Shown: piece by piece, positions 1 through 43,602 of the stretch
Position numbering within the stretch: the first letter of the stretch is position 1
Layout: each line of letters starts with the position of its first letter
Assembly (NCBI GenBank): GCA_022561875.1
Contig: JADFQJ010000021.1
Span: 1 to 43,602, forward strand
Direction of reading: 5' to 3'
Length of the DNA stretch: 43,602 bases
DNA from: Bacteroidota bacterium
GTDB taxonomy: Bacteria; Bacteroidota; Bacteroidia; Bacteroidales; VadinHA17
Translations under genes and position numbers: made by a program
Notes under the pieces: generated by a model
The model's database searches: none
Seen by the model: the letters and a program-made list of their open reading frames with translations, nothing else
Told to the model about the DNA's origin: nothing

Positions 1-358
1 TTGTAGTGGTTAAGAACGGGTTGAAGGTATTAGACTCGTGCCGAATACCAGCGGTGAGAATCCGGAGTGTTTCCGGCTCTTTCCTGGTGCAAGAGAAAAA
101 GATGAATAGACAGACCAGACTAAGGCAGACCCTTGAGGTCACCGGAATTATTGAGTTAAGAAAATTTTGCATGGCACGCTTCAATACAATATCGTAGTTA
201 TGTGTTTCGCTCCCTGGCATAAAAATTAACAATTGCATAAAACAAAACATTTGCTTAGTAATATCCAAATCTATTTTGTGAATCTAACCCGCTAAGCGGT
301 TATTGAATCCAGGATATAATTTCGACTAACAGCCAAGTTCAACGAGCATAATAAGGAG

Positions 359-390
359 ATCCCGATGAACTCATTCTGAGTTATCGGGAT
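359..390. repeat. Perfect-arm hairpin
   Basis: ATCCCGAT (359-366) pairs with ATCGGGAT (383-390), and after one bulged G, AACTCA (368-373) pairs with TGAGTT (377-382) around a TTC loop. That is 14 base pairs with one bulge. No U-tract follows on either strand, so it may be a processing or mRNA-stabilising structure rather than an intrinsic terminator. It lies downstream of mnmE. Confidence 0.6.
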
Positions 391-401
391 AAGTTCAACT
401 A

Positions 402-438
402 TAAGATTTTACTGCGCCAGGCAGCTTATAAAATCTTA
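402..438 (-). terminator. Probable mnmE 3' hairpin
   Basis: TAAGATTTTA (402-411) pairs exactly with TAAAATCTTA (429-438), and CTGC/GCAG pair inside. It begins 8 nt beyond the mnmE stop codon. The A/T-rich outer stem supplies a partial U-run on the minus-strand transcript. There is no long poly-U tail, so termination efficiency is uncertain. Confidence 0.5.
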
Positions 439-445
439 GTTTCAC

Positions 446-1894
446 TTACTTCCCTATACAAAACTTCGAAAAAATATTGCCAAGTATCTCATCGGTAGTG
501 ATCTCACCGGTGATCTCACCAAGATAGTGAAGAGCTTCACGAATATCCTGGGCTAACAGATCAACGCTGATATTCTGCTCAAGACCGTTCTTTACCCGCA
601 TGAGAGCTTCCCCGGTGTTAACAAGAGCCTCGTAATGGCGGGTGTTGGTGATTATTATATCATTTTCTCCATGTGTCTCCGGCTTTATGGTTTGAACCAG
701 TTTTTCCGCAAACCTATGAACCATTTTCTGATCTTTAGCCGAAATTATTACCCTCATGTCCTTTTTCCTGAGAAAAGAGAATTCGTTTTTGCTGAATTTA
801 TTCTGAAGCTCTTCTCTGTCCAGCCGGTCGGCTTTGTTTACTACTATGATGATATGTTTGTCATCGTTCCTGGTCTGTTTCAGGATATGTTTATATGATT
901 TGCCGATGATGTCAATTTTGTCACCGGCATCCACCAGTAATAGCACTATCTTCGACTGACCTATCTTCTGGTAGGTTTTTCTAATACCCAGGTTCTCGAT
1001 AAAATCAGATGTTTCCCTTAATCCCGCTGTATCAATAAACCGGAAAATAATCCCTTCGATGTTAACAGTATCTTCAATGGCATCCCTGGTTGTACCCTCA
1101 ATTTCAGATACAATTGCTTTTTCTTCACTGAGCAGGGCATTCAGGAGGGTAGATTTCCCCACATTGGGCTTTCCTACAATGGCTACCGGCACACCGTTCT
1201 TTATCACATTTCCCAGAGAAAATGATTCTGACAAGCTGTGAATGATGCTGTAAATACGGGAAACCAGGTTTCTCAGTTTTTTACGGTCGGCAAATTCCAC
1301 ATCTTCTTCACTGAAATCCAGTTCCAGTTCAATCAGCGAAACAAAATTCAGTAATTCATTCCGCAGGTTCCTTATTTCTTCAGAAAAACCCCCTCGCATC
1401 TGCTTCAGGGCAATTCTGTGAGATGCAGCCGACGAAGAAGCAATAAGATCGGCAACAGCTTCGGCTTGTGATAGATCCATTTTTCCGTTCATAAAAGCGC
1501 GCATGGTGAACTCACCTGGTTTTGCCAGCCGTGCTCCATATTTGAGCAACACGCGGAGTAAAAGTTGCTGAATGTAAGTGGCTCCATGACAGGAAATTTC
1601 TACAACATCCTCACCGGTATATGAATTCGGTGAGCGAAACAAGCTAACCACCACTTCATCAACCAGCTTGTCCTTATCTTTTATTGTTCCGTGACGGATA
1701 GTATTTGCAGGTTGTTTAGCCAGTTTTTTTTTATCTCCGGAGTAAAAAACTTTATCCGTAATTTGTATTGCCTGATCGCCAGATAGGCGTATTACGGCAA
1801 TTGCCCCGTTACCCGGAGGTGTTGAAATGGCACATATTGTATCCTGATTGTTCAATTTATGGGAGTTTTGTGCAAATATACAAAACTGCCTCAA
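446..1894 (-). CDS. mnmE: tRNA modification GTPase MnmE
   Basis: MnmE acts with MnmG to install the carboxymethylaminomethyl group on wobble U34 of certain tRNAs. The N-terminal folate-binding domain is followed by a helical domain split by a G domain. The G domain shows Walker A GKPNVGKST, G2 GTTRD, G3 DTAG and G4 NKAD. The C-terminus ends in the family signature FCIGK, whose cysteine is conserved. Length 482 aa is slightly long for the family (about 450-460). The first 13 residues do not look like family sequence, and the homologous region begins at LNNQDTICAIS, so a TTG start at 1855 is a real alternative to the ATG at 1894. It is divergent from sucD and transcribed alone here. Confidence 0.95.
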   Translation of the reverse strand: MRQFCIFAQNSHKLNNQDTICAISTPPGNGAIAVIRLSGDQAIQITDKVFYSGDKKKLAKQPANTIRHGTIKDKDKLVDEVVVSLFRSPNSYTGEDVVEISCHGATYIQQLLLRVLLKYGARLAKPGEFTMRAFMNGKMDLSQAEAVADLIASSSAASHRIALKQMRGGFSEEIRNLRNELLNFVSLIELELDFSEEDVEFADRKKLRNLVSRIYSIIHSLSESFSLGNVIKNGVPVAIVGKPNVGKSTLLNALLSEEKAIVSEIEGTTRDAIEDTVNIEGIIFRFIDTAGLRETSDFIENLGIRKTYQKIGQSKIVLLLVDAGDKIDIIGKSYKHILKQTRNDDKHIIIVVNKADRLDREELQNKFSKNEFSFLRKKDMRVIISAKDQKMVHRFAEKLVQTIKPETHGENDIIITNTRHYEALVNTGEALMRVKNGLEQNISVDLLAQDIREALHYLGEITGEITTDEILGNIFSKFCIGK

Positions 1895-1913
1895 AACTTT
1901 TTATAAGTTAAAT

Positions 1914-1963
1914 GTTATACGTTATGAGTTTTATGTAACTCGTAACCCGGAACACTGCAACAC
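1914..1963. repeat. GTAACNC heptad array with inverted half
   Basis: GTAACTC, GTAACCC and GGAACAC follow each other in strict 7-nt register from 1935 to 1955, then a degenerate unit. Just upstream, GTTATAC GTTATGA (1914-1927 region) is the complementary orientation, so the two halves can pair. It lies in the divergent mnmE/sucD spacer. Confidence 0.6.
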
Positions 1964-1978
1964 AATTTCTTAACTTCT

Positions 1979-2010
1979 CTCTGCGTCTTTGCGACTTTGC
2001 GACTCTGCGA
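1979..2010. repeat. Octad repeat CTYTGCGA x4
   Basis: Four units with an 8-nt period (CTCTGCGT, CTTTGCGA, CTTTGCGA, CTCTGCGA). A related sequence in the opposite orientation, CACAAAGTCACTAAG, occurs near 30366-30385 in the gntR upstream spacer. Confidence 0.6.
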
Positions 2011-2109
2011 TTCGTTTTTTTCACCGCCTCACATTTTAACTAGTGTTCCTTTTGAATAATTAGCTAAATGATATACTTTTGGGGAAATTCAAAAAAAACA
2101 GTAAAGATT

Positions 2110-2985
2110 ATGAGTATATTAGTCAGTAAAGATTCGAGAATAATTGTCCAGGGATTTACCGGCAGTGAAGGAACATTTCATGCAACCCAGATGATTGAGT
2201 ACGGTACAAACGTTGTGGGAGGTGTAACTCCGGGCAAAGGTGGTCAGACACATCTTGACCGTCCGGTTTTTAATACCGTTCATGAAGCAGTTGAAAAAAC
2301 CGGCGCCGATGTTTCTGTCATATTTGTTCCCCCTGCATTCGCTGCTGATGCCATTATGGAAGCATCAGATGCAGGAATTAATGTTATTGTTACTATCACC
2401 GAAGGGATCCCTGCTTCAGATATGATAAAGGTTAAAGAATATTTAAAAGATAAGAAAGCAAGACTTATTGGTCCAAACTGCCCGGGAGTAATAACTCCGG
2501 GAGAAACCAAGGTAGGGATAATGCCCGGTTTTATTCACAGGAAGGGAGGGATTGGTATAGTTTCACGGTCAGGCACATTAACTTATGAGGCAGTTGACCA
2601 GATCACAAAATCAGGACTGGGACAATCAACCTGTATAGGTATCGGCGGCGACCCGGTAATCGGCACTACAATAAAAGAAGCGATTCAACTTTTTATGGAA
2701 GATCCGGAAACTGAAGGGATTATTATGATAGGAGAGATAGGTGGAAATATGGAAGCCGAAGCTGCTCTCTGGATAAGGGATAATGGAACCAAGCCGGTTG
2801 TTGGTTTTGTCGCCGGTAGAACAGCTCCAAAAGGACGGCGCATGGGACATGCCGGGGCAATTATCGGTGGAAAAAGTGATACAGCTGAAGCTAAAATGAA
2901 GATAATGAAAGAATGTGGTATCCATGTTGTTGAATCTCCTGCAGATATTGGGAAAATAATGTTTGAAGTACTGAAGAAAAAATAA
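2110..2985 (+). CDS. sucD: Succinyl-CoA ligase subunit alpha
   Basis: SucD is the CoA-binding alpha subunit of succinyl-CoA synthetase, the TCA enzyme that interconverts succinyl-CoA and succinate with substrate-level phosphorylation. The N-terminal Rossmann-type CoA-binding motif [10 protein letters not shown] is at residues 15-24, GPNCPG at 121-126, and the phosphohistidine motif GHAGAI has His247. I chose the ATG at 2110 (291 aa, the family length); an in-frame ATG at 2068 adds 14 residues with no family likeness. The beta subunit gene sucC, often the neighbour, is not in this window. fabG follows after 114 nt. Confidence 0.95.
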
Positions 2986-2990
2986 ATAAG

Positions 2991-3037
2991 AAGGCTAAGG
3001 CTAAGGTTAAGAGACGTAAGAGGTTTTAGAAATTTAG
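2991..3037 (+). repeat. 47-bp dispersed repeat, copy 1
   Basis: Starting 5 nt after the sucD stop, this begins AAGGCTAAGGCTAAGG and contains AAGAGGTTTTAGAA. The reverse complement of 36518-36564 matches it at 40 of 47 positions by my count, with no gaps. The first part has a 6-nt period (GCTAAG). Confidence 0.75.
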
Positions 3038-3099
3038 AATATAAATGCAAAAAAATATTTAACGACTAATTACAAACCAAACACAAAAAATTTAAGAAA

Positions 3100-3846
3100 A
3101 TGAAACTACTTGAAGGAAAAACCGCATTAATCACAGGGGCTGCAAGAGGCATCGGACGATCCATTGCCCTAAGACTTGCCGGAGAAGGGGCTGATATTGC
3201 TTTTACCGACCTGGCTTATGATGATGCAGCGAAAGCTGTTGAAAAAGAGGTTACTGACAAGGGCGTTAAGGCAAAAGCCTATGCATCGGATGCAAGTAAG
3301 CTGGATCAGACACGGGAGGTAGTTGAACAGATAATTGCAGAGTTTGGCAAGATCGATATTCTGGTCAATAACGCAGGAATAACAAAAGACACATTATTAA
3401 TGAGAATGACTGAGGATCAGTGGGATGCGGTAATCACTGTCAACCTGAAATCGGTATTTAACTTTACTAAATGCGTTCAGATGTACATGCTTAAGCAGCG
3501 TTCGGGCAGTATTATTAATATGAGTTCGGTTGTGGGTGTCAGCGGTAATGCAGGACAGTCAAATTATTCTGCTTCTAAAGCCGGGATAATCGGGTTTACC
3601 AAATCAATTGCAAGGGAGGTTGGATCGAGAAACATCCGGTGCAATGCCATTGCTCCCGGATTTATCATAACAGAGATGACTGATAAAATACCGGAAGATG
3701 TCAGGAAAGATTGGATCAACCAGATCCCTCTGAAAAGGGGAGGAACTCCGGAAGATGTTGCTAATGTTGCCTTGTTCCTTGCATCTGATCTCTCATCATA
3801 TGTTAGCGGGCAAGTGATCAGTGTTTGCGGTGGTATGAAAACATAA
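3100..3846 (+). CDS. fabG: 3-oxoacyl-ACP reductase FabG
   Basis: A classical short-chain dehydrogenase of 248 aa that reduces 3-oxoacyl-ACP with NADPH in fatty-acid elongation. It shows the cofactor motif TGAARGIG (12-19), NNAG (90-93), and the catalytic set Asn115, Ser143, Tyr156, Lys160 in YSASK. The C-terminus VSGQVISVCGGM is typical of FabG. The strong SDR match is certain; assignment to FabG rather than a related SDR rests on length and overall similarity. Its TAA stop directly abuts a heptad repeat array. Confidence 0.88.
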   Translation: MKLLEGKTALITGAARGIGRSIALRLAGEGADIAFTDLAYDDAAKAVEKEVTDKGVKAKAYASDASKLDQTREVVEQIIAEFGKIDILVNNAGITKDTLLMRMTEDQWDAVITVNLKSVFNFTKCVQMYMLKQRSGSIINMSSVVGVSGNAGQSNYSASKAGIIGFTKSIAREVGSRNIRCNAIAPGFIITEMTDKIPEDVRKDWINQIPLKRGGTPEDVANVALFLASDLSSYVSGQVISVCGGMKT

Positions 3847-3902
3847 GGAAGCCGGAAGTCGGAAGCCGTAACCCGTAACACGTAACCCGAAACCCGTAAC
3901 AC
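3847..3902 (+). repeat. Eight-unit heptad array, two families
   Basis: Eight consecutive heptads fill exactly 56 nt immediately after the fabG stop codon: three GGAAGYC units (3847-3867) then five GTAACNC-type units (3868-3902). The switch between families keeps the 7-nt register, so the period is conserved while the sequence changes. Confidence 0.85.
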
Positions 3903-3925
3903 TTTTTACAATTTCCTTTGACTTG

Positions 3926-3933
3926 TATCTTTG
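3926..3933 (+). promoter_or_regulatory. Putative -7 box of dodecin gene
   Basis: TATCTTTG matches the Bacteroidota -7 consensus TAnnTTTG and lies 53 nt upstream of the dodecin start. A -33 TTTG at the proper distance is not evident. Confidence 0.4.
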
Positions 3934-3986
3934 AATTTCATATATTTATGCATATTTTATATATTAACTTCAAAATCTGATAAATT

Positions 3987-4199
3987 ATGGAAAACAGTGT
4001 TTACAAAGTAATTGAAATTATTGGTTCAAGTTCCCAGTCATGGGAAGATGCAGCTACAAATGCAGTTTCTAAGGCAAGTAAGACGCTCGAAGATCTTCGT
4101 ATTGCGGAGGTTATTACCATGGACATGAAAGTGGAAAACGGTAAGGTAACTACTTTCCGTACTAAATTACGTCTCTCTTTCAAATTCAGAAGTGATTGA
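3987..4199 (+). CDS. Dodecin family flavin-binding protein
   Basis: A 70-aa protein with the dodecin pattern: VYKVIEIIGSS, SWEDAATNAVSKAS, RIAEV and C-terminal LRLSFKF. Dodecins form hollow dodecamers that bind riboflavin/FMN or, in bacteria, FMN and CoA, and probably buffer free flavin. The order beta-helix-beta-beta and length (65-75 aa) agree with the family. It is a monocistron with its own likely promoter and a good intrinsic terminator. Confidence 0.9.
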   Translation: MENSVYKVIEIIGSSSQSWEDAATNAVSKASKTLEDLRIAEVITMDMKVENGKVTTFRTKLRLSFKFRSD

Positions 4200-4275
4200 T
4201 TCAATGTAGTTTATGGTTAGTAAAAAATTATCAAGGATTCTCAGCGTTAAATATTCATTGGATCCATTATAGGAG

Positions 4276-4302
4276 AAAAGGGCATTAAATTGCCCTTTTT
4301 TC
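4276..4302 (+). terminator. Intrinsic terminator after dodecin gene
   Basis: AAAAGGGCA (4276-4284) pairs with TGCCCTTTT (4291-4299) around a TTAAAT loop, followed by T's. A strong Rho-independent terminator. Confidence 0.88.
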
Positions 4303-4386
4303 TTATGGTGGAATTTATATCCCCAAAACCTGATTAGTGTTAAGTTATTTCCTTAATTTAGCAATAAATTGTGTAAAAAGCTTAGA

Positions 4387-5445
4387 ATGTTGAAGAAGAA
4401 TCTCTTAAAATATTCGTTTGTCTTGTTGGTTCTTACATTCTTTTCATGCTCTTCTTCGAAGTTTGTTGTTGATGTTTTGGAGCCATCATTAATCAATGTT
4501 CCCGGGGATATTGAGAGGGTGCTTATTGTAAACCGGTGCCTGAAAGAAGAATTTGAGAAACCGGATCAGATTGTTCAAGGACTTATTGCCGGTGAAGGGT
4601 CTGTTATTAATCAGGCAGGAGCGAAAAAAGCTATTGAGGCGGTTATTGATAATATCAGGTATGCTCACGGTATGGAGCCGGTTTATACATCTGATGTGCC
4701 GCGGGTGGATACTCTGGATGAAATTTTTCATAAAGCCCTTGACTGGAGTATAGTTGAGGATTTGTGCAGAAGGTATAATTCAGATGCTTTGCTGTCGCTG
4801 GAAGTTTTTAATACAAACACCTATATTGATTACGGGTACTACCAGAGACGCAAAACTAAAGATCATGTAAAGATATGGTCAAACACCAGGGTCTATAATC
4901 AGAGGATTGATCAAATCCCTCTTGCAAGGTTACGGGTTGAAATTACAGCCGGATGGCGAATGTATTATCCGGCTGACAAACAGATTATTATTGAGGAGCT
5001 TAAGAAACATACTCAACTATGGGAATTCGAAGGGAAAACACACAAAGATGCCCTGAGAAATTTACCTTCAAAAATATTTGCTGTTGAAAAGGCGGGAAAA
5101 CTTGCCGGGATTGATTTCTCAAACCGTTTGTATCCTAAAAGAACAACCGTTGAGAGGGTTCTTTTCATCAAAGGAAACAGGGATTTCAAGACTGCTAATC
5201 ATTATTTGAAACAGAGACATTGGAAGAGTGCAGCAACAATTTGGAAGAAACATACCAACGATGCGGATAATAAAATTGCTTCAGCTGCCCTTTTTAATCT
5301 TGCCGTGATAAACGAAATGGAAGGAAATATTGAAGAAGCACTTAGGCTGGCTAAACAAGCCGGTGATATTAACGATGCCCCGGAAATAAAAGAGTATGTA
5401 CTGTTGCTTGAGAAAAAAGCAAAACAGTTCAGGTATTATAACTAA
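4387..5445 (+). CDS. DUF6340-like lipoprotein with TPR end
   Basis: A 352-aa probable lipoprotein: hydrophobic signal FVLLVLTFFSC with lipobox Cys21, then a mature domain beginning VVDVLEPSLINVPGDIERV, a pattern I associate with the Bacteroidota DUF6340 family. The C-terminal 100 residues (from about NHYLKQRHWKSAATIWKK) look like two TPR-like helical hairpins. I chose the ATG at 4387; a TTG six codons upstream adds nothing. Function is unknown. The next gene is a paralogue with the same architecture, separated by 81 nt, so the two probably form a co-expressed envelope pair. Confidence 0.75.
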   Translation: MLKKNLLKYSFVLLVLTFFSCSSSKFVVDVLEPSLINVPGDIERVLIVNRCLKEEFEKPDQIVQGLIAGEGSVINQAGAKKAIEAVIDNIRYAHGMEPVYTSDVPRVDTLDEIFHKALDWSIVEDLCRRYNSDALLSLEVFNTNTYIDYGYYQRRKTKDHVKIWSNTRVYNQRIDQIPLARLRVEITAGWRMYYPADKQIIIEELKKHTQLWEFEGKTHKDALRNLPSKIFAVEKAGKLAGIDFSNRLYPKRTTVERVLFIKGNRDFKTANHYLKQRHWKSAATIWKKHTNDADNKIASAALFNLAVINEMEGNIEEALRLAKQAGDINDAPEIKEYVLLLEKKAKQFRYYN

Positions 5446-5526
5446 TTAGTACTTAAAGTGAACTAAACTTAAGACACTGAATAGTTACAAAAAAAGGTAT
5501 TAGGAATAATTGTCATATAATCGCCT

Positions 5527-6582
5527 ATGCGTTTTCGCTATTGTTTATATCTGTTTGCTTTTTGCTGGATCGTTTCTCTAAGCTCATGCAAAACTACTTC
5601 GGTTGTTCCTATCCGGGTTTATGATCCTCCGGAAGTGAAGTTTCCTGATAGTACTTATCATATTACCCTGGTTAACAGATTATATTTTCCCATTGCCAAA
5701 GAAAGTTATAATAAAAGAATAAAAAACAGGATTGATTCATTGGTAATTAATAATATTGCACAAAACAAACTTTTTGAAGGAATTAAAGATGCGTTGTATA
5801 GTTTTGAATTAATTGATACAGTGACTATTGTTCAAAAATCAAGAGAGTTAAAAGATTCTTTAAATTTCGATATTGAGTTGAAACCTATGAGTTGGGACAC
5901 AATCGGAGCAATTTCAGACAGAAACAGTTCTAATGTTGTGATTTCACTGGATGGACTTATTATCAAATCTTTATATTCATCGGAGCCTGCTATTAGTCTT
6001 GGTACAGATATTAACCTTTTGTTCTCCAGGATTTGTAAACTGAAGATATATCTATCAGCTTTATTCAGGATGTATGACCCGGAAAAAAAGCATTTAATGG
6101 AAAAATATTGTTACAGTGATACAATCTTTTGGGAATCAACAGGAATAACAACACTTACTGCATTGAGGAACCTTCCTTCGAAAAAGGATGCAATATCTGA
6201 AGCAGCATATTGGTCAGGTTTTTATTATGGAGAAAGACTTATACCACAGTGGCAGGAGGTAGACAGGTTTTATTTTATCAGTGGGCATCCATATCTGAGA
6301 GAAGCTGCTATATTAGCAAATGAAGAAAAATGGCTGGATGCTGCTAAGATATGGAAAGCTCTGGCCTATAGACCGGATAATAAAATAGCCTCCCGTGCAG
6401 CCCTTAATATGGCTCTGGTTTCAGAGATGCATGATAACCTCGATGCCGCATTAAATTGGGCGAAAAAATCATATTCTCTGGATAAAAAGGAGTCTGTAGA
6501 ACAGTATATAAAGGTACTGCAGGAGAGAATACGACTCTATAAAAAACATGTATGGACAAAGGAGGAAGTTAAAAATGACTAA
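5527..6582 (+). CDS. Second DUF6340-like lipoprotein
   Basis: A 351-aa paralogue of the preceding gene. Signal peptide LYLFAFCWIVSLSSC with lipobox Cys21; mature start with PIRVYDPPEVKFPD and ITLVNRLYFP, which parallels the first protein's LEPSLINVPGD and VLIVNR. Shared later landmarks are LTALRNLPSKKDAISEAA (cf. DALRNLPSKIFAVEKA), FISGHPYLREA, AAKIWKALAYRPDNKIASRAALNMALVSEM and a TPR-like C-terminus. The two are divergent in sequence, so the duplication is not recent. The role is unknown; an outer-membrane lipoprotein with a protein-interaction tail is plausible. Confidence 0.75.
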   Translation: MRFRYCLYLFAFCWIVSLSSCKTTSVVPIRVYDPPEVKFPDSTYHITLVNRLYFPIAKESYNKRIKNRIDSLVINNIAQNKLFEGIKDALYSFELIDTVTIVQKSRELKDSLNFDIELKPMSWDTIGAISDRNSSNVVISLDGLIIKSLYSSEPAISLGTDINLLFSRICKLKIYLSALFRMYDPEKKHLMEKYCYSDTIFWESTGITTLTALRNLPSKKDAISEAAYWSGFYYGERLIPQWQEVDRFYFISGHPYLREAAILANEEKWLDAAKIWKALAYRPDNKIASRAALNMALVSEMHDNLDAALNWAKKSYSLDKKESVEQYIKVLQERIRLYKKHVWTKEEVKND

Positions 6583-6594
6583 AATGACTAAAAA

Positions 6595-6680
6595 GTTATG
6601 AGTTTTGGGTTTCGAGTTCCGGGTTAAGAGTTATTCTTGTAATACAATCTACTTAACCCGCAACACGTAACACGTAACTC
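6595..6680. repeat. Complementary heptad arrays (GTTNCNN / GTAACNC)
   Basis: Six heptads GTTATGA, GTTTTGG, GTTTCGA, GTTCCGG, GTTAAGA, GTTATTC (6595-6636) are the reverse orientation of the family. After a 16-nt spacer come TTAACCC, GCAACAC, GTAACAC, GTAACTC (6653-6680). The halves can form an imperfect hairpin. It starts 12 nt after the second lipoprotein's stop codon. Confidence 0.75.
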
Positions 6681-6721
6681 TTTTCAAAACAATACCGGAA
6701 TACAATTCTTATATTCCCAAT

Positions 6722-6745
6722 ATTCCATTATTCCACTATTCCATT
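6722..6745 (+). repeat. Octad repeat ATTCCANT x3
   Basis: ATTCCATT, ATTCCACT, ATTCCATT with an 8-nt period, preceded by a 9-nt variant ATTCCCAAT. It resembles the octads at 34782-34816 and 34947-34986. It ends 14 nt before the putative -7 box of the next gene. Confidence 0.65.
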
Positions 6746-6759
6746 CTCTAAACTTTTCT

Positions 6760-6767
6760 TACTTTTG
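6760..6767 (+). promoter_or_regulatory. Putative -7 box of M48 peptidase gene
   Basis: TACTTTTG matches TAnnTTTG and lies 25 nt before the start codon. No clear -33 TTTG. Confidence 0.45.
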
Positions 6768-6792
6768 CGCACCTAATTAATGTTTAATTTTC

Positions 6793-8031
6793 ATGTATAA
6801 TACCTTATTTTATATAATTCTTGCCATTGTGGCTTTTGATTTTGCGCTTGAGAGATTGCTGGATTACCTCAATTCAACAAGGTGGAGCAGCAAAATACCC
6901 GATGAACTAAAAGGAATTTATGATCCTGACCGGTATGAAAAATCGCAGAAATATGAAAAGGAAAACCAGAAATTCGGACTACTGACCTCTTCATTCAGCC
7001 TTACTGTCATGGTTGCCATGTTGTTTCTGGCAGGATTCGCTATTATTGACAACTGGGCGAGGGAAATCAGTTCAAATCCTGTTGTAATAGCCCTGATCTT
7101 TTTCGGAATTCTTGGACTGGCAATTGATATAGTAAGTACACCTTTCAGTCTTTATGATACTTTTGTGATTGAGGAAAAGTACGGCTTTAATAAAACTACA
7201 CTGAAAACGTTTTTCCTGGATAAGATTAAAGGATGGTTACTGTCATTGGTTATCGGAGGTGGATTGCTTGCTCTGATCATTTGGTTTTATATGCTTACCG
7301 GGAAAATGTTCTGGATCTATACATGGCTGTTAATAAGCGGTTTTATGGTGTTTATGACAATGTTTTATTCAACACTTATCGTTCCCCTGTTTAATAAGCA
7401 AACCCTGCTTGAAGAGGGAGAATTGAAAACAGCCATCCGGAATTTTGCTGATAAAGTCGGTTTTAAGCTTGAAAATATATATGTAATAGACGGATCAAAA
7501 CGTTCTACAAAAGCCAATGCTTATTTCAGCGGACTTGGCGCCAAAAAGCGGATTGTTCTTTTTGATACCTTGATTGAAGATCTTGACAAGGATGAGATAG
7601 TAGGAGTTTTAGCCCATGAAATTGGGCATTATAAGAAGAAACACACGAAAAAAGGAATGATTATTTCTGTTTTGCAAACAGGATTAACCTTATATATACT
7701 GTCTCTGCTTATCGGCAATCCTGAATTATCAAAGGCGCTTGGGGCTGAGCAGACCGGTTTTCATTTGGGATTAATAGCGTTTGGAATACTCTATAGCCCT
7801 GTTTCTACTATACTGGGACTGGGAATGAATATTTTTTCAAGGAAGAATGAATTTGAAGCAGATGCATTTGCCGGAAAAAATTATCACGAAAAATCCCTGA
7901 TGACTGCACTGAAAAAACTGTCTGTGAAAAATCTTAGTAACCTGAGACCCCATCCGGCTGTTGTTTTCTTTCATTATTCTCACCCTCCGCTGTTGGAGAG
8001 ATTGAAAAGATTGAAAGATGAAAATGAATAG
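6793..8031 (+). CDS. M48 family Ste24-like metallopeptidase
   Basis: A 412-aa membrane zinc protease of the Ste24/CAAX protease 1 type. The zinc motif HEIGH is at residues 275-279 and the third ligand Glu353 is in NEFEADAFA. Hydrophobic segments occur at about 1-16, 67-85, 97-120, 146-168, 174-200 and two more after the catalytic helix, matching the seven-helix barrel of the family. The IVPLFNK motif before the catalytic domain is typical. Bacterial members probably act in membrane protein quality control rather than prenyl processing. The gene is followed by two tRNAs. Confidence 0.9.
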   Translation: MYNTLFYIILAIVAFDFALERLLDYLNSTRWSSKIPDELKGIYDPDRYEKSQKYEKENQKFGLLTSSFSLTVMVAMLFLAGFAIIDNWAREISSNPVVIALIFFGILGLAIDIVSTPFSLYDTFVIEEKYGFNKTTLKTFFLDKIKGWLLSLVIGGGLLALIIWFYMLTGKMFWIYTWLLISGFMVFMTMFYSTLIVPLFNKQTLLEEGELKTAIRNFADKVGFKLENIYVIDGSKRSTKANAYFSGLGAKKRIVLFDTLIEDLDKDEIVGVLAHEIGHYKKKHTKKGMIISVLQTGLTLYILSLLIGNPELSKALGAEQTGFHLGLIAFGILYSPVSTILGLGMNIFSRKNEFEADAFAGKNYHEKSLMTALKKLSVKNLSNLRPHPAVVFFHYSHPPLLERLKRLKDENE

Positions 8032-8079
8032 GTGAATTGTTGTATATTTAATTCATAATTAAAAGTTCATATTTCCAAA

Positions 8080-8152
8080 GCCTCCTTAGCTCAGTTGGTA
8101 GAGCAGCTCATTCGTAATGAGCAGGTCGCCGGTTCAAGTCCGGTGGGAGGCT
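8080..8152 (+). tRNA. tRNA-Thr (anticodon CGU)
   Basis: A 73-nt cloverleaf. Acceptor GCCTCCT/GGGAGGC, D arm with AGTTGGTAGA, anticodon stem GCTCA/TGAGC with loop TTCGTAA (anticodon CGT), T arm GCCGG-TTCAAGT-CCGGT and discriminator T. CCA is not fully encoded. Confidence 0.96.
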
Positions 8153-8171
8153 CAAATTTAAGACATTGTCA

Positions 8172-8198
8172 GGATGCTGACCGCAAGCGGCAGCATTC
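8172..8198 (+). other. Hairpin between two tRNAs
   Basis: ATGCTG (8174-8179) pairs with CAGCAT (8191-8196), with CCGC/GCGG inside around an AA loop and one bulged A. The stem can extend by a G-T and a G-C pair. It has no U-tract, so it may guide processing of a tRNA-Thr/tRNA-Gly co-transcript. Confidence 0.6.
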
Positions 8199-8222
8199 GA
8201 TCATTGAAATATGAAGTTATTA

Positions 8223-8295
8223 GCGGCAGTAGCTCAGCAGGTAGAGCGTCAGCTTCCCAAGCTGAAGGTCGCCGGTTCGAAACCGGTTTGCCGCT
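8223..8295 (+). tRNA. tRNA-Gly (anticodon CCC)
   Basis: A 73-nt cloverleaf. Acceptor GCGGCAG/TTGCCGC (one G-U pair), anticodon stem TCAGC/GCTGA with loop TTCCCAA (anticodon CCC), T arm GCCGG-TTCGAAA-CCGGT and discriminator T. It lies 70 nt after tRNA-Thr in the same orientation. Confidence 0.96.
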
Positions 8296-8341
8296 CAATT
8301 AAAAAGACAACTTTTACTAATTTCATTTTAGATTTTCATTT

Positions 8342-9595
8342 ATGTATGCAGAAATAATTACCATAGGTGATGAACTACTTATAGGCCAGACTATTAACTC
8401 AAATGCAGCCTGGATGGGGCAGGAATTGAATAAAATTGGCATAGATGTTTATCAGGTATCGACTATATCCGACGATAAGAATCATATTGTTGATGCCTTA
8501 AAAGATGCTTTAAAGCGTACAGAGCTTGTACTGATAACCGGAGGTCTTGGTCCTACAAGGGATGACATAACAAAATATACACTTGCCGAATATTTTAACA
8601 GTCCACTCGTGAGAAACGAAAATGTGTACACACAGGTGGAGAAGATGCTGAAAAAAAGGTCAATTCCAATGAATGATCTGAACCGGAAGCAGGCTGAGGT
8701 ACCTGAAAAAGCACGAATATTTATTAATTACGCGGGTACGGCTCCTGCTATGTGGTTTGAGCTGGAAGGAAAGGTGGTGATTGCAATGCCCGGTGTTCCA
8801 TATGAGATGAAGGAACTTATGACGAAACAAATCTTTCCATCTATCAGTCAACATTTCAAAACCCCTGTAATTATTCACAGGACCATACTTACATACGGAA
8901 CTTTCGAAGCAAAACTTGCTGAAATACTTACGGATTTTGAGGAACAATTACCATCTGAGATCAAACTGGCGTATCTGCCGACAGAAGGGGTAATAAAATT
9001 GCGATTATCGGGCAGGGGGGCCAGGGAAGAGAAAATTGTGAAAATGATCGATGGGGAAATTGAAAAGCTTTATAAGATCATCCCGGGGTATATTTTTGGG
9101 GAACAAGACGATTCGTTGGAGAAAATTATTGGTGTCTTACTTAAGAAAAAGGGCGAAACGCTTAGTACAGCTGAAAGTTGTACGGGAGGATTGATAGCCC
9201 ACCGGATCACTGCAGTTCCGGGAAGCTCTGACTATTTTATCGGCTCTGTAATTGCATATTCTAACCTGATAAAAGAAAAGCATCTTGGTGTTGATCCCGG
9301 TTCTATTGATGAATTCGGGGCTGTAAGCCGCCAGGTTGTAGAACAGATGGCACAAGGAGTGAGAGAACGTTTTAGCGCCGGTTATTCAATAGCTACATCA
9401 GGTATTGCAGGCCCGGCCGGAGGTACTGCTGAAAAACCTGTTGGTACGGTATGGATCGCCGTCGCGGACAAAAAAGGGATTTATTCGAGAAAATACACAT
9501 TTGGTAATAACCGGCTGCGTAATATCAGGAGATCAACATTAGCCGGATTAAACCTTCTGAGACAATATATTAAAGGGGAAATGGATCACATATAA
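8342..9595 (+). CDS. cinA: CinA / nicotinamide-nucleotide amidase
   Basis: A 417-aa two-domain CinA protein. The N-terminal half is the molybdopterin-binding-like COG1058 domain (MYAEIITIGDELLIGQ, then TGGLGPTRDDITK), linked in family members to ADP-ribose/NAD-derivative hydrolysis. The C-terminal half, from about residue 255, is the PncC amidase domain (STAESCTGGLIAHRIT, then GIAGPAGGTAEKPVGTVW), which deamidates nicotinamide mononucleotide for pyridine nucleotide recycling. Length and domain order are normal. Expression upstream may be shared with the tRNAs, but no promoter is clear. Confidence 0.94.
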   Translation: MYAEIITIGDELLIGQTINSNAAWMGQELNKIGIDVYQVSTISDDKNHIVDALKDALKRTELVLITGGLGPTRDDITKYTLAEYFNSPLVRNENVYTQVEKMLKKRSIPMNDLNRKQAEVPEKARIFINYAGTAPAMWFELEGKVVIAMPGVPYEMKELMTKQIFPSISQHFKTPVIIHRTILTYGTFEAKLAEILTDFEEQLPSEIKLAYLPTEGVIKLRLSGRGAREEKIVKMIDGEIEKLYKIIPGYIFGEQDDSLEKIIGVLLKKKGETLSTAESCTGGLIAHRITAVPGSSDYFIGSVIAYSNLIKEKHLGVDPGSIDEFGAVSRQVVEQMAQGVRERFSAGYSIATSGIAGPAGGTAEKPVGTVWIAVADKKGIYSRKYTFGNNRLRNIRRSTLAGLNLLRQYIKGEMDHI

Positions 9596-9621
9596 AGTGA
9601 TTGAAAAAAAATCAGATTTTT

Positions 9622-9653
9622 TTTGATTAATTAAAGAATAATCACGTAATTTG
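9622..9653 (+). promoter_or_regulatory. Promoter of rpmB-rpmG-DUF4295 run
   Basis: TTTG at 9622-9625 and TAATTTG at 9647-9653, separated by 21 nt, fit the Bacteroidota -33/-7 promoter with one base missing from the -7 element. The rpmB start lies 46 nt downstream. Confidence 0.65.
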
Positions 9654-9699
9654 CGCTCTGTTTTCAAATAATGTTTTACAAACAAAAAATGCAATTGTA

Positions 9700-9942
9700 A
9701 TGGCAAGAAAATGTCAGGTTACGGGCAAGCAGGTTATGTCAGGGAATAATGTCTCTCACGCCAAGAACAGAGTGAAAAGGAAGTTTTACCCTAATCTTTT
9801 AAAAAAGAAGTTTTTTCTGCCTGATGAAGATCGTTGGGTATCATTGACTGTTTCGACCAAGGGTATCCGGCTTATAAACAAAATAGGAATCTCCGCAGCA
9901 TTAAAAAAAGCTAAAGTTAAGGGTTATATCGGCAAATATTAA
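9700..9942 (+). CDS. rpmB: 50S ribosomal protein bL28
   Basis: An 80-aa basic protein beginning [21 protein letters not shown], the bL28 signature, with the later [14 protein letters not shown] and [10 protein letters not shown] segments. It is a structural protein of the large subunit near the E site. First gene of a compact run; rpmG follows after 11 nt. It has Cys5 but not a complete four-cysteine zinc set. Confidence 0.97.
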
Positions 9943-9953
9943 AAAACAAAAAA

Positions 9954-10136
9954 ATGGCAAAAAAAGGAAACAGGATTCAGGTTATTCTTGAATGTACTGA
10001 ACATAAGGATAGTGGAAAACCCGGAACATCACGGTACATCACCACTAAGAACCGTCAAAATACTACCGATCGGCTGGAATTGAAAAAATATAATCCGATC
10101 CTTAACAAATATACTATTCATAAAGAAATTAAATAA
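9954..10136 (+). CDS. rpmG: 50S ribosomal protein bL33
   Basis: A 60-aa bL33. It has [24 protein letters not shown] and the end [17 protein letters not shown]. Only one cysteine (Cys17 region) is present, so it is a zinc-independent (C-minus) form. It lies between rpmB and the DUF4295 gene in the usual Bacteroidota order. Confidence 0.96.
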
Positions 10137-10147
10137 GTATCTGAAGT

Positions 10148-10303
10148 ATGGCAAAGAAAGTTGTTGCAACACTAAAGACCGGAAAGGGTAAGAATTTTAC
10201 CAAGTGCATTAAAATGATAAAATCAGAAAAAACAGGGGCGTATTTTTTCAGGGAAGAGATCGTTCATAATGACCATATTCAGGATTTTTTCGCAAGAAAA
10301 TAA
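10148..10303 (+). CDS. DUF4295 small ribosome-linked protein
   Basis: A 51-aa basic protein starting MAKKVVATLKTGKGKNFTK and ending HNDHIQDFFARK. This matches the Bacteroidota-specific DUF4295 family, which is found right after rpmG. I recall that a Bacteroidota-specific large-subunit protein named bL38 was described from a Flavobacterium ribosome structure and may be this family; I am not certain of that link. It starts 11 nt after the rpmG stop and is followed by an intrinsic terminator, so it is the last gene of the ribosomal transcript. Confidence 0.88.
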   Translation: MAKKVVATLKTGKGKNFTKCIKMIKSEKTGAYFFREEIVHNDHIQDFFARK

Positions 10304-10333
10304 AAATCAAGGTCTTATTATTAGGTATTTTGT

Positions 10334-10366
10334 AAGCTTTCATCCTTCAGGAAGAAAGCTTTTTTT
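10334..10366 (+). terminator. Terminator after DUF4295 gene
   Basis: AAGCTTTC (10334-10341) pairs with GAAAGCTT (10354-10361), with CCT/AGG inside the loop and five more T's after the stem. It separates the ribosomal run from ftsY. Confidence 0.88.
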
Positions 10367-10397
10367 ATCTTAATTGAATTCTTAAAGTCGAGGCAAA

Positions 10398-11351
10398 ATG
10401 ACCCTATTTGGGATTTTTTCGAAAGATAAAAAAGAAAATCTTGACAAAAGTCTGAAAAAGACCAAGGAAAGTATATTCAAAAAACTCTCCAGGGTAGCCC
10501 TGGGTAAATCAAGGGTTGATGCTGAAGTTCTTGATAACCTGGAAGAGGTACTGATAAGCTCCGATGTCGGTGTAGATACTACTGTCAAGATTATTGAAAG
10601 AATTGAGAAGCGGGTGGCAACAGAAAAATATCTGAACACAAATGAGCTCAATAAAATCCTTAAAGAGGAAATTGAAGCCCTGCTTGAGGAGAACAGATCG
10701 GATGATGCTGATGATTTCTCTATTACTTCAGATAAGAAACCATATGTTATTATGGTTGTGGGAGTTAATGGTGTTGGAAAAACAACAACTATTGCCAAGC
10801 TGGCATACCAGTTCAGGAAATCGGGTAAAAAAGTGCTGCTCGGTGCAGCTGACACTTTTCGTGCTGCTGCTGTTGAGCAGCTCCAGATATGGGCCGACAG
10901 GGCAGGGGTTGACATGGTAAAACAGAATATGGGTTCCGATCCTGCTTCTGTAGCTTATGATACACTGAATTCTGCGTTGTCAAAAGAGATGGATGTTGTG
11001 ATAATTGATACTGCGGGAAGACTCCATAATAAATCTGCCCTGATGGATGAACTGGCTAAAATCCGGCGTGTAATGCAAAAGGTTATACCTGATGCCCCGC
11101 ATGAAATATTGCTGATACTGGACGGATCAACCGGACAGAATGCTTTCGAACAAGCCAGGCAATTTACGAGAGTTACTGCAGTTAATGCCATCGCACTTAC
11201 AAAACTCGACGGAACAGCCAAAGGGGGTGTTGTAATTGGTATCTCCGACCAGTTTAAGATTCCTGTACGGTATATCGGAATTGGTGAAGGTTTGGAGGAT
11301 ATCCAGGTTTTTAATAAGAAAGAATTTGTGGATTCGCTCTTTGCGATGTAA
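10398..11351 (+). CDS. ftsY: Signal recognition particle receptor FtsY
   Basis: A 317-aa SRP GTPase that receives ribosome-nascent chain complexes at the membrane. A short charged N-terminal A region (about 1-25) precedes the helical N domain and the NG GTPase: P-loop GVNGVGKTTT (122-131), ADTFRAAAVEQL, DTAGRLHN, and TKLDGTAKGG. The A region is minimal, as in other Bacteroidota. It is the conserved downstream neighbour of rpmB-rpmG-DUF4295 but lies beyond their terminator. Confidence 0.96.
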   Translation: MTLFGIFSKDKKENLDKSLKKTKESIFKKLSRVALGKSRVDAEVLDNLEEVLISSDVGVDTTVKIIERIEKRVATEKYLNTNELNKILKEEIEALLEENRSDDADDFSITSDKKPYVIMVVGVNGVGKTTTIAKLAYQFRKSGKKVLLGAADTFRAAAVEQLQIWADRAGVDMVKQNMGSDPASVAYDTLNSALSKEMDVVIIDTAGRLHNKSALMDELAKIRRVMQKVIPDAPHEILLILDGSTGQNAFEQARQFTRVTAVNAIALTKLDGTAKGGVVIGISDQFKIPVRYIGIGEGLEDIQVFNKKEFVDSLFAM

Positions 11352-11481
11352 TTTCAAAAGCAATAATGGATTAATGAAGTTTGCGCTTAAATTATTTGCC
11401 GATAAAAGTTTCATGCGAAGATGTGCAAAATAAGATTCAAAACTCGCAAAGAGGTGATATATTATCGTTATTCCAAACTCC

Positions 11482-11516
11482 ATAATCCGTAACTCGGAAC
11501 ACGTATCCCGTAACAT
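11482..11516 (+). repeat. GTAACNC heptad array before rimO
   Basis: Five in-register units: ATAATCC, GTAACTC, GGAACAC, GTATCCC, GTAACAT. The array ends 7 nt before the rimO ATG at 11524. Confidence 0.75.
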
Positions 11517-11523
11517 TCTTTAG

Positions 11524-12825
11524 ATGACAAAACCGGTAAACAAAATTAATGTCATTACCCTAGGATGTTCAAAAAATCTTGTTGATTCTGAAGTGCTTTT
11601 AAAGCAACTTTATGTTGGCAATTTTATAGTAGAACATGATTCGGAAAAAACCGATGCTCAGACGGTGATAATTAACACCTGCGGTTTTATCCGCGATGCC
11701 AAAGAGGAATCGATAGAGACAATTCTGCGGTTCGCCCGGGCCAGGGAGAAAGGTGAAATCCGAAATCTGTATGTTATTGGCTGCCTGTCAGAGAGATACA
11801 AAGAGGAATTGAAAAACGAAATACCTGATGTTGACAGGTATTTTGGTGTTAACAATATTGAACAGATCGTAACTTCACTGGGAATTGAATACCGTAAAGA
11901 ACTCCTTGGCGAAAGGAAACTGGTTACTCCCGGTCATTATGCCTACCTTAAGATAGCAGAAGGGTGTGACCGGAAATGTGCTTTTTGCTCAATTCCTTTA
12001 ATCAGGGGCAAGCATAAATCACGTACCATTGAATCATTGGTAAATGAAGCTGTTTTACTTGTCAGCCAAGGTGTTAAAGAATTGATACTTATATCACAAG
12101 ACCTGTCATACTATGGATTGGATATATATAACAGGCAAAGACTCGGGGATCTGATTAGCCGGCTTTCTGAAGTCCGGGGTGTTGAGTGGATCAGGTTACA
12201 TTACCTTTTCCCGGCAAACTTCCCTGCAGATATTCTGCCTGTCATACGGGACAAAGAAAATATTTGTAGTTATCTGGATATACCATTCCAGCACATTGCC
12301 GATAACGTACTAAAAATAATGCGACGGGGTATTTCAGGCAAGGAATCGTATGATCTGATAAATATGGTCAGGAAGGAGGTTCCGGGAATTACGCTGCGGA
12401 CAACACTGCTTACGGGTCATCCCGGTGAGAGTGAGAAGAATTTTGCAGAATTGAAGGAATTTGTATCTGATGTCAGATTTGACAGGCTTGGTATATTTCC
12501 GTATTCACACGAAGAAGGTACATACAGCTTCAAAAACTATAGAGATGAAATTCCTGAGATGATCAAGATGCAAAGGGCAGAGGAGATAATGACTATCCAG
12601 GAAAGTATATCAAACAAGTTGAACAAGAAAAAAATCGGTAATGAATATAAAGTGATAATTGACAGGAAGGAAGAAGACTATTTTGTGGGACGTACAGAAT
12701 CCGATTCACCGGAGGTTGACCAGGAAGTTTTGATAGAACCCGCGCCAGGGCTGATAACAGGAGAGTTCTGTAATGTTATTATTACCGGTTATGATAATTT
12801 TGATCTTTATGGAAAAAGTCATTGA
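11524..12825 (+). CDS. rimO: Ribosomal protein uS12 methylthiotransferase
   Basis: RimO uses two Fe-S clusters and SAM radicals to methylthiolate an aspartate of ribosomal protein S12. The N-terminal UPF0004 domain has Cys15 (VITLGCSKNLVDSE), Cys53 (NTCGFI) and Cys87 (IGCLSE). The radical SAM motif GCDRKCAFC has Cys148, 152 and 155. A C-terminal TRAM domain (about 370-433) binds RNA. Length 433 aa is typical, and the signature GCSKNLVD separates RimO from MiaB. It converges on clpC after 51 nt. Confidence 0.96.
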   Translation: MTKPVNKINVITLGCSKNLVDSEVLLKQLYVGNFIVEHDSEKTDAQTVIINTCGFIRDAKEESIETILRFARAREKGEIRNLYVIGCLSERYKEELKNEIPDVDRYFGVNNIEQIVTSLGIEYRKELLGERKLVTPGHYAYLKIAEGCDRKCAFCSIPLIRGKHKSRTIESLVNEAVLLVSQGVKELILISQDLSYYGLDIYNRQRLGDLISRLSEVRGVEWIRLHYLFPANFPADILPVIRDKENICSYLDIPFQHIADNVLKIMRRGISGKESYDLINMVRKEVPGITLRTTLLTGHPGESEKNFAELKEFVSDVRFDRLGIFPYSHEEGTYSFKNYRDEIPEMIKMQRAEEIMTIQESISNKLNKKKIGNEYKVIIDRKEEDYFVGRTESDSPEVDQEVLIEPAPGLITGEFCNVIITGYDNFDLYGKSH

Positions 12826-12855
12826 AGAAGAAGTCATACGATAATAATACGATGG

Positions 12856-12871
12856 TTTACCCCGTGAAATT
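12856..12871 (+). repeat. TTTACCCCRTGAAATT motif, copy 1
   Basis: TTTACCCCGTGAAATT sits in the 51-nt convergent spacer between rimO and clpC. The same 16-mer with one change recurs at 16779-16794 in the nucleotidyltransferase/anmK spacer. Confidence 0.55.
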
Positions 12872-12876
12872 GCTTG

Positions 12877-15405
12877 TTATTTTTCGATTAGTTTCTTTTT
12901 TTTCTTCCTGATCTGGATCGTAATTTCTTCTTTTTTCTTACTGAAACCAACAACAATAGTATCGTCTTCTTCGAGTGAAGTTTTAATTATCACTTCAGCC
13001 ATAGGATCTTCAAGATACTTCTGAATAGCCCGTTTCAATGGTCTGGCACCAAACTGGATATCATATCCTTTTTCAGAAATAAAGTCTTTGGCTTCATTTG
13101 AAATTACAATATTATATCCCAGTATGTTAACTCTTTTATATAACCCCTTGAGTTCAATATCTATAATTTCATGTATATTTTCCCTGGTAAGCGAGTTGAA
13201 TATAACCACATCATCAACCCTGTTAAGGAATTCAGGTGCAAATGTTTTTTGCAGTGCTTTATGAATAACACTTTTATTATATTGATCAGTATCTGAGCGC
13301 CTTGCTTGTGTTTCAAAACCTACGCCATGACCGAAATCTTTCAACTGGCGTGTGCCGATATTGGAAGTCATGATAATAATAGTGTTCCTGAAATCCACTT
13401 TTCTTCCCAGGCTGTCAGTAAGTTGTCCTTCATCCATAATCTGAAGCATGATATGAAAGATATCCTGATGTGCTTTTTCAATCTCATCAAGAAGGACAAC
13501 AGCATATGGCTTGCGCCGCACTTTCTCAGTAAGCTGGCCTCCTTCTTCATAGCCTATATATCCGGGAGGAGCTCCAACAAGGCGGGATACAGTAAACTTT
13601 TCCATATACTCGCTCATATCGATGCGGATCAGGTTATCCATTGAATCAAAAAGGTACTCTGCCAGGATTTTGGCCAGTTGGGTTTTTCCAACACCGGTCG
13701 GACCAAGGAAAATGAATGAACCAATAGGCTTATTCGGATCTTTTAGTCCGGCACGGTTTCTTTGTATCGACTTAACAATTTTTGCAATTGCATCATCCTG
13801 CCCAACAACTTTCTTGTTTATTTCGTCATGCATTTTTATTAGACGCACCCCCTCAGCCTGGGCAATACGCTGTACCGGCACACCTGTCATCATCGCAACT
13901 ACCTCAGCAACCTTCTCATCACTAACAGTTTCTCTGTTTTTACTCAACTCTTTTTCCCATTTCTTCTTTTCTCCCTCAAGCGCTTCGATCATATCTTTCT
14001 CTCTGTCACGAAAGCTTGCGGCTTTCTCAAAATTTTGATTCTTAACTGCTTTTATTTTTTCATTCTTTGTACTTTCCAGCTGATCCTCGAGATCAAGAAT
14101 ACGCTGCGGAACAACAATATTTAAGATATGAACACGGGAACCGGCCTCGTCCATGGCATCGATAGCCTTATCAGGCAGGTGCCGGTCGGTAATATATCTG
14201 GCAGTGAGCTTTACGCATGCTTCAATTGCCTTTTCGGTATAAATTACATTATGATGTTCTTCATACTTGTCTTTGATATTATTAAGGATGTCTAATGTTT
14301 CCTCAATATTTGTCGGATTGATCATGATTTTCTGGAACCGGCGTTCCAGAGCGCCGTCCTTTTCAATATACTGACGGTATTCATTTAGTGTGGTTGATCC
14401 GATGCATTGTATTTCACCACGCGCCAGCGACGGCTTGAGCATATTTGCAGCATCAAGCGAACCGGTAGCGCCACCGGCTCCGACAATCGTGTGTATCTCA
14501 TCAATAAACAGAATTATGTCAGGTGTTTTAGCCAGCTCATTCAGAATAGCTTTCATCCTTTCCTCAAACTGCCCCCGGTATTTAGTGCCTGCAACAATTG
14601 AGGCGAGGTCGAGGGTTACAACACGCTTTCCAAAAAGCACCCTGGAAACTTTTCTCTGGATAATACGCATTGCCAGACCCTCTGCAATTGCAGATTTTCC
14701 AACACCCGGTTCGCCAATCAGGATTGGATTGTTTTTCTTCCTGCGGCTCAGTATCTGTGCAAGACGTTCAATTTCTCTATCCCTGCCAATAACAGGATCC
14801 AGACGATTTTCTTCTGCCGCCTTAGTCAGATCAGTCCCGAAATTGTCAAGTACCGGGGTATCGGAAGAGGTTTTTGAAGAAACTCGCTGTGAACCTCCTT
14901 TACTGCCTCCAAATCCCCGGCCTTCTTCTTCCTCTTCTTCGTTTGGAAAGTCGGCAGTGGCCTGAGGCATATTTCCTTCCAGTTCAGTTTTGACAGTATG
15001 ATAATCTATATCAAGCTCATCAAGTGACCTGGTAACAATTGAATTCTCATCTTTCAGAATGGCTAATAATAAATGACCGGTATCGATTGTTGCCTGTTTG
15101 AGAGATTTTGCTTCAAGATATACAAGCTTCAATGCCCGTTCAGCCTGCTTGAGAAGTGGAATATTGTCTCTATTGCTTATATTGCCTGCTTTGTCATTTC
15201 TAATACTGCCTTCAATTGTCTTTTTAAGGCTAACCAGATCAGTTCCCAGATTAAGCAGCACGTCCACAGCCAGTCCTTCCCCTTCGCGCAGAATACCCAG
15301 AAACAGATGCTCTGTTCCTATCTGATAGTTGCCCAGCCTGATTGCCTCTTCCTTGCTGTAGCTTAATACATCTTTTACTCGTTGTGAAAAATTAGCATCC
15401 ATCAT
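12877..15405 (-). CDS. clpC: ClpC-type AAA+ protease ATPase
   Basis: An 842-aa class I Clp/Hsp100 ATPase that unfolds substrates for ClpP. The Clp-N double repeat is at about 3-145 (QRVKDVLSYSKEEA, YQIGTEHLFLGIL). AAA-1 has GEPGVGKSAIAEG and VLFIDEIHT-like IILFIDEIHT. A UVR-like middle domain (about 425-460) marks ClpC rather than ClpB. AAA-2 has GPTGVGKTQLAK and VVLLDEIEKAH. A low-complexity glutamate/glycine linker (about 156-175) precedes AAA-1. Two adjacent Met codons are possible starts. clpP is not in the window. No adjacent mcsA/mcsB/ctsR, as expected for this phylum. Confidence 0.95.
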   Translation of the reverse strand: MMDANFSQRVKDVLSYSKEEAIRLGNYQIGTEHLFLGILREGEGLAVDVLLNLGTDLVSLKKTIEGSIRNDKAGNISNRDNIPLLKQAERALKLVYLEAKSLKQATIDTGHLLLAILKDENSIVTRSLDELDIDYHTVKTELEGNMPQATADFPNEEEEEEGRGFGGSKGGSQRVSSKTSSDTPVLDNFGTDLTKAAEENRLDPVIGRDREIERLAQILSRRKKNNPILIGEPGVGKSAIAEGLAMRIIQRKVSRVLFGKRVVTLDLASIVAGTKYRGQFEERMKAILNELAKTPDIILFIDEIHTIVGAGGATGSLDAANMLKPSLARGEIQCIGSTTLNEYRQYIEKDGALERRFQKIMINPTNIEETLDILNNIKDKYEEHHNVIYTEKAIEACVKLTARYITDRHLPDKAIDAMDEAGSRVHILNIVVPQRILDLEDQLESTKNEKIKAVKNQNFEKAASFRDREKDMIEALEGEKKKWEKELSKNRETVSDEKVAEVVAMMTGVPVQRIAQAEGVRLIKMHDEINKKVVGQDDAIAKIVKSIQRNRAGLKDPNKPIGSFIFLGPTGVGKTQLAKILAEYLFDSMDNLIRIDMSEYMEKFTVSRLVGAPPGYIGYEEGGQLTEKVRRKPYAVVLLDEIEKAHQDIFHIMLQIMDEGQLTDSLGRKVDFRNTIIIMTSNIGTRQLKDFGHGVGFETQARRSDTDQYNKSVIHKALQKTFAPEFLNRVDDVVIFNSLTRENIHEIIDIELKGLYKRVNILGYNIVISNEAKDFISEKGYDIQFGARPLKRAIQKYLEDPMAEVIIKTSLEEDDTIVVGFSKKKEEITIQIRKKKKKLIEK

Positions 15406-15814
15406 TGGTTTCTTGTTAAATCATTTATTAGACTTAATTATAATATTATAACTTACTTACTCTTAACTTTATTTCACTTCAAGTACTTATTTGTTACCAT
15501 TACTTCATTATCCCTTCAATTCAAATGCCAAAGATTCTTATCCGTCAATTTGACCTGTTTTTTCTATTTTGTAACTATTTAGCGCCTGTCCATAAAGTCA
15601 AGCATTCTCGTAAATAAAGCACTAAAAAACAAAAAACAAAAAACAAATAATATCCAAATATCAATTACCAAATGACCGAAACAGCTTTGAGTATTGAGAT
15701 TTTGGTCATTGAGATTTATTTGTATTTTGGTGCTTGTCATTTGCGATTTTTACTATTTTCTTAAACTTTTGGACTTTATAGACGGGCTCTACTTACCTTA
15801 CTTACCTTACTTAA
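15406..15814. other. 409-bp spacer, no gene
   Basis: AT-rich spacer between two minus-strand genes. It holds the terminal-inverted-repeat element at 15585-15786 and a 9-nt-period run (TTACCTTAC) near 15791-15813 next to the nucleotidyltransferase stop. I see no open frame with coding character. Confidence 0.6.
15585..15786. repeat. MITE-like 202-bp element with 15-bp TIRs
   Basis: CCTGTCCATAAAGTC (15585-15599) is an imperfect inverted match, 13 of 15, to GACTTTATAGACGGG (15772-15786). The interior includes three AAAAAAC heptads (15624-15644) and A-rich or T-rich stretches with partial complementarity (CCAAATGACC versus GGTCATT). No coding sequence inside. Either a small non-autonomous element or a large hairpin; no clear target-site duplication was found. 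Confidence 0.5.
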
Positions 15815-16723
15815 CTAACCCCAAAGCCTGGGAGGATAAACTCCTTTTTTTACCAATTCCTTAATATTCTCAATCACCACGGGTTTATCTTCCCGGTAAG
15901 TAAACCCGAACCATGATTCATCAGTTTTAAGAATCTTAACCTTCACTTTATCTTTTTCAATAAGATCAGTAATCATTAAAGGAATAAAAAACTCTGCTTT
16001 AGGATCATCAGGATTTTCTTCCACAAACTGAGTAAAATATTTATTCAGGTGATCGAACACCGATTTCTTAAAACCCCAGAAATTCATCGATACAGTTTCA
16101 TTGCCGGTTAACCTTGTTATCGACCCATCATTATCAGTGAATATTATTTTGCCTTGCTCTTTCTCTATTCTGGTTCGCTCATTGACAATCCTCAGGTAGC
16201 TGTCATGACCGGCTTCACACACACCGCGTGTAACATAGCCGTGATCAGAAAGTGTACGGTCAAGCCTGTAACCCACCATACTGTATTCAGCATCATCAGA
16301 TGACCCTGTCAGAAAATCTGCCATAACCCGGTACGAACCACCACCATAAAAATCGTCAGCGTTGATCACTGCGAAAGGTCCATTTATTTTTTGTTCAGTA
16401 ACCAATACAGCATGACCTGTTCCCCAGGGTTTATTCCTGCCGGATGAAAAGCTAACACCTTTTGGTACCATATCGACTTCCTGAAAAACATAATCCACTT
16501 CTATCCGGTCCTTTAACTTATCAATAAATATCTTTTTGAAATCATTTTCAATATCCCGCCTGATCACAAAAACCACCTTGCCGAACCCGGCCTGCACAGC
16601 ATCATATATTGAATAATCAATAATTGTTTCTCCTGACGGGCCCACCTGATCCATCTGTTTTAGCCCTCCATAACGGCTGCCTATACCCGCTGCTAATACC
16701 AAAAGTGTTGATTTAATACTCAT
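15815..16723 (-). CDS. Sugar-phosphate nucleotidyltransferase
   Basis: A 302-aa NDP-sugar pyrophosphorylase-like protein. The nucleotide-binding signature LVLAAGIGSRYGGLKQ is at residues 8-23 and INADDFYGG provides the metal-binding aspartate. It probably transfers a nucleotidyl group to a sugar 1-phosphate. The family lacks the C-terminal beta-helix of GlmU/GlgC. The substrate is not readable from sequence; relatives sit near amino-sugar or hexose salvage genes, and divergent anmK (anhydroMurNAc kinase) hints at cell-wall or amino-sugar recycling. Confidence 0.82.
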   Translation of the reverse strand: MSIKSTLLVLAAGIGSRYGGLKQMDQVGPSGETIIDYSIYDAVQAGFGKVVFVIRRDIENDFKKIFIDKLKDRIEVDYVFQEVDMVPKGVSFSSGRNKPWGTGHAVLVTEQKINGPFAVINADDFYGGGSYRVMADFLTGSSDDAEYSMVGYRLDRTLSDHGYVTRGVCEAGHDSYLRIVNERTRIEKEQGKIIFTDNDGSITRLTGNETVSMNFWGFKKSVFDHLNKYFTQFVEENPDDPKAEFFIPLMITDLIEKDKVKVKILKTDESWFGFTYREDKPVVIENIKELVKKGVYPPRLWG

Positions 16724-16778
16724 TATTATTCTTATTTAATTACTGAAATATTCATGCAAAAGACAAAAGCTTGCCACG

Positions 16779-16824
16779 TTTACCCCATGAAATTCTTTTT
16801 ATTTCATATTTCACTGTGGGCAAA
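16779..16824. repeat. TTTACCCCRTGAAATT copy 2 with inverted partner
   Basis: TTTACCCCATGAAATT (16779-16794) matches 12856-12871 at 15 of 16 positions. ATTTCACTGTGGGCAAA (16808-16824) is its imperfect reverse complement, so the whole can fold back. It lies in the divergent spacer upstream of anmK. Confidence 0.6.
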
Positions 16825-16830
16825 AGTAAG

Positions 16831-16858
16831 AAGTTAAAAGTTAAAAGTTGAAAGTTAA
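16831..16858 (+). repeat. AAGTTAA heptad array x4
   Basis: AAGTTAA, AAGTTAA, AAGTTGA, AAGTTAA in exact 7-nt register, 26 nt upstream of the putative anmK -7 box. Confidence 0.75.
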
Positions 16859-16884
16859 AAGAAATCTTTTTCAAATAGAATTAC

Positions 16885-16892
16885 TATACTTG
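16885..16892 (+). promoter_or_regulatory. Putative -7 box of anmK
   Basis: TATACTTG matches TAnnTTTG at seven of eight positions and ends only 6 nt before the anmK ATG (16899). If used, the transcript would have almost no leader. Confidence 0.4.
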
Positions 16893-16898
16893 TAACCT

Positions 16899-17957
16899 AT
16901 GAAAAAAATTACAGGACTTGGATTAATGTCAGGTACATCACTTGACGGTCTGGATATGGCTCTTTGTTCGTTCCGGCAGGAAGATAACAAATGGATGTTT
17001 GAAATATTGTCAGCTACAACTGTCAATTACCCTGAATGGTTAAACAAACAGCTTAGGGAAGCTCATTCATATTCCGGATTATTGCTTACTAAACTCGACA
17101 GAGATTATGGCAGATGGATTGGTGATAAAACAAGTCAATTCATTAATGATTGTGAATTCCAACCATCTTTTATTGCTTCACACGGACATACTGTTTTTCA
17201 CCAGCCCGGAAACAGGATTACCCTGCAGATTGGCAGCGGAGCAGAAATTGCTGCCGCAACAGAAATTACCACAATAACCGATTTCAGATCTGTTGATATT
17301 GCACTGGAAGGACAAGGCGCCCCTTTAGTCCCTGCAGGTGACCAAATGCTTTTTGGAGATTACGACTTTTGCCTGAACCTTGGGGGAATAGCAAATATAT
17401 CGTACGTCGACAATAATAAGAGAGTTGCCTACGATGTATGTCATGCAAATATGGCGCTGAATTATATTGCCGGGAAAATGAATATGAAAATGGATCGTAA
17501 TGGCGCTGAAGGTAGAAACGGATCAGTAAATGATCAATTATTGAAAGAACTAAATAAATTGAAATATTATCATACACCTCCTCCAAAATCACTAGGAAGG
17601 GAATGGTTCGAAGAAGAGTTTCTGCAAATTCTTAATAACCGGCCAATTTCCCTGAACGATAAATTAAGAACGGTATATGAACATATCGCGTCAATGATCG
17701 CTTCCGCCTGCTCCTCTTTTTCAAAAGGCAAGTTGCTTGTAACAGGAGGCGGAGCGCATAACTCCTTCCTTGTTGAAAGACTCAAACATCATTCAAAACA
17801 CGATATTATTATTCCCGGCAAAGATATTGTCGATTTCAAAGAAGCCCTGATATTCGCATTTCTTGGCATTCTGAGACTGGAAAACAAAGTTAATGTCCTC
17901 GCATCAGTCACAGGAAGTAAAAAAGACAATACCGGTGGTTGTATTTACCAGTCGTAA
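16899..17957 (+). CDS. anmK: Anhydro-N-acetylmuramic acid kinase
   Basis: AnmK cleaves the 1,6-anhydro ring of anhydroMurNAc and phosphorylates it to MurNAc-6-P in peptidoglycan recycling. Family landmarks are GLMSGTSLDGLDMALC (7-22), FIASHGHTVFH, LQIGSG, ITDFRSVDIALEGQGAPLVP, LNLGGIANIS and LLVTGGGAHN near the C-terminus. Length 352 aa is normal. It is divergent from the nucleotidyltransferase. Its stop codon TAA is embedded in the first GTAACCC unit of a heptad array. Confidence 0.95.
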   Translation: MKKITGLGLMSGTSLDGLDMALCSFRQEDNKWMFEILSATTVNYPEWLNKQLREAHSYSGLLLTKLDRDYGRWIGDKTSQFINDCEFQPSFIASHGHTVFHQPGNRITLQIGSGAEIAAATEITTITDFRSVDIALEGQGAPLVPAGDQMLFGDYDFCLNLGGIANISYVDNNKRVAYDVCHANMALNYIAGKMNMKMDRNGAEGRNGSVNDQLLKELNKLKYYHTPPPKSLGREWFEEEFLQILNNRPISLNDKLRTVYEHIASMIASACSSFSKGKLLVTGGGAHNSFLVERLKHHSKHDIIIPGKDIVDFKEALIFAFLGILRLENKVNVLASVTGSKKDNTGGCIYQS

Positions 17958-17995
17958 CCCGTAACTCGTAACACGTAACTCGAAACACGTAACAT
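17954..17995 (+). repeat. GTAACNC array containing anmK stop
   Basis: Six heptads in register: GTAACCC, GTAACTC, GTAACAC, GTAACTC, GAAACAC, GTAACAT, then GTTAC. The first unit contains the anmK stop codon (17955-17957). Confidence 0.85.
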
Positions 17996-18010
17996 GTTAC
18001 AAGAATTATA

Positions 18011-18018
18011 TACTTTTG
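18011..18018 (+). promoter_or_regulatory. Putative -7 box of alcohol dehydrogenase
   Basis: TACTTTTG matches TAnnTTTG and is followed by GCAGCAC; the ATG is 22 nt downstream. No convincing -33 element; the heptad array occupies the region where it would be. Confidence 0.45.
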
Positions 18019-18040
18019 CAGCACATTAAAATGAAACAGA

Positions 18041-19180
18041 ATGGAAAATTTTATTGCTTATAATCCTGTGAAACTTCATTTCGGGAGAAACGTTACAAAC
18101 GAACTGGGTAATGTAGCTGCATCATATGGAAAAAATATTCTGTTGGTCTATGGAAAGGGTTCTGTGAAAAAACACGGATATTATGACCTGGTCGTAAAGC
18201 AACTTAAATCAGTCGATTGCAGAATTTATGAATTTAGTGGCATTAAACCGAACCCATTGGTTGACGATGTTGACGATGCTGTAAAGTATGCTATTGATAA
18301 AAGTATTGATGCAATCGTTGCTCTTGGTGGCGGAAGTGTGATCGATTCTGCCAAGATCATCTCTGTTTGTATCCCGGGAAACCATAAAGGCTGGGATATT
18401 ATGAAACGTAACGTGACACCCGATAAAGCGATTCCGGTGATCGCTATTCTCACCCTGGCAGCTACAGGAACCGAGATGAATTCGAATGCCGTGCTGCAAA
18501 ATCCTGCAACCATGGAAAAAATCGGTTACAATAACAAGCATACCTTTCCTGCACACTCTTTTCTCGATCCGCAGTTTACATACAGTGTGCCACCCAACCA
18601 AACAGCTTATGGAATCGTTGACCTGATCGCTCATGCACTCGAGGTTTTCTTTGGTAAAGGGGAATCAAGTCTTTCCGACCGTTTTATCGCTTCTATCATT
18701 CGTGATGCAATGCATTACGGACCTCTTTTAATGAAAGAGCCCCTTAATTATGATTACAGGGCAAATATCATGTGGGATGCCACATGTGCTTTGAATGGAA
18801 TCACAAGCTGGGGGAAAGCGGATGGTGACTGGGGTGTTCATGCTATCGGACACCAGCTATCCATGCTGTATGATCTGCCACACGGCGCTACCCTGTCCAT
18901 TGTATACCCGGCATGGCTGAAACTACAACATAATCGCATTCCTGAAAGAATTCAAACGCTTGGAAAACTGATTTTTGATACGGAAAACGCCAAGGAAACT
19001 ATTGAAAACTTAACCCGGTTTTTCTCTTCACTAAATAGCCCTGTAAATCTCGCCGAAGTCCAGATCGGAAACGATAAAAAAGCCGAAATTATAAAGCTGA
19101 TGAACAAGAACAAAGTAACCGGGTTCTGCCATAAGCTGTCAGATAATGACCATGTGCTCCTGGTTAACCATATGATGTAG
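18041..19180 (+). CDS. Iron-containing alcohol dehydrogenase (BdhA/YqhD type)
   Basis: A 379-aa group III alcohol dehydrogenase, NAD(P)H-linked, likely reducing aldehydes to alcohols. The nucleotide-binding region shows KNILLVYGKGSVKK and the conserved GGGSVIDSAK. Metal ligands fit DLIAHALEVFF and HAIGHQLSMLYDLPHG. The start MENFIAYNPVKLHFGR is typical of YqhD/BdhA. The last residues (LVNHMM) are slightly short compared with relatives but no frameshift is evident. A purine-rich repeat array begins directly after the stop. Confidence 0.92.
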   Translation: MENFIAYNPVKLHFGRNVTNELGNVAASYGKNILLVYGKGSVKKHGYYDLVVKQLKSVDCRIYEFSGIKPNPLVDDVDDAVKYAIDKSIDAIVALGGGSVIDSAKIISVCIPGNHKGWDIMKRNVTPDKAIPVIAILTLAATGTEMNSNAVLQNPATMEKIGYNNKHTFPAHSFLDPQFTYSVPPNQTAYGIVDLIAHALEVFFGKGESSLSDRFIASIIRDAMHYGPLLMKEPLNYDYRANIMWDATCALNGITSWGKADGDWGVHAIGHQLSMLYDLPHGATLSIVYPAWLKLQHNRIPERIQTLGKLIFDTENAKETIENLTRFFSSLNSPVNLAEVQIGNDKKAEIIKLMNKNKVTGFCHKLSDNDHVLLVNHMM

Positions 19181-19440
19181 AGGGAGCGAAGAGAGAGGGG
19201 GAGACGGAGAGAATGGGCGAAAAAGAGAAGAGGTGATGAGGAGAAGAGGTGATGAGGTGATGAGGAGATGAAGTGGAGAAGTGAAGAAAGGCAGAAGGCA
19301 GAAGGCAAAAATGAAGATAGAGATGAGAAATGAGAGGTGAGTAGTGAGAAAGAAGTAGGAAGTAGGAAGTAGGAAGTAGGAAGTAAGGAGAAAAGAGAGC
19401 GGTGAGAGGTGAGAGGTGAGAAATGCGAGGAAAAAAGAGA
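19181..19440 (+). repeat. Purine-rich composite heptad array
   Basis: About 260 nt, nearly all A/G plus some T on the plus strand, starting at the adh stop. Clear subarrays are GGCAGAA x3 (19290-19310), AGTAGGA x4 plus AGTAAGG (19354-19388) and GGTGAGA x3 (19401-19421), with GATGAGG-type runs at 19230-19270. The whole 370-nt spacer to mntA holds no gene. The GGCAGAA family recurs in the opposite orientation at 21624-21672. Confidence 0.8.
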
Positions 19441-19510
19441 ATAATGAATATCGAATAACGAACTATGAAGTGATGAGGTAATGAGGTGATACGCTTTCGA
19501 GGTGATAATA

Positions 19511-19545
19511 TTTGAGTCCCTTAAATAAAAAATAGTTTATCTTTG
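19511..19545 (+). promoter_or_regulatory. Promoter of mntA-hepT
   Basis: TTTG (19511-19514) and TATCTTTG (19538-19545) match the -33 and -7 elements, with 23 nt between (slightly long). The -7 box ends 5 nt before the mntA ATG, so the mRNA would be leaderless or nearly so. Confidence 0.6.
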
Positions 19546-19550
19546 CATTG

Positions 19551-19862
19551 ATGAACTTAATAGAAAGAAATATTGATAAAATTAAATATTTGTGCAATCA
19601 TCACTTTGTAAAAGAACTTTATGTCTTTGGATCAGGTTTAACCAGCGATTTTAATAAAAAAAGTGATGTTGACCTTTTGATAAAATTTTTTCATATCGAT
19701 CCTGCTGACTACTTTGATAACTATACAGAGCTTAAAGATGAATTGGAGAAATTACTTAATCGATCTGTTGATATAGTTGAAGACCAGGCAATTAAGAATC
19801 CCATTTTTCGAAATTCCGTTGATAAAAGTAAAAAGCTTCTTTATGAACGAACGAGTTCTTAA
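19551..19862 (+). CDS. mntA: MntA-like nucleotidyltransferase antitoxin
   Basis: A 103-aa minimal nucleotidyltransferase. The motif GSGLTSDFNKKSDVD (27-41) is an exact GS-x10-DxD with Asp39 and Asp41 as metal ligands. Known MntA antitoxins AMPylate a tyrosine of the partner HepT and block its RNase activity. It overlaps the partner's start by 20 nt. I chose ATG 19551, since the codon before it (TTG) adds only one residue. The pair is isolated between sugar-metabolism genes, which fits horizontal mobility, though base composition is only mildly more AT-rich. Confidence 0.9.
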   Translation: MNLIERNIDKIKYLCNHHFVKELYVFGSGLTSDFNKKSDVDLLIKFFHIDPADYFDNYTELKDELEKLLNRSVDIVEDQAIKNPIFRNSVDKSKKLLYERTSS

Positions 19863-20184
19863 ATGGCTGTTTGATATAAATATTGCCATTGATGAAATAA
19901 ATTCTTATTTCACCAAATATGATAAAACATATCAAGCGTATCGTGAGAATCCTGTCTTAAAAAGGGCTACCGAAAGAAACCTGGAAATTATTGGGGAAGC
20001 AGTAAATAGAATATTAAAAGCACATCCAGATATTGAAATTGATAATGCAAAAAGAATAATTGGTTTAAGAAATCAAATAATCCATGCTTATGACAATATC
20101 TCTGACGAATATATTTGGGGCATTGTTATCAGACATTTACCACAACTAAAAAAAGATGTTAATAAACTAATTCAAAATAAATAA
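19843..20184 (+). CDS. hepT: HepT-like HEPN RNase toxin
   Basis: A 113-aa DUF86/HEPN protein. The motif RNQIIHAY gives R76-x4-H81-x-Y83, the RX4HXY catalytic signature of active HepT, with Tyr83 as the expected AMPylation site. It begins inside mntA (ATG 19843, 20-nt overlap, +1 frame), which suggests translational coupling. It converges with the SorE-like gene, whose stop is 19 nt away. The intact motifs in both proteins indicate a functional toxin-antitoxin module. Confidence 0.92.
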   Translation: MNERVLKWLFDINIAIDEINSYFTKYDKTYQAYRENPVLKRATERNLEIIGEAVNRILKAHPDIEIDNAKRIIGLRNQIIHAYDNISDEYIWGIVIRHLPQLKKDVNKLIQNK

Positions 20185-20203
20185 TTCAACAAAAAATCCT
20201 TTG

Positions 20204-21463
20204 TTAAATCTGCCTCGCATTTCCCAACAGGTACTCCTCCGCCTCAGTTGACCAGAGTCCCCCGTTTTTTTCGGTAATTTCTGCAAGCTTCCTAAAAAGC
20301 GGGTTAGTTTTTCCTTTATCACTGAACGATTTAATTGCTGTTAAAGGCATACTGATATGGGTATAGATAAGTTTCTTTCCACCCGGGATCGCAGGCAGGT
20401 TAAGAGTTGTATCAATAACAGCATCGAGTCCGCCTATATGGGTAACCAATCCTGCAGGATCCAGTCCCTGTTCCATCAGCATCAACGCTTCTTTCATATC
20501 CCGGTTATTTCCCCCGCTTGTTCCCACTATATGAGTTGAATTATAATGAACATTATAAAAGTTTATGTTTGCACTAAACTGTTTGTCTTCCGGTCCTGCA
20601 AAAAAGTTCAGGCATCCATTCCTCCCGAGTATAGCATCTCCCTGCTCAATTACCTGAGGGACAGGTGCAAAAATAAAAACATCATCATATCCCCTGCCGT
20701 CAGCAAGACTTAACAATTCCGCCACAGGGTTTTTAATATTTGCTGTATTCACATATTTCACAGAAACACCTTTTTTAAGCGCTTTTTCCTCAGAAAACAG
20801 GCGCCTGACCCATTCAAGTCTTGAATTGTCAATATCAGTTACCACCAGTTTGCCCGGTTTTCTGTCGCGCCAAAGCGCATAGTTTATTGCAGCCAGTCCC
20901 ATTGGTCCGCCACCTGCAAGAATAGCCATATTACCTCCTTCAACAATATCCATTTTATGAACATATGATCCGGTTTCCTTGTGATAGTTAGCATGAAAAG
21001 CGCCAATAACACACGAAAGCGGTTCGGAAAGAGATGCCGGAAAATACCCCGGTCCTTTGTATTCAAGCAGGCAATCCATCTCCATCACTTCATTCGGAAG
21101 GATAACATAAGTTGCATCCCCGCCAACCCATCGGAATGAGTATCCCGGTGCATCCAGACTTCCTTTATAATTCAGTGCCGGCTGAATTGAGAATTTTTGT
21201 CCGGGTTTAAACTTTTCTGCCCATTTCTTTCCCACCTCCACAAGTTCACCACTGAATTCATGACCGATGATCGTTGGATTTTCAGCCACATCATCCGGTA
21301 TTCTCTTATGAGCAGTTCCCTGTTTTACTGCCTTGTAGGTTGACATGCATATGCTGTCCGATACCACTCTGGCAAGGATCTCTTCATCTTTCATTGCAGG
21401 AAGTTCAAATTCCTCAAGTTGAAGATTGTTTTTGCCGTAAATACGTATTGCTTTCGTTTTCAT
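20204..21463 (-). CDS. SorE-like zinc-binding sugar-phosphate dehydrogenase
   Basis: A 419-aa medium-chain dehydrogenase. Its beginning (KAIRIYGKNNLQLEEFELPAM), the GHEFSGELVEVGKKW segment, EPLSCVIGAFHANYH, GGGPMGLAAINYAL and CLNFFAGPEDKQFSANINFY closely resemble my memory of Klebsiella SorE, L-sorbose-1-phosphate reductase. It likely interconverts a ketose 1-phosphate and a polyol phosphate, but the substrate is inferred. An upstream in-frame ATG at 21550 would add 29 residues that are just a translation of CTGGGNG heptads (PSAQYPVPSAQ), so I reject it. Last gene of a minus-strand series after the aldolase/dehydrogenase. Confidence 0.82.
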   Translation of the reverse strand: MKTKAIRIYGKNNLQLEEFELPAMKDEEILARVVSDSICMSTYKAVKQGTAHKRIPDDVAENPTIIGHEFSGELVEVGKKWAEKFKPGQKFSIQPALNYKGSLDAPGYSFRWVGGDATYVILPNEVMEMDCLLEYKGPGYFPASLSEPLSCVIGAFHANYHKETGSYVHKMDIVEGGNMAILAGGGPMGLAAINYALWRDRKPGKLVVTDIDNSRLEWVRRLFSEEKALKKGVSVKYVNTANIKNPVAELLSLADGRGYDDVFIFAPVPQVIEQGDAILGRNGCLNFFAGPEDKQFSANINFYNVHYNSTHIVGTSGGNNRDMKEALMLMEQGLDPAGLVTHIGGLDAVIDTTLNLPAIPGGKKLIYTHISMPLTAIKSFSDKGKTNPLFRKLAEITEKNGGLWSTEAEEYLLGNARQI

Positions 21464-21469
21464 AATGAA

Positions 21470-21532
21470 CTGGTTACTGGGTGCTGGGTACTGGGCGCTG
21501 GGTACTGGGTACTGGGCGCTGGGCGCTGGATC
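21470..21532 (-). repeat. CTGGGNG heptad array, 9 units
   Basis: On the plus strand: CTGGTTA, CTGGGTG, CTGGGTA, CTGGGCG, two CTGGGTA, two CTGGGCG, CTGGATC, in unbroken register. In the sense of the minus-strand gene it is a CNCCCAG array ending 6 nt upstream of the SorE-like ATG. Confidence 0.88.
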
Positions 21533-21623
21533 AGTTTTTTTTCTAAACATTTTTTAAACCTAATAGACAAGGCATGCCTTTTCTCTTCAAACATATTCAA
21601 ACCTTCAGATTCTTCATTCTTCA

Positions 21624-21672
21624 CCTTTGCTTTCTGCCTTCTGCCTTTTGCCTTCTGCCTTCTGCCTTTCTT
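21624..21672 (-). repeat. CTTCTGC heptad array, about 7 units
   Basis: CCTTTGC, TTTCTGC, CTTCTGC, CTTTTGC, CTTCTGC, CTTCTGC, CTTTCTT in near-perfect 7-nt register. In gene sense it reads GGCAGAA and lies 10 nt after the aldolase/dehydrogenase stop, the same family and sense as the array after the adh stop. Confidence 0.82.
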
Positions 21673-21681
21673 CTCCTCTTC

Positions 21682-23655
21682 TCACCTCAACATTATCTGT
21701 CCGCCGGTTACTGCAATGGCTTGTCCGGTTTCATATTTTTGTTCAACAGCGTAGCGGATAGCAACCATAACATCTTCAATGCTGCATCCTCTCCCCATAG
21801 GCACCTGGCTCTCATAGTAACGCTTTACATCTTCTACCGTTTTTGCGCCATTTACTTTTCCTGCTTCGAGGTATTGAACAAATAATCCTGTACCGGGATC
21901 CGACCATAATGGTCCCTCAAAGTAGTTCCCCGGGCAAATCGAATTCACTTTAATATGCCAATCTGCCAATTCCAGGGCAAAGGACTGGGTTAGTCCGATA
22001 CCACCGAATTTACTGCCGGCATATGCAAAATTCTTATTACTTCCTGTAAGTCCTGATTTGGAGTTTATCTGGATAATATTAAAAAACTCATCCGGCATAA
22101 AGCGGTTCTGGAGTTTCATTACTTTTGAAACCTGCCGGGTACAATTGAAATATCCTTTGTAGTTCACACTCGTAACAAAATCGAATATTTCAGTATCCAT
22201 CTCCTCAAGGCTTCCTGCCTGCAGAACTCCTGCATTGCTGATCAATATATCAATACCACCGAATTTTTTCACTGTCTCAAAAACCATATTCTCAACTGAT
22301 TTTTCATTTGATACATCAGTTTCCACAAAAAGCGCCCCGGCAGATATTGCAGATTTGTTAAGCATATCAACAAGCATATTCCCTTTCTCTACCAGAATAT
22401 CAGCCACAACAACACTGGCACCTTCTTCAATCAAACCTTTCACAATTCCGGCGCCAAATCCTTGTGCGCCTCCGGTAACAACAGCGATTTTATTTTGTAA
22501 TACGCCCGGTGAACTACCTTCTTTGAACAATTTTCTCCGGAACTTTTCCACCTCCCATTCATTAATAAATTTAATCTGTTCCTGTGTAAGTGGCTTAAAG
22601 CCGCTAAACTTTTTTGCATAGTGATTCACCTTTAACAGGTTTTCAAACAAATCAAGCAGTATATTCAATGAATGGCTGTTCTCCTCCAGTCCGATAACAC
22701 CCATGTTCTTTAAAACCAATATTTTGGGGTAATAATTATGTTTTATTTTGAAGTCATTGATCTTATTTTGGGTCTCATTTATGATATCCTGCACCGAGTC
22801 AGTACTTTCAATATACAACCAGGAAGGTTTGCAAAAAACCACCATATCAGGGATAGCGGGAATGCTGACTTCCCGGAACCTTTCAACACTTTCAGAATAA
22901 TATGCTATAAGAGAATTATTCCGTATCCCTGCTGTTTGTGCTCCTTCACCAACCATCATCATTCTGATTGCCGGAAGGATCTCAGTAATTCTCAGGTCAG
23001 CCGTTTTTTCCTCAATTCTCAGAGACTTATCTGATTCCGGTATTATTGTTTCAATGATCCGGTAGTGTAATTCTTTGATATCTTCTATGTTATCAGCGCC
23101 AACAATAAGACCATGGTTTTCAAGGAAAATGACCGGCGGATGTTTTCCATGTTTCTCTTTGAATTTAGTTATCCTCTGGTCTACAACTCCCCACAAGACG
23201 TACCCCGGACCAGTATATTCCACAAATATTGCATCATCTTTAAAAAAGCGGGTAATAGTCTTCCCGGCTTCTCTGCTGCACATTATGGCATTTACCATTG
23301 TAGGATGAGTATGAACAACATACCTGAATTCCAGGGAATCGTGGAGTAATGTTTCGACAGAAGGGCGTCTGCCTTCAGCGGGGTCGACAAGAGACCTGAT
23401 AAGATCATTCTTTACTTCTTTTTCACGGTTAACCGGGTCGTCAGGATACTTCTCCGATCTCATCCGTTGCAGCCGTTCCCTGGAAAGGAGAGCAAACCCG
23501 TCTTCGTCGATATTTTCAAGAGACCGGCCACTGGCTTTTATCCACAGGTATTTATCATTTTTAAAAGAGGTATTACCCCCTCCTCCTATGACAAATTCTT
23601 TCTGCCTGCCATAAAATCGTGAAACTTCAATGAGTTTACTAATTTCTTTTTTCAT
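21682..23655 (-). CDS. Bifunctional class II aldolase / short-chain dehydrogenase
   Basis: A 657-aa fusion. Residues 1-350 hold an aldolase/adducin domain: GGGGNTS (24-30), metal-site VVHTHPTM with His115 and His117, and LENHGLI with His181. Residues 389-657 are an SDR: TGGAQGFG, NAGVLQAG, and catalytic YAGSK. The architecture matches the RhaE/YuxG type, in which the aldolase splits a deoxyketose 1-phosphate to DHAP and lactaldehyde and the dehydrogenase acts on lactaldehyde. Rhamnulose-P or fuculose-P specificity cannot be told. It overlaps the PHP gene stop by 4 nt (ATGA), so the two are co-translated. Confidence 0.88.
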   Translation of the reverse strand: MKKEISKLIEVSRFYGRQKEFVIGGGGNTSFKNDKYLWIKASGRSLENIDEDGFALLSRERLQRMRSEKYPDDPVNREKEVKNDLIRSLVDPAEGRRPSVETLLHDSLEFRYVVHTHPTMVNAIMCSREAGKTITRFFKDDAIFVEYTGPGYVLWGVVDQRITKFKEKHGKHPPVIFLENHGLIVGADNIEDIKELHYRIIETIIPESDKSLRIEEKTADLRITEILPAIRMMMVGEGAQTAGIRNNSLIAYYSESVERFREVSIPAIPDMVVFCKPSWLYIESTDSVQDIINETQNKINDFKIKHNYYPKILVLKNMGVIGLEENSHSLNILLDLFENLLKVNHYAKKFSGFKPLTQEQIKFINEWEVEKFRRKLFKEGSSPGVLQNKIAVVTGGAQGFGAGIVKGLIEEGASVVVADILVEKGNMLVDMLNKSAISAGALFVETDVSNEKSVENMVFETVKKFGGIDILISNAGVLQAGSLEEMDTEIFDFVTSVNYKGYFNCTRQVSKVMKLQNRFMPDEFFNIIQINSKSGLTGSNKNFAYAGSKFGGIGLTQSFALELADWHIKVNSICPGNYFEGPLWSDPGTGLFVQYLEAGKVNGAKTVEDVKRYYESQVPMGRGCSIEDVMVAIRYAVEQKYETGQAIAVTGGQIMLR

Positions 23656-24896
23656 TTGTAATAATGTATTGAAATAAATTTCCTGATTACTGCATCTCCA
23701 AGCTGCTCGAAATATTCCCTTTCATCTGTCCGGGCTGTGCCATCATTACGGATGTATCCCTCCCTTCCTTGTGCATAAAGGTATTGATGAGCAGCAATTA
23801 CACATGCACCGCGATAAGAGCTTGACACCAATTCCTGATCAAGCGCCTTCCCTTCCCTGCAACTAACAGTTACCGGTTCCATGGCAGGAGTGTTATGTTC
23901 TGTACCCAGGGTGATAACAAACCCGTTCTTATCAAAAAACGATACGAATTTTTTCAAATTATTATAATCATTCCGTCCGGGGATCAGTTCAACAGAAAAA
24001 ACTTTTATTTTCTTTAGTTTCTCCAGTAGTTCAACAGGATCAGACTCATATTCAGTATAATTCCCGTATTTATCATCCAGCAGAACAGGATAACAAGGGA
24101 TACCACCGGCGTTCACGATGATCTCTATTACTTTTTCAATTTCAGGAAATGCTTTTTCATTCTCCTTTACAAAAGCAATACCTCCCTTTTTCAACAGTCT
24201 TGCCCTGATCTCATTTTCCAGGGCAGGCACATCATCGGGCAAGGACCGGGGCGCCTCACCTCCGAACAACTGCTGTAGAAAAAGCCTGCGTTTTATTTCA
24301 GTACTAAATTTCTCAAATATTTTTATTCTCAAAGCTTTTGCTATATGCCGCTCCCTGACAAGCTCCTTTGCCCATTTTCCACGGATCTCATCAATTTCAA
24401 GTTTTATATCACTCTCAATTTGTTGTAAAAAATTATTCAGTTTACTGATCATTTCTTCCACCTGGCGATGACTTTCATCCACAATTGAATTGAGGATCTT
24501 TTTGTTTTCTTCACCCGGTTGAGCCGGGTATCTTAATCCTTTTCCGCTAAAATAAGTTCGACCTGGATTATTTTGATCATTGATACGGACACCTTTAGCC
24601 TGTTCTTTCCGCATAAGTCCAATAAGTTCAATATTGAAAAGCGGAAATATCTTACATTTCAATGCATGCTCATAAAACTCCACATATCCATTTGTAGTAT
24701 TAAAATCATTTATCCCAAGAACTTTGATATTTTCATTCGTTGCCATTTGAAACATCTGCTCCAGACCTGTGAAAGCGCTGAATGAATATGGAGAATGTAA
24801 ATGTCCGTTCACCTTCAGTGGTTGCTTGTCGCCAGGTTTTTCATACCAACGAAGCAGATCGTTTTCAGCAGGGAATTTATTTAAGATGTTTTGCAT
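23652..24896 (-). CDS. PHP-domain protein of unknown substrate
   Basis: A 414-aa protein with a PHP metallophosphoesterase-like fold: VNGHLHSPYSF (His32, His34), GINDFN, a glutamate in FNIELIG, and later GTEHNTP. A long charged helical insert lies at about 130-260. PHP proteins hydrolyse phosphoesters or related bonds; this subfamily's substrate is unknown to me. It overlaps the aldolase/SDR gene by 4 nt, which links it to sugar-phosphate catabolism. A six-unit heptad array ends 4 nt before its ATG. Confidence 0.78.
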   Translation of the reverse strand: MQNILNKFPAENDLLRWYEKPGDKQPLKVNGHLHSPYSFSAFTGLEQMFQMATNENIKVLGINDFNTTNGYVEFYEHALKCKIFPLFNIELIGLMRKEQAKGVRINDQNNPGRTYFSGKGLRYPAQPGEENKKILNSIVDESHRQVEEMISKLNNFLQQIESDIKLEIDEIRGKWAKELVRERHIAKALRIKIFEKFSTEIKRRLFLQQLFGGEAPRSLPDDVPALENEIRARLLKKGGIAFVKENEKAFPEIEKVIEIIVNAGGIPCYPVLLDDKYGNYTEYESDPVELLEKLKKIKVFSVELIPGRNDYNNLKKFVSFFDKNGFVITLGTEHNTPAMEPVTVSCREGKALDQELVSSSYRGACVIAAHQYLYAQGREGYIRNDGTARTDEREYFEQLGDAVIRKFISIHYYK

Positions 24897-24900
24897 TATA

Positions 24901-24942
24901 CTGGGTGCTGGGTGCTGGGTGCTGGGTGCTGGGTACTGGTTT
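24901..24942 (-). repeat. CTGGGTG heptad array, 6 units
   Basis: Four identical CTGGGTG units then CTGGGTA and CTGGTTT. In gene sense it is a CACCCAG array ending 4 nt upstream of the PHP gene ATG. The complementary array is at 25052-25072. Confidence 0.9.
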
Positions 24943-25051
24943 ATGAAATGATTATATAACCCGGTATTTTTAAGTGATCCTGTTTCAAACAGTGTTTTTA
25001 TAACTCTTTTAATTTTTATTTTAAACAGTTAAACATTTCTAAACAAACAAG

Positions 25052-25072
25052 CAACCATCACCCGGCACCCAG
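25052..25072 (-). repeat. Complementary heptads after HAD stop
   Basis: CAACCAT, CACCCGG, CACCCAG on the plus strand, 7 nt from the HAD stop codon. In gene sense it reads CTGGGTG-CCGGGTG and can pair with the CACCCAG units before the next start codon. Confidence 0.75.
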
Positions 25073-25079
25073 CGATCTT

Positions 25080-25895
25080 TTAACTTTTTCTCTTTTTCTC
25101 TATACCTGCAACAATATCTCCGACATTATCGAGAACAAAGTGGGGATAATAGGGAAACTCTTTCAAAGTATCTCTTGACGCTATACCGCTCAATACCAGA
25201 CAAGTATCAATTTCTGATTCAATACCGGCAATGATATCGGTATCCATACGGTCACCAATAATGATAGTGTCTTCCGTGCGGCAACCCAGTTTTCTCAATG
25301 CAATACGCATCATCAACGGGTTAGGTTTACCAACAAAGTAGGCCTGTTTTCCGGTTGAAAGTTCAATCGGTGCAATCAGGGCTTTAGTTGAAGGGGTGAT
25401 TCCTCCTTCAATTGGTCCGGTAAGGTCGGGGTTTGTGCCAATTAATTTTGCACCTTTCAAAACAAGGTTAACCGCTCTTTCGATCTTCTCAAAACTATAG
25501 CTCCTTGAATCGCCAACAACAACATAATCAGGATCGATATTATTCATTGTATAACCTGCATTATACATAGCGTTAATGAGTCCCGCCTCGCCAATAATAT
25601 AGGCAGTACCTTTATGTTTCTGGGATGATAAAAAATGGGCTGTTGCCAGGGCGCTTGTATAGAAAACATCCCTTTCAACATCAATTCCCATTCGTTTTAG
25701 TTTTTCCTGTAGTTCCCTTGGGGTCCTCTCGCTTGAGTTTGTGAGGAACAGGAATCTTTTATTCTCCTTTTTCAGCCATTTCACAAAATCCTTAACTCCG
25801 GGAAGCAACTGGTTTCCATGATAGATCACACCATCCATATCAGAAATAAAGCCTTTCTTCTTCCTTATCTCACTAATTAACTTTTCATTAACCAT
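25080..25895 (-). CDS. HAD-IIA family sugar phosphatase (NagD/AraL type)
   Basis: A 271-aa HAD phosphatase with motif I DMDGVIYHG (Asp19 nucleophile, Asp21), motif II FLTNSSE, motif III lysine in GKPNPLMM and motif IV GDRMDTDI. The C2-type cap between motifs II and III marks subfamily IIA. Relatives dephosphorylate nucleotide monophosphates or sugar phosphates. It lies between the E1 gene (106 nt upstream) and the PHP gene, and so may belong to the same transcript, but a complementary-repeat spacer follows it. Confidence 0.88.
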   Translation of the reverse strand: MVNEKLISEIRKKKGFISDMDGVIYHGNQLLPGVKDFVKWLKKENKRFLFLTNSSERTPRELQEKLKRMGIDVERDVFYTSALATAHFLSSQKHKGTAYIIGEAGLINAMYNAGYTMNNIDPDYVVVGDSRSYSFEKIERAVNLVLKGAKLIGTNPDLTGPIEGGITPSTKALIAPIELSTGKQAYFVGKPNPLMMRIALRKLGCRTEDTIIIGDRMDTDIIAGIESEIDTCLVLSGIASRDTLKEFPYYPHFVLDNVGDIVAGIEKKRKS

Positions 25896-26000
25896 TTTAT
25901 TTTATTTAAATTATAAAACCTGCAAAAGTAAACAGTTTATTATGAGATATGTTAAGTTATCATTAATTCTTTCCATGATAAATTTGAAATATTAATTTAG

Positions 26001-28469
26001 TCACACTCCCAGTTTACTTCTTCTCATTTTCTCCTCAGCAGAAAAATCATTTTTAATTTTATGTCCATCAAGCGGGACAATACTGGTATGTATTGCATCG
26101 AGGATCCAGTCTGTTTGCGGAAAAAAGTAGTTTTCCAACTCATATGCCGGCACGATCCAGTTTCTTGAACCAACTACAACGGGAGGTGCATCAAGATAGT
26201 CAAAAGCAAGTTCCGTAATATTCTGCGCCATATCTTTCAGGTATGATCCACGTTCAGAAGCATCACTGGTCAGGATTATCCTTCCTGTCTTCTTCACCGA
26301 TTCAACCACAATGCTGTAATCAAACGGCACGAGACTCCGGGCATCGATCACCTCTGCTGACATACCATACTTTTTCTCAAGAATATCAGCAACTTCCACC
26401 ACCTTGTACAATGTTGCACCTATCGAAAGGATGGTAATATCCATACCCTTACGCTTAATATCCGGTTCACCGAAAGGTATTTCGTAATACTCTTCAGGCA
26501 CACCACCCTTGTGAAACCACTCACCCACATCATATATCCTTTGACTCTCGAAGAACACAACCGGGTCAGTTCCCTGAAGCGCCGCATTCATCAGTCCTTT
26601 AGCATCGTATGGTGTAGCCGGAAACACCACTTTAAGTCCGGGTATATGAGAAACAATTGAAGACCAGTCCTGCGAATGCTGAGCCCCATATTTAGATCCC
26701 ACTGAAACTCTGAGTACAACAGGCATTTTAAGAATATTCCCGCTCATTGCCTGCCATTTTGGGAGCTGGTTAAACACTTCATCCCCTGCCCTTCCCAGGA
26801 AATCGCAATACATGATTTCAGGAATTACCCGTCCGCCGCACATAGCATACCCGATAGCTGTTCCAACAATTGCACCTTCGGAGATTGAAGTATTAAAAAG
26901 ACGATTATACGGCAGCGCTTCGGTCAAACCACGATACACTGCAAATGCACCGCCCCAGTCCCTGTTTTCTTCACCATAGGCAATCAAAGTGGGATCTTTA
27001 TAGAACCTGTCAAAAATAGCTTCAAAAATCCCATCACGCAACTGGAATGCTTTTAATTTGGAAACAGGTTTGCCATTTTCATCCAGTCCAAACCTCTCCT
27101 TCCGGCTGATCTGCTTAACCCTTGGATTTTCCTCTTTAGTCATTAAAACCTCAGGTTCCCTGTTCTCCATTTTATCAACCGATCCGTTTGAAAACATAAG
27201 TTTCCCTATCCCATCCGGGTCTGTTTCCATATCCATCCCGGGAGATATATTATCGTCAATTGCAAGCTTAATGATATGGGTAATCAGCTTCTTTGTATTT
27301 TCGCGTATCTCTTCCAGCTCATTATTTACAGCCACTTTTGCTTCAATAAGTCCAAGTGCATACTCATCAATAGCATCAGCTCTTTTCCATGCATCAATTT
27401 CATCTTTCGACCTGTATGATGATGCATCCGACGGAGAATGTCCGCTTATTCTGTAAGTAAGGGTGTCGAGCAGCACGGGACCTTTCTTCTCTTCAAGAAT
27501 TTTCTTTTTTCTGCGAAATGCATCGATCACTGCCAGCGGATTGTAGCCATCAATTCTTTCGGAGTGCATCATTTCCGGGTTCACACCTGCGCCCACCCGT
27601 GCCAGAAGCTTATACCCCATTGTTTCACCCTGCGTTTGACCTCCCATACCATACTGGTTATTCATAAAATTAAACAGTATGGGCAAACCACCTTTAAATT
27701 CTCCTTCCCAGAGGGTCCTGAACTGGTCCATTGCCGCGAAACTGAAACCTTCCCAAACAGGTCCGCACCCCATGGAAGCATCTCCGATATTTGCCACAAC
27801 AATACCCGGTTTCCTGTTTACCTTCTTGAATAAAGCAGCGCCAACTGAAATATCACCCGATCCACCTACAATAGCGTTGTTGGGATAAACTCCGAATGGA
27901 GGAAAGAATGCATGCATTGAACCGCCCAGTCCTTTATTAAACCCTGTTTCCCGCGCAAAGATCTCGGCCAGCATTCCGTACAGCAGAAAATCAATTGCCA
28001 GATCTTTGATGGAATCTTTTCTGTATTTCTCAACAACTTTCAGTGTAACACCATCAAAGTACTCTTTCATGATCTTCATCAGGCTATTTTCATCAAGCTG
28101 ATGGATAGCAGATAATCCTTTTGCGATTATCTCTCCATGGCTCCGGTGAGAACCGAAAATAAAATCATCAACAGAAAGAGTATATGCCATTCCTACCGCT
28201 GATGCTTCCTGTCCTATTGAAAGATGAGCCGGACCCGGATGATTATACTGAACACCATTGTATTCATTCTTTGTTTTAATACCATCGAGCATTGTTTCGA
28301 ACTCCCTGATAATCACCATGTCACGAAATATCCGGACAAGATCGTCATTTGAAAAATTTTCTTTCTCTTCCTTAATACTCCGGTTATATTGATTAACAGG
28401 TATTGTACCAAAAGTTATCTTTCCTGCGCGTCTTACTTCGTCCGGATTTATGTATTGTTTTTTTGGCAT
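26001..28469 (-). CDS. 2-oxoacid dehydrogenase E1, alpha-beta fusion
   Basis: An 822-aa thiamine-diphosphate enzyme with both E1 subunits in one chain. The alpha half (about 40-400) has the TPP motif GDASMG (229-234) ending in FMNNQYG. The beta half starts near residue 470 ([15 protein letters not shown], then [12 protein letters not shown] and [10 protein letters not shown]). Between HGEIIAKG and NKGLGGSMH about 60 residues are present, longer than the usual segment, so an insertion is likely. The substrate (branched-chain 2-oxoacid, pyruvate or acetoin) cannot be read. The E2 gene lies 125 nt upstream; no E3 is in the window. Confidence 0.9.
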
Positions 28470-28536
28470 GGGTTATTATTTACCAGGTAATTATTCAGTG
28501 TCTTAAGTTTGGAATGATAAAATGCTCCCGGCTGTA

Positions 28537-28567
28537 CCCGCCTGGCGGTTTGAAACCGCTTGGCGGG
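28537..28567 (-). other. GC-rich hairpin between E2 and E1 genes
   Basis: CCCGCC (28537-28542) pairs with GGCGGG (28562-28567), and CGGTTT (28546-28551) with AAACCG (28553-28558). No T-run follows. It may stabilise or divide the E2-E1 transcript. Confidence 0.65.
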
Positions 28568-28594
28568 TTACCGTCAACTGCCGACTAATTTATT

Positions 28595-29929
28595 TTATAT
28601 CATATTATTTTCCAATCCTTCAACCTCTTCCTTAATGGTTTTCAGGAACAGTGATGCCGGTCCGCCGTCAATAGCCCTGTGATCATAAGTTAGTGACAAT
28701 CCGATATACGGGACAAATCCCATAACACCCCCTTCAAGCTCCGCCGGACGTTTAATAATGGTATTCACACCCAGTATACCAACCTGTGGCAGGTTAATTA
28801 CCGGGGTAAACATTTCAACCCCGTAAGCGCCAAGATTGGATACAGTGAATGTTGCCAGTTCATTTGAAAGCAAGCCGGGATCGACATTCCCGGAATGGCA
28901 GCGACCGGCGATCTTTTCCATTTCAACGGATAGTTCAACCATCGACAGTTTATCAGCTTCCACCACAACCGGCACCATCAAACCACGTGGAGCATCAACA
29001 GCAAATCCAAGGTTCACTTTTTTAAAATACCTTATTTTATCCTCCAGGAAATGTGCATTTGCTTCAGGATGTTTTTTTAAGGCATTAATTACTGCATAGC
29101 AAACAATATCATTAATGGTTACGTTTTGATATCCTGTTGTTTCCACTCTGCATTTAATATCTTTTCTAAGCTCAAGGATTTTACGGGCATCTGCACTTGT
29201 ATGGTGTGTAAGTTGTGCTGAATTACTAAGCGATTTAAACACTGCATTTGCAATGAGTTTTCTGACATTCGACAAAGGTTCATCCTTAAAATCTGTTACA
29301 TAGGTATCTTTTTGTGCTAAAAGATCTCCGGTAGTTATTCTCGGCTTACTCCCGGCTTTTTCCTTATCGTAAGTAAGGTTTCTCTTTTCCATCATTGTCC
29401 TGGCCAATGGGGTGATCCTTGGCATTGAAGCGGCGGCATTTTCAATATCCCGTTCAATTATACGATCACCAGGTCCCGTACCGGCCAGATTTTTATAATC
29501 AAGCCCGATTCGCAAGGCTGATTTCCTGGCCCTGGGTGAAATTTTTATTTTACCTGTTTCTGCAACAGGACTTACACTTAGCATATCTTCAGTATGCTTT
29601 TTAGTTTCAATAGTTGACCCGGATTTATCCTCCTCGTTTTTTTTAGTATCAGATTGATTATTAACCGGTTTGAATTCCTCAACATCCTCACCTTTCTCTC
29701 CTATCACGGCGATATTAGTAAGTACCGGTACTTCATCACCGGCATTAAAAAAGATTTCCAGCAAGATCCCGTCTGCTTCCGCAACCTCTTCAAACGAAGC
29801 TTTATCAGTTTCATAAGCAAATAAGAGGTCGCCTTCAGAAACCTCGTCTCCTTTTTTCAGGTACCATTCAGTTATGATACAGGTTTCAACTGATTGTCCC
29901 TGCCTGGGCATTATTACCGGATAAGCCAT
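28595..29929 (-). CDS. Dihydrolipoamide acyltransferase (E2)
   Basis: A 444-aa E2 of a 2-oxoacid dehydrogenase complex. An N-terminal lipoyl domain (1-80) carries ETDKASFE, whose lysine is lipoylated. Next is a charged linker, then a peripheral-subunit-binding domain (ISPRARKSALRIGLD, about 125-165) and a second, similar segment (ITPLARTMMEKRNLTYD) before the catalytic domain. The catalytic motif is YDHRAIDGGPA near the C-terminus. It is the first gene of the E2-E1 run, divergent from gntR. A palindromic operator candidate lies 28 nt upstream. Confidence 0.92.
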   Translation of the reverse strand: MAYPVIMPRQGQSVETCIITEWYLKKGDEVSEGDLLFAYETDKASFEEVAEADGILLEIFFNAGDEVPVLTNIAVIGEKGEDVEEFKPVNNQSDTKKNEEDKSGSTIETKKHTEDMLSVSPVAETGKIKISPRARKSALRIGLDYKNLAGTGPGDRIIERDIENAAASMPRITPLARTMMEKRNLTYDKEKAGSKPRITTGDLLAQKDTYVTDFKDEPLSNVRKLIANAVFKSLSNSAQLTHHTSADARKILELRKDIKCRVETTGYQNVTINDIVCYAVINALKKHPEANAHFLEDKIRYFKKVNLGFAVDAPRGLMVPVVVEADKLSMVELSVEMEKIAGRCHSGNVDPGLLSNELATFTVSNLGAYGVEMFTPVINLPQVGILGVNTIIKRPAELEGGVMGFVPYIGLSLTYDHRAIDGGPASLFLKTIKEEVEGLENNMI

Positions 29930-29956
29930 GTAAAATCCTGTTTAGGGAAAAAGATT

Positions 29957-29972
29957 ACTTGTAACTACATGT
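29957..29972. promoter_or_regulatory. Operator candidate 1 (E2 side)
   Basis: ACTTGTA-AC-TACATGT, a 7-2-7 palindrome with one mismatch, 28 nt upstream of the E2 start. It shares the left arm and geometry with 30214-30229, as expected of two sites for one dimeric regulator. Confidence 0.6.
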
Positions 29973-30053
29973 TTATTGTTAATAACAAATCATATAAATT
30001 ACATGCAGCTAATTAACTCAAATTCCTATTTATTTTTTAATAGAACCCGGATG

Positions 30054-30129
30054 ACACGGATTTAATTAATTTTCACTGATATTTTATCATTTTACCCCTG
30101 ATTATCTGCAATATCAGCGTTATCCGTGT
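30054..30129. repeat. Nested inverted repeat (ACACGGAT / ATCCGTGT)
   Basis: ACACGGAT (30054-30061) pairs with ATCCGTGT (30122-30129) and, inside, CTGATATT (30076-30083) with AATATCAG (30110-30117). A 76-nt foldback element in the middle of the spacer. Confidence 0.65.
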
Positions 30130-30213
30130 TCCATAAAACCTATTTGCAAGCAAGTAGTAACTTAGGTTATATTAAGAACACTGTAAACAAACATCACAAA
30201 GATATACATTTCA

Positions 30214-30229
30214 ACTTGTATTTACAAGT
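30214..30229. promoter_or_regulatory. Operator candidate 2 (gntR side)
   Basis: ACTTGTA-TT-TACAAGT is a perfect 7-2-7 palindrome. Size and symmetry fit a GntR/HutC dimer site. It lies 48 nt upstream of a promoter-like -7 box and 266 nt before gntR. Confidence 0.65.
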
Positions 30230-30276
30230 AAAGTTATTCATAATAACATATTTTATTGTTTTTTGAAAATATTTGC

Positions 30277-30284
30277 TATTTTTG
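30277..30284 (+). promoter_or_regulatory. Putative -7 box upstream of gntR
   Basis: TATTTTTG is a full match to TAnnTTTG. A -33 TTTG is not at the usual distance (ATTG is 18 nt upstream). The leader would be about 200 nt. Confidence 0.35.
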
Positions 30285-30495
30285 TTTTGAAAACATTTGG
30301 TTGCATTATTCATACAGAAGATAAAAGTTGAATCCGTTTCGAAAAGTAAAAAAAATGCTACTAAATCACAAAGTCACTAAGACTCACAAAGAACAGACGA
30401 TCTGTATTTTATTAATATTGTTATTCGTGCATTCGTGGCTTCATTTTCTTTATGATCAATTTGTAAATTAATCAGGTTGGAAATAAATCACCAGT

Positions 30496-31215
30496 ATGTC
30501 CGGTAAAAAGCAAAATTTACCCCGTTACCGCCAGGTTTATGAGATACTCAGAAAACACATTGTGAACGGTGTTTACCAGGAGGGTGACATGCTGCCTTCA
30601 GAGAATGACCTGTGCCAAACTAATGGAATTACTCGTCCAACTGTGCGGCTGGCGCTTGATCAACTCGTAAAAGACGGTTTTATTAAGAAACAGAAAGGTA
30701 AAGGGAGCATTGTTTGTGCGCAGCCAAAGGGAATTGGCATCCTGTCTGTTGCAGGTACCACTTCCGCTATTGGAAAAGAGAACCTGAAAACAAAGATACT
30801 GGTGGGACCTGTGATCAGGAAATGGGATGATCCCTTTATGTTTCCCCTCTCCGATGTGGAAAAAGAGTCCGGTTGTATTTACATGGAAAGAGTCAGACTG
30901 GTAAACAATAAACCCCTGTTTTACGATATCACATTTTTACCCAACATAAATCTCCCCCGTTTTACTTCCAGGAAATTTGAAAACAGGTCGCTTTTTGATA
31001 TTTTAAGAAGATCGTACCAGGTTGAAGTAACAGGTGGAGAACAAAGTCTGAAAGCAATTACGGCAAAAGGAAAAATTTGTCAACATCTGGATGTTCAGGA
31101 AGGAGATCCTGTATTGCATCTGGAAAGGAAGATCAACACCAACCGCATTGATTTCAGTTTCTATTCCACTTTATTCTGCAATACCATCGAACATGCTTTG
31201 TTTGGGATATTTTAA
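30496..31215 (+). CDS. GntR/HutC family regulator (UTRA domain)
   Basis: A 239-aa repressor-type protein. The N-terminal winged helix (about 8-75) has YRQVYEILRKHIVNGVYQEG, LPSENDLCQTNGITRPTVRLAL and the wing FIKKQKGKGSIV. The C-terminal UTRA effector domain (about 90-235) has YMERVRLVNNKP and a final DFSFYSTLFC. UTRA domains sense small sugars or organic acids. It is divergent from the E2-E1 operon and convergent with fucK, whose 3' end it overlaps by 45 nt. Paired palindromes in the spacer make E2-E1 its most likely target, with the fucose genes possible. Confidence 0.92.
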   Translation: MSGKKQNLPRYRQVYEILRKHIVNGVYQEGDMLPSENDLCQTNGITRPTVRLALDQLVKDGFIKKQKGKGSIVCAQPKGIGILSVAGTTSAIGKENLKTKILVGPVIRKWDDPFMFPLSDVEKESGCIYMERVRLVNNKPLFYDITFLPNINLPRFTSRKFENRSLFDILRRSYQVEVTGGEQSLKAITAKGKICQHLDVQEGDPVLHLERKINTNRIDFSFYSTLFCNTIEHALFGIF

Positions 31216-32673
31216 TTCCAGGTACTGTTCATAAATTTCGATGTAGGACATGGCATCAAGTGAAGGTTCGTAGACATCTCCCGTGTAATTTATTGCATTT
31301 CCGGCTTCATCAGGTGATGAAAACAGGTTAACGCCTGACATTACAAACAATGCTGCGCCCAGAACGGTGGTTTCTTTTTGTTCAATAAGTTTAACAGGTA
31401 TACCCAGCACATCCGCTCTTATCTGGTTCCACAGTTTATTCTTCGATCCTCCTCCCACACAAACCAGAGAATCAGCTTTGAATTTTCCGATTTTTTGCAA
31501 CTGATCGAGTCTTTCGCGGGTTCTGCATGACAATGATTCGAGAGCAGCACGATAAATATCACCACGTGAAGTTTCCATTGTCAGATTGCTTATAAATCCT
31601 GAATCTGTTCCACCCGGTGTGTGATAGAACGAGGTATCAATCCTTATGCCATTACTTCCGACTTTTATTTTCCGTGCTTCATCGATCATTATCTCATAGA
31701 TATTCTCACTATCAAGCTCTTTTGCAAAAAACATTTTTTTTAACCACTCCAATGCACCCGAAGCGATCCACTGTACTCCCATATTATATAAACCGGGCAA
31801 TGGATCAAACTCTGTTGAAACTCCACACTTTAGCGCTTTATCTGAAGTATCAATATTGGATGTCCTAACCATTAAAATCTCCCATGTTCCGGAACTCAGG
31901 ACAGGCATGTTTTCTGCAGCGCCTGAGCCAAAAATTGCAAACTGTGTATCATGACCGGTTGCTACAACAGGGATACCCGCCGGAATACCTGTTTCTATCG
32001 ATGCTTGATGAGTAATTTTACCAATTACCTCTCCTGGTTCTACCATTTGCGGAAAAATATTATCTGAAATTCCGATTGAGTTCAGTATTTCCTGTGAGAA
32101 CGATCTTTTTCGCAGATCTGTAAGCATTGAGGTTCCTGCCATTGAACTATCGGTTACCATTTCACCTGTAAGGAAGTAGAGAAAGATTGAAGGGATAAAA
32201 ATAAACCAATCCATCTGATCAATGATCGCGGGCCTGTTTTCCTTCAACCAGATAAGTCTGTTTATTGTGTTAAAAATAAAAGGTTGAAGTCCGTTAATAC
32301 CAAAAAGGTGTTCCAGGGGTATATACTTCCCGATATTCTTCATCACAGGATCAGTCCGCGGGCATTGCCAGGAAATTACCGGATAAAGCATTTTTCCGGA
32401 TTTAGTAAAAGGCGCACCATCGACACCGAAGGTGGTTACAGTAATTCCGGCAATATTTTCAGGTTTGATCTTTTCAAGAACTTTTGCAGAAGTGGTTTTA
32501 AACTTATTCCATATCTCATTCACATCCCATATCCTGTAATTTTTATTTTCAGGATCAGGTCGTGTATTATTGCTCACTGATGCTGAAGCAAGTATCTCTC
32601 CTTTTTCACCAACTGCAATTGTTCTGACGTTAGTAGCGCCACAATCGAGGACAAGTATGATTTTTTGTTTCAT
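31171..32673 (-). CDS. fucK: L-fuculokinase FucK
   Basis: A 500-aa FGGY kinase that makes L-fuculose 1-phosphate. It closely tracks E. coli FucK: ILVLDCGATNVRTIAV, GITVTTFGVDGAPF, YPVISWQCPRTDPVMKNI, FNTINRLIWLKENRP, MAGTSMLTDL, ATGHDTQFAIFGSGA, LSSGTWEILMVRTS and VCVGGGSKNKLWNQIRADVLGIPVK-like C-terminus. It is downstream of fucI (229-nt spacer) and runs convergently into gntR. A 17-unit heptad array ends 4 nt before its ATG. Confidence 0.94.
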   Translation of the reverse strand: MKQKIILVLDCGATNVRTIAVGEKGEILASASVSNNTRPDPENKNYRIWDVNEIWNKFKTTSAKVLEKIKPENIAGITVTTFGVDGAPFTKSGKMLYPVISWQCPRTDPVMKNIGKYIPLEHLFGINGLQPFIFNTINRLIWLKENRPAIIDQMDWFIFIPSIFLYFLTGEMVTDSSMAGTSMLTDLRKRSFSQEILNSIGISDNIFPQMVEPGEVIGKITHQASIETGIPAGIPVVATGHDTQFAIFGSGAAENMPVLSSGTWEILMVRTSNIDTSDKALKCGVSTEFDPLPGLYNMGVQWIASGALEWLKKMFFAKELDSENIYEIMIDEARKIKVGSNGIRIDTSFYHTPGGTDSGFISNLTMETSRGDIYRAALESLSCRTRERLDQLQKIGKFKADSLVCVGGGSKNKLWNQIRADVLGIPVKLIEQKETTVLGAALFVMSGVNLFSSPDEAGNAINYTGDVYEPSLDAMSYIEIYEQYLELKYPKQSMFDGIAE

Positions 32674-32677
32674 ATTT

Positions 32678-32796
32678 CTGGTTTCTGGTTACTGGGTGCT
32701 GGTTACTGGTTACTGGTTTCTGGTTACTGGTTACTGGTTACTGGTTACTGGGTACTGGGTACTGGGCGCTGGGCGCTGGGCGCTGGGCGCTGGTTT
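32678..32796 (-). repeat. CTGGTTA/CTGGGNG heptad array, 17 units
   Basis: The longest array: 119 nt, exactly 17 heptads without a register break. Mainly CTGGTTA at the gene end, then two CTGGGTA, four CTGGGCG and a CTGGTTT. In gene sense it is a NANCCAG array ending 4 nt upstream of the fucK ATG. Confidence 0.92.
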
Positions 32797-32861
32797 AGAA
32801 AAATGATCAATCTTTCAACTAAACATACAATGATTTTATAAATAATTGAAATATAGCATAT

Positions 32862-32896
32862 TAACCAGCAACTAGTAACAAGCAACCAGCAACTAG
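32862..32896 (-). repeat. Complementary heptads after fucI stop
   Basis: TAACCAG, CAACTAG, TAACAAG, CAACCAG, CAACTAG on the plus strand, ending 6 nt from the fucI stop codon. They are complementary to the CTGGTTA-type units at 32678-32796, with a 65-nt gap. Confidence 0.82.
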
Positions 32897-32902
32897 TGTT
32901 TA

Positions 32903-34717
32903 TCAACCATACAGAGGGCCATAATTTTTACATGCCCTGAAATCAGCCCCTTCAGGATTTTTTGTACCGAACATACTCCAGGCAGCCGGTCGGAATATGC
33001 GATTTGCCGGAACATTATGCATGTTGACAGGTATCCTGAGCATAGAAGCGAGTGTAATAAGCTTATCACCAATATGACCATAGCTGACAGCACCATGATT
33101 TGCACCCCAGTTTGCCATAACCGAATAAACATCAGAAAAGGCACCTTCACCTGTCAATTCAGGCACAAACCATGTTGTTGGCCAGGTAGGATTTGTACGC
33201 TCGTCCAGTATCCGGTGAACCTCCAGGTCTAATATAACTGTATATCCTTCAGCTATTTGCAATACAGGACCTATTCCTTTGACAATATTTACCCTGCACA
33301 TTGTGACCGGCATTTCAGCTTCGGTATTAAAATTAGAAGAAAATCCACCACCTCTGAAATACCCCTGATCGGCGGGACTCCATACAGTAGAATCCAGGCA
33401 AGCCTGTACATCTTCATCAGTAATATCCCAGAAAGGCTTCATGGCAGGTTTATCCCCATATTTCATCTTTCCGGTGGCATCCAGGGTAGTTGATCCCGAG
33501 TTGATCAAATGTATTATCCCACCAGATGCTTTTCCGGTCAGCTCTTTACCTGTAACACGTTTAACTGCAGCGGGGCTCCAACAGGTTCTTACATCAGAGA
33601 AAATCTGGGCTGTATCTGTCAGAAGGTTTCCAAAAGCCATAGATACCCCGTTAAGAGTATCATTTTCGGTAGCTACAAGGAAAGGTTGCCTGATACCGTT
33701 CCAATCGAAGGAAGAATTAAGGATAGCCTCCATAAAGTCGCCATTAGGGAAATGGTCTGTCCACTGGCGTTGTCCCTGGAAACCGGAGATCAAAGCATTG
33801 AATCCGGCAGCTTCTTCACCAAAACCAAAATCTGCAAGTTTTGGATTTCCTATCATCAGATCGCGTGTAATCATAGTCATTTTCACAACGGTCTCCCACT
33901 CGTATTCTTTCCTTTCACGTGTAACCTGATTCTCAGGCGAATTCAGATCATCTCCCTCTTTGCAATATTTTTTCACCCAACTAACAGCCTGTTTATATTC
34001 TTCTTCATCATATATCTTCCTTTCGATACGCCGTGTAAATTCACTCATATCTACCGATTCGGTTCTCATACCCAGGTAGTCGGCAAAAAATGCATGGTCG
34101 ATAGCAGACCCGGCGATCCCCATTGATACAGACCCCATAGAGAGATACGATTTATTCTTCATTTCAGCAACTGCAAGTCCTGCCTTGGCAAACTTCAGCA
34201 ATTTTTCACCAACATCATCAGGTATTGAATTATCATCACTATCCTGAACATCGCGCCCATAGATCCCGAATGCAGGCAAGCCTTTCTGTGCATAGCCGGC
34301 AAGTGCAGCAGCAAGATAAACTGCTCCCGGACGTTCTGTTCCGTTAAAACCCCATACGGCTTTAGGTATCAGGGGGTCGCTATCCATCACCTCAGTACCG
34401 TAACACCAGCATGGAGTAACTGTAAGAGAAACACCTACTCCTTCGCGTGCAAATTTTTCAGCACATTGAGCTGCTTCAGCAACTCTTCCGATAGTTGTAT
34501 CTGCTATAACACATTCAACCGGTAAACCATTCGGATGTCTGATATTATCAGTTAAGAATCCGGCTACCGATTTAGCCATATTCATTGTTTGATTCTCAAG
34601 TGACTCTCTTACTCCCTGCCTCCTTCCATCTATAACAGGTCTTATCCCTATAGCAGGAAGTCTGCCAACCAGTCTTTGAACAGGTGAATTCATTTTGAAC
34701 TTCACTGATGTTCCCAT
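32903..34717 (-). CDS. fucI: L-fucose isomerase FucI
   Basis: A 604-aa isomerase converting L-fucose to L-fuculose. It follows E. coli FucI nearly throughout: [118 protein letters not shown], and the end [12 protein letters not shown]-like [12 protein letters not shown]. The Mn2+ ligands (Glu, Asp, His in these segments) look present. The first 25 residues are longer than E. coli's; Met9 is an alternative start. It leads the fucI-fucK pair, downstream of the GH29 gene. Confidence 0.96.
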
Positions 34718-34781
34718 AATATTTTTAGCGTTTTTGGAATGTTAATACTTCTGAAAAAAATAAGGTTCTTCAGGATAATAC

Positions 34782-34816
34782 GGAATTCTATTGGAATAAT
34801 GGAATGCTGGAATATA
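34782..34816 (-). repeat. Octad repeat GGAATNNT
   Basis: GGAATTCT, then GGAATAAT, GGAATGCT, GGAATATA with an 8-nt period. In gene sense (ATTCCNNN) it lies 65 nt upstream of fucI and is complementary to the octads at 34947-34986. Confidence 0.75.
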
Positions 34817-34946
34817 TAATGAAATTGCATCCTGCCAAACCCTCAATTCTTTGAAACCCCTATTTTTTTTTCCTTTCTTCCCCTGTAGAAATAGATCCTG
34901 CGTCGCATTTCACCCCGACACGGTCATTCTTCCCTGCGGGGCAGGC

Positions 34947-34986
34947 ATTATTCCACTATTCCATCTTTCCATTCTTCCATCCTTCT
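34947..34986 (-). repeat. Octad array spanning GH29 stop
   Basis: ATTATTCC, ACTATTCC, ATCTTTCC, ATTCTTCC, ATCCTTCT: five octads in register. The GH29 stop codon (34956-34958) and its last codons lie inside the array, so the repeat encodes the protein's final residues (GWKNGKME). Confidence 0.82.
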
Positions 34987-36338
34987 ATCCTGAATACCCA
35001 GGCATATTTACAGGGACGATTTTCCTGTTCCTGAAGCTCTACCGGCAAACGAATAACAAAATTGTCATCACTGTCTGTTTCCCATTTAAGAGGTATTTCA
35101 TATCCGAGAAGTATCACATCTGTGCCTTCATCAGCTTTAACACTTTCCAGCTTCAGAGTTTCGCCAGGCCATTCCAGGGCTACAGCGTAAATGAATTCCT
35201 CACTCTTACTTTTTATGAACCGGATATTCTCACCTTCTTTATAGAATTCGAATGGAATTGTATTATATATCACTTCAGAATTCACATTCATCCAATCGCC
35301 CATCTCAGAGAGGCGTTCAACACTCGGACCAGGGATCATCCCTTCAGAGGTAGGACCCACATTTAAAAGGTAATTACCTCCTTTTGCAGCAATATCCACC
35401 AGGTTATGTATCAGCATTTTGGATGATTTCCAGTTGTGATCATGTTTTTTAAAACCCCAGGTATCGTTCATGGTCATGCATGATTCCCAGTCCAGATCAG
35501 ATTTTCCTTCGAGGATCGACTGTTCAGGTGTTCCAAAGTCTCCGGCATATTCACTACCTTTGTTCATTCCCTGCATACCCTTTCGTCCTTTGCCAACGCG
35601 GTTGTTTATAATTATATCAGGTTGAAGATTACGGACATAATTATACATATCTTTTCCTTGTTCCTCGGTCCACTCCTCTATCCACTCCCCGTCAAACCAG
35701 AGAACACCAATATCTCCGTAACCTGTAAGTAACTCCTTAAGCTGGGGTTTTAAATAGTTTTCACGGTAATCAGGAAAATTATCTCCTTTGGCATCCGGGT
35801 GGTGCCAATCCATTATTGAATGATAAAAACAAAGTTTTATATCCGCATTTTTACATGCTTTTGATAATTCTTTCAATATATCACGATCGTACGGTGTATA
35901 ATCTATAATGTTATAATCTGTAAGTTCTGTATGCCACAAACAAAATCCATCGTGATGCTTCGAAGTAATGACAATATATTTCATTCCCGCATCTTTTGCA
36001 ATCCTTACCCACTCTTTTGCATCAAACTTAACCGGATTAAACCGCCGGGCAAATTCTTCATATTCCTGTACCGGTATCTGAGCTTTATCCATTATCCACT
36101 CACCGATACCGGCAATTTCTTCACCCTTGTAAACACCGGCAGGCACAGCATAGGCGCCCCAATGAATGAACATCCCGAATCCGGCATCGCGCCACCATTT
36201 CATTCTTTGATCAAATATTTCTCCAGATTCATTCAGATAATCACGTTTTTGTGCCTGGTTGCAGGAAACGAGCATGAATAATAGTAAACATGTTACACCA
36301 GACCGATTTAATTTAAGAAGCTTTTTAATAGTAAACAT
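34956..36338 (-). CDS. GH29 alpha-L-fucosidase, lipoprotein
   Basis: A 460-aa retaining fucosidase that releases L-fucose for FucI and FucK. Signal peptide with lipobox LVSC (Cys26) implies membrane anchoring. Family landmarks: FGMFIHWGAYAVPAG (54-68), SKHHDGFCLWHT (126-137), FYHSIMDWHHP, and VLWFDGEW, where Asp216 is the predicted nucleophile. GH29 acts mostly on alpha-1,3/1,4 and some alpha-1,2 linkages; the linkage is not readable here. The C-terminus is encoded by octad repeats. It is divergent from the GH109 gene. Confidence 0.94.
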   Translation of the reverse strand: MFTIKKLLKLNRSGVTCLLLFMLVSCNQAQKRDYLNESGEIFDQRMKWWRDAGFGMFIHWGAYAVPAGVYKGEEIAGIGEWIMDKAQIPVQEYEEFARRFNPVKFDAKEWVRIAKDAGMKYIVITSKHHDGFCLWHTELTDYNIIDYTPYDRDILKELSKACKNADIKLCFYHSIMDWHHPDAKGDNFPDYRENYLKPQLKELLTGYGDIGVLWFDGEWIEEWTEEQGKDMYNYVRNLQPDIIINNRVGKGRKGMQGMNKGSEYAGDFGTPEQSILEGKSDLDWESCMTMNDTWGFKKHDHNWKSSKMLIHNLVDIAAKGGNYLLNVGPTSEGMIPGPSVERLSEMGDWMNVNSEVIYNTIPFEFYKEGENIRFIKSKSEEFIYAVALEWPGETLKLESVKADEGTDVILLGYEIPLKWETDSDDNFVIRLPVELQEQENRPCKYAWVFRIEGWKNGKME

Positions 36339-36428
36339 AATGTTATAATTTAATGTATCGGAATTTACTCACTTCGTTCATGAGATCGCTACGCTAAGTT
36401 CAAAATTATTCATTGATTAATAAGTATT

Positions 36429-36447
36429 AGGCTGAGGCTGAGGCTTA
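36429..36447. repeat. Left arm of foldback (AGGCTGA repeats)
   Basis: AGGCTGAGGCTGAGGCTTA has a 6-nt period and is an imperfect reverse complement of 36545-36563, giving a 135-bp foldback. A shorter TCAGCCT match also lies at 36478-36484. Confidence 0.7.
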
Positions 36448-36517
36448 TAAGGTTTTTTAACTGCACATATTAACCTTTCAGCCTCCTTTATTTATACATA
36501 TTTTTTTTATTTATGCC

Positions 36518-36564
36518 CTAAACTTCTAAAACCTCTTTCCTCTATTAGTCTTAGCCTCAGCCTT
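36518..36564 (-). repeat. 47-bp dispersed repeat, copy 2
   Basis: Its reverse complement starts AAGGCTGAGGCTAAG and contains AAGAGGTTTTAGAA. It matches 2991-3037 at 40 of 47 positions without gaps, 33.5 kb away and in the opposite orientation. Confidence 0.75.
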
Positions 36565-36927
36565 GAAGAAAAATCAAAACTTTCAAGATAATTTCAATTA
36601 TTACATTTTTTAATCACTTTACTAAGATATTTTCTTAAGGTATGATAACAAAAATAGGATTTTTTTATTGGTTCTGCAATTAGTTAAGAAGAGTTCTGTA
36701 ATCCACAGGTATTTTATCTGTGTTTGAGAGATTTCCGTCTTCCCGGTAATAACTACTAATCAAATACCAACTGCCTATCTGCACCTGGTATGGAATCTTA
36801 TCCATCTTACTGATTTAAGGTAGTAATAAATTTTATTATTACATTTGGAAAATCAGGTTGGTTAGTTTAGTTTTATGCTTTTGAATTTTTTTTAAGAACT
36901 TTTAATCGAATTCATAAATAATTTAAT

Positions 36928-38310
36928 ATGACAGCTAGGAAAAAATTGGGGAAAAGTAATTCAGGAATAGGGAGGAGGGATTTTGTTAAGGCAACAGCTC
37001 TTTCCGGTTTAGGAATATCTCTGGCTCCGTATTTATCTTTTGCCTCAAGCTCATCTTCCAAAACAGCACGGATAGGATTTATCGGTTTAGGAGGCCGCGG
37101 TCGCAGTCATCTACGGAACATACTTAACCGTGAGGATGTTATTGTCCCGGCTATTTGTGATATTGATCCTGAAGCAAACAACAAGGCACAGGAAATGCTT
37201 GTAAAAGCCGGTCATAAAAAAGCTGTTGTTTATGATAAGAATAAATATTCGTTTGAAAAACTGGTTGAAAGAGATGACCTTGATGGGATAATAATTTCCA
37301 CACCATGGCTCTGGCATACAAGAATGGCTGTTGCATCCATGAAAGCAGGGAAATATGCCGGTGTTGAGGTATCAGCGGCAAATACTTTGCAGGAATGCTG
37401 GGATATTGTAAACACATATGAGGAAACCGGGGTCCCCTGCATGATAATGGAAAATGTTTGTTACCGCCGTGATGTTATGGCAGTATTAAATATGGTAAGG
37501 CAGGGAGTTTTTGGAGAACCTGTTCATGCCCGGTGTGGTTACAGGCATGATCTGCGTGGTGTAAAGTTCAACCCGGGTGTAAATTTCGGAAAAGGTTCAC
37601 ATGGAGAAGCCCGGTGGCGCACGCAGCATTCTGTTAAAAGAAATGGCGATCTCTACCCTACTCACGGAGCGGGACCTGTTGCTACATGGCTGAATATCAA
37701 CAGGGGTAACCGGTTTGTTTCCCTCACTTCAACAGCTACAAAGTCGCGCGGTTTACACGACTATATCGTAAACCACCCTGAAGGAGGAAAAGATCATCCC
37801 AATGCAAAGATCAAATGGGAACTGGGAGATGTGGTAACTACCCTAATAAACACAGCTAATGGAGAAACAATACTTGTAACCCATGACACCAATCTGCCCC
37901 GCCCCTATTCTCTTAACTTTCATCTTCAGGGCGCTAAGGGGCTAACTGATTTCGACTATCACACAAGAAGAATTTACATTGAGGGCAGGAGCAAACTACA
38001 CCGGTGGGATGACATGCAACCCTGGCTGGAAAAATATGACCATCCTCTTTGGAAGCGTTATGGTGAATTTGCAGAAGGATCGGGACACGGAGGAATGGAT
38101 TTCTTTGTCGATAATGCTTTTATTGAATCGGTAAAAAGAAAGGTACAACCGCCGTTAGATGCATATGACGCTGCTGCCTGGAGTGCAATTACTCCACTAT
38201 CCGAAAGATCAATTGCCAGTGGCGGTGAACCACAGGATTTTCCTGACTTTACCCGTGGTCGCTGGATTTCAAATAAACCTATCTTTGCCATGAATGGTGA
38301 CGAATATTAA
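36928..38310 (+). CDS. GH109 alpha-N-acetylgalactosaminidase
   Basis: A 460-aa Gfo/Idh/MocA-fold protein close to the GH109 NAD-dependent alpha-N-acetylgalactosaminidases. A twin-arginine type signal (GRRDFVKATALSGLG, Arg16-Arg17) precedes the Rossmann motif IGFIGLGGRGRSH. Segments shared with GH109 as I recall it are SSPWEWH-like STPWLWHTRMAVASMKAGK, ENVCYRRDVMAVLNMVR, YPTHGAGPVATW, NRGNRF, THDTNLPRPYS, GHGGMDFFVDNAF and ITPLSERSIA. The enzyme removes terminal alpha-GalNAc, as in the blood group A determinant or mucin Tn antigen. The Tat-type signal fits export of a folded protein with bound NAD. Confidence 0.88.
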   Translation: MTARKKLGKSNSGIGRRDFVKATALSGLGISLAPYLSFASSSSSKTARIGFIGLGGRGRSHLRNILNREDVIVPAICDIDPEANNKAQEMLVKAGHKKAVVYDKNKYSFEKLVERDDLDGIIISTPWLWHTRMAVASMKAGKYAGVEVSAANTLQECWDIVNTYEETGVPCMIMENVCYRRDVMAVLNMVRQGVFGEPVHARCGYRHDLRGVKFNPGVNFGKGSHGEARWRTQHSVKRNGDLYPTHGAGPVATWLNINRGNRFVSLTSTATKSRGLHDYIVNHPEGGKDHPNAKIKWELGDVVTTLINTANGETILVTHDTNLPRPYSLNFHLQGAKGLTDFDYHTRRIYIEGRSKLHRWDDMQPWLEKYDHPLWKRYGEFAEGSGHGGMDFFVDNAFIESVKRKVQPPLDAYDAAAWSAITPLSERSIASGGEPQDFPDFTRGRWISNKPIFAMNGDEY

Positions 38311-38332
38311 TCCTTTTATTAACCCCCAATCG

Positions 38333-38351
38333 CCCGGATTTCCGGGTTTTT
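38333..38351 (+). terminator. Terminator-like hairpin after GH109
   Basis: CCCGG (38333-38337) pairs with CCGGG (38342-38346) around ATTT, followed by TTTTT. It lies 23 nt after the GH109 stop and 15 nt before the symporter start, so it may attenuate transcription within the operon. Confidence 0.72.
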
Positions 38352-38365
38352 ATCATTTATAAATT

Positions 38366-40231
38366 ATGGAATTAGGCAAGCTTGACTGGACTATTGTTAT
38401 AATATTTTTTATTATCGTATTATCCATTGGCTGGATAGCTTCAAGAACGGCAGGGAAAAGCTCACTTGATTTCTTCCTTGGCGGAAGAGGTATGCCCTGG
38501 TGGCTACTTGGAATTTCGATGGTAGCCTGCACTTTCTCTGCCGACACACCGAATCTCGTTACGGGTATGGTAAGAGAAAACGGTGTTGCAAAAAACTGGG
38601 CATGGTGGGCATTCCTGATTACAGGTATGGTAACTGTATTTATCTATGCCAAATTATGGCGCCGATTAAATGTAATTACAGATCTTGGATTTTATGAAAA
38701 ACGATATGGTGGAAAAGCTGCATCATTCCTTAGGGGATTCAGGTCAATCTACCTGGGGTTCTTTTTTAACATACTGATAATGGGGACTGTAACCCTTGCT
38801 GCAATTAAGTTAGGTGCCGTAATGCTTGGTCTTAAACCCTGGGTTACAGTTGTAGGAGCATCAATTGTAGTTGTGCTTTATTCATCACTTGGCGGACTGA
38901 AAGGAGTTATCTGGGCCGACTTTTTCCAATACGGTATCGCTATGTTCGGAGCAGTTTTAGCAGCAGTTGTTGCGGTAAACCAGCCTGAGGTTGGCGGACT
39001 TAAAAATATGTTAAGCCATCCTGCACTCCAGGAAAAACTCAATTTTATTCCTGATTTTTCTGATCCTTCGGTCTATATCCCATTACTGATTATTCCAATT
39101 GCTGTCCAATGGTGGGCAGTGTGGTACCCGGGGGCAGAACCCGGAGGTGGCGGATATATTGCTCAAAGGATGCTTGCTGCCAAAAACGAAAAAAATGCTA
39201 TCGGAGCTACAATGCTCTTTAATTTCGCTCATTATGCCTTAAGACCATGGCCATGGATCATCGTAGCCCTGGCTTCTATCATCATCTATCCCGACCTTGC
39301 TTCAATCAAAGCAGAGTTTCCTGAAATAGCCGATCAATACCTGAAAGATGATATAGCCTATCCGGTAATGCTTTCAAAACTTAGCCCCGGATGGTTAGGC
39401 CTGGTTGTTGCATCGCTTATTGCTGCATATATGTCTACTATCGGAACCCATTTAAACTGGGGAGCATCATATATTGTAAACGACTTCTATAAAAGGTTTG
39501 TAAGACCCGGTGCACCTGAAAAAGAACTTGTGCTTATAGGCAGGATATCAACAGTTTTATTAATGATCCTGGCAGGACTTGTAGCGCTCGTTTTCCTTGA
39601 AGATGCTACCCAGGCATTTAATATTCTGCTATTGTCAGGTGCAGGATCAGGGTTGATATATCTTCTTCGCTGGTTCTGGTGGCGTATAAATGCGTGGACT
39701 GAAATCTTTGCAATGGTTGCTGCTACTACCCTAGCTATTATTTTGGTCTTTTTTACAAATGATCTGCATCTGGCTGAGACATTTGAACATGTTTATCCTC
39801 TTCCTGCCGATTATCATGAAATGGGCGACAAAGCATTATCCGGCACAGTTTTTCCAATTAAGCTTCTTATTGCTCTTATTGGTACTACAATTTCATGGAT
39901 TCTTGGTATGGTTCTTACCAAACCTGAAACAACAGAGACCCTGCGTAATTTCTACCGTCTCACAAGACCGGGTGGACCGGGATGGAAAAGAGTTGTTGAG
40001 AATGCCAGACAAGATGGAGATCCCGTGGATGAACAAGACAAAGGACTAGCCTGGGAAATGCCTGTGCAAATATTAATGGTTTTTGTTGGTATAATAAGTG
40101 TTTATTCTTCCCTTTTCTCTATCGGTAGTTTTGTTTACCAGAAACCAGGTCAGGGAGCAATTCTTGCAATAGTAGCAATTGCAGGTACTGCTTTTCTGTT
40201 TAAATCTTTTAATAAGCTGAGAGCTAATTAA
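38366..40231 (+). CDS. Sodium:solute symporter (SSS family)
   Basis: A 621-aa polytopic membrane protein with at least 13 hydrophobic segments. Family features are SLDFFLGGRGMPWW after the first helix, the TFSADTPN segment in helix 2, VLYSSLGGLKGVIWADFFQY (cf. the SSS signature) and IAAYMSTIGTHLNWGASYIVNDFY around helix 8, which holds typical Na+ site residues. A hydrophilic loop (about 545-580) and a last helix pair follow. It is likely the uptake route for a sugar freed by the enzymes around it, perhaps GalNAc or fucose; the substrate is inferred only from context. Confidence 0.88.
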   Translation: MELGKLDWTIVIIFFIIVLSIGWIASRTAGKSSLDFFLGGRGMPWWLLGISMVACTFSADTPNLVTGMVRENGVAKNWAWWAFLITGMVTVFIYAKLWRRLNVITDLGFYEKRYGGKAASFLRGFRSIYLGFFFNILIMGTVTLAAIKLGAVMLGLKPWVTVVGASIVVVLYSSLGGLKGVIWADFFQYGIAMFGAVLAAVVAVNQPEVGGLKNMLSHPALQEKLNFIPDFSDPSVYIPLLIIPIAVQWWAVWYPGAEPGGGGYIAQRMLAAKNEKNAIGATMLFNFAHYALRPWPWIIVALASIIIYPDLASIKAEFPEIADQYLKDDIAYPVMLSKLSPGWLGLVVASLIAAYMSTIGTHLNWGASYIVNDFYKRFVRPGAPEKELVLIGRISTVLLMILAGLVALVFLEDATQAFNILLLSGAGSGLIYLLRWFWWRINAWTEIFAMVAATTLAIILVFFTNDLHLAETFEHVYPLPADYHEMGDKALSGTVFPIKLLIALIGTTISWILGMVLTKPETTETLRNFYRLTRPGGPGWKRVVENARQDGDPVDEQDKGLAWEMPVQILMVFVGIISVYSSLFSIGSFVYQKPGQGAILAIVAIAGTAFLFKSFNKLRAN

Positions 40232-40279
40232 GACGTGGTGTGTTGCTGCAGTGTAAAGAGCAAATTTGATTGTTAAAGA

Positions 40280-40312
40280 ATTCACCGGTTGACCTTGAGC
40301 CACCCGGTGAAT
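40280..40312 (+). other. Hairpin after symporter gene
   Basis: ATTCACCGG (40280-40288) pairs perfectly with CCGGTGAAT (40304-40312). AAATTT sequences flank both sides and can lengthen the stem. No U-tract follows directly. Confidence 0.65.
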
Positions 40313-40320
40313 AAATTTCA

Positions 40321-40349
40321 ATAAGAAGAAGGGTTTTTCTTATTTTTTT
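40321..40349 (+). terminator. Terminator between symporter and ROK gene
   Basis: ATAAGAA (40321-40327) pairs with TTCTTAT (40337-40343) and is followed by six T's. Together with the adjacent hairpin it suggests that the GH109-symporter transcript ends here. Confidence 0.7.
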
Positions 40350-40388
40350 CTTACCTTTATTCGTTCCGAAAACTGACATTCTTTTTTA

Positions 40389-41618
40389 ATGAAACCATCT
40401 GAATCTACCTTATTTCCCGGAAAGAAGAAAAACATCAAAAATCAGATTTTAAAAAAATACCTTCACGAAAAAAAAATCATTAATATTCTTTATAAAGAAG
40501 GTCCAAAATCCAACAAGCAGCTTAGCAATTACATAAATCTGAGCCCTCCTACCATCACCCGGTTATTAAATAACCTTATCAGTGAAGGGCTTGTAAAAGA
40601 TTTTGGGATGGGAGATTCAGACGGAGGTAGAAAACCTAATATATATGGAATAAATCCTGATTCCAGGTATATACTGGGAATAGATATCGGCAGGAATATC
40701 AGTCGTTTTGCATTGCTTAACTTCCATAATGAATTTGTAACTGAATTGGTATGCCTTCCGGGAAAACTTAAGAACGATCCTGAAACAGTGAACCAGGTAT
40801 ATCACCAATCCCTGAAAATTATTAAAGAAGCGGGAATAGATTATAACAAGATCATGGGTATCGGGATTGTCCTGCCGGGACTGATCAATACAAGTACCGG
40901 AAGGAGCTATAGTTACCTGAACTACAATGATAAACCGGTTTCACAGCTATTTGAAGAAAAGTTTAAACTTCCTGTTTTTACCGAAAATGATTCAAACCTG
41001 ATGGCTCTGGGTGAACATGCTTTCGGTCTTGCTAAAGGAAAAGAAAATGTTTTATGTCTAACTCTGGTGGCTGGTGTTGGAATGGGACTCATCCTGAATG
41101 GAAAATTGTACTCGGGTAAATCAGGATTTGCCGGTGAATTTGGTCATATAATTATAGAAGAGAACGGTTTATTATGCACATGTGGGAAAAAAGGATGCCT
41201 TGAAACCATGGCTTCTGAGGAAGCGCTTGTTCGTATGGTAAAAGAAGGGCTGGAAAAAGGTTGCACATCCATAATAACTGATATTGCTGACTACAAATTA
41301 GCTAATATCACACCCGAAGTTATTCTTAAAGCTGCTGAAAAGGAAGACCATTTTGCTATTGAAATCCTTTCAAAAGTAGGACATTACCTGGGAAAAGGGA
41401 TAGCAATTTTAATCCACATGTATAACCCAGAAATGATTATAATTGGTGGAAAAATGGCAAAAGCAGGTCAATATCTGACTGACTCCATTAAGCAAACACT
41501 TAACACACGGACAATCAGCCTGATCAGGCAAGACACTAAAATTGTAACATCTGAATTAGGTGAAAAAGCAGGTGTTCTGGGAGCTACATCACTGGCAATG
41601 CAAAGAATCCTTCAATAA
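40389..41618 (+). CDS. ROK family transcriptional regulator (NagC-like)
   Basis: A 409-aa regulator. A winged helix at about 25-90 (IINILYKEGPKSNKQLSNYI, LSPPTITRLLNNLISEGLV) is followed by a sugar-kinase-like ROK domain: LGIDIGRNISRFALL, FTENDSNLMALGEHAFG, GEFGHIIIEE and the zinc motif CTCGKKGC. Such proteins repress amino-sugar or sugar genes until a sugar or sugar phosphate binds. It shares an operon with the GH123-type gene (3-nt gap) and is the likely local regulator of GalNAc use. Confidence 0.92.
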   Translation: MKPSESTLFPGKKKNIKNQILKKYLHEKKIINILYKEGPKSNKQLSNYINLSPPTITRLLNNLISEGLVKDFGMGDSDGGRKPNIYGINPDSRYILGIDIGRNISRFALLNFHNEFVTELVCLPGKLKNDPETVNQVYHQSLKIIKEAGIDYNKIMGIGIVLPGLINTSTGRSYSYLNYNDKPVSQLFEEKFKLPVFTENDSNLMALGEHAFGLAKGKENVLCLTLVAGVGMGLILNGKLYSGKSGFAGEFGHIIIEENGLLCTCGKKGCLETMASEEALVRMVKEGLEKGCTSIITDIADYKLANITPEVILKAAEKEDHFAIEILSKVGHYLGKGIAILIHMYNPEMIIIGGKMAKAGQYLTDSIKQTLNTRTISLIRQDTKIVTSELGEKAGVLGATSLAMQRILQ

Positions 41619-41621
41619 ATA

Positions 41622-43406
41622 ATGAAACACTTAATCTCAAAGCCCAAACTCTTAATTCCAATTTTTCTTCTTGGACTGAGCCTTTTTTCATGCAGTGACC
41701 AGATATACCAGACCGGTTTTGATGAACCTGAAGACCCAGTTATCCATGATCTCTCTGAATGGCAGAATATTGCACCGGGACTTCATTCAGCCTTCGGAAG
41801 CACCGGGAAACGATATGCATACCGCTCCCTTCCAGTGAACCAAAATGTTAAAAAATGGAGTGGCACAGCATGGAAGGGTGAAAGAATAAACCTTATGCTT
41901 TTGGTATGGTCGGCTGAATATCAGCAAAATATCAGGATATCACCGGGCAGTTTGTACAGCAGAAACGCTAGCGTTATTGATTCAACCCGGATCATAATCC
42001 ATCCTGTCCGGTATGTCCTTACCGATGAATTCCTTTCGGGTTGCGGATACCGGAATCCGGATACAATATCTGTACACCTTGTTGCCGATCTGCTTGAAAA
42101 TAATCAGCCGTTCAATCTGATCCCCGGATCTGTCAGGCCTGTATGGATAACAATAGATATCCCACATGATATTGAAAAAGGAATATTTACAGGAAACATT
42201 AATATCCGTGCCGGAGAAGATTTTTCCCAGGTACTTGAAATTGAATTATCAATTCCTGACCATTCAGTCCCTAACCCGTCTGAATGGAGCTTCCACCTGG
42301 ACCTCTGGCAAAATCCGTTTGCAATAGCCCGGTTCTACAAAGTTGAACCCTGGTCGCAGGAACACATTAACATGCTCAGATCATACCTTACAATGTTAGC
42401 CGAAGCCGGTCAGAAATGCATCACAACCAGCATTGTCCATCAGCCATGGGGCAGCCAGACTTATGATCCGTTCAGTTCAATGATCCAGTGGATAAAAAAC
42501 AGCGCCGGAACCTGGATGTTTGATTTTTCTGTATTCGATCAATATGTGGAACTTGCAATGGAATGTGGAATCACTAAGCAAATAAATTGCTATTCCATGA
42601 TCCCCTGGGGAAATCAATTACGTTATTTCGATGAGGATTCAGCAGATTACATAATTGTTACAGTCAAACCCGGTACTCCTGAATATGAAGCAATATGGAA
42701 GCCTTTCCTTCATCAATTCAGTTATCACCTGGAGCAGATGGGATGGCTTGAAAAAACAACTATAGCCATGGATGAACGCGGGCTGGAAGAGATGAAAAAA
42801 ACAATCCGGCTAATTCAAACCACAGCTCCCGGGATCGGGATAACCCTGGCTGGTAAATATCATGCTGAGATACAAAATGATATTTACGATCTTTGCCTGT
42901 TTATAAATCCTCCTGTTGAATTAAACTACATACAGGAAAGGGCGGAAAAAGATAAAATCACAACCTTTTATACTTGCTGTGCAAGACCTGAACATCCGAA
43001 TAACTTTACTTTTTCTCCGCCGGCTGAACAAACATGGCTGGGATGGTATGCTGCTGCACAGGGTTACTCCGGTTTTCTTCGCTGGGCATATAATTCATGG
43101 CCCGAAAATCCTTTGAAAGATTCAAGATTTCGTTCCTGGCCGGCAGGCGATACTTACCAGGTATATCCCGGACCAAGAAGTTCGGTGCGTTTTGAAAAAC
43201 TCCGTGAAGGAATTCAGGATTATGAAAAGATCAGGATCATCAAAAAAGCTTTGAAACAATACCCGGAAACAGACTCTATCAGACAAAAACTCGATAAGAC
43301 TTTAGAAATGTTTTCACTGCAGAACCTGTCCGAAAAACCGGCAGCGCACTGGGTTAACCGGGGAAAGAAAGTACTTGAGGAACTATCCGGCCCGGTTGAA
43401 AAGTAA
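41622..43406 (+). CDS. GH123-type beta-N-acetylgalactosaminidase, lipoprotein
   Basis: A 594-aa probable lipoprotein (LLGLSLFSC, Cys24) with an N-terminal beta-sandwich (about 30-215) and a catalytic barrel. The adjacent acids Asp384-Glu385 in AMDERGLEEM match the DE pair of GH123 enzymes, which use substrate-assisted catalysis. FLRWAYNSWPENPL and YPGPRSSVRFEKLREGIQDYEKI are typical of the GH123/DUF4091 C-terminal catalytic region. GH123 enzymes remove beta-linked GalNAc from glycosphingolipid-type glycans. DUF4091 proteins of other or unknown activity share this end, so the specificity is probable, not proven. Confidence 0.82.
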   Translation: MKHLISKPKLLIPIFLLGLSLFSCSDQIYQTGFDEPEDPVIHDLSEWQNIAPGLHSAFGSTGKRYAYRSLPVNQNVKKWSGTAWKGERINLMLLVWSAEYQQNIRISPGSLYSRNASVIDSTRIIIHPVRYVLTDEFLSGCGYRNPDTISVHLVADLLENNQPFNLIPGSVRPVWITIDIPHDIEKGIFTGNINIRAGEDFSQVLEIELSIPDHSVPNPSEWSFHLDLWQNPFAIARFYKVEPWSQEHINMLRSYLTMLAEAGQKCITTSIVHQPWGSQTYDPFSSMIQWIKNSAGTWMFDFSVFDQYVELAMECGITKQINCYSMIPWGNQLRYFDEDSADYIIVTVKPGTPEYEAIWKPFLHQFSYHLEQMGWLEKTTIAMDERGLEEMKKTIRLIQTTAPGIGITLAGKYHAEIQNDIYDLCLFINPPVELNYIQERAEKDKITTFYTCCARPEHPNNFTFSPPAEQTWLGWYAAAQGYSGFLRWAYNSWPENPLKDSRFRSWPAGDTYQVYPGPRSSVRFEKLREGIQDYEKIRIIKKALKQYPETDSIRQKLDKTLEMFSLQNLSEKPAAHWVNRGKKVLEELSGPVEK

Positions 43407-43422
43407 AATCCATAAAACTATG

Positions 43423-43523
43423 AAACCCTAAGGTTTTATATTTAATGGAATTCATTAATGACATATAATATAATTCAAACCACGCAAATCAACCAGTCAC
43501 AATGCTTTGCAAACCCTTAGGGT
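43423..43523. repeat. ACCCTAAGG foldback after GH123 gene
   Basis: AAACC-CTAA-GGTTT (43423-43436) is a short hairpin with a weak T-rich tail, a possible terminator. ACCCTAAGG in it is also the exact reverse complement of CCTTAGGGT (43515-43523). No gene is seen between 43407 and the window end. Confidence 0.5.
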
Positions 43524-43602
43524 CTGAATAGCAGAAACATTTTAACTTTGGATATATGAATAAATACATTATTTGAAATTTCTTTGCTCCAAAAGTGCTG
43601 AA

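Follow-up and report, generated by a model that had tools for sequence, protein, structure and literature searches.

Why should the spacer between fucI and fucK carry two arrays of mutually complementary heptads, one directly after the stop codon of the first gene and the other directly ahead of the start codon of the second? In the window (the whole 43,602-nt stretch of DNA analysed here, which corresponds to contig C75 in a genome of 2.77 Mb and 104 contigs) this spacer is 229 nt long, running in gene sense from the fucI stop at 32903 to the fucK ATG at 32673. The features on which the analysis bears are:

32903..34717, minus strand: fucI, L-fucose isomerase (over the cut-off of NCBIfam TIGR01089/NF008220); its stop borders the element
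32865..32896, minus strand: left arm, in gene sense five degenerate heptads of the CTGG type (from the sequence and matches to loci L034 and L044)
32795..32864, minus strand: 70-nt core, a dispersed MITE-like repeat with copies elsewhere in its own genome and in congeners
32678..32793, minus strand: right arm, consisting in gene sense of 17 CCAG heptads (CTGG on the plus strand)
31171..32673, minus strand: fucK, L-fuculokinase (NCBIfam TIGR02628, 588 bits against a cut-off of 471); its start borders the element
24901..25072, minus strand: internally deleted IVP element (four-helix-bundle, PF05635), arms at about 25048-25072 and 24901-24939
21470..21529, minus strand: single CCAG-type arm ahead of a gene start, in a spacer that does not belong to those whose halves are complementary

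Two spacers with paired arms

The layout agrees with a sequence-only reading of the locus, which had described five heptads after the fucI stop and 17 complementary heptads toward the fucK ATG; the 65 nt that it placed between the arms is close to the 70 nt measured for the core. In gene sense the fucI stop is followed by TAAACA and then by CTAGTTG, CTGGTTG, CTTGTTA, CTAGTTG and CTGG(TTA), so that the linkers of this arm are TTG and TTA only (complement CAA and TAA), while the last unit of the right arm stands 4 nt from the fucK ATG and the array at 32678-32765 reaches a TRF score of 134. That the arms are complementary also stands: the spacer RNA folds at -62.3 kcal/mol (z -7.25; 0 of 200 shuffles as good) and its arm complementarity score is 21.0, as compared to a permuted mean of 8.2 for 30 spacers, and from fold and arm score together a stem closing the element by its inverted repeats is predicted. 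What the linkers do not bear out is the further claim that array and partner had changed together, with CTGGTTA units facing CAACCAG units: the 16 linkers between the CCAG units of the right arm are TAA (7), CGC (4), TAC (2), AAA (2) and CAC (1), and CAA does not occur.

The second locus to which the same reading had pointed, 24901-25072, also folds better than expected (z -4.20; 0 of 200 shuffles as good), with an arm complementarity score of 17.5 for the spacer at 24897 against the same permuted mean of 8.2. It aligns with two separated parts of an intact element of the same genome, L060 (82.5% over 80 nt and 83.6% over 55 nt), in which CTGG and CCAG arms enclose the ORF of a four-helix-bundle protein of 124 residues (TIGR02436, 86.5 bits; cut-off 24); only these two fragments of IVP-element sequence are retained at 24901-25072, and no IVP/S23 ORF. 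Since the fuc spacer holds a MITE-like repeat and the second locus a deleted IVP element, comparing them is not a matter of covariation at a homologous structure.

Heptad arrays are common in this genome. The window contains 10 period-7 segments with a score of 13 or more, as well as four of period 8 and two of period 9, with none in any of five Markov shuffles; 331,725 nt of the genome, a sample chosen around CTGG arrays, contain 86, 33 and 16 segments of periods 7, 8 and 9, respectively. Many heptad unit families coexist, and CTGGNNNCTGGNNNCTGG has 97 matches in the genome as compared to none for the reversed control. Two further arrays of the window may be mentioned here: a purine-rich period-7/period-8 mosaic (AAGGCAG, GAAGTAG, GAGAGGT) at 19219-19421, past the stop of the gene ending at 19180, and a period-8/16 array (TTCCATCC) at 34946-34991, at the stop end of the gene 34956-36338.

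The complementary stop/start 'design' that had been read from the two loci is not general. The fetched part of the genome contains 35 spacers with CTGG/CCAG arrays, of which 30 were tested (one intact IVP spacer and, by length, four others were omitted); a score of 15 or more was reached by two of them, the very two loci cited, and as a set the 30 spacers show no arm complementarity (7.5 as compared to 8.2 permuted, with 4514 of 5000 shuffles as good), which leads us to reject general stop/start pairing over all CTGG arrays. Most CTGG arrays in the fetched part of the genome are single arms without a partner. Arrays nearest a start are, in gene sense, mostly of the CCAG type (24, as compared to two CTGG), and those nearest a stop follow no rule (eight CTGG, 11 CCAG); we infer that this orientation stems from the symmetry of the element combined with loss of one arm. 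Parts of the arrangement are already known, as excerpts of two earlier accounts document. Heptads directly before starts, as here, are described for the TAACTGA repeats of Beggiatoaceae, Cyanobacteria and some Bacteroidetes, and in F. litoralis one reversed heptamer set directly follows a stop; in Beggiatoaceae these repeats were proposed to be sites of a translational regulator, with no IVP link in the excerpted text (PMC4679880). In Xanthomonas, where the GGGAATC heptamer arrays are likewise intergenic, two arrays in convergent orientation were counted in 70 cases in Xcc and 75 in Xac; the excerpted text interprets the arrays as G-quadruplex/SSR features and contains no IVP link either (PMC4692102).

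A dispersed core between the fuc arms

The sequence between the fuc arms recurs at other loci. Left arm and core together are 85% identical to L034 over 106 nt and 78% identical to L044 over 102 nt, and a search with the 70-nt core through the own genome and six genomes of the same genus gave 11 matches in five of the seven: five in the own genome (query included), one each in G014 and G016 and two each in G018 and G019, with none in G015 and G017. The copies at other loci match with E-values down to 2.5e-21. In an alignment of eight copies the fullest start near TTAATTAACTCAAGTTGC and finish near GCAACTTAGGTTAATTA, and next to each end, on the inner side, stand about four heptads (all by eye); the remaining copies are shortened at one side. 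The fuc copy has a degenerate left end and is missing the usual right end, in the place of which stands the 17-unit array, a right arm longer than in the other copies displayed; the simplest explanation for this arm would be local repeat expansion.

The fuc element thus resembles bacterial MITEs in being short, non-coding, multi-copy and dispersed, and, through the outer ends TTAATTAACTCAAGTTGC/GCAACTTAGGTTAATTA that we identified by eye in the fullest copies, in having terminal inverted repeats; it differs from them in that its inverted repeats are tandem heptad arrays of variable length. Around the core copies no clear target-site duplication was apparent by eye, and no precise empty core site was found. 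We know of no transposase with ends matching those of the core copies. The fuc core has no detectable similarity to IVP elements, and the fuc element contains no ORF.

Is this, then, an ordinary transposase-dependent MITE that is unrelated to IVP elements and merely shares their heptad ends? Such an origin would account for a core without IVP similarity and for the existence of 10 further copies, among which the fuller share similar ends, but not for the presence of CTGG heptad ends on an intact IVP element and on its deletion derivative in the very same genome, and we consider it unlikely. We think it probable that the fuc spacer is an inserted, non-coding MITE-like element with terminal inverted heptad arrays, which by its architecture falls into one class with IVP-coding members; for the core itself, it is architecture and the shared unit type that suggest a link to IVP elements.

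Inverted arrays around IVP genes

The family to which the protein of the intact element belongs, PF05635 (23S_rRNA_IVP), has 13 matches in the own genome and none in 14 control genomes; in a sample of the phylum it matches in 232 of 296 genomes, often several times per genome. To our knowledge, these four-helix-bundle/IVP proteins have no settled function. Solved homologues found by sequence are 2RLD and 2GSC, the latter being Xcc0516; the IVP protein of L058 has no match in a phage collection. The diversity-generating retroelement protein Avd is a member of a related four-helix-bundle family, which our search detected below its cut-off (NF033474, E 4e-5) and for which homology to the IVP family is stated in the excerpted text of PMC10053308. 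A reverse transcriptase partner for IVP was considered and rejected: while IVP matches occur in all seven genomes (in G017 a single one, below cut-off), reverse transcriptase (PF00078) matches occur in two of the seven, the own genome and G015, and in none of the other five, although some genomes are incomplete, and the two reverse transcriptases of the own genome are nearest to that of group II introns (TIGR04416, 266 and 255 bits for fragments, against a cut-off of 300). A reverse transcriptase is therefore not always present in the same genome as IVP.

Inverted short repeats flank the ORF at seven of the eight best IVP loci of the own genome, with a unit that differs from locus to locus: CAAGACG, AAGTAAG, GGCGANG, CTGGTTA, GGCAGTC, AGTTGGC and CTATTGA (picked by eye and then aligned). 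In the arms of L061 only nine bases align, and at the eighth locus, L063, the ORF is shortened and an array is found at the left only. We extended the survey to named genomes, analysing the best 80 of 532 IVP relatives; by their titles, these 80 come from Bacteroidota, WOR-3, Nitrospinia, Armatimonadetes, Chloroflexi, Lentisphaerae, Planctomycetes, Acidobacteria, Chlorobiota/Ignavibacteriae, Desulfobacteraceae, Syntrophaceae and Opitutia, although many are MAGs and single assignments may err. Beside the IVP ORFs autocorrelation peaks at 7, 14 and 21, and period-7 segments are found in 59 of 158 IVP-adjacent windows as compared to 0 of 151 windows about 700 nt away, which are mostly coding; in the same scan the figure is 16 for period 6, 1 for period 8 and 12 for period 9. 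After collapsing loci with common outer flanks to 49 sites, period 7 is found in 48 of 97 windows as compared to 0 of 91. In other intergenic gaps of the same loci, a small control, it is found in 3 of 22, with complementary halves in 0 of 13. No period-7 segment lies near the ORF at 17 of the 49 sites.

Do the two arms of an element match each other better than they match the arms of other elements? Across the 49 sites, own arms score 17.8, as compared to 9.64 ± 0.53 when shuffled between loci; the corresponding values are 16.5 and 9.6 ± 0.34 for 79 named loci (from the best 80 of 532; L073, with a right flank of 21 nt, was dropped from the arm tests) and 19.8 and 9.9 ± 0.55 for 35 loci of the own genome and genus, with 0 of 20,000 shuffles as high in each case. 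The last set comprises nine own loci out of 13 matches (L065, L067, L068 and L069 were left out, three of them weak and one the second half of L066) and 30 genus loci out of 51 matches, minus four at contig edges (L188, L192, L203 and L204). A score of 15 or more is reached by 30 of the 49 sites and by 5.8% of mismatched pairs, leaving 19 of the 49 below 15. Control windows 700 nt away score 8.63 against 8.30 (195 of 20,000 shuffles reach this value), and for 85 spacers of the own genome that contain no arrays the score is 8.49 against 7.55 (0 of 5000), a small excess in the latter that is perhaps due to terminators; the excess over shuffled is 1 or less in the controls and about 8 at IVP sites.

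The arms also follow the gene. IVP proteins that are at least 80% identical and lie at different sites share arms (10 pairs, eight of them from this genus): with same-site pairs omitted, the mean left-left arm score is 34.1 at 80-90% IVP identity and 43.5 at 90% and more, and below 60% identity the bin means are 8.7-9.0. As arm similarity tracks IVP identity, the arms appear to move together with the gene and to alter as it diverges. Covariation of unit sequence between elements is real. This is where the compensatory covariation within one genome that had been proposed in the sequence-only reading holds good, in that units change between elements and complementarity is kept; the two loci cited for it do not show it.

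These results bear on the possibility that heptads arise alone in intergenic DNA by simple slippage and that complementary pairs are chance meetings of recurrent units. Heptads are over-represented in many bacteria, as the excerpted Xanthomonas account states (PMC4692102), most arrays here are single arms, and many unit families coexist, all of which speak for slippage. However, matched arms outscore mismatched ones at IVP sites in each of three sets (0 of 20,000), and the fuc arms enclose a dispersed core, so that as a full account we regard slippage as quite improbable. It is likely to be how arms grow, the 17-unit right arm being an example.

Intact IVP elements differ in presence between congeners. 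The L060 element is absent in G015, where 7 nt separate the flanks, and in G014 and G018, where the spacer contains other heptads; that of L058 is absent in G015 (613 nt as compared to 75); and that of L059 is absent in G014, G015 and G016 (517, 538 and 572 nt as compared to 108, 33 and 93, respectively), with a single GGCGANG arm remaining in G014 and a CTGG arm in G016. For these three sites, the element is thus missing in all seven congener comparisons with both flanks on one contig. The single arms found where the full element is absent fit the many unpaired arrays. The flanks of L064 have no match in relatives. Shared sites also exist: two congener pairs, L195/L196 and L189/L193, have the IVP gene at one site, and 20 Flavobacteriaceae-type loci, L078 among them, share a single IVP site, which suggests that this copy is vertically kept and possibly domesticated.

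The orientation of the elements is strongly skewed. In raw counts based on simple ORF calling, a stop lies upstream and a start downstream, in sense, at 54 of the 85 collapsed IVP sites, and the start-to-stop arrangement does not occur; 13 are stop/stop, five start/start, and at 13 one side is without a called neighbour. Where the upstream neighbour was called (75 sites), it points in the same direction as IVP at 69.

Plasmids provide a further set, with 14 loci fetched out of 36 records matching IVP. Own arms score 21.0 as compared to 12.7 ± 1.3 shuffled (0 of 20,000), and 13 of the 14 loci score 14 or more, the exception being Oscillatoria L268, which has no arms; only seven of the 14 lie above the 95th percentile of mismatched pairs (23.0), because the Nostoc arms resemble one another. 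The strongest period is 7 in five loci, 8 in seven and 9 in two; periods 8 and 9 prevail in nine cyanobacterial loci (L260, L261 and L263-L269), and heptads are thus not universal. Of the 13 plasmid loci with an annotated neighbour, 10 have an upstream gene pointing in the same direction as IVP, and in L268 and L271 the IVP gene is antisense between two genes of the other strand. The IVP gene of Pseudanabaena galeata plasmid pPg_01 (L270) is flanked by long TTAGCTT-type heptad arms and occupies, in sense, the position between cas6 and cas4 in a CRISPR locus. In Azospirillum lipoferum 4B plasmid AZO_p2 (13380-15739, L272), the IVP gene lies in sense inside a 23S rRNA gene: the Rfam family LSU_rRNA_bacteria spans the whole locus, and heptad arms of the GACGGAT/GACAGAG type are found on both sides. 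As separate observations, the PLSDB gene table, in which RNA genes are not listed, contains no entry for the L272 IVP gene, and in five of the 14 plasmid loci (L263, L264, L265, L267 and L269) IVP is immediately followed by a gene annotated as an integrase or tyrosine recombinase.

The spacer in relatives and a possible history of the element

To see whether the fuc structure is kept with the operon, we searched the six genomes of the same genus and found fucI at E 1e-100 or better in three, in all of which fucK adjoins. The spacer of G015 is 15 nt long (fucI-TAA-CCAGTAACCAGTAAT-ATG); that of G014 contains a different element, with inverted heptads of the AAAAAAC/GTTTTTT type; and that of G016 retains a left arm 94.9% identical over 39 nt, followed by other heptad families, with the last two units being TAACCAG. 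In the more distant G024, a member of the family, the spacer is 31 nt long and has no heptads. The sequence-only reading had named arms that diverge independently in relatives as the observation that would speak against it, and this is what is seen: G016 keeps the left arm and has a right arm of two units as compared to 17. As the spacers of G014, G015 and G016 all differ, the arms change independently here and the structure is not conserved with the fuc operon.

A conserved cis-regulatory RNA hairpin of the operon, acting as an attenuator or in translation control and with its arms kept by compensatory change, would suit the strong predicted fold (z -7.25) and a stem that reaches from stop to start, but is very improbable given three congeners that have the gene pair and lack the structure or carry another spacer, a core that is repeated at other loci, and a window in which no Rfam family other than two tRNAs reaches the gathering score. 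On the orthologous spacers and the Rfam result we likewise reject a riboswitch or conserved attenuator. As an aside, an IVP gene fragment lies about 170 nt upstream of fucI in G014 (C172:7098-7301, L206).

How might an inserted MITE-like element, the reading that we favour, behave in this position? By analogy with rRNA intervening sequences, the transcribed arms would pair as a long stem between the two cistrons, and RNase III would probably cut the stem-flanked insert out of the transcript; the operon may tolerate the insert because it falls between cistrons. Coding copies would spread with the help of IVP, and non-coding copies would follow in trans, while arms may lengthen, shorten and lose partners through repeat slippage and deletion. 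More speculatively, IVP, as a relative of Avd, might act on the arms in mobility. The closest known system is the 23S rRNA intervening sequence with an S23/IVP ORF (Leptospira, Coxiella; PF05635, TIGR02436), in which, as here, inverted arms form a stem round the IVP ORF, whereas the fuc element and that at 24901 lie between protein genes, not within an rRNA gene, and the former has no ORF. For the Coxiella sequence, the excerpted account describes GACAGAT heptads ahead of the S23p ORF, along with a variable copy number and excision by RNase III, and the idea that intervening sequences are mobile-element remnants has been put forward before (PMC4990558). The Coxiella account is also the nearest that titles and abstract openings in the open-licence literature come to a general link between IVP and inverted heptad arms, none of which states one.

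A broader proposal is tentative, and we would sooner doubt it than assert it: IVP/S23 may be the coding core of widespread mobile intervening sequences with inverted short-repeat ends, mostly of heptads, which would spread mainly in sense through transcripts (between cistrons, in a CRISPR operon, in rRNA) and in a manner linked to RNA, with IVP acting on its own arms and non-coding derivatives moving in trans. If true, the heptamer repeats of Xanthomonas, Nostoc, Beggiatoaceae and Coxiella would have one origin; IVP proteins and the unexplained intergenic heptamer repeats would be joined into one testable object, the mobile intervening sequence; complementary repeats at stop and start codons would have a concrete reason; and the origin of rRNA intervening sequences would become directly testable.

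Other short sequences accompany heptad arrays in this material. A stretch around the palindrome AAGGCATGCCTT is common to three array-bearing spacers (window 21464-21681, L035 3790-4010 and L053 2306-2552), and a second short dispersed sequence around AAGTATAATATRCTRATAATATATCCAA, recognised by eye near heptad arrays in L062, L237 and L241, is probably another small element family.
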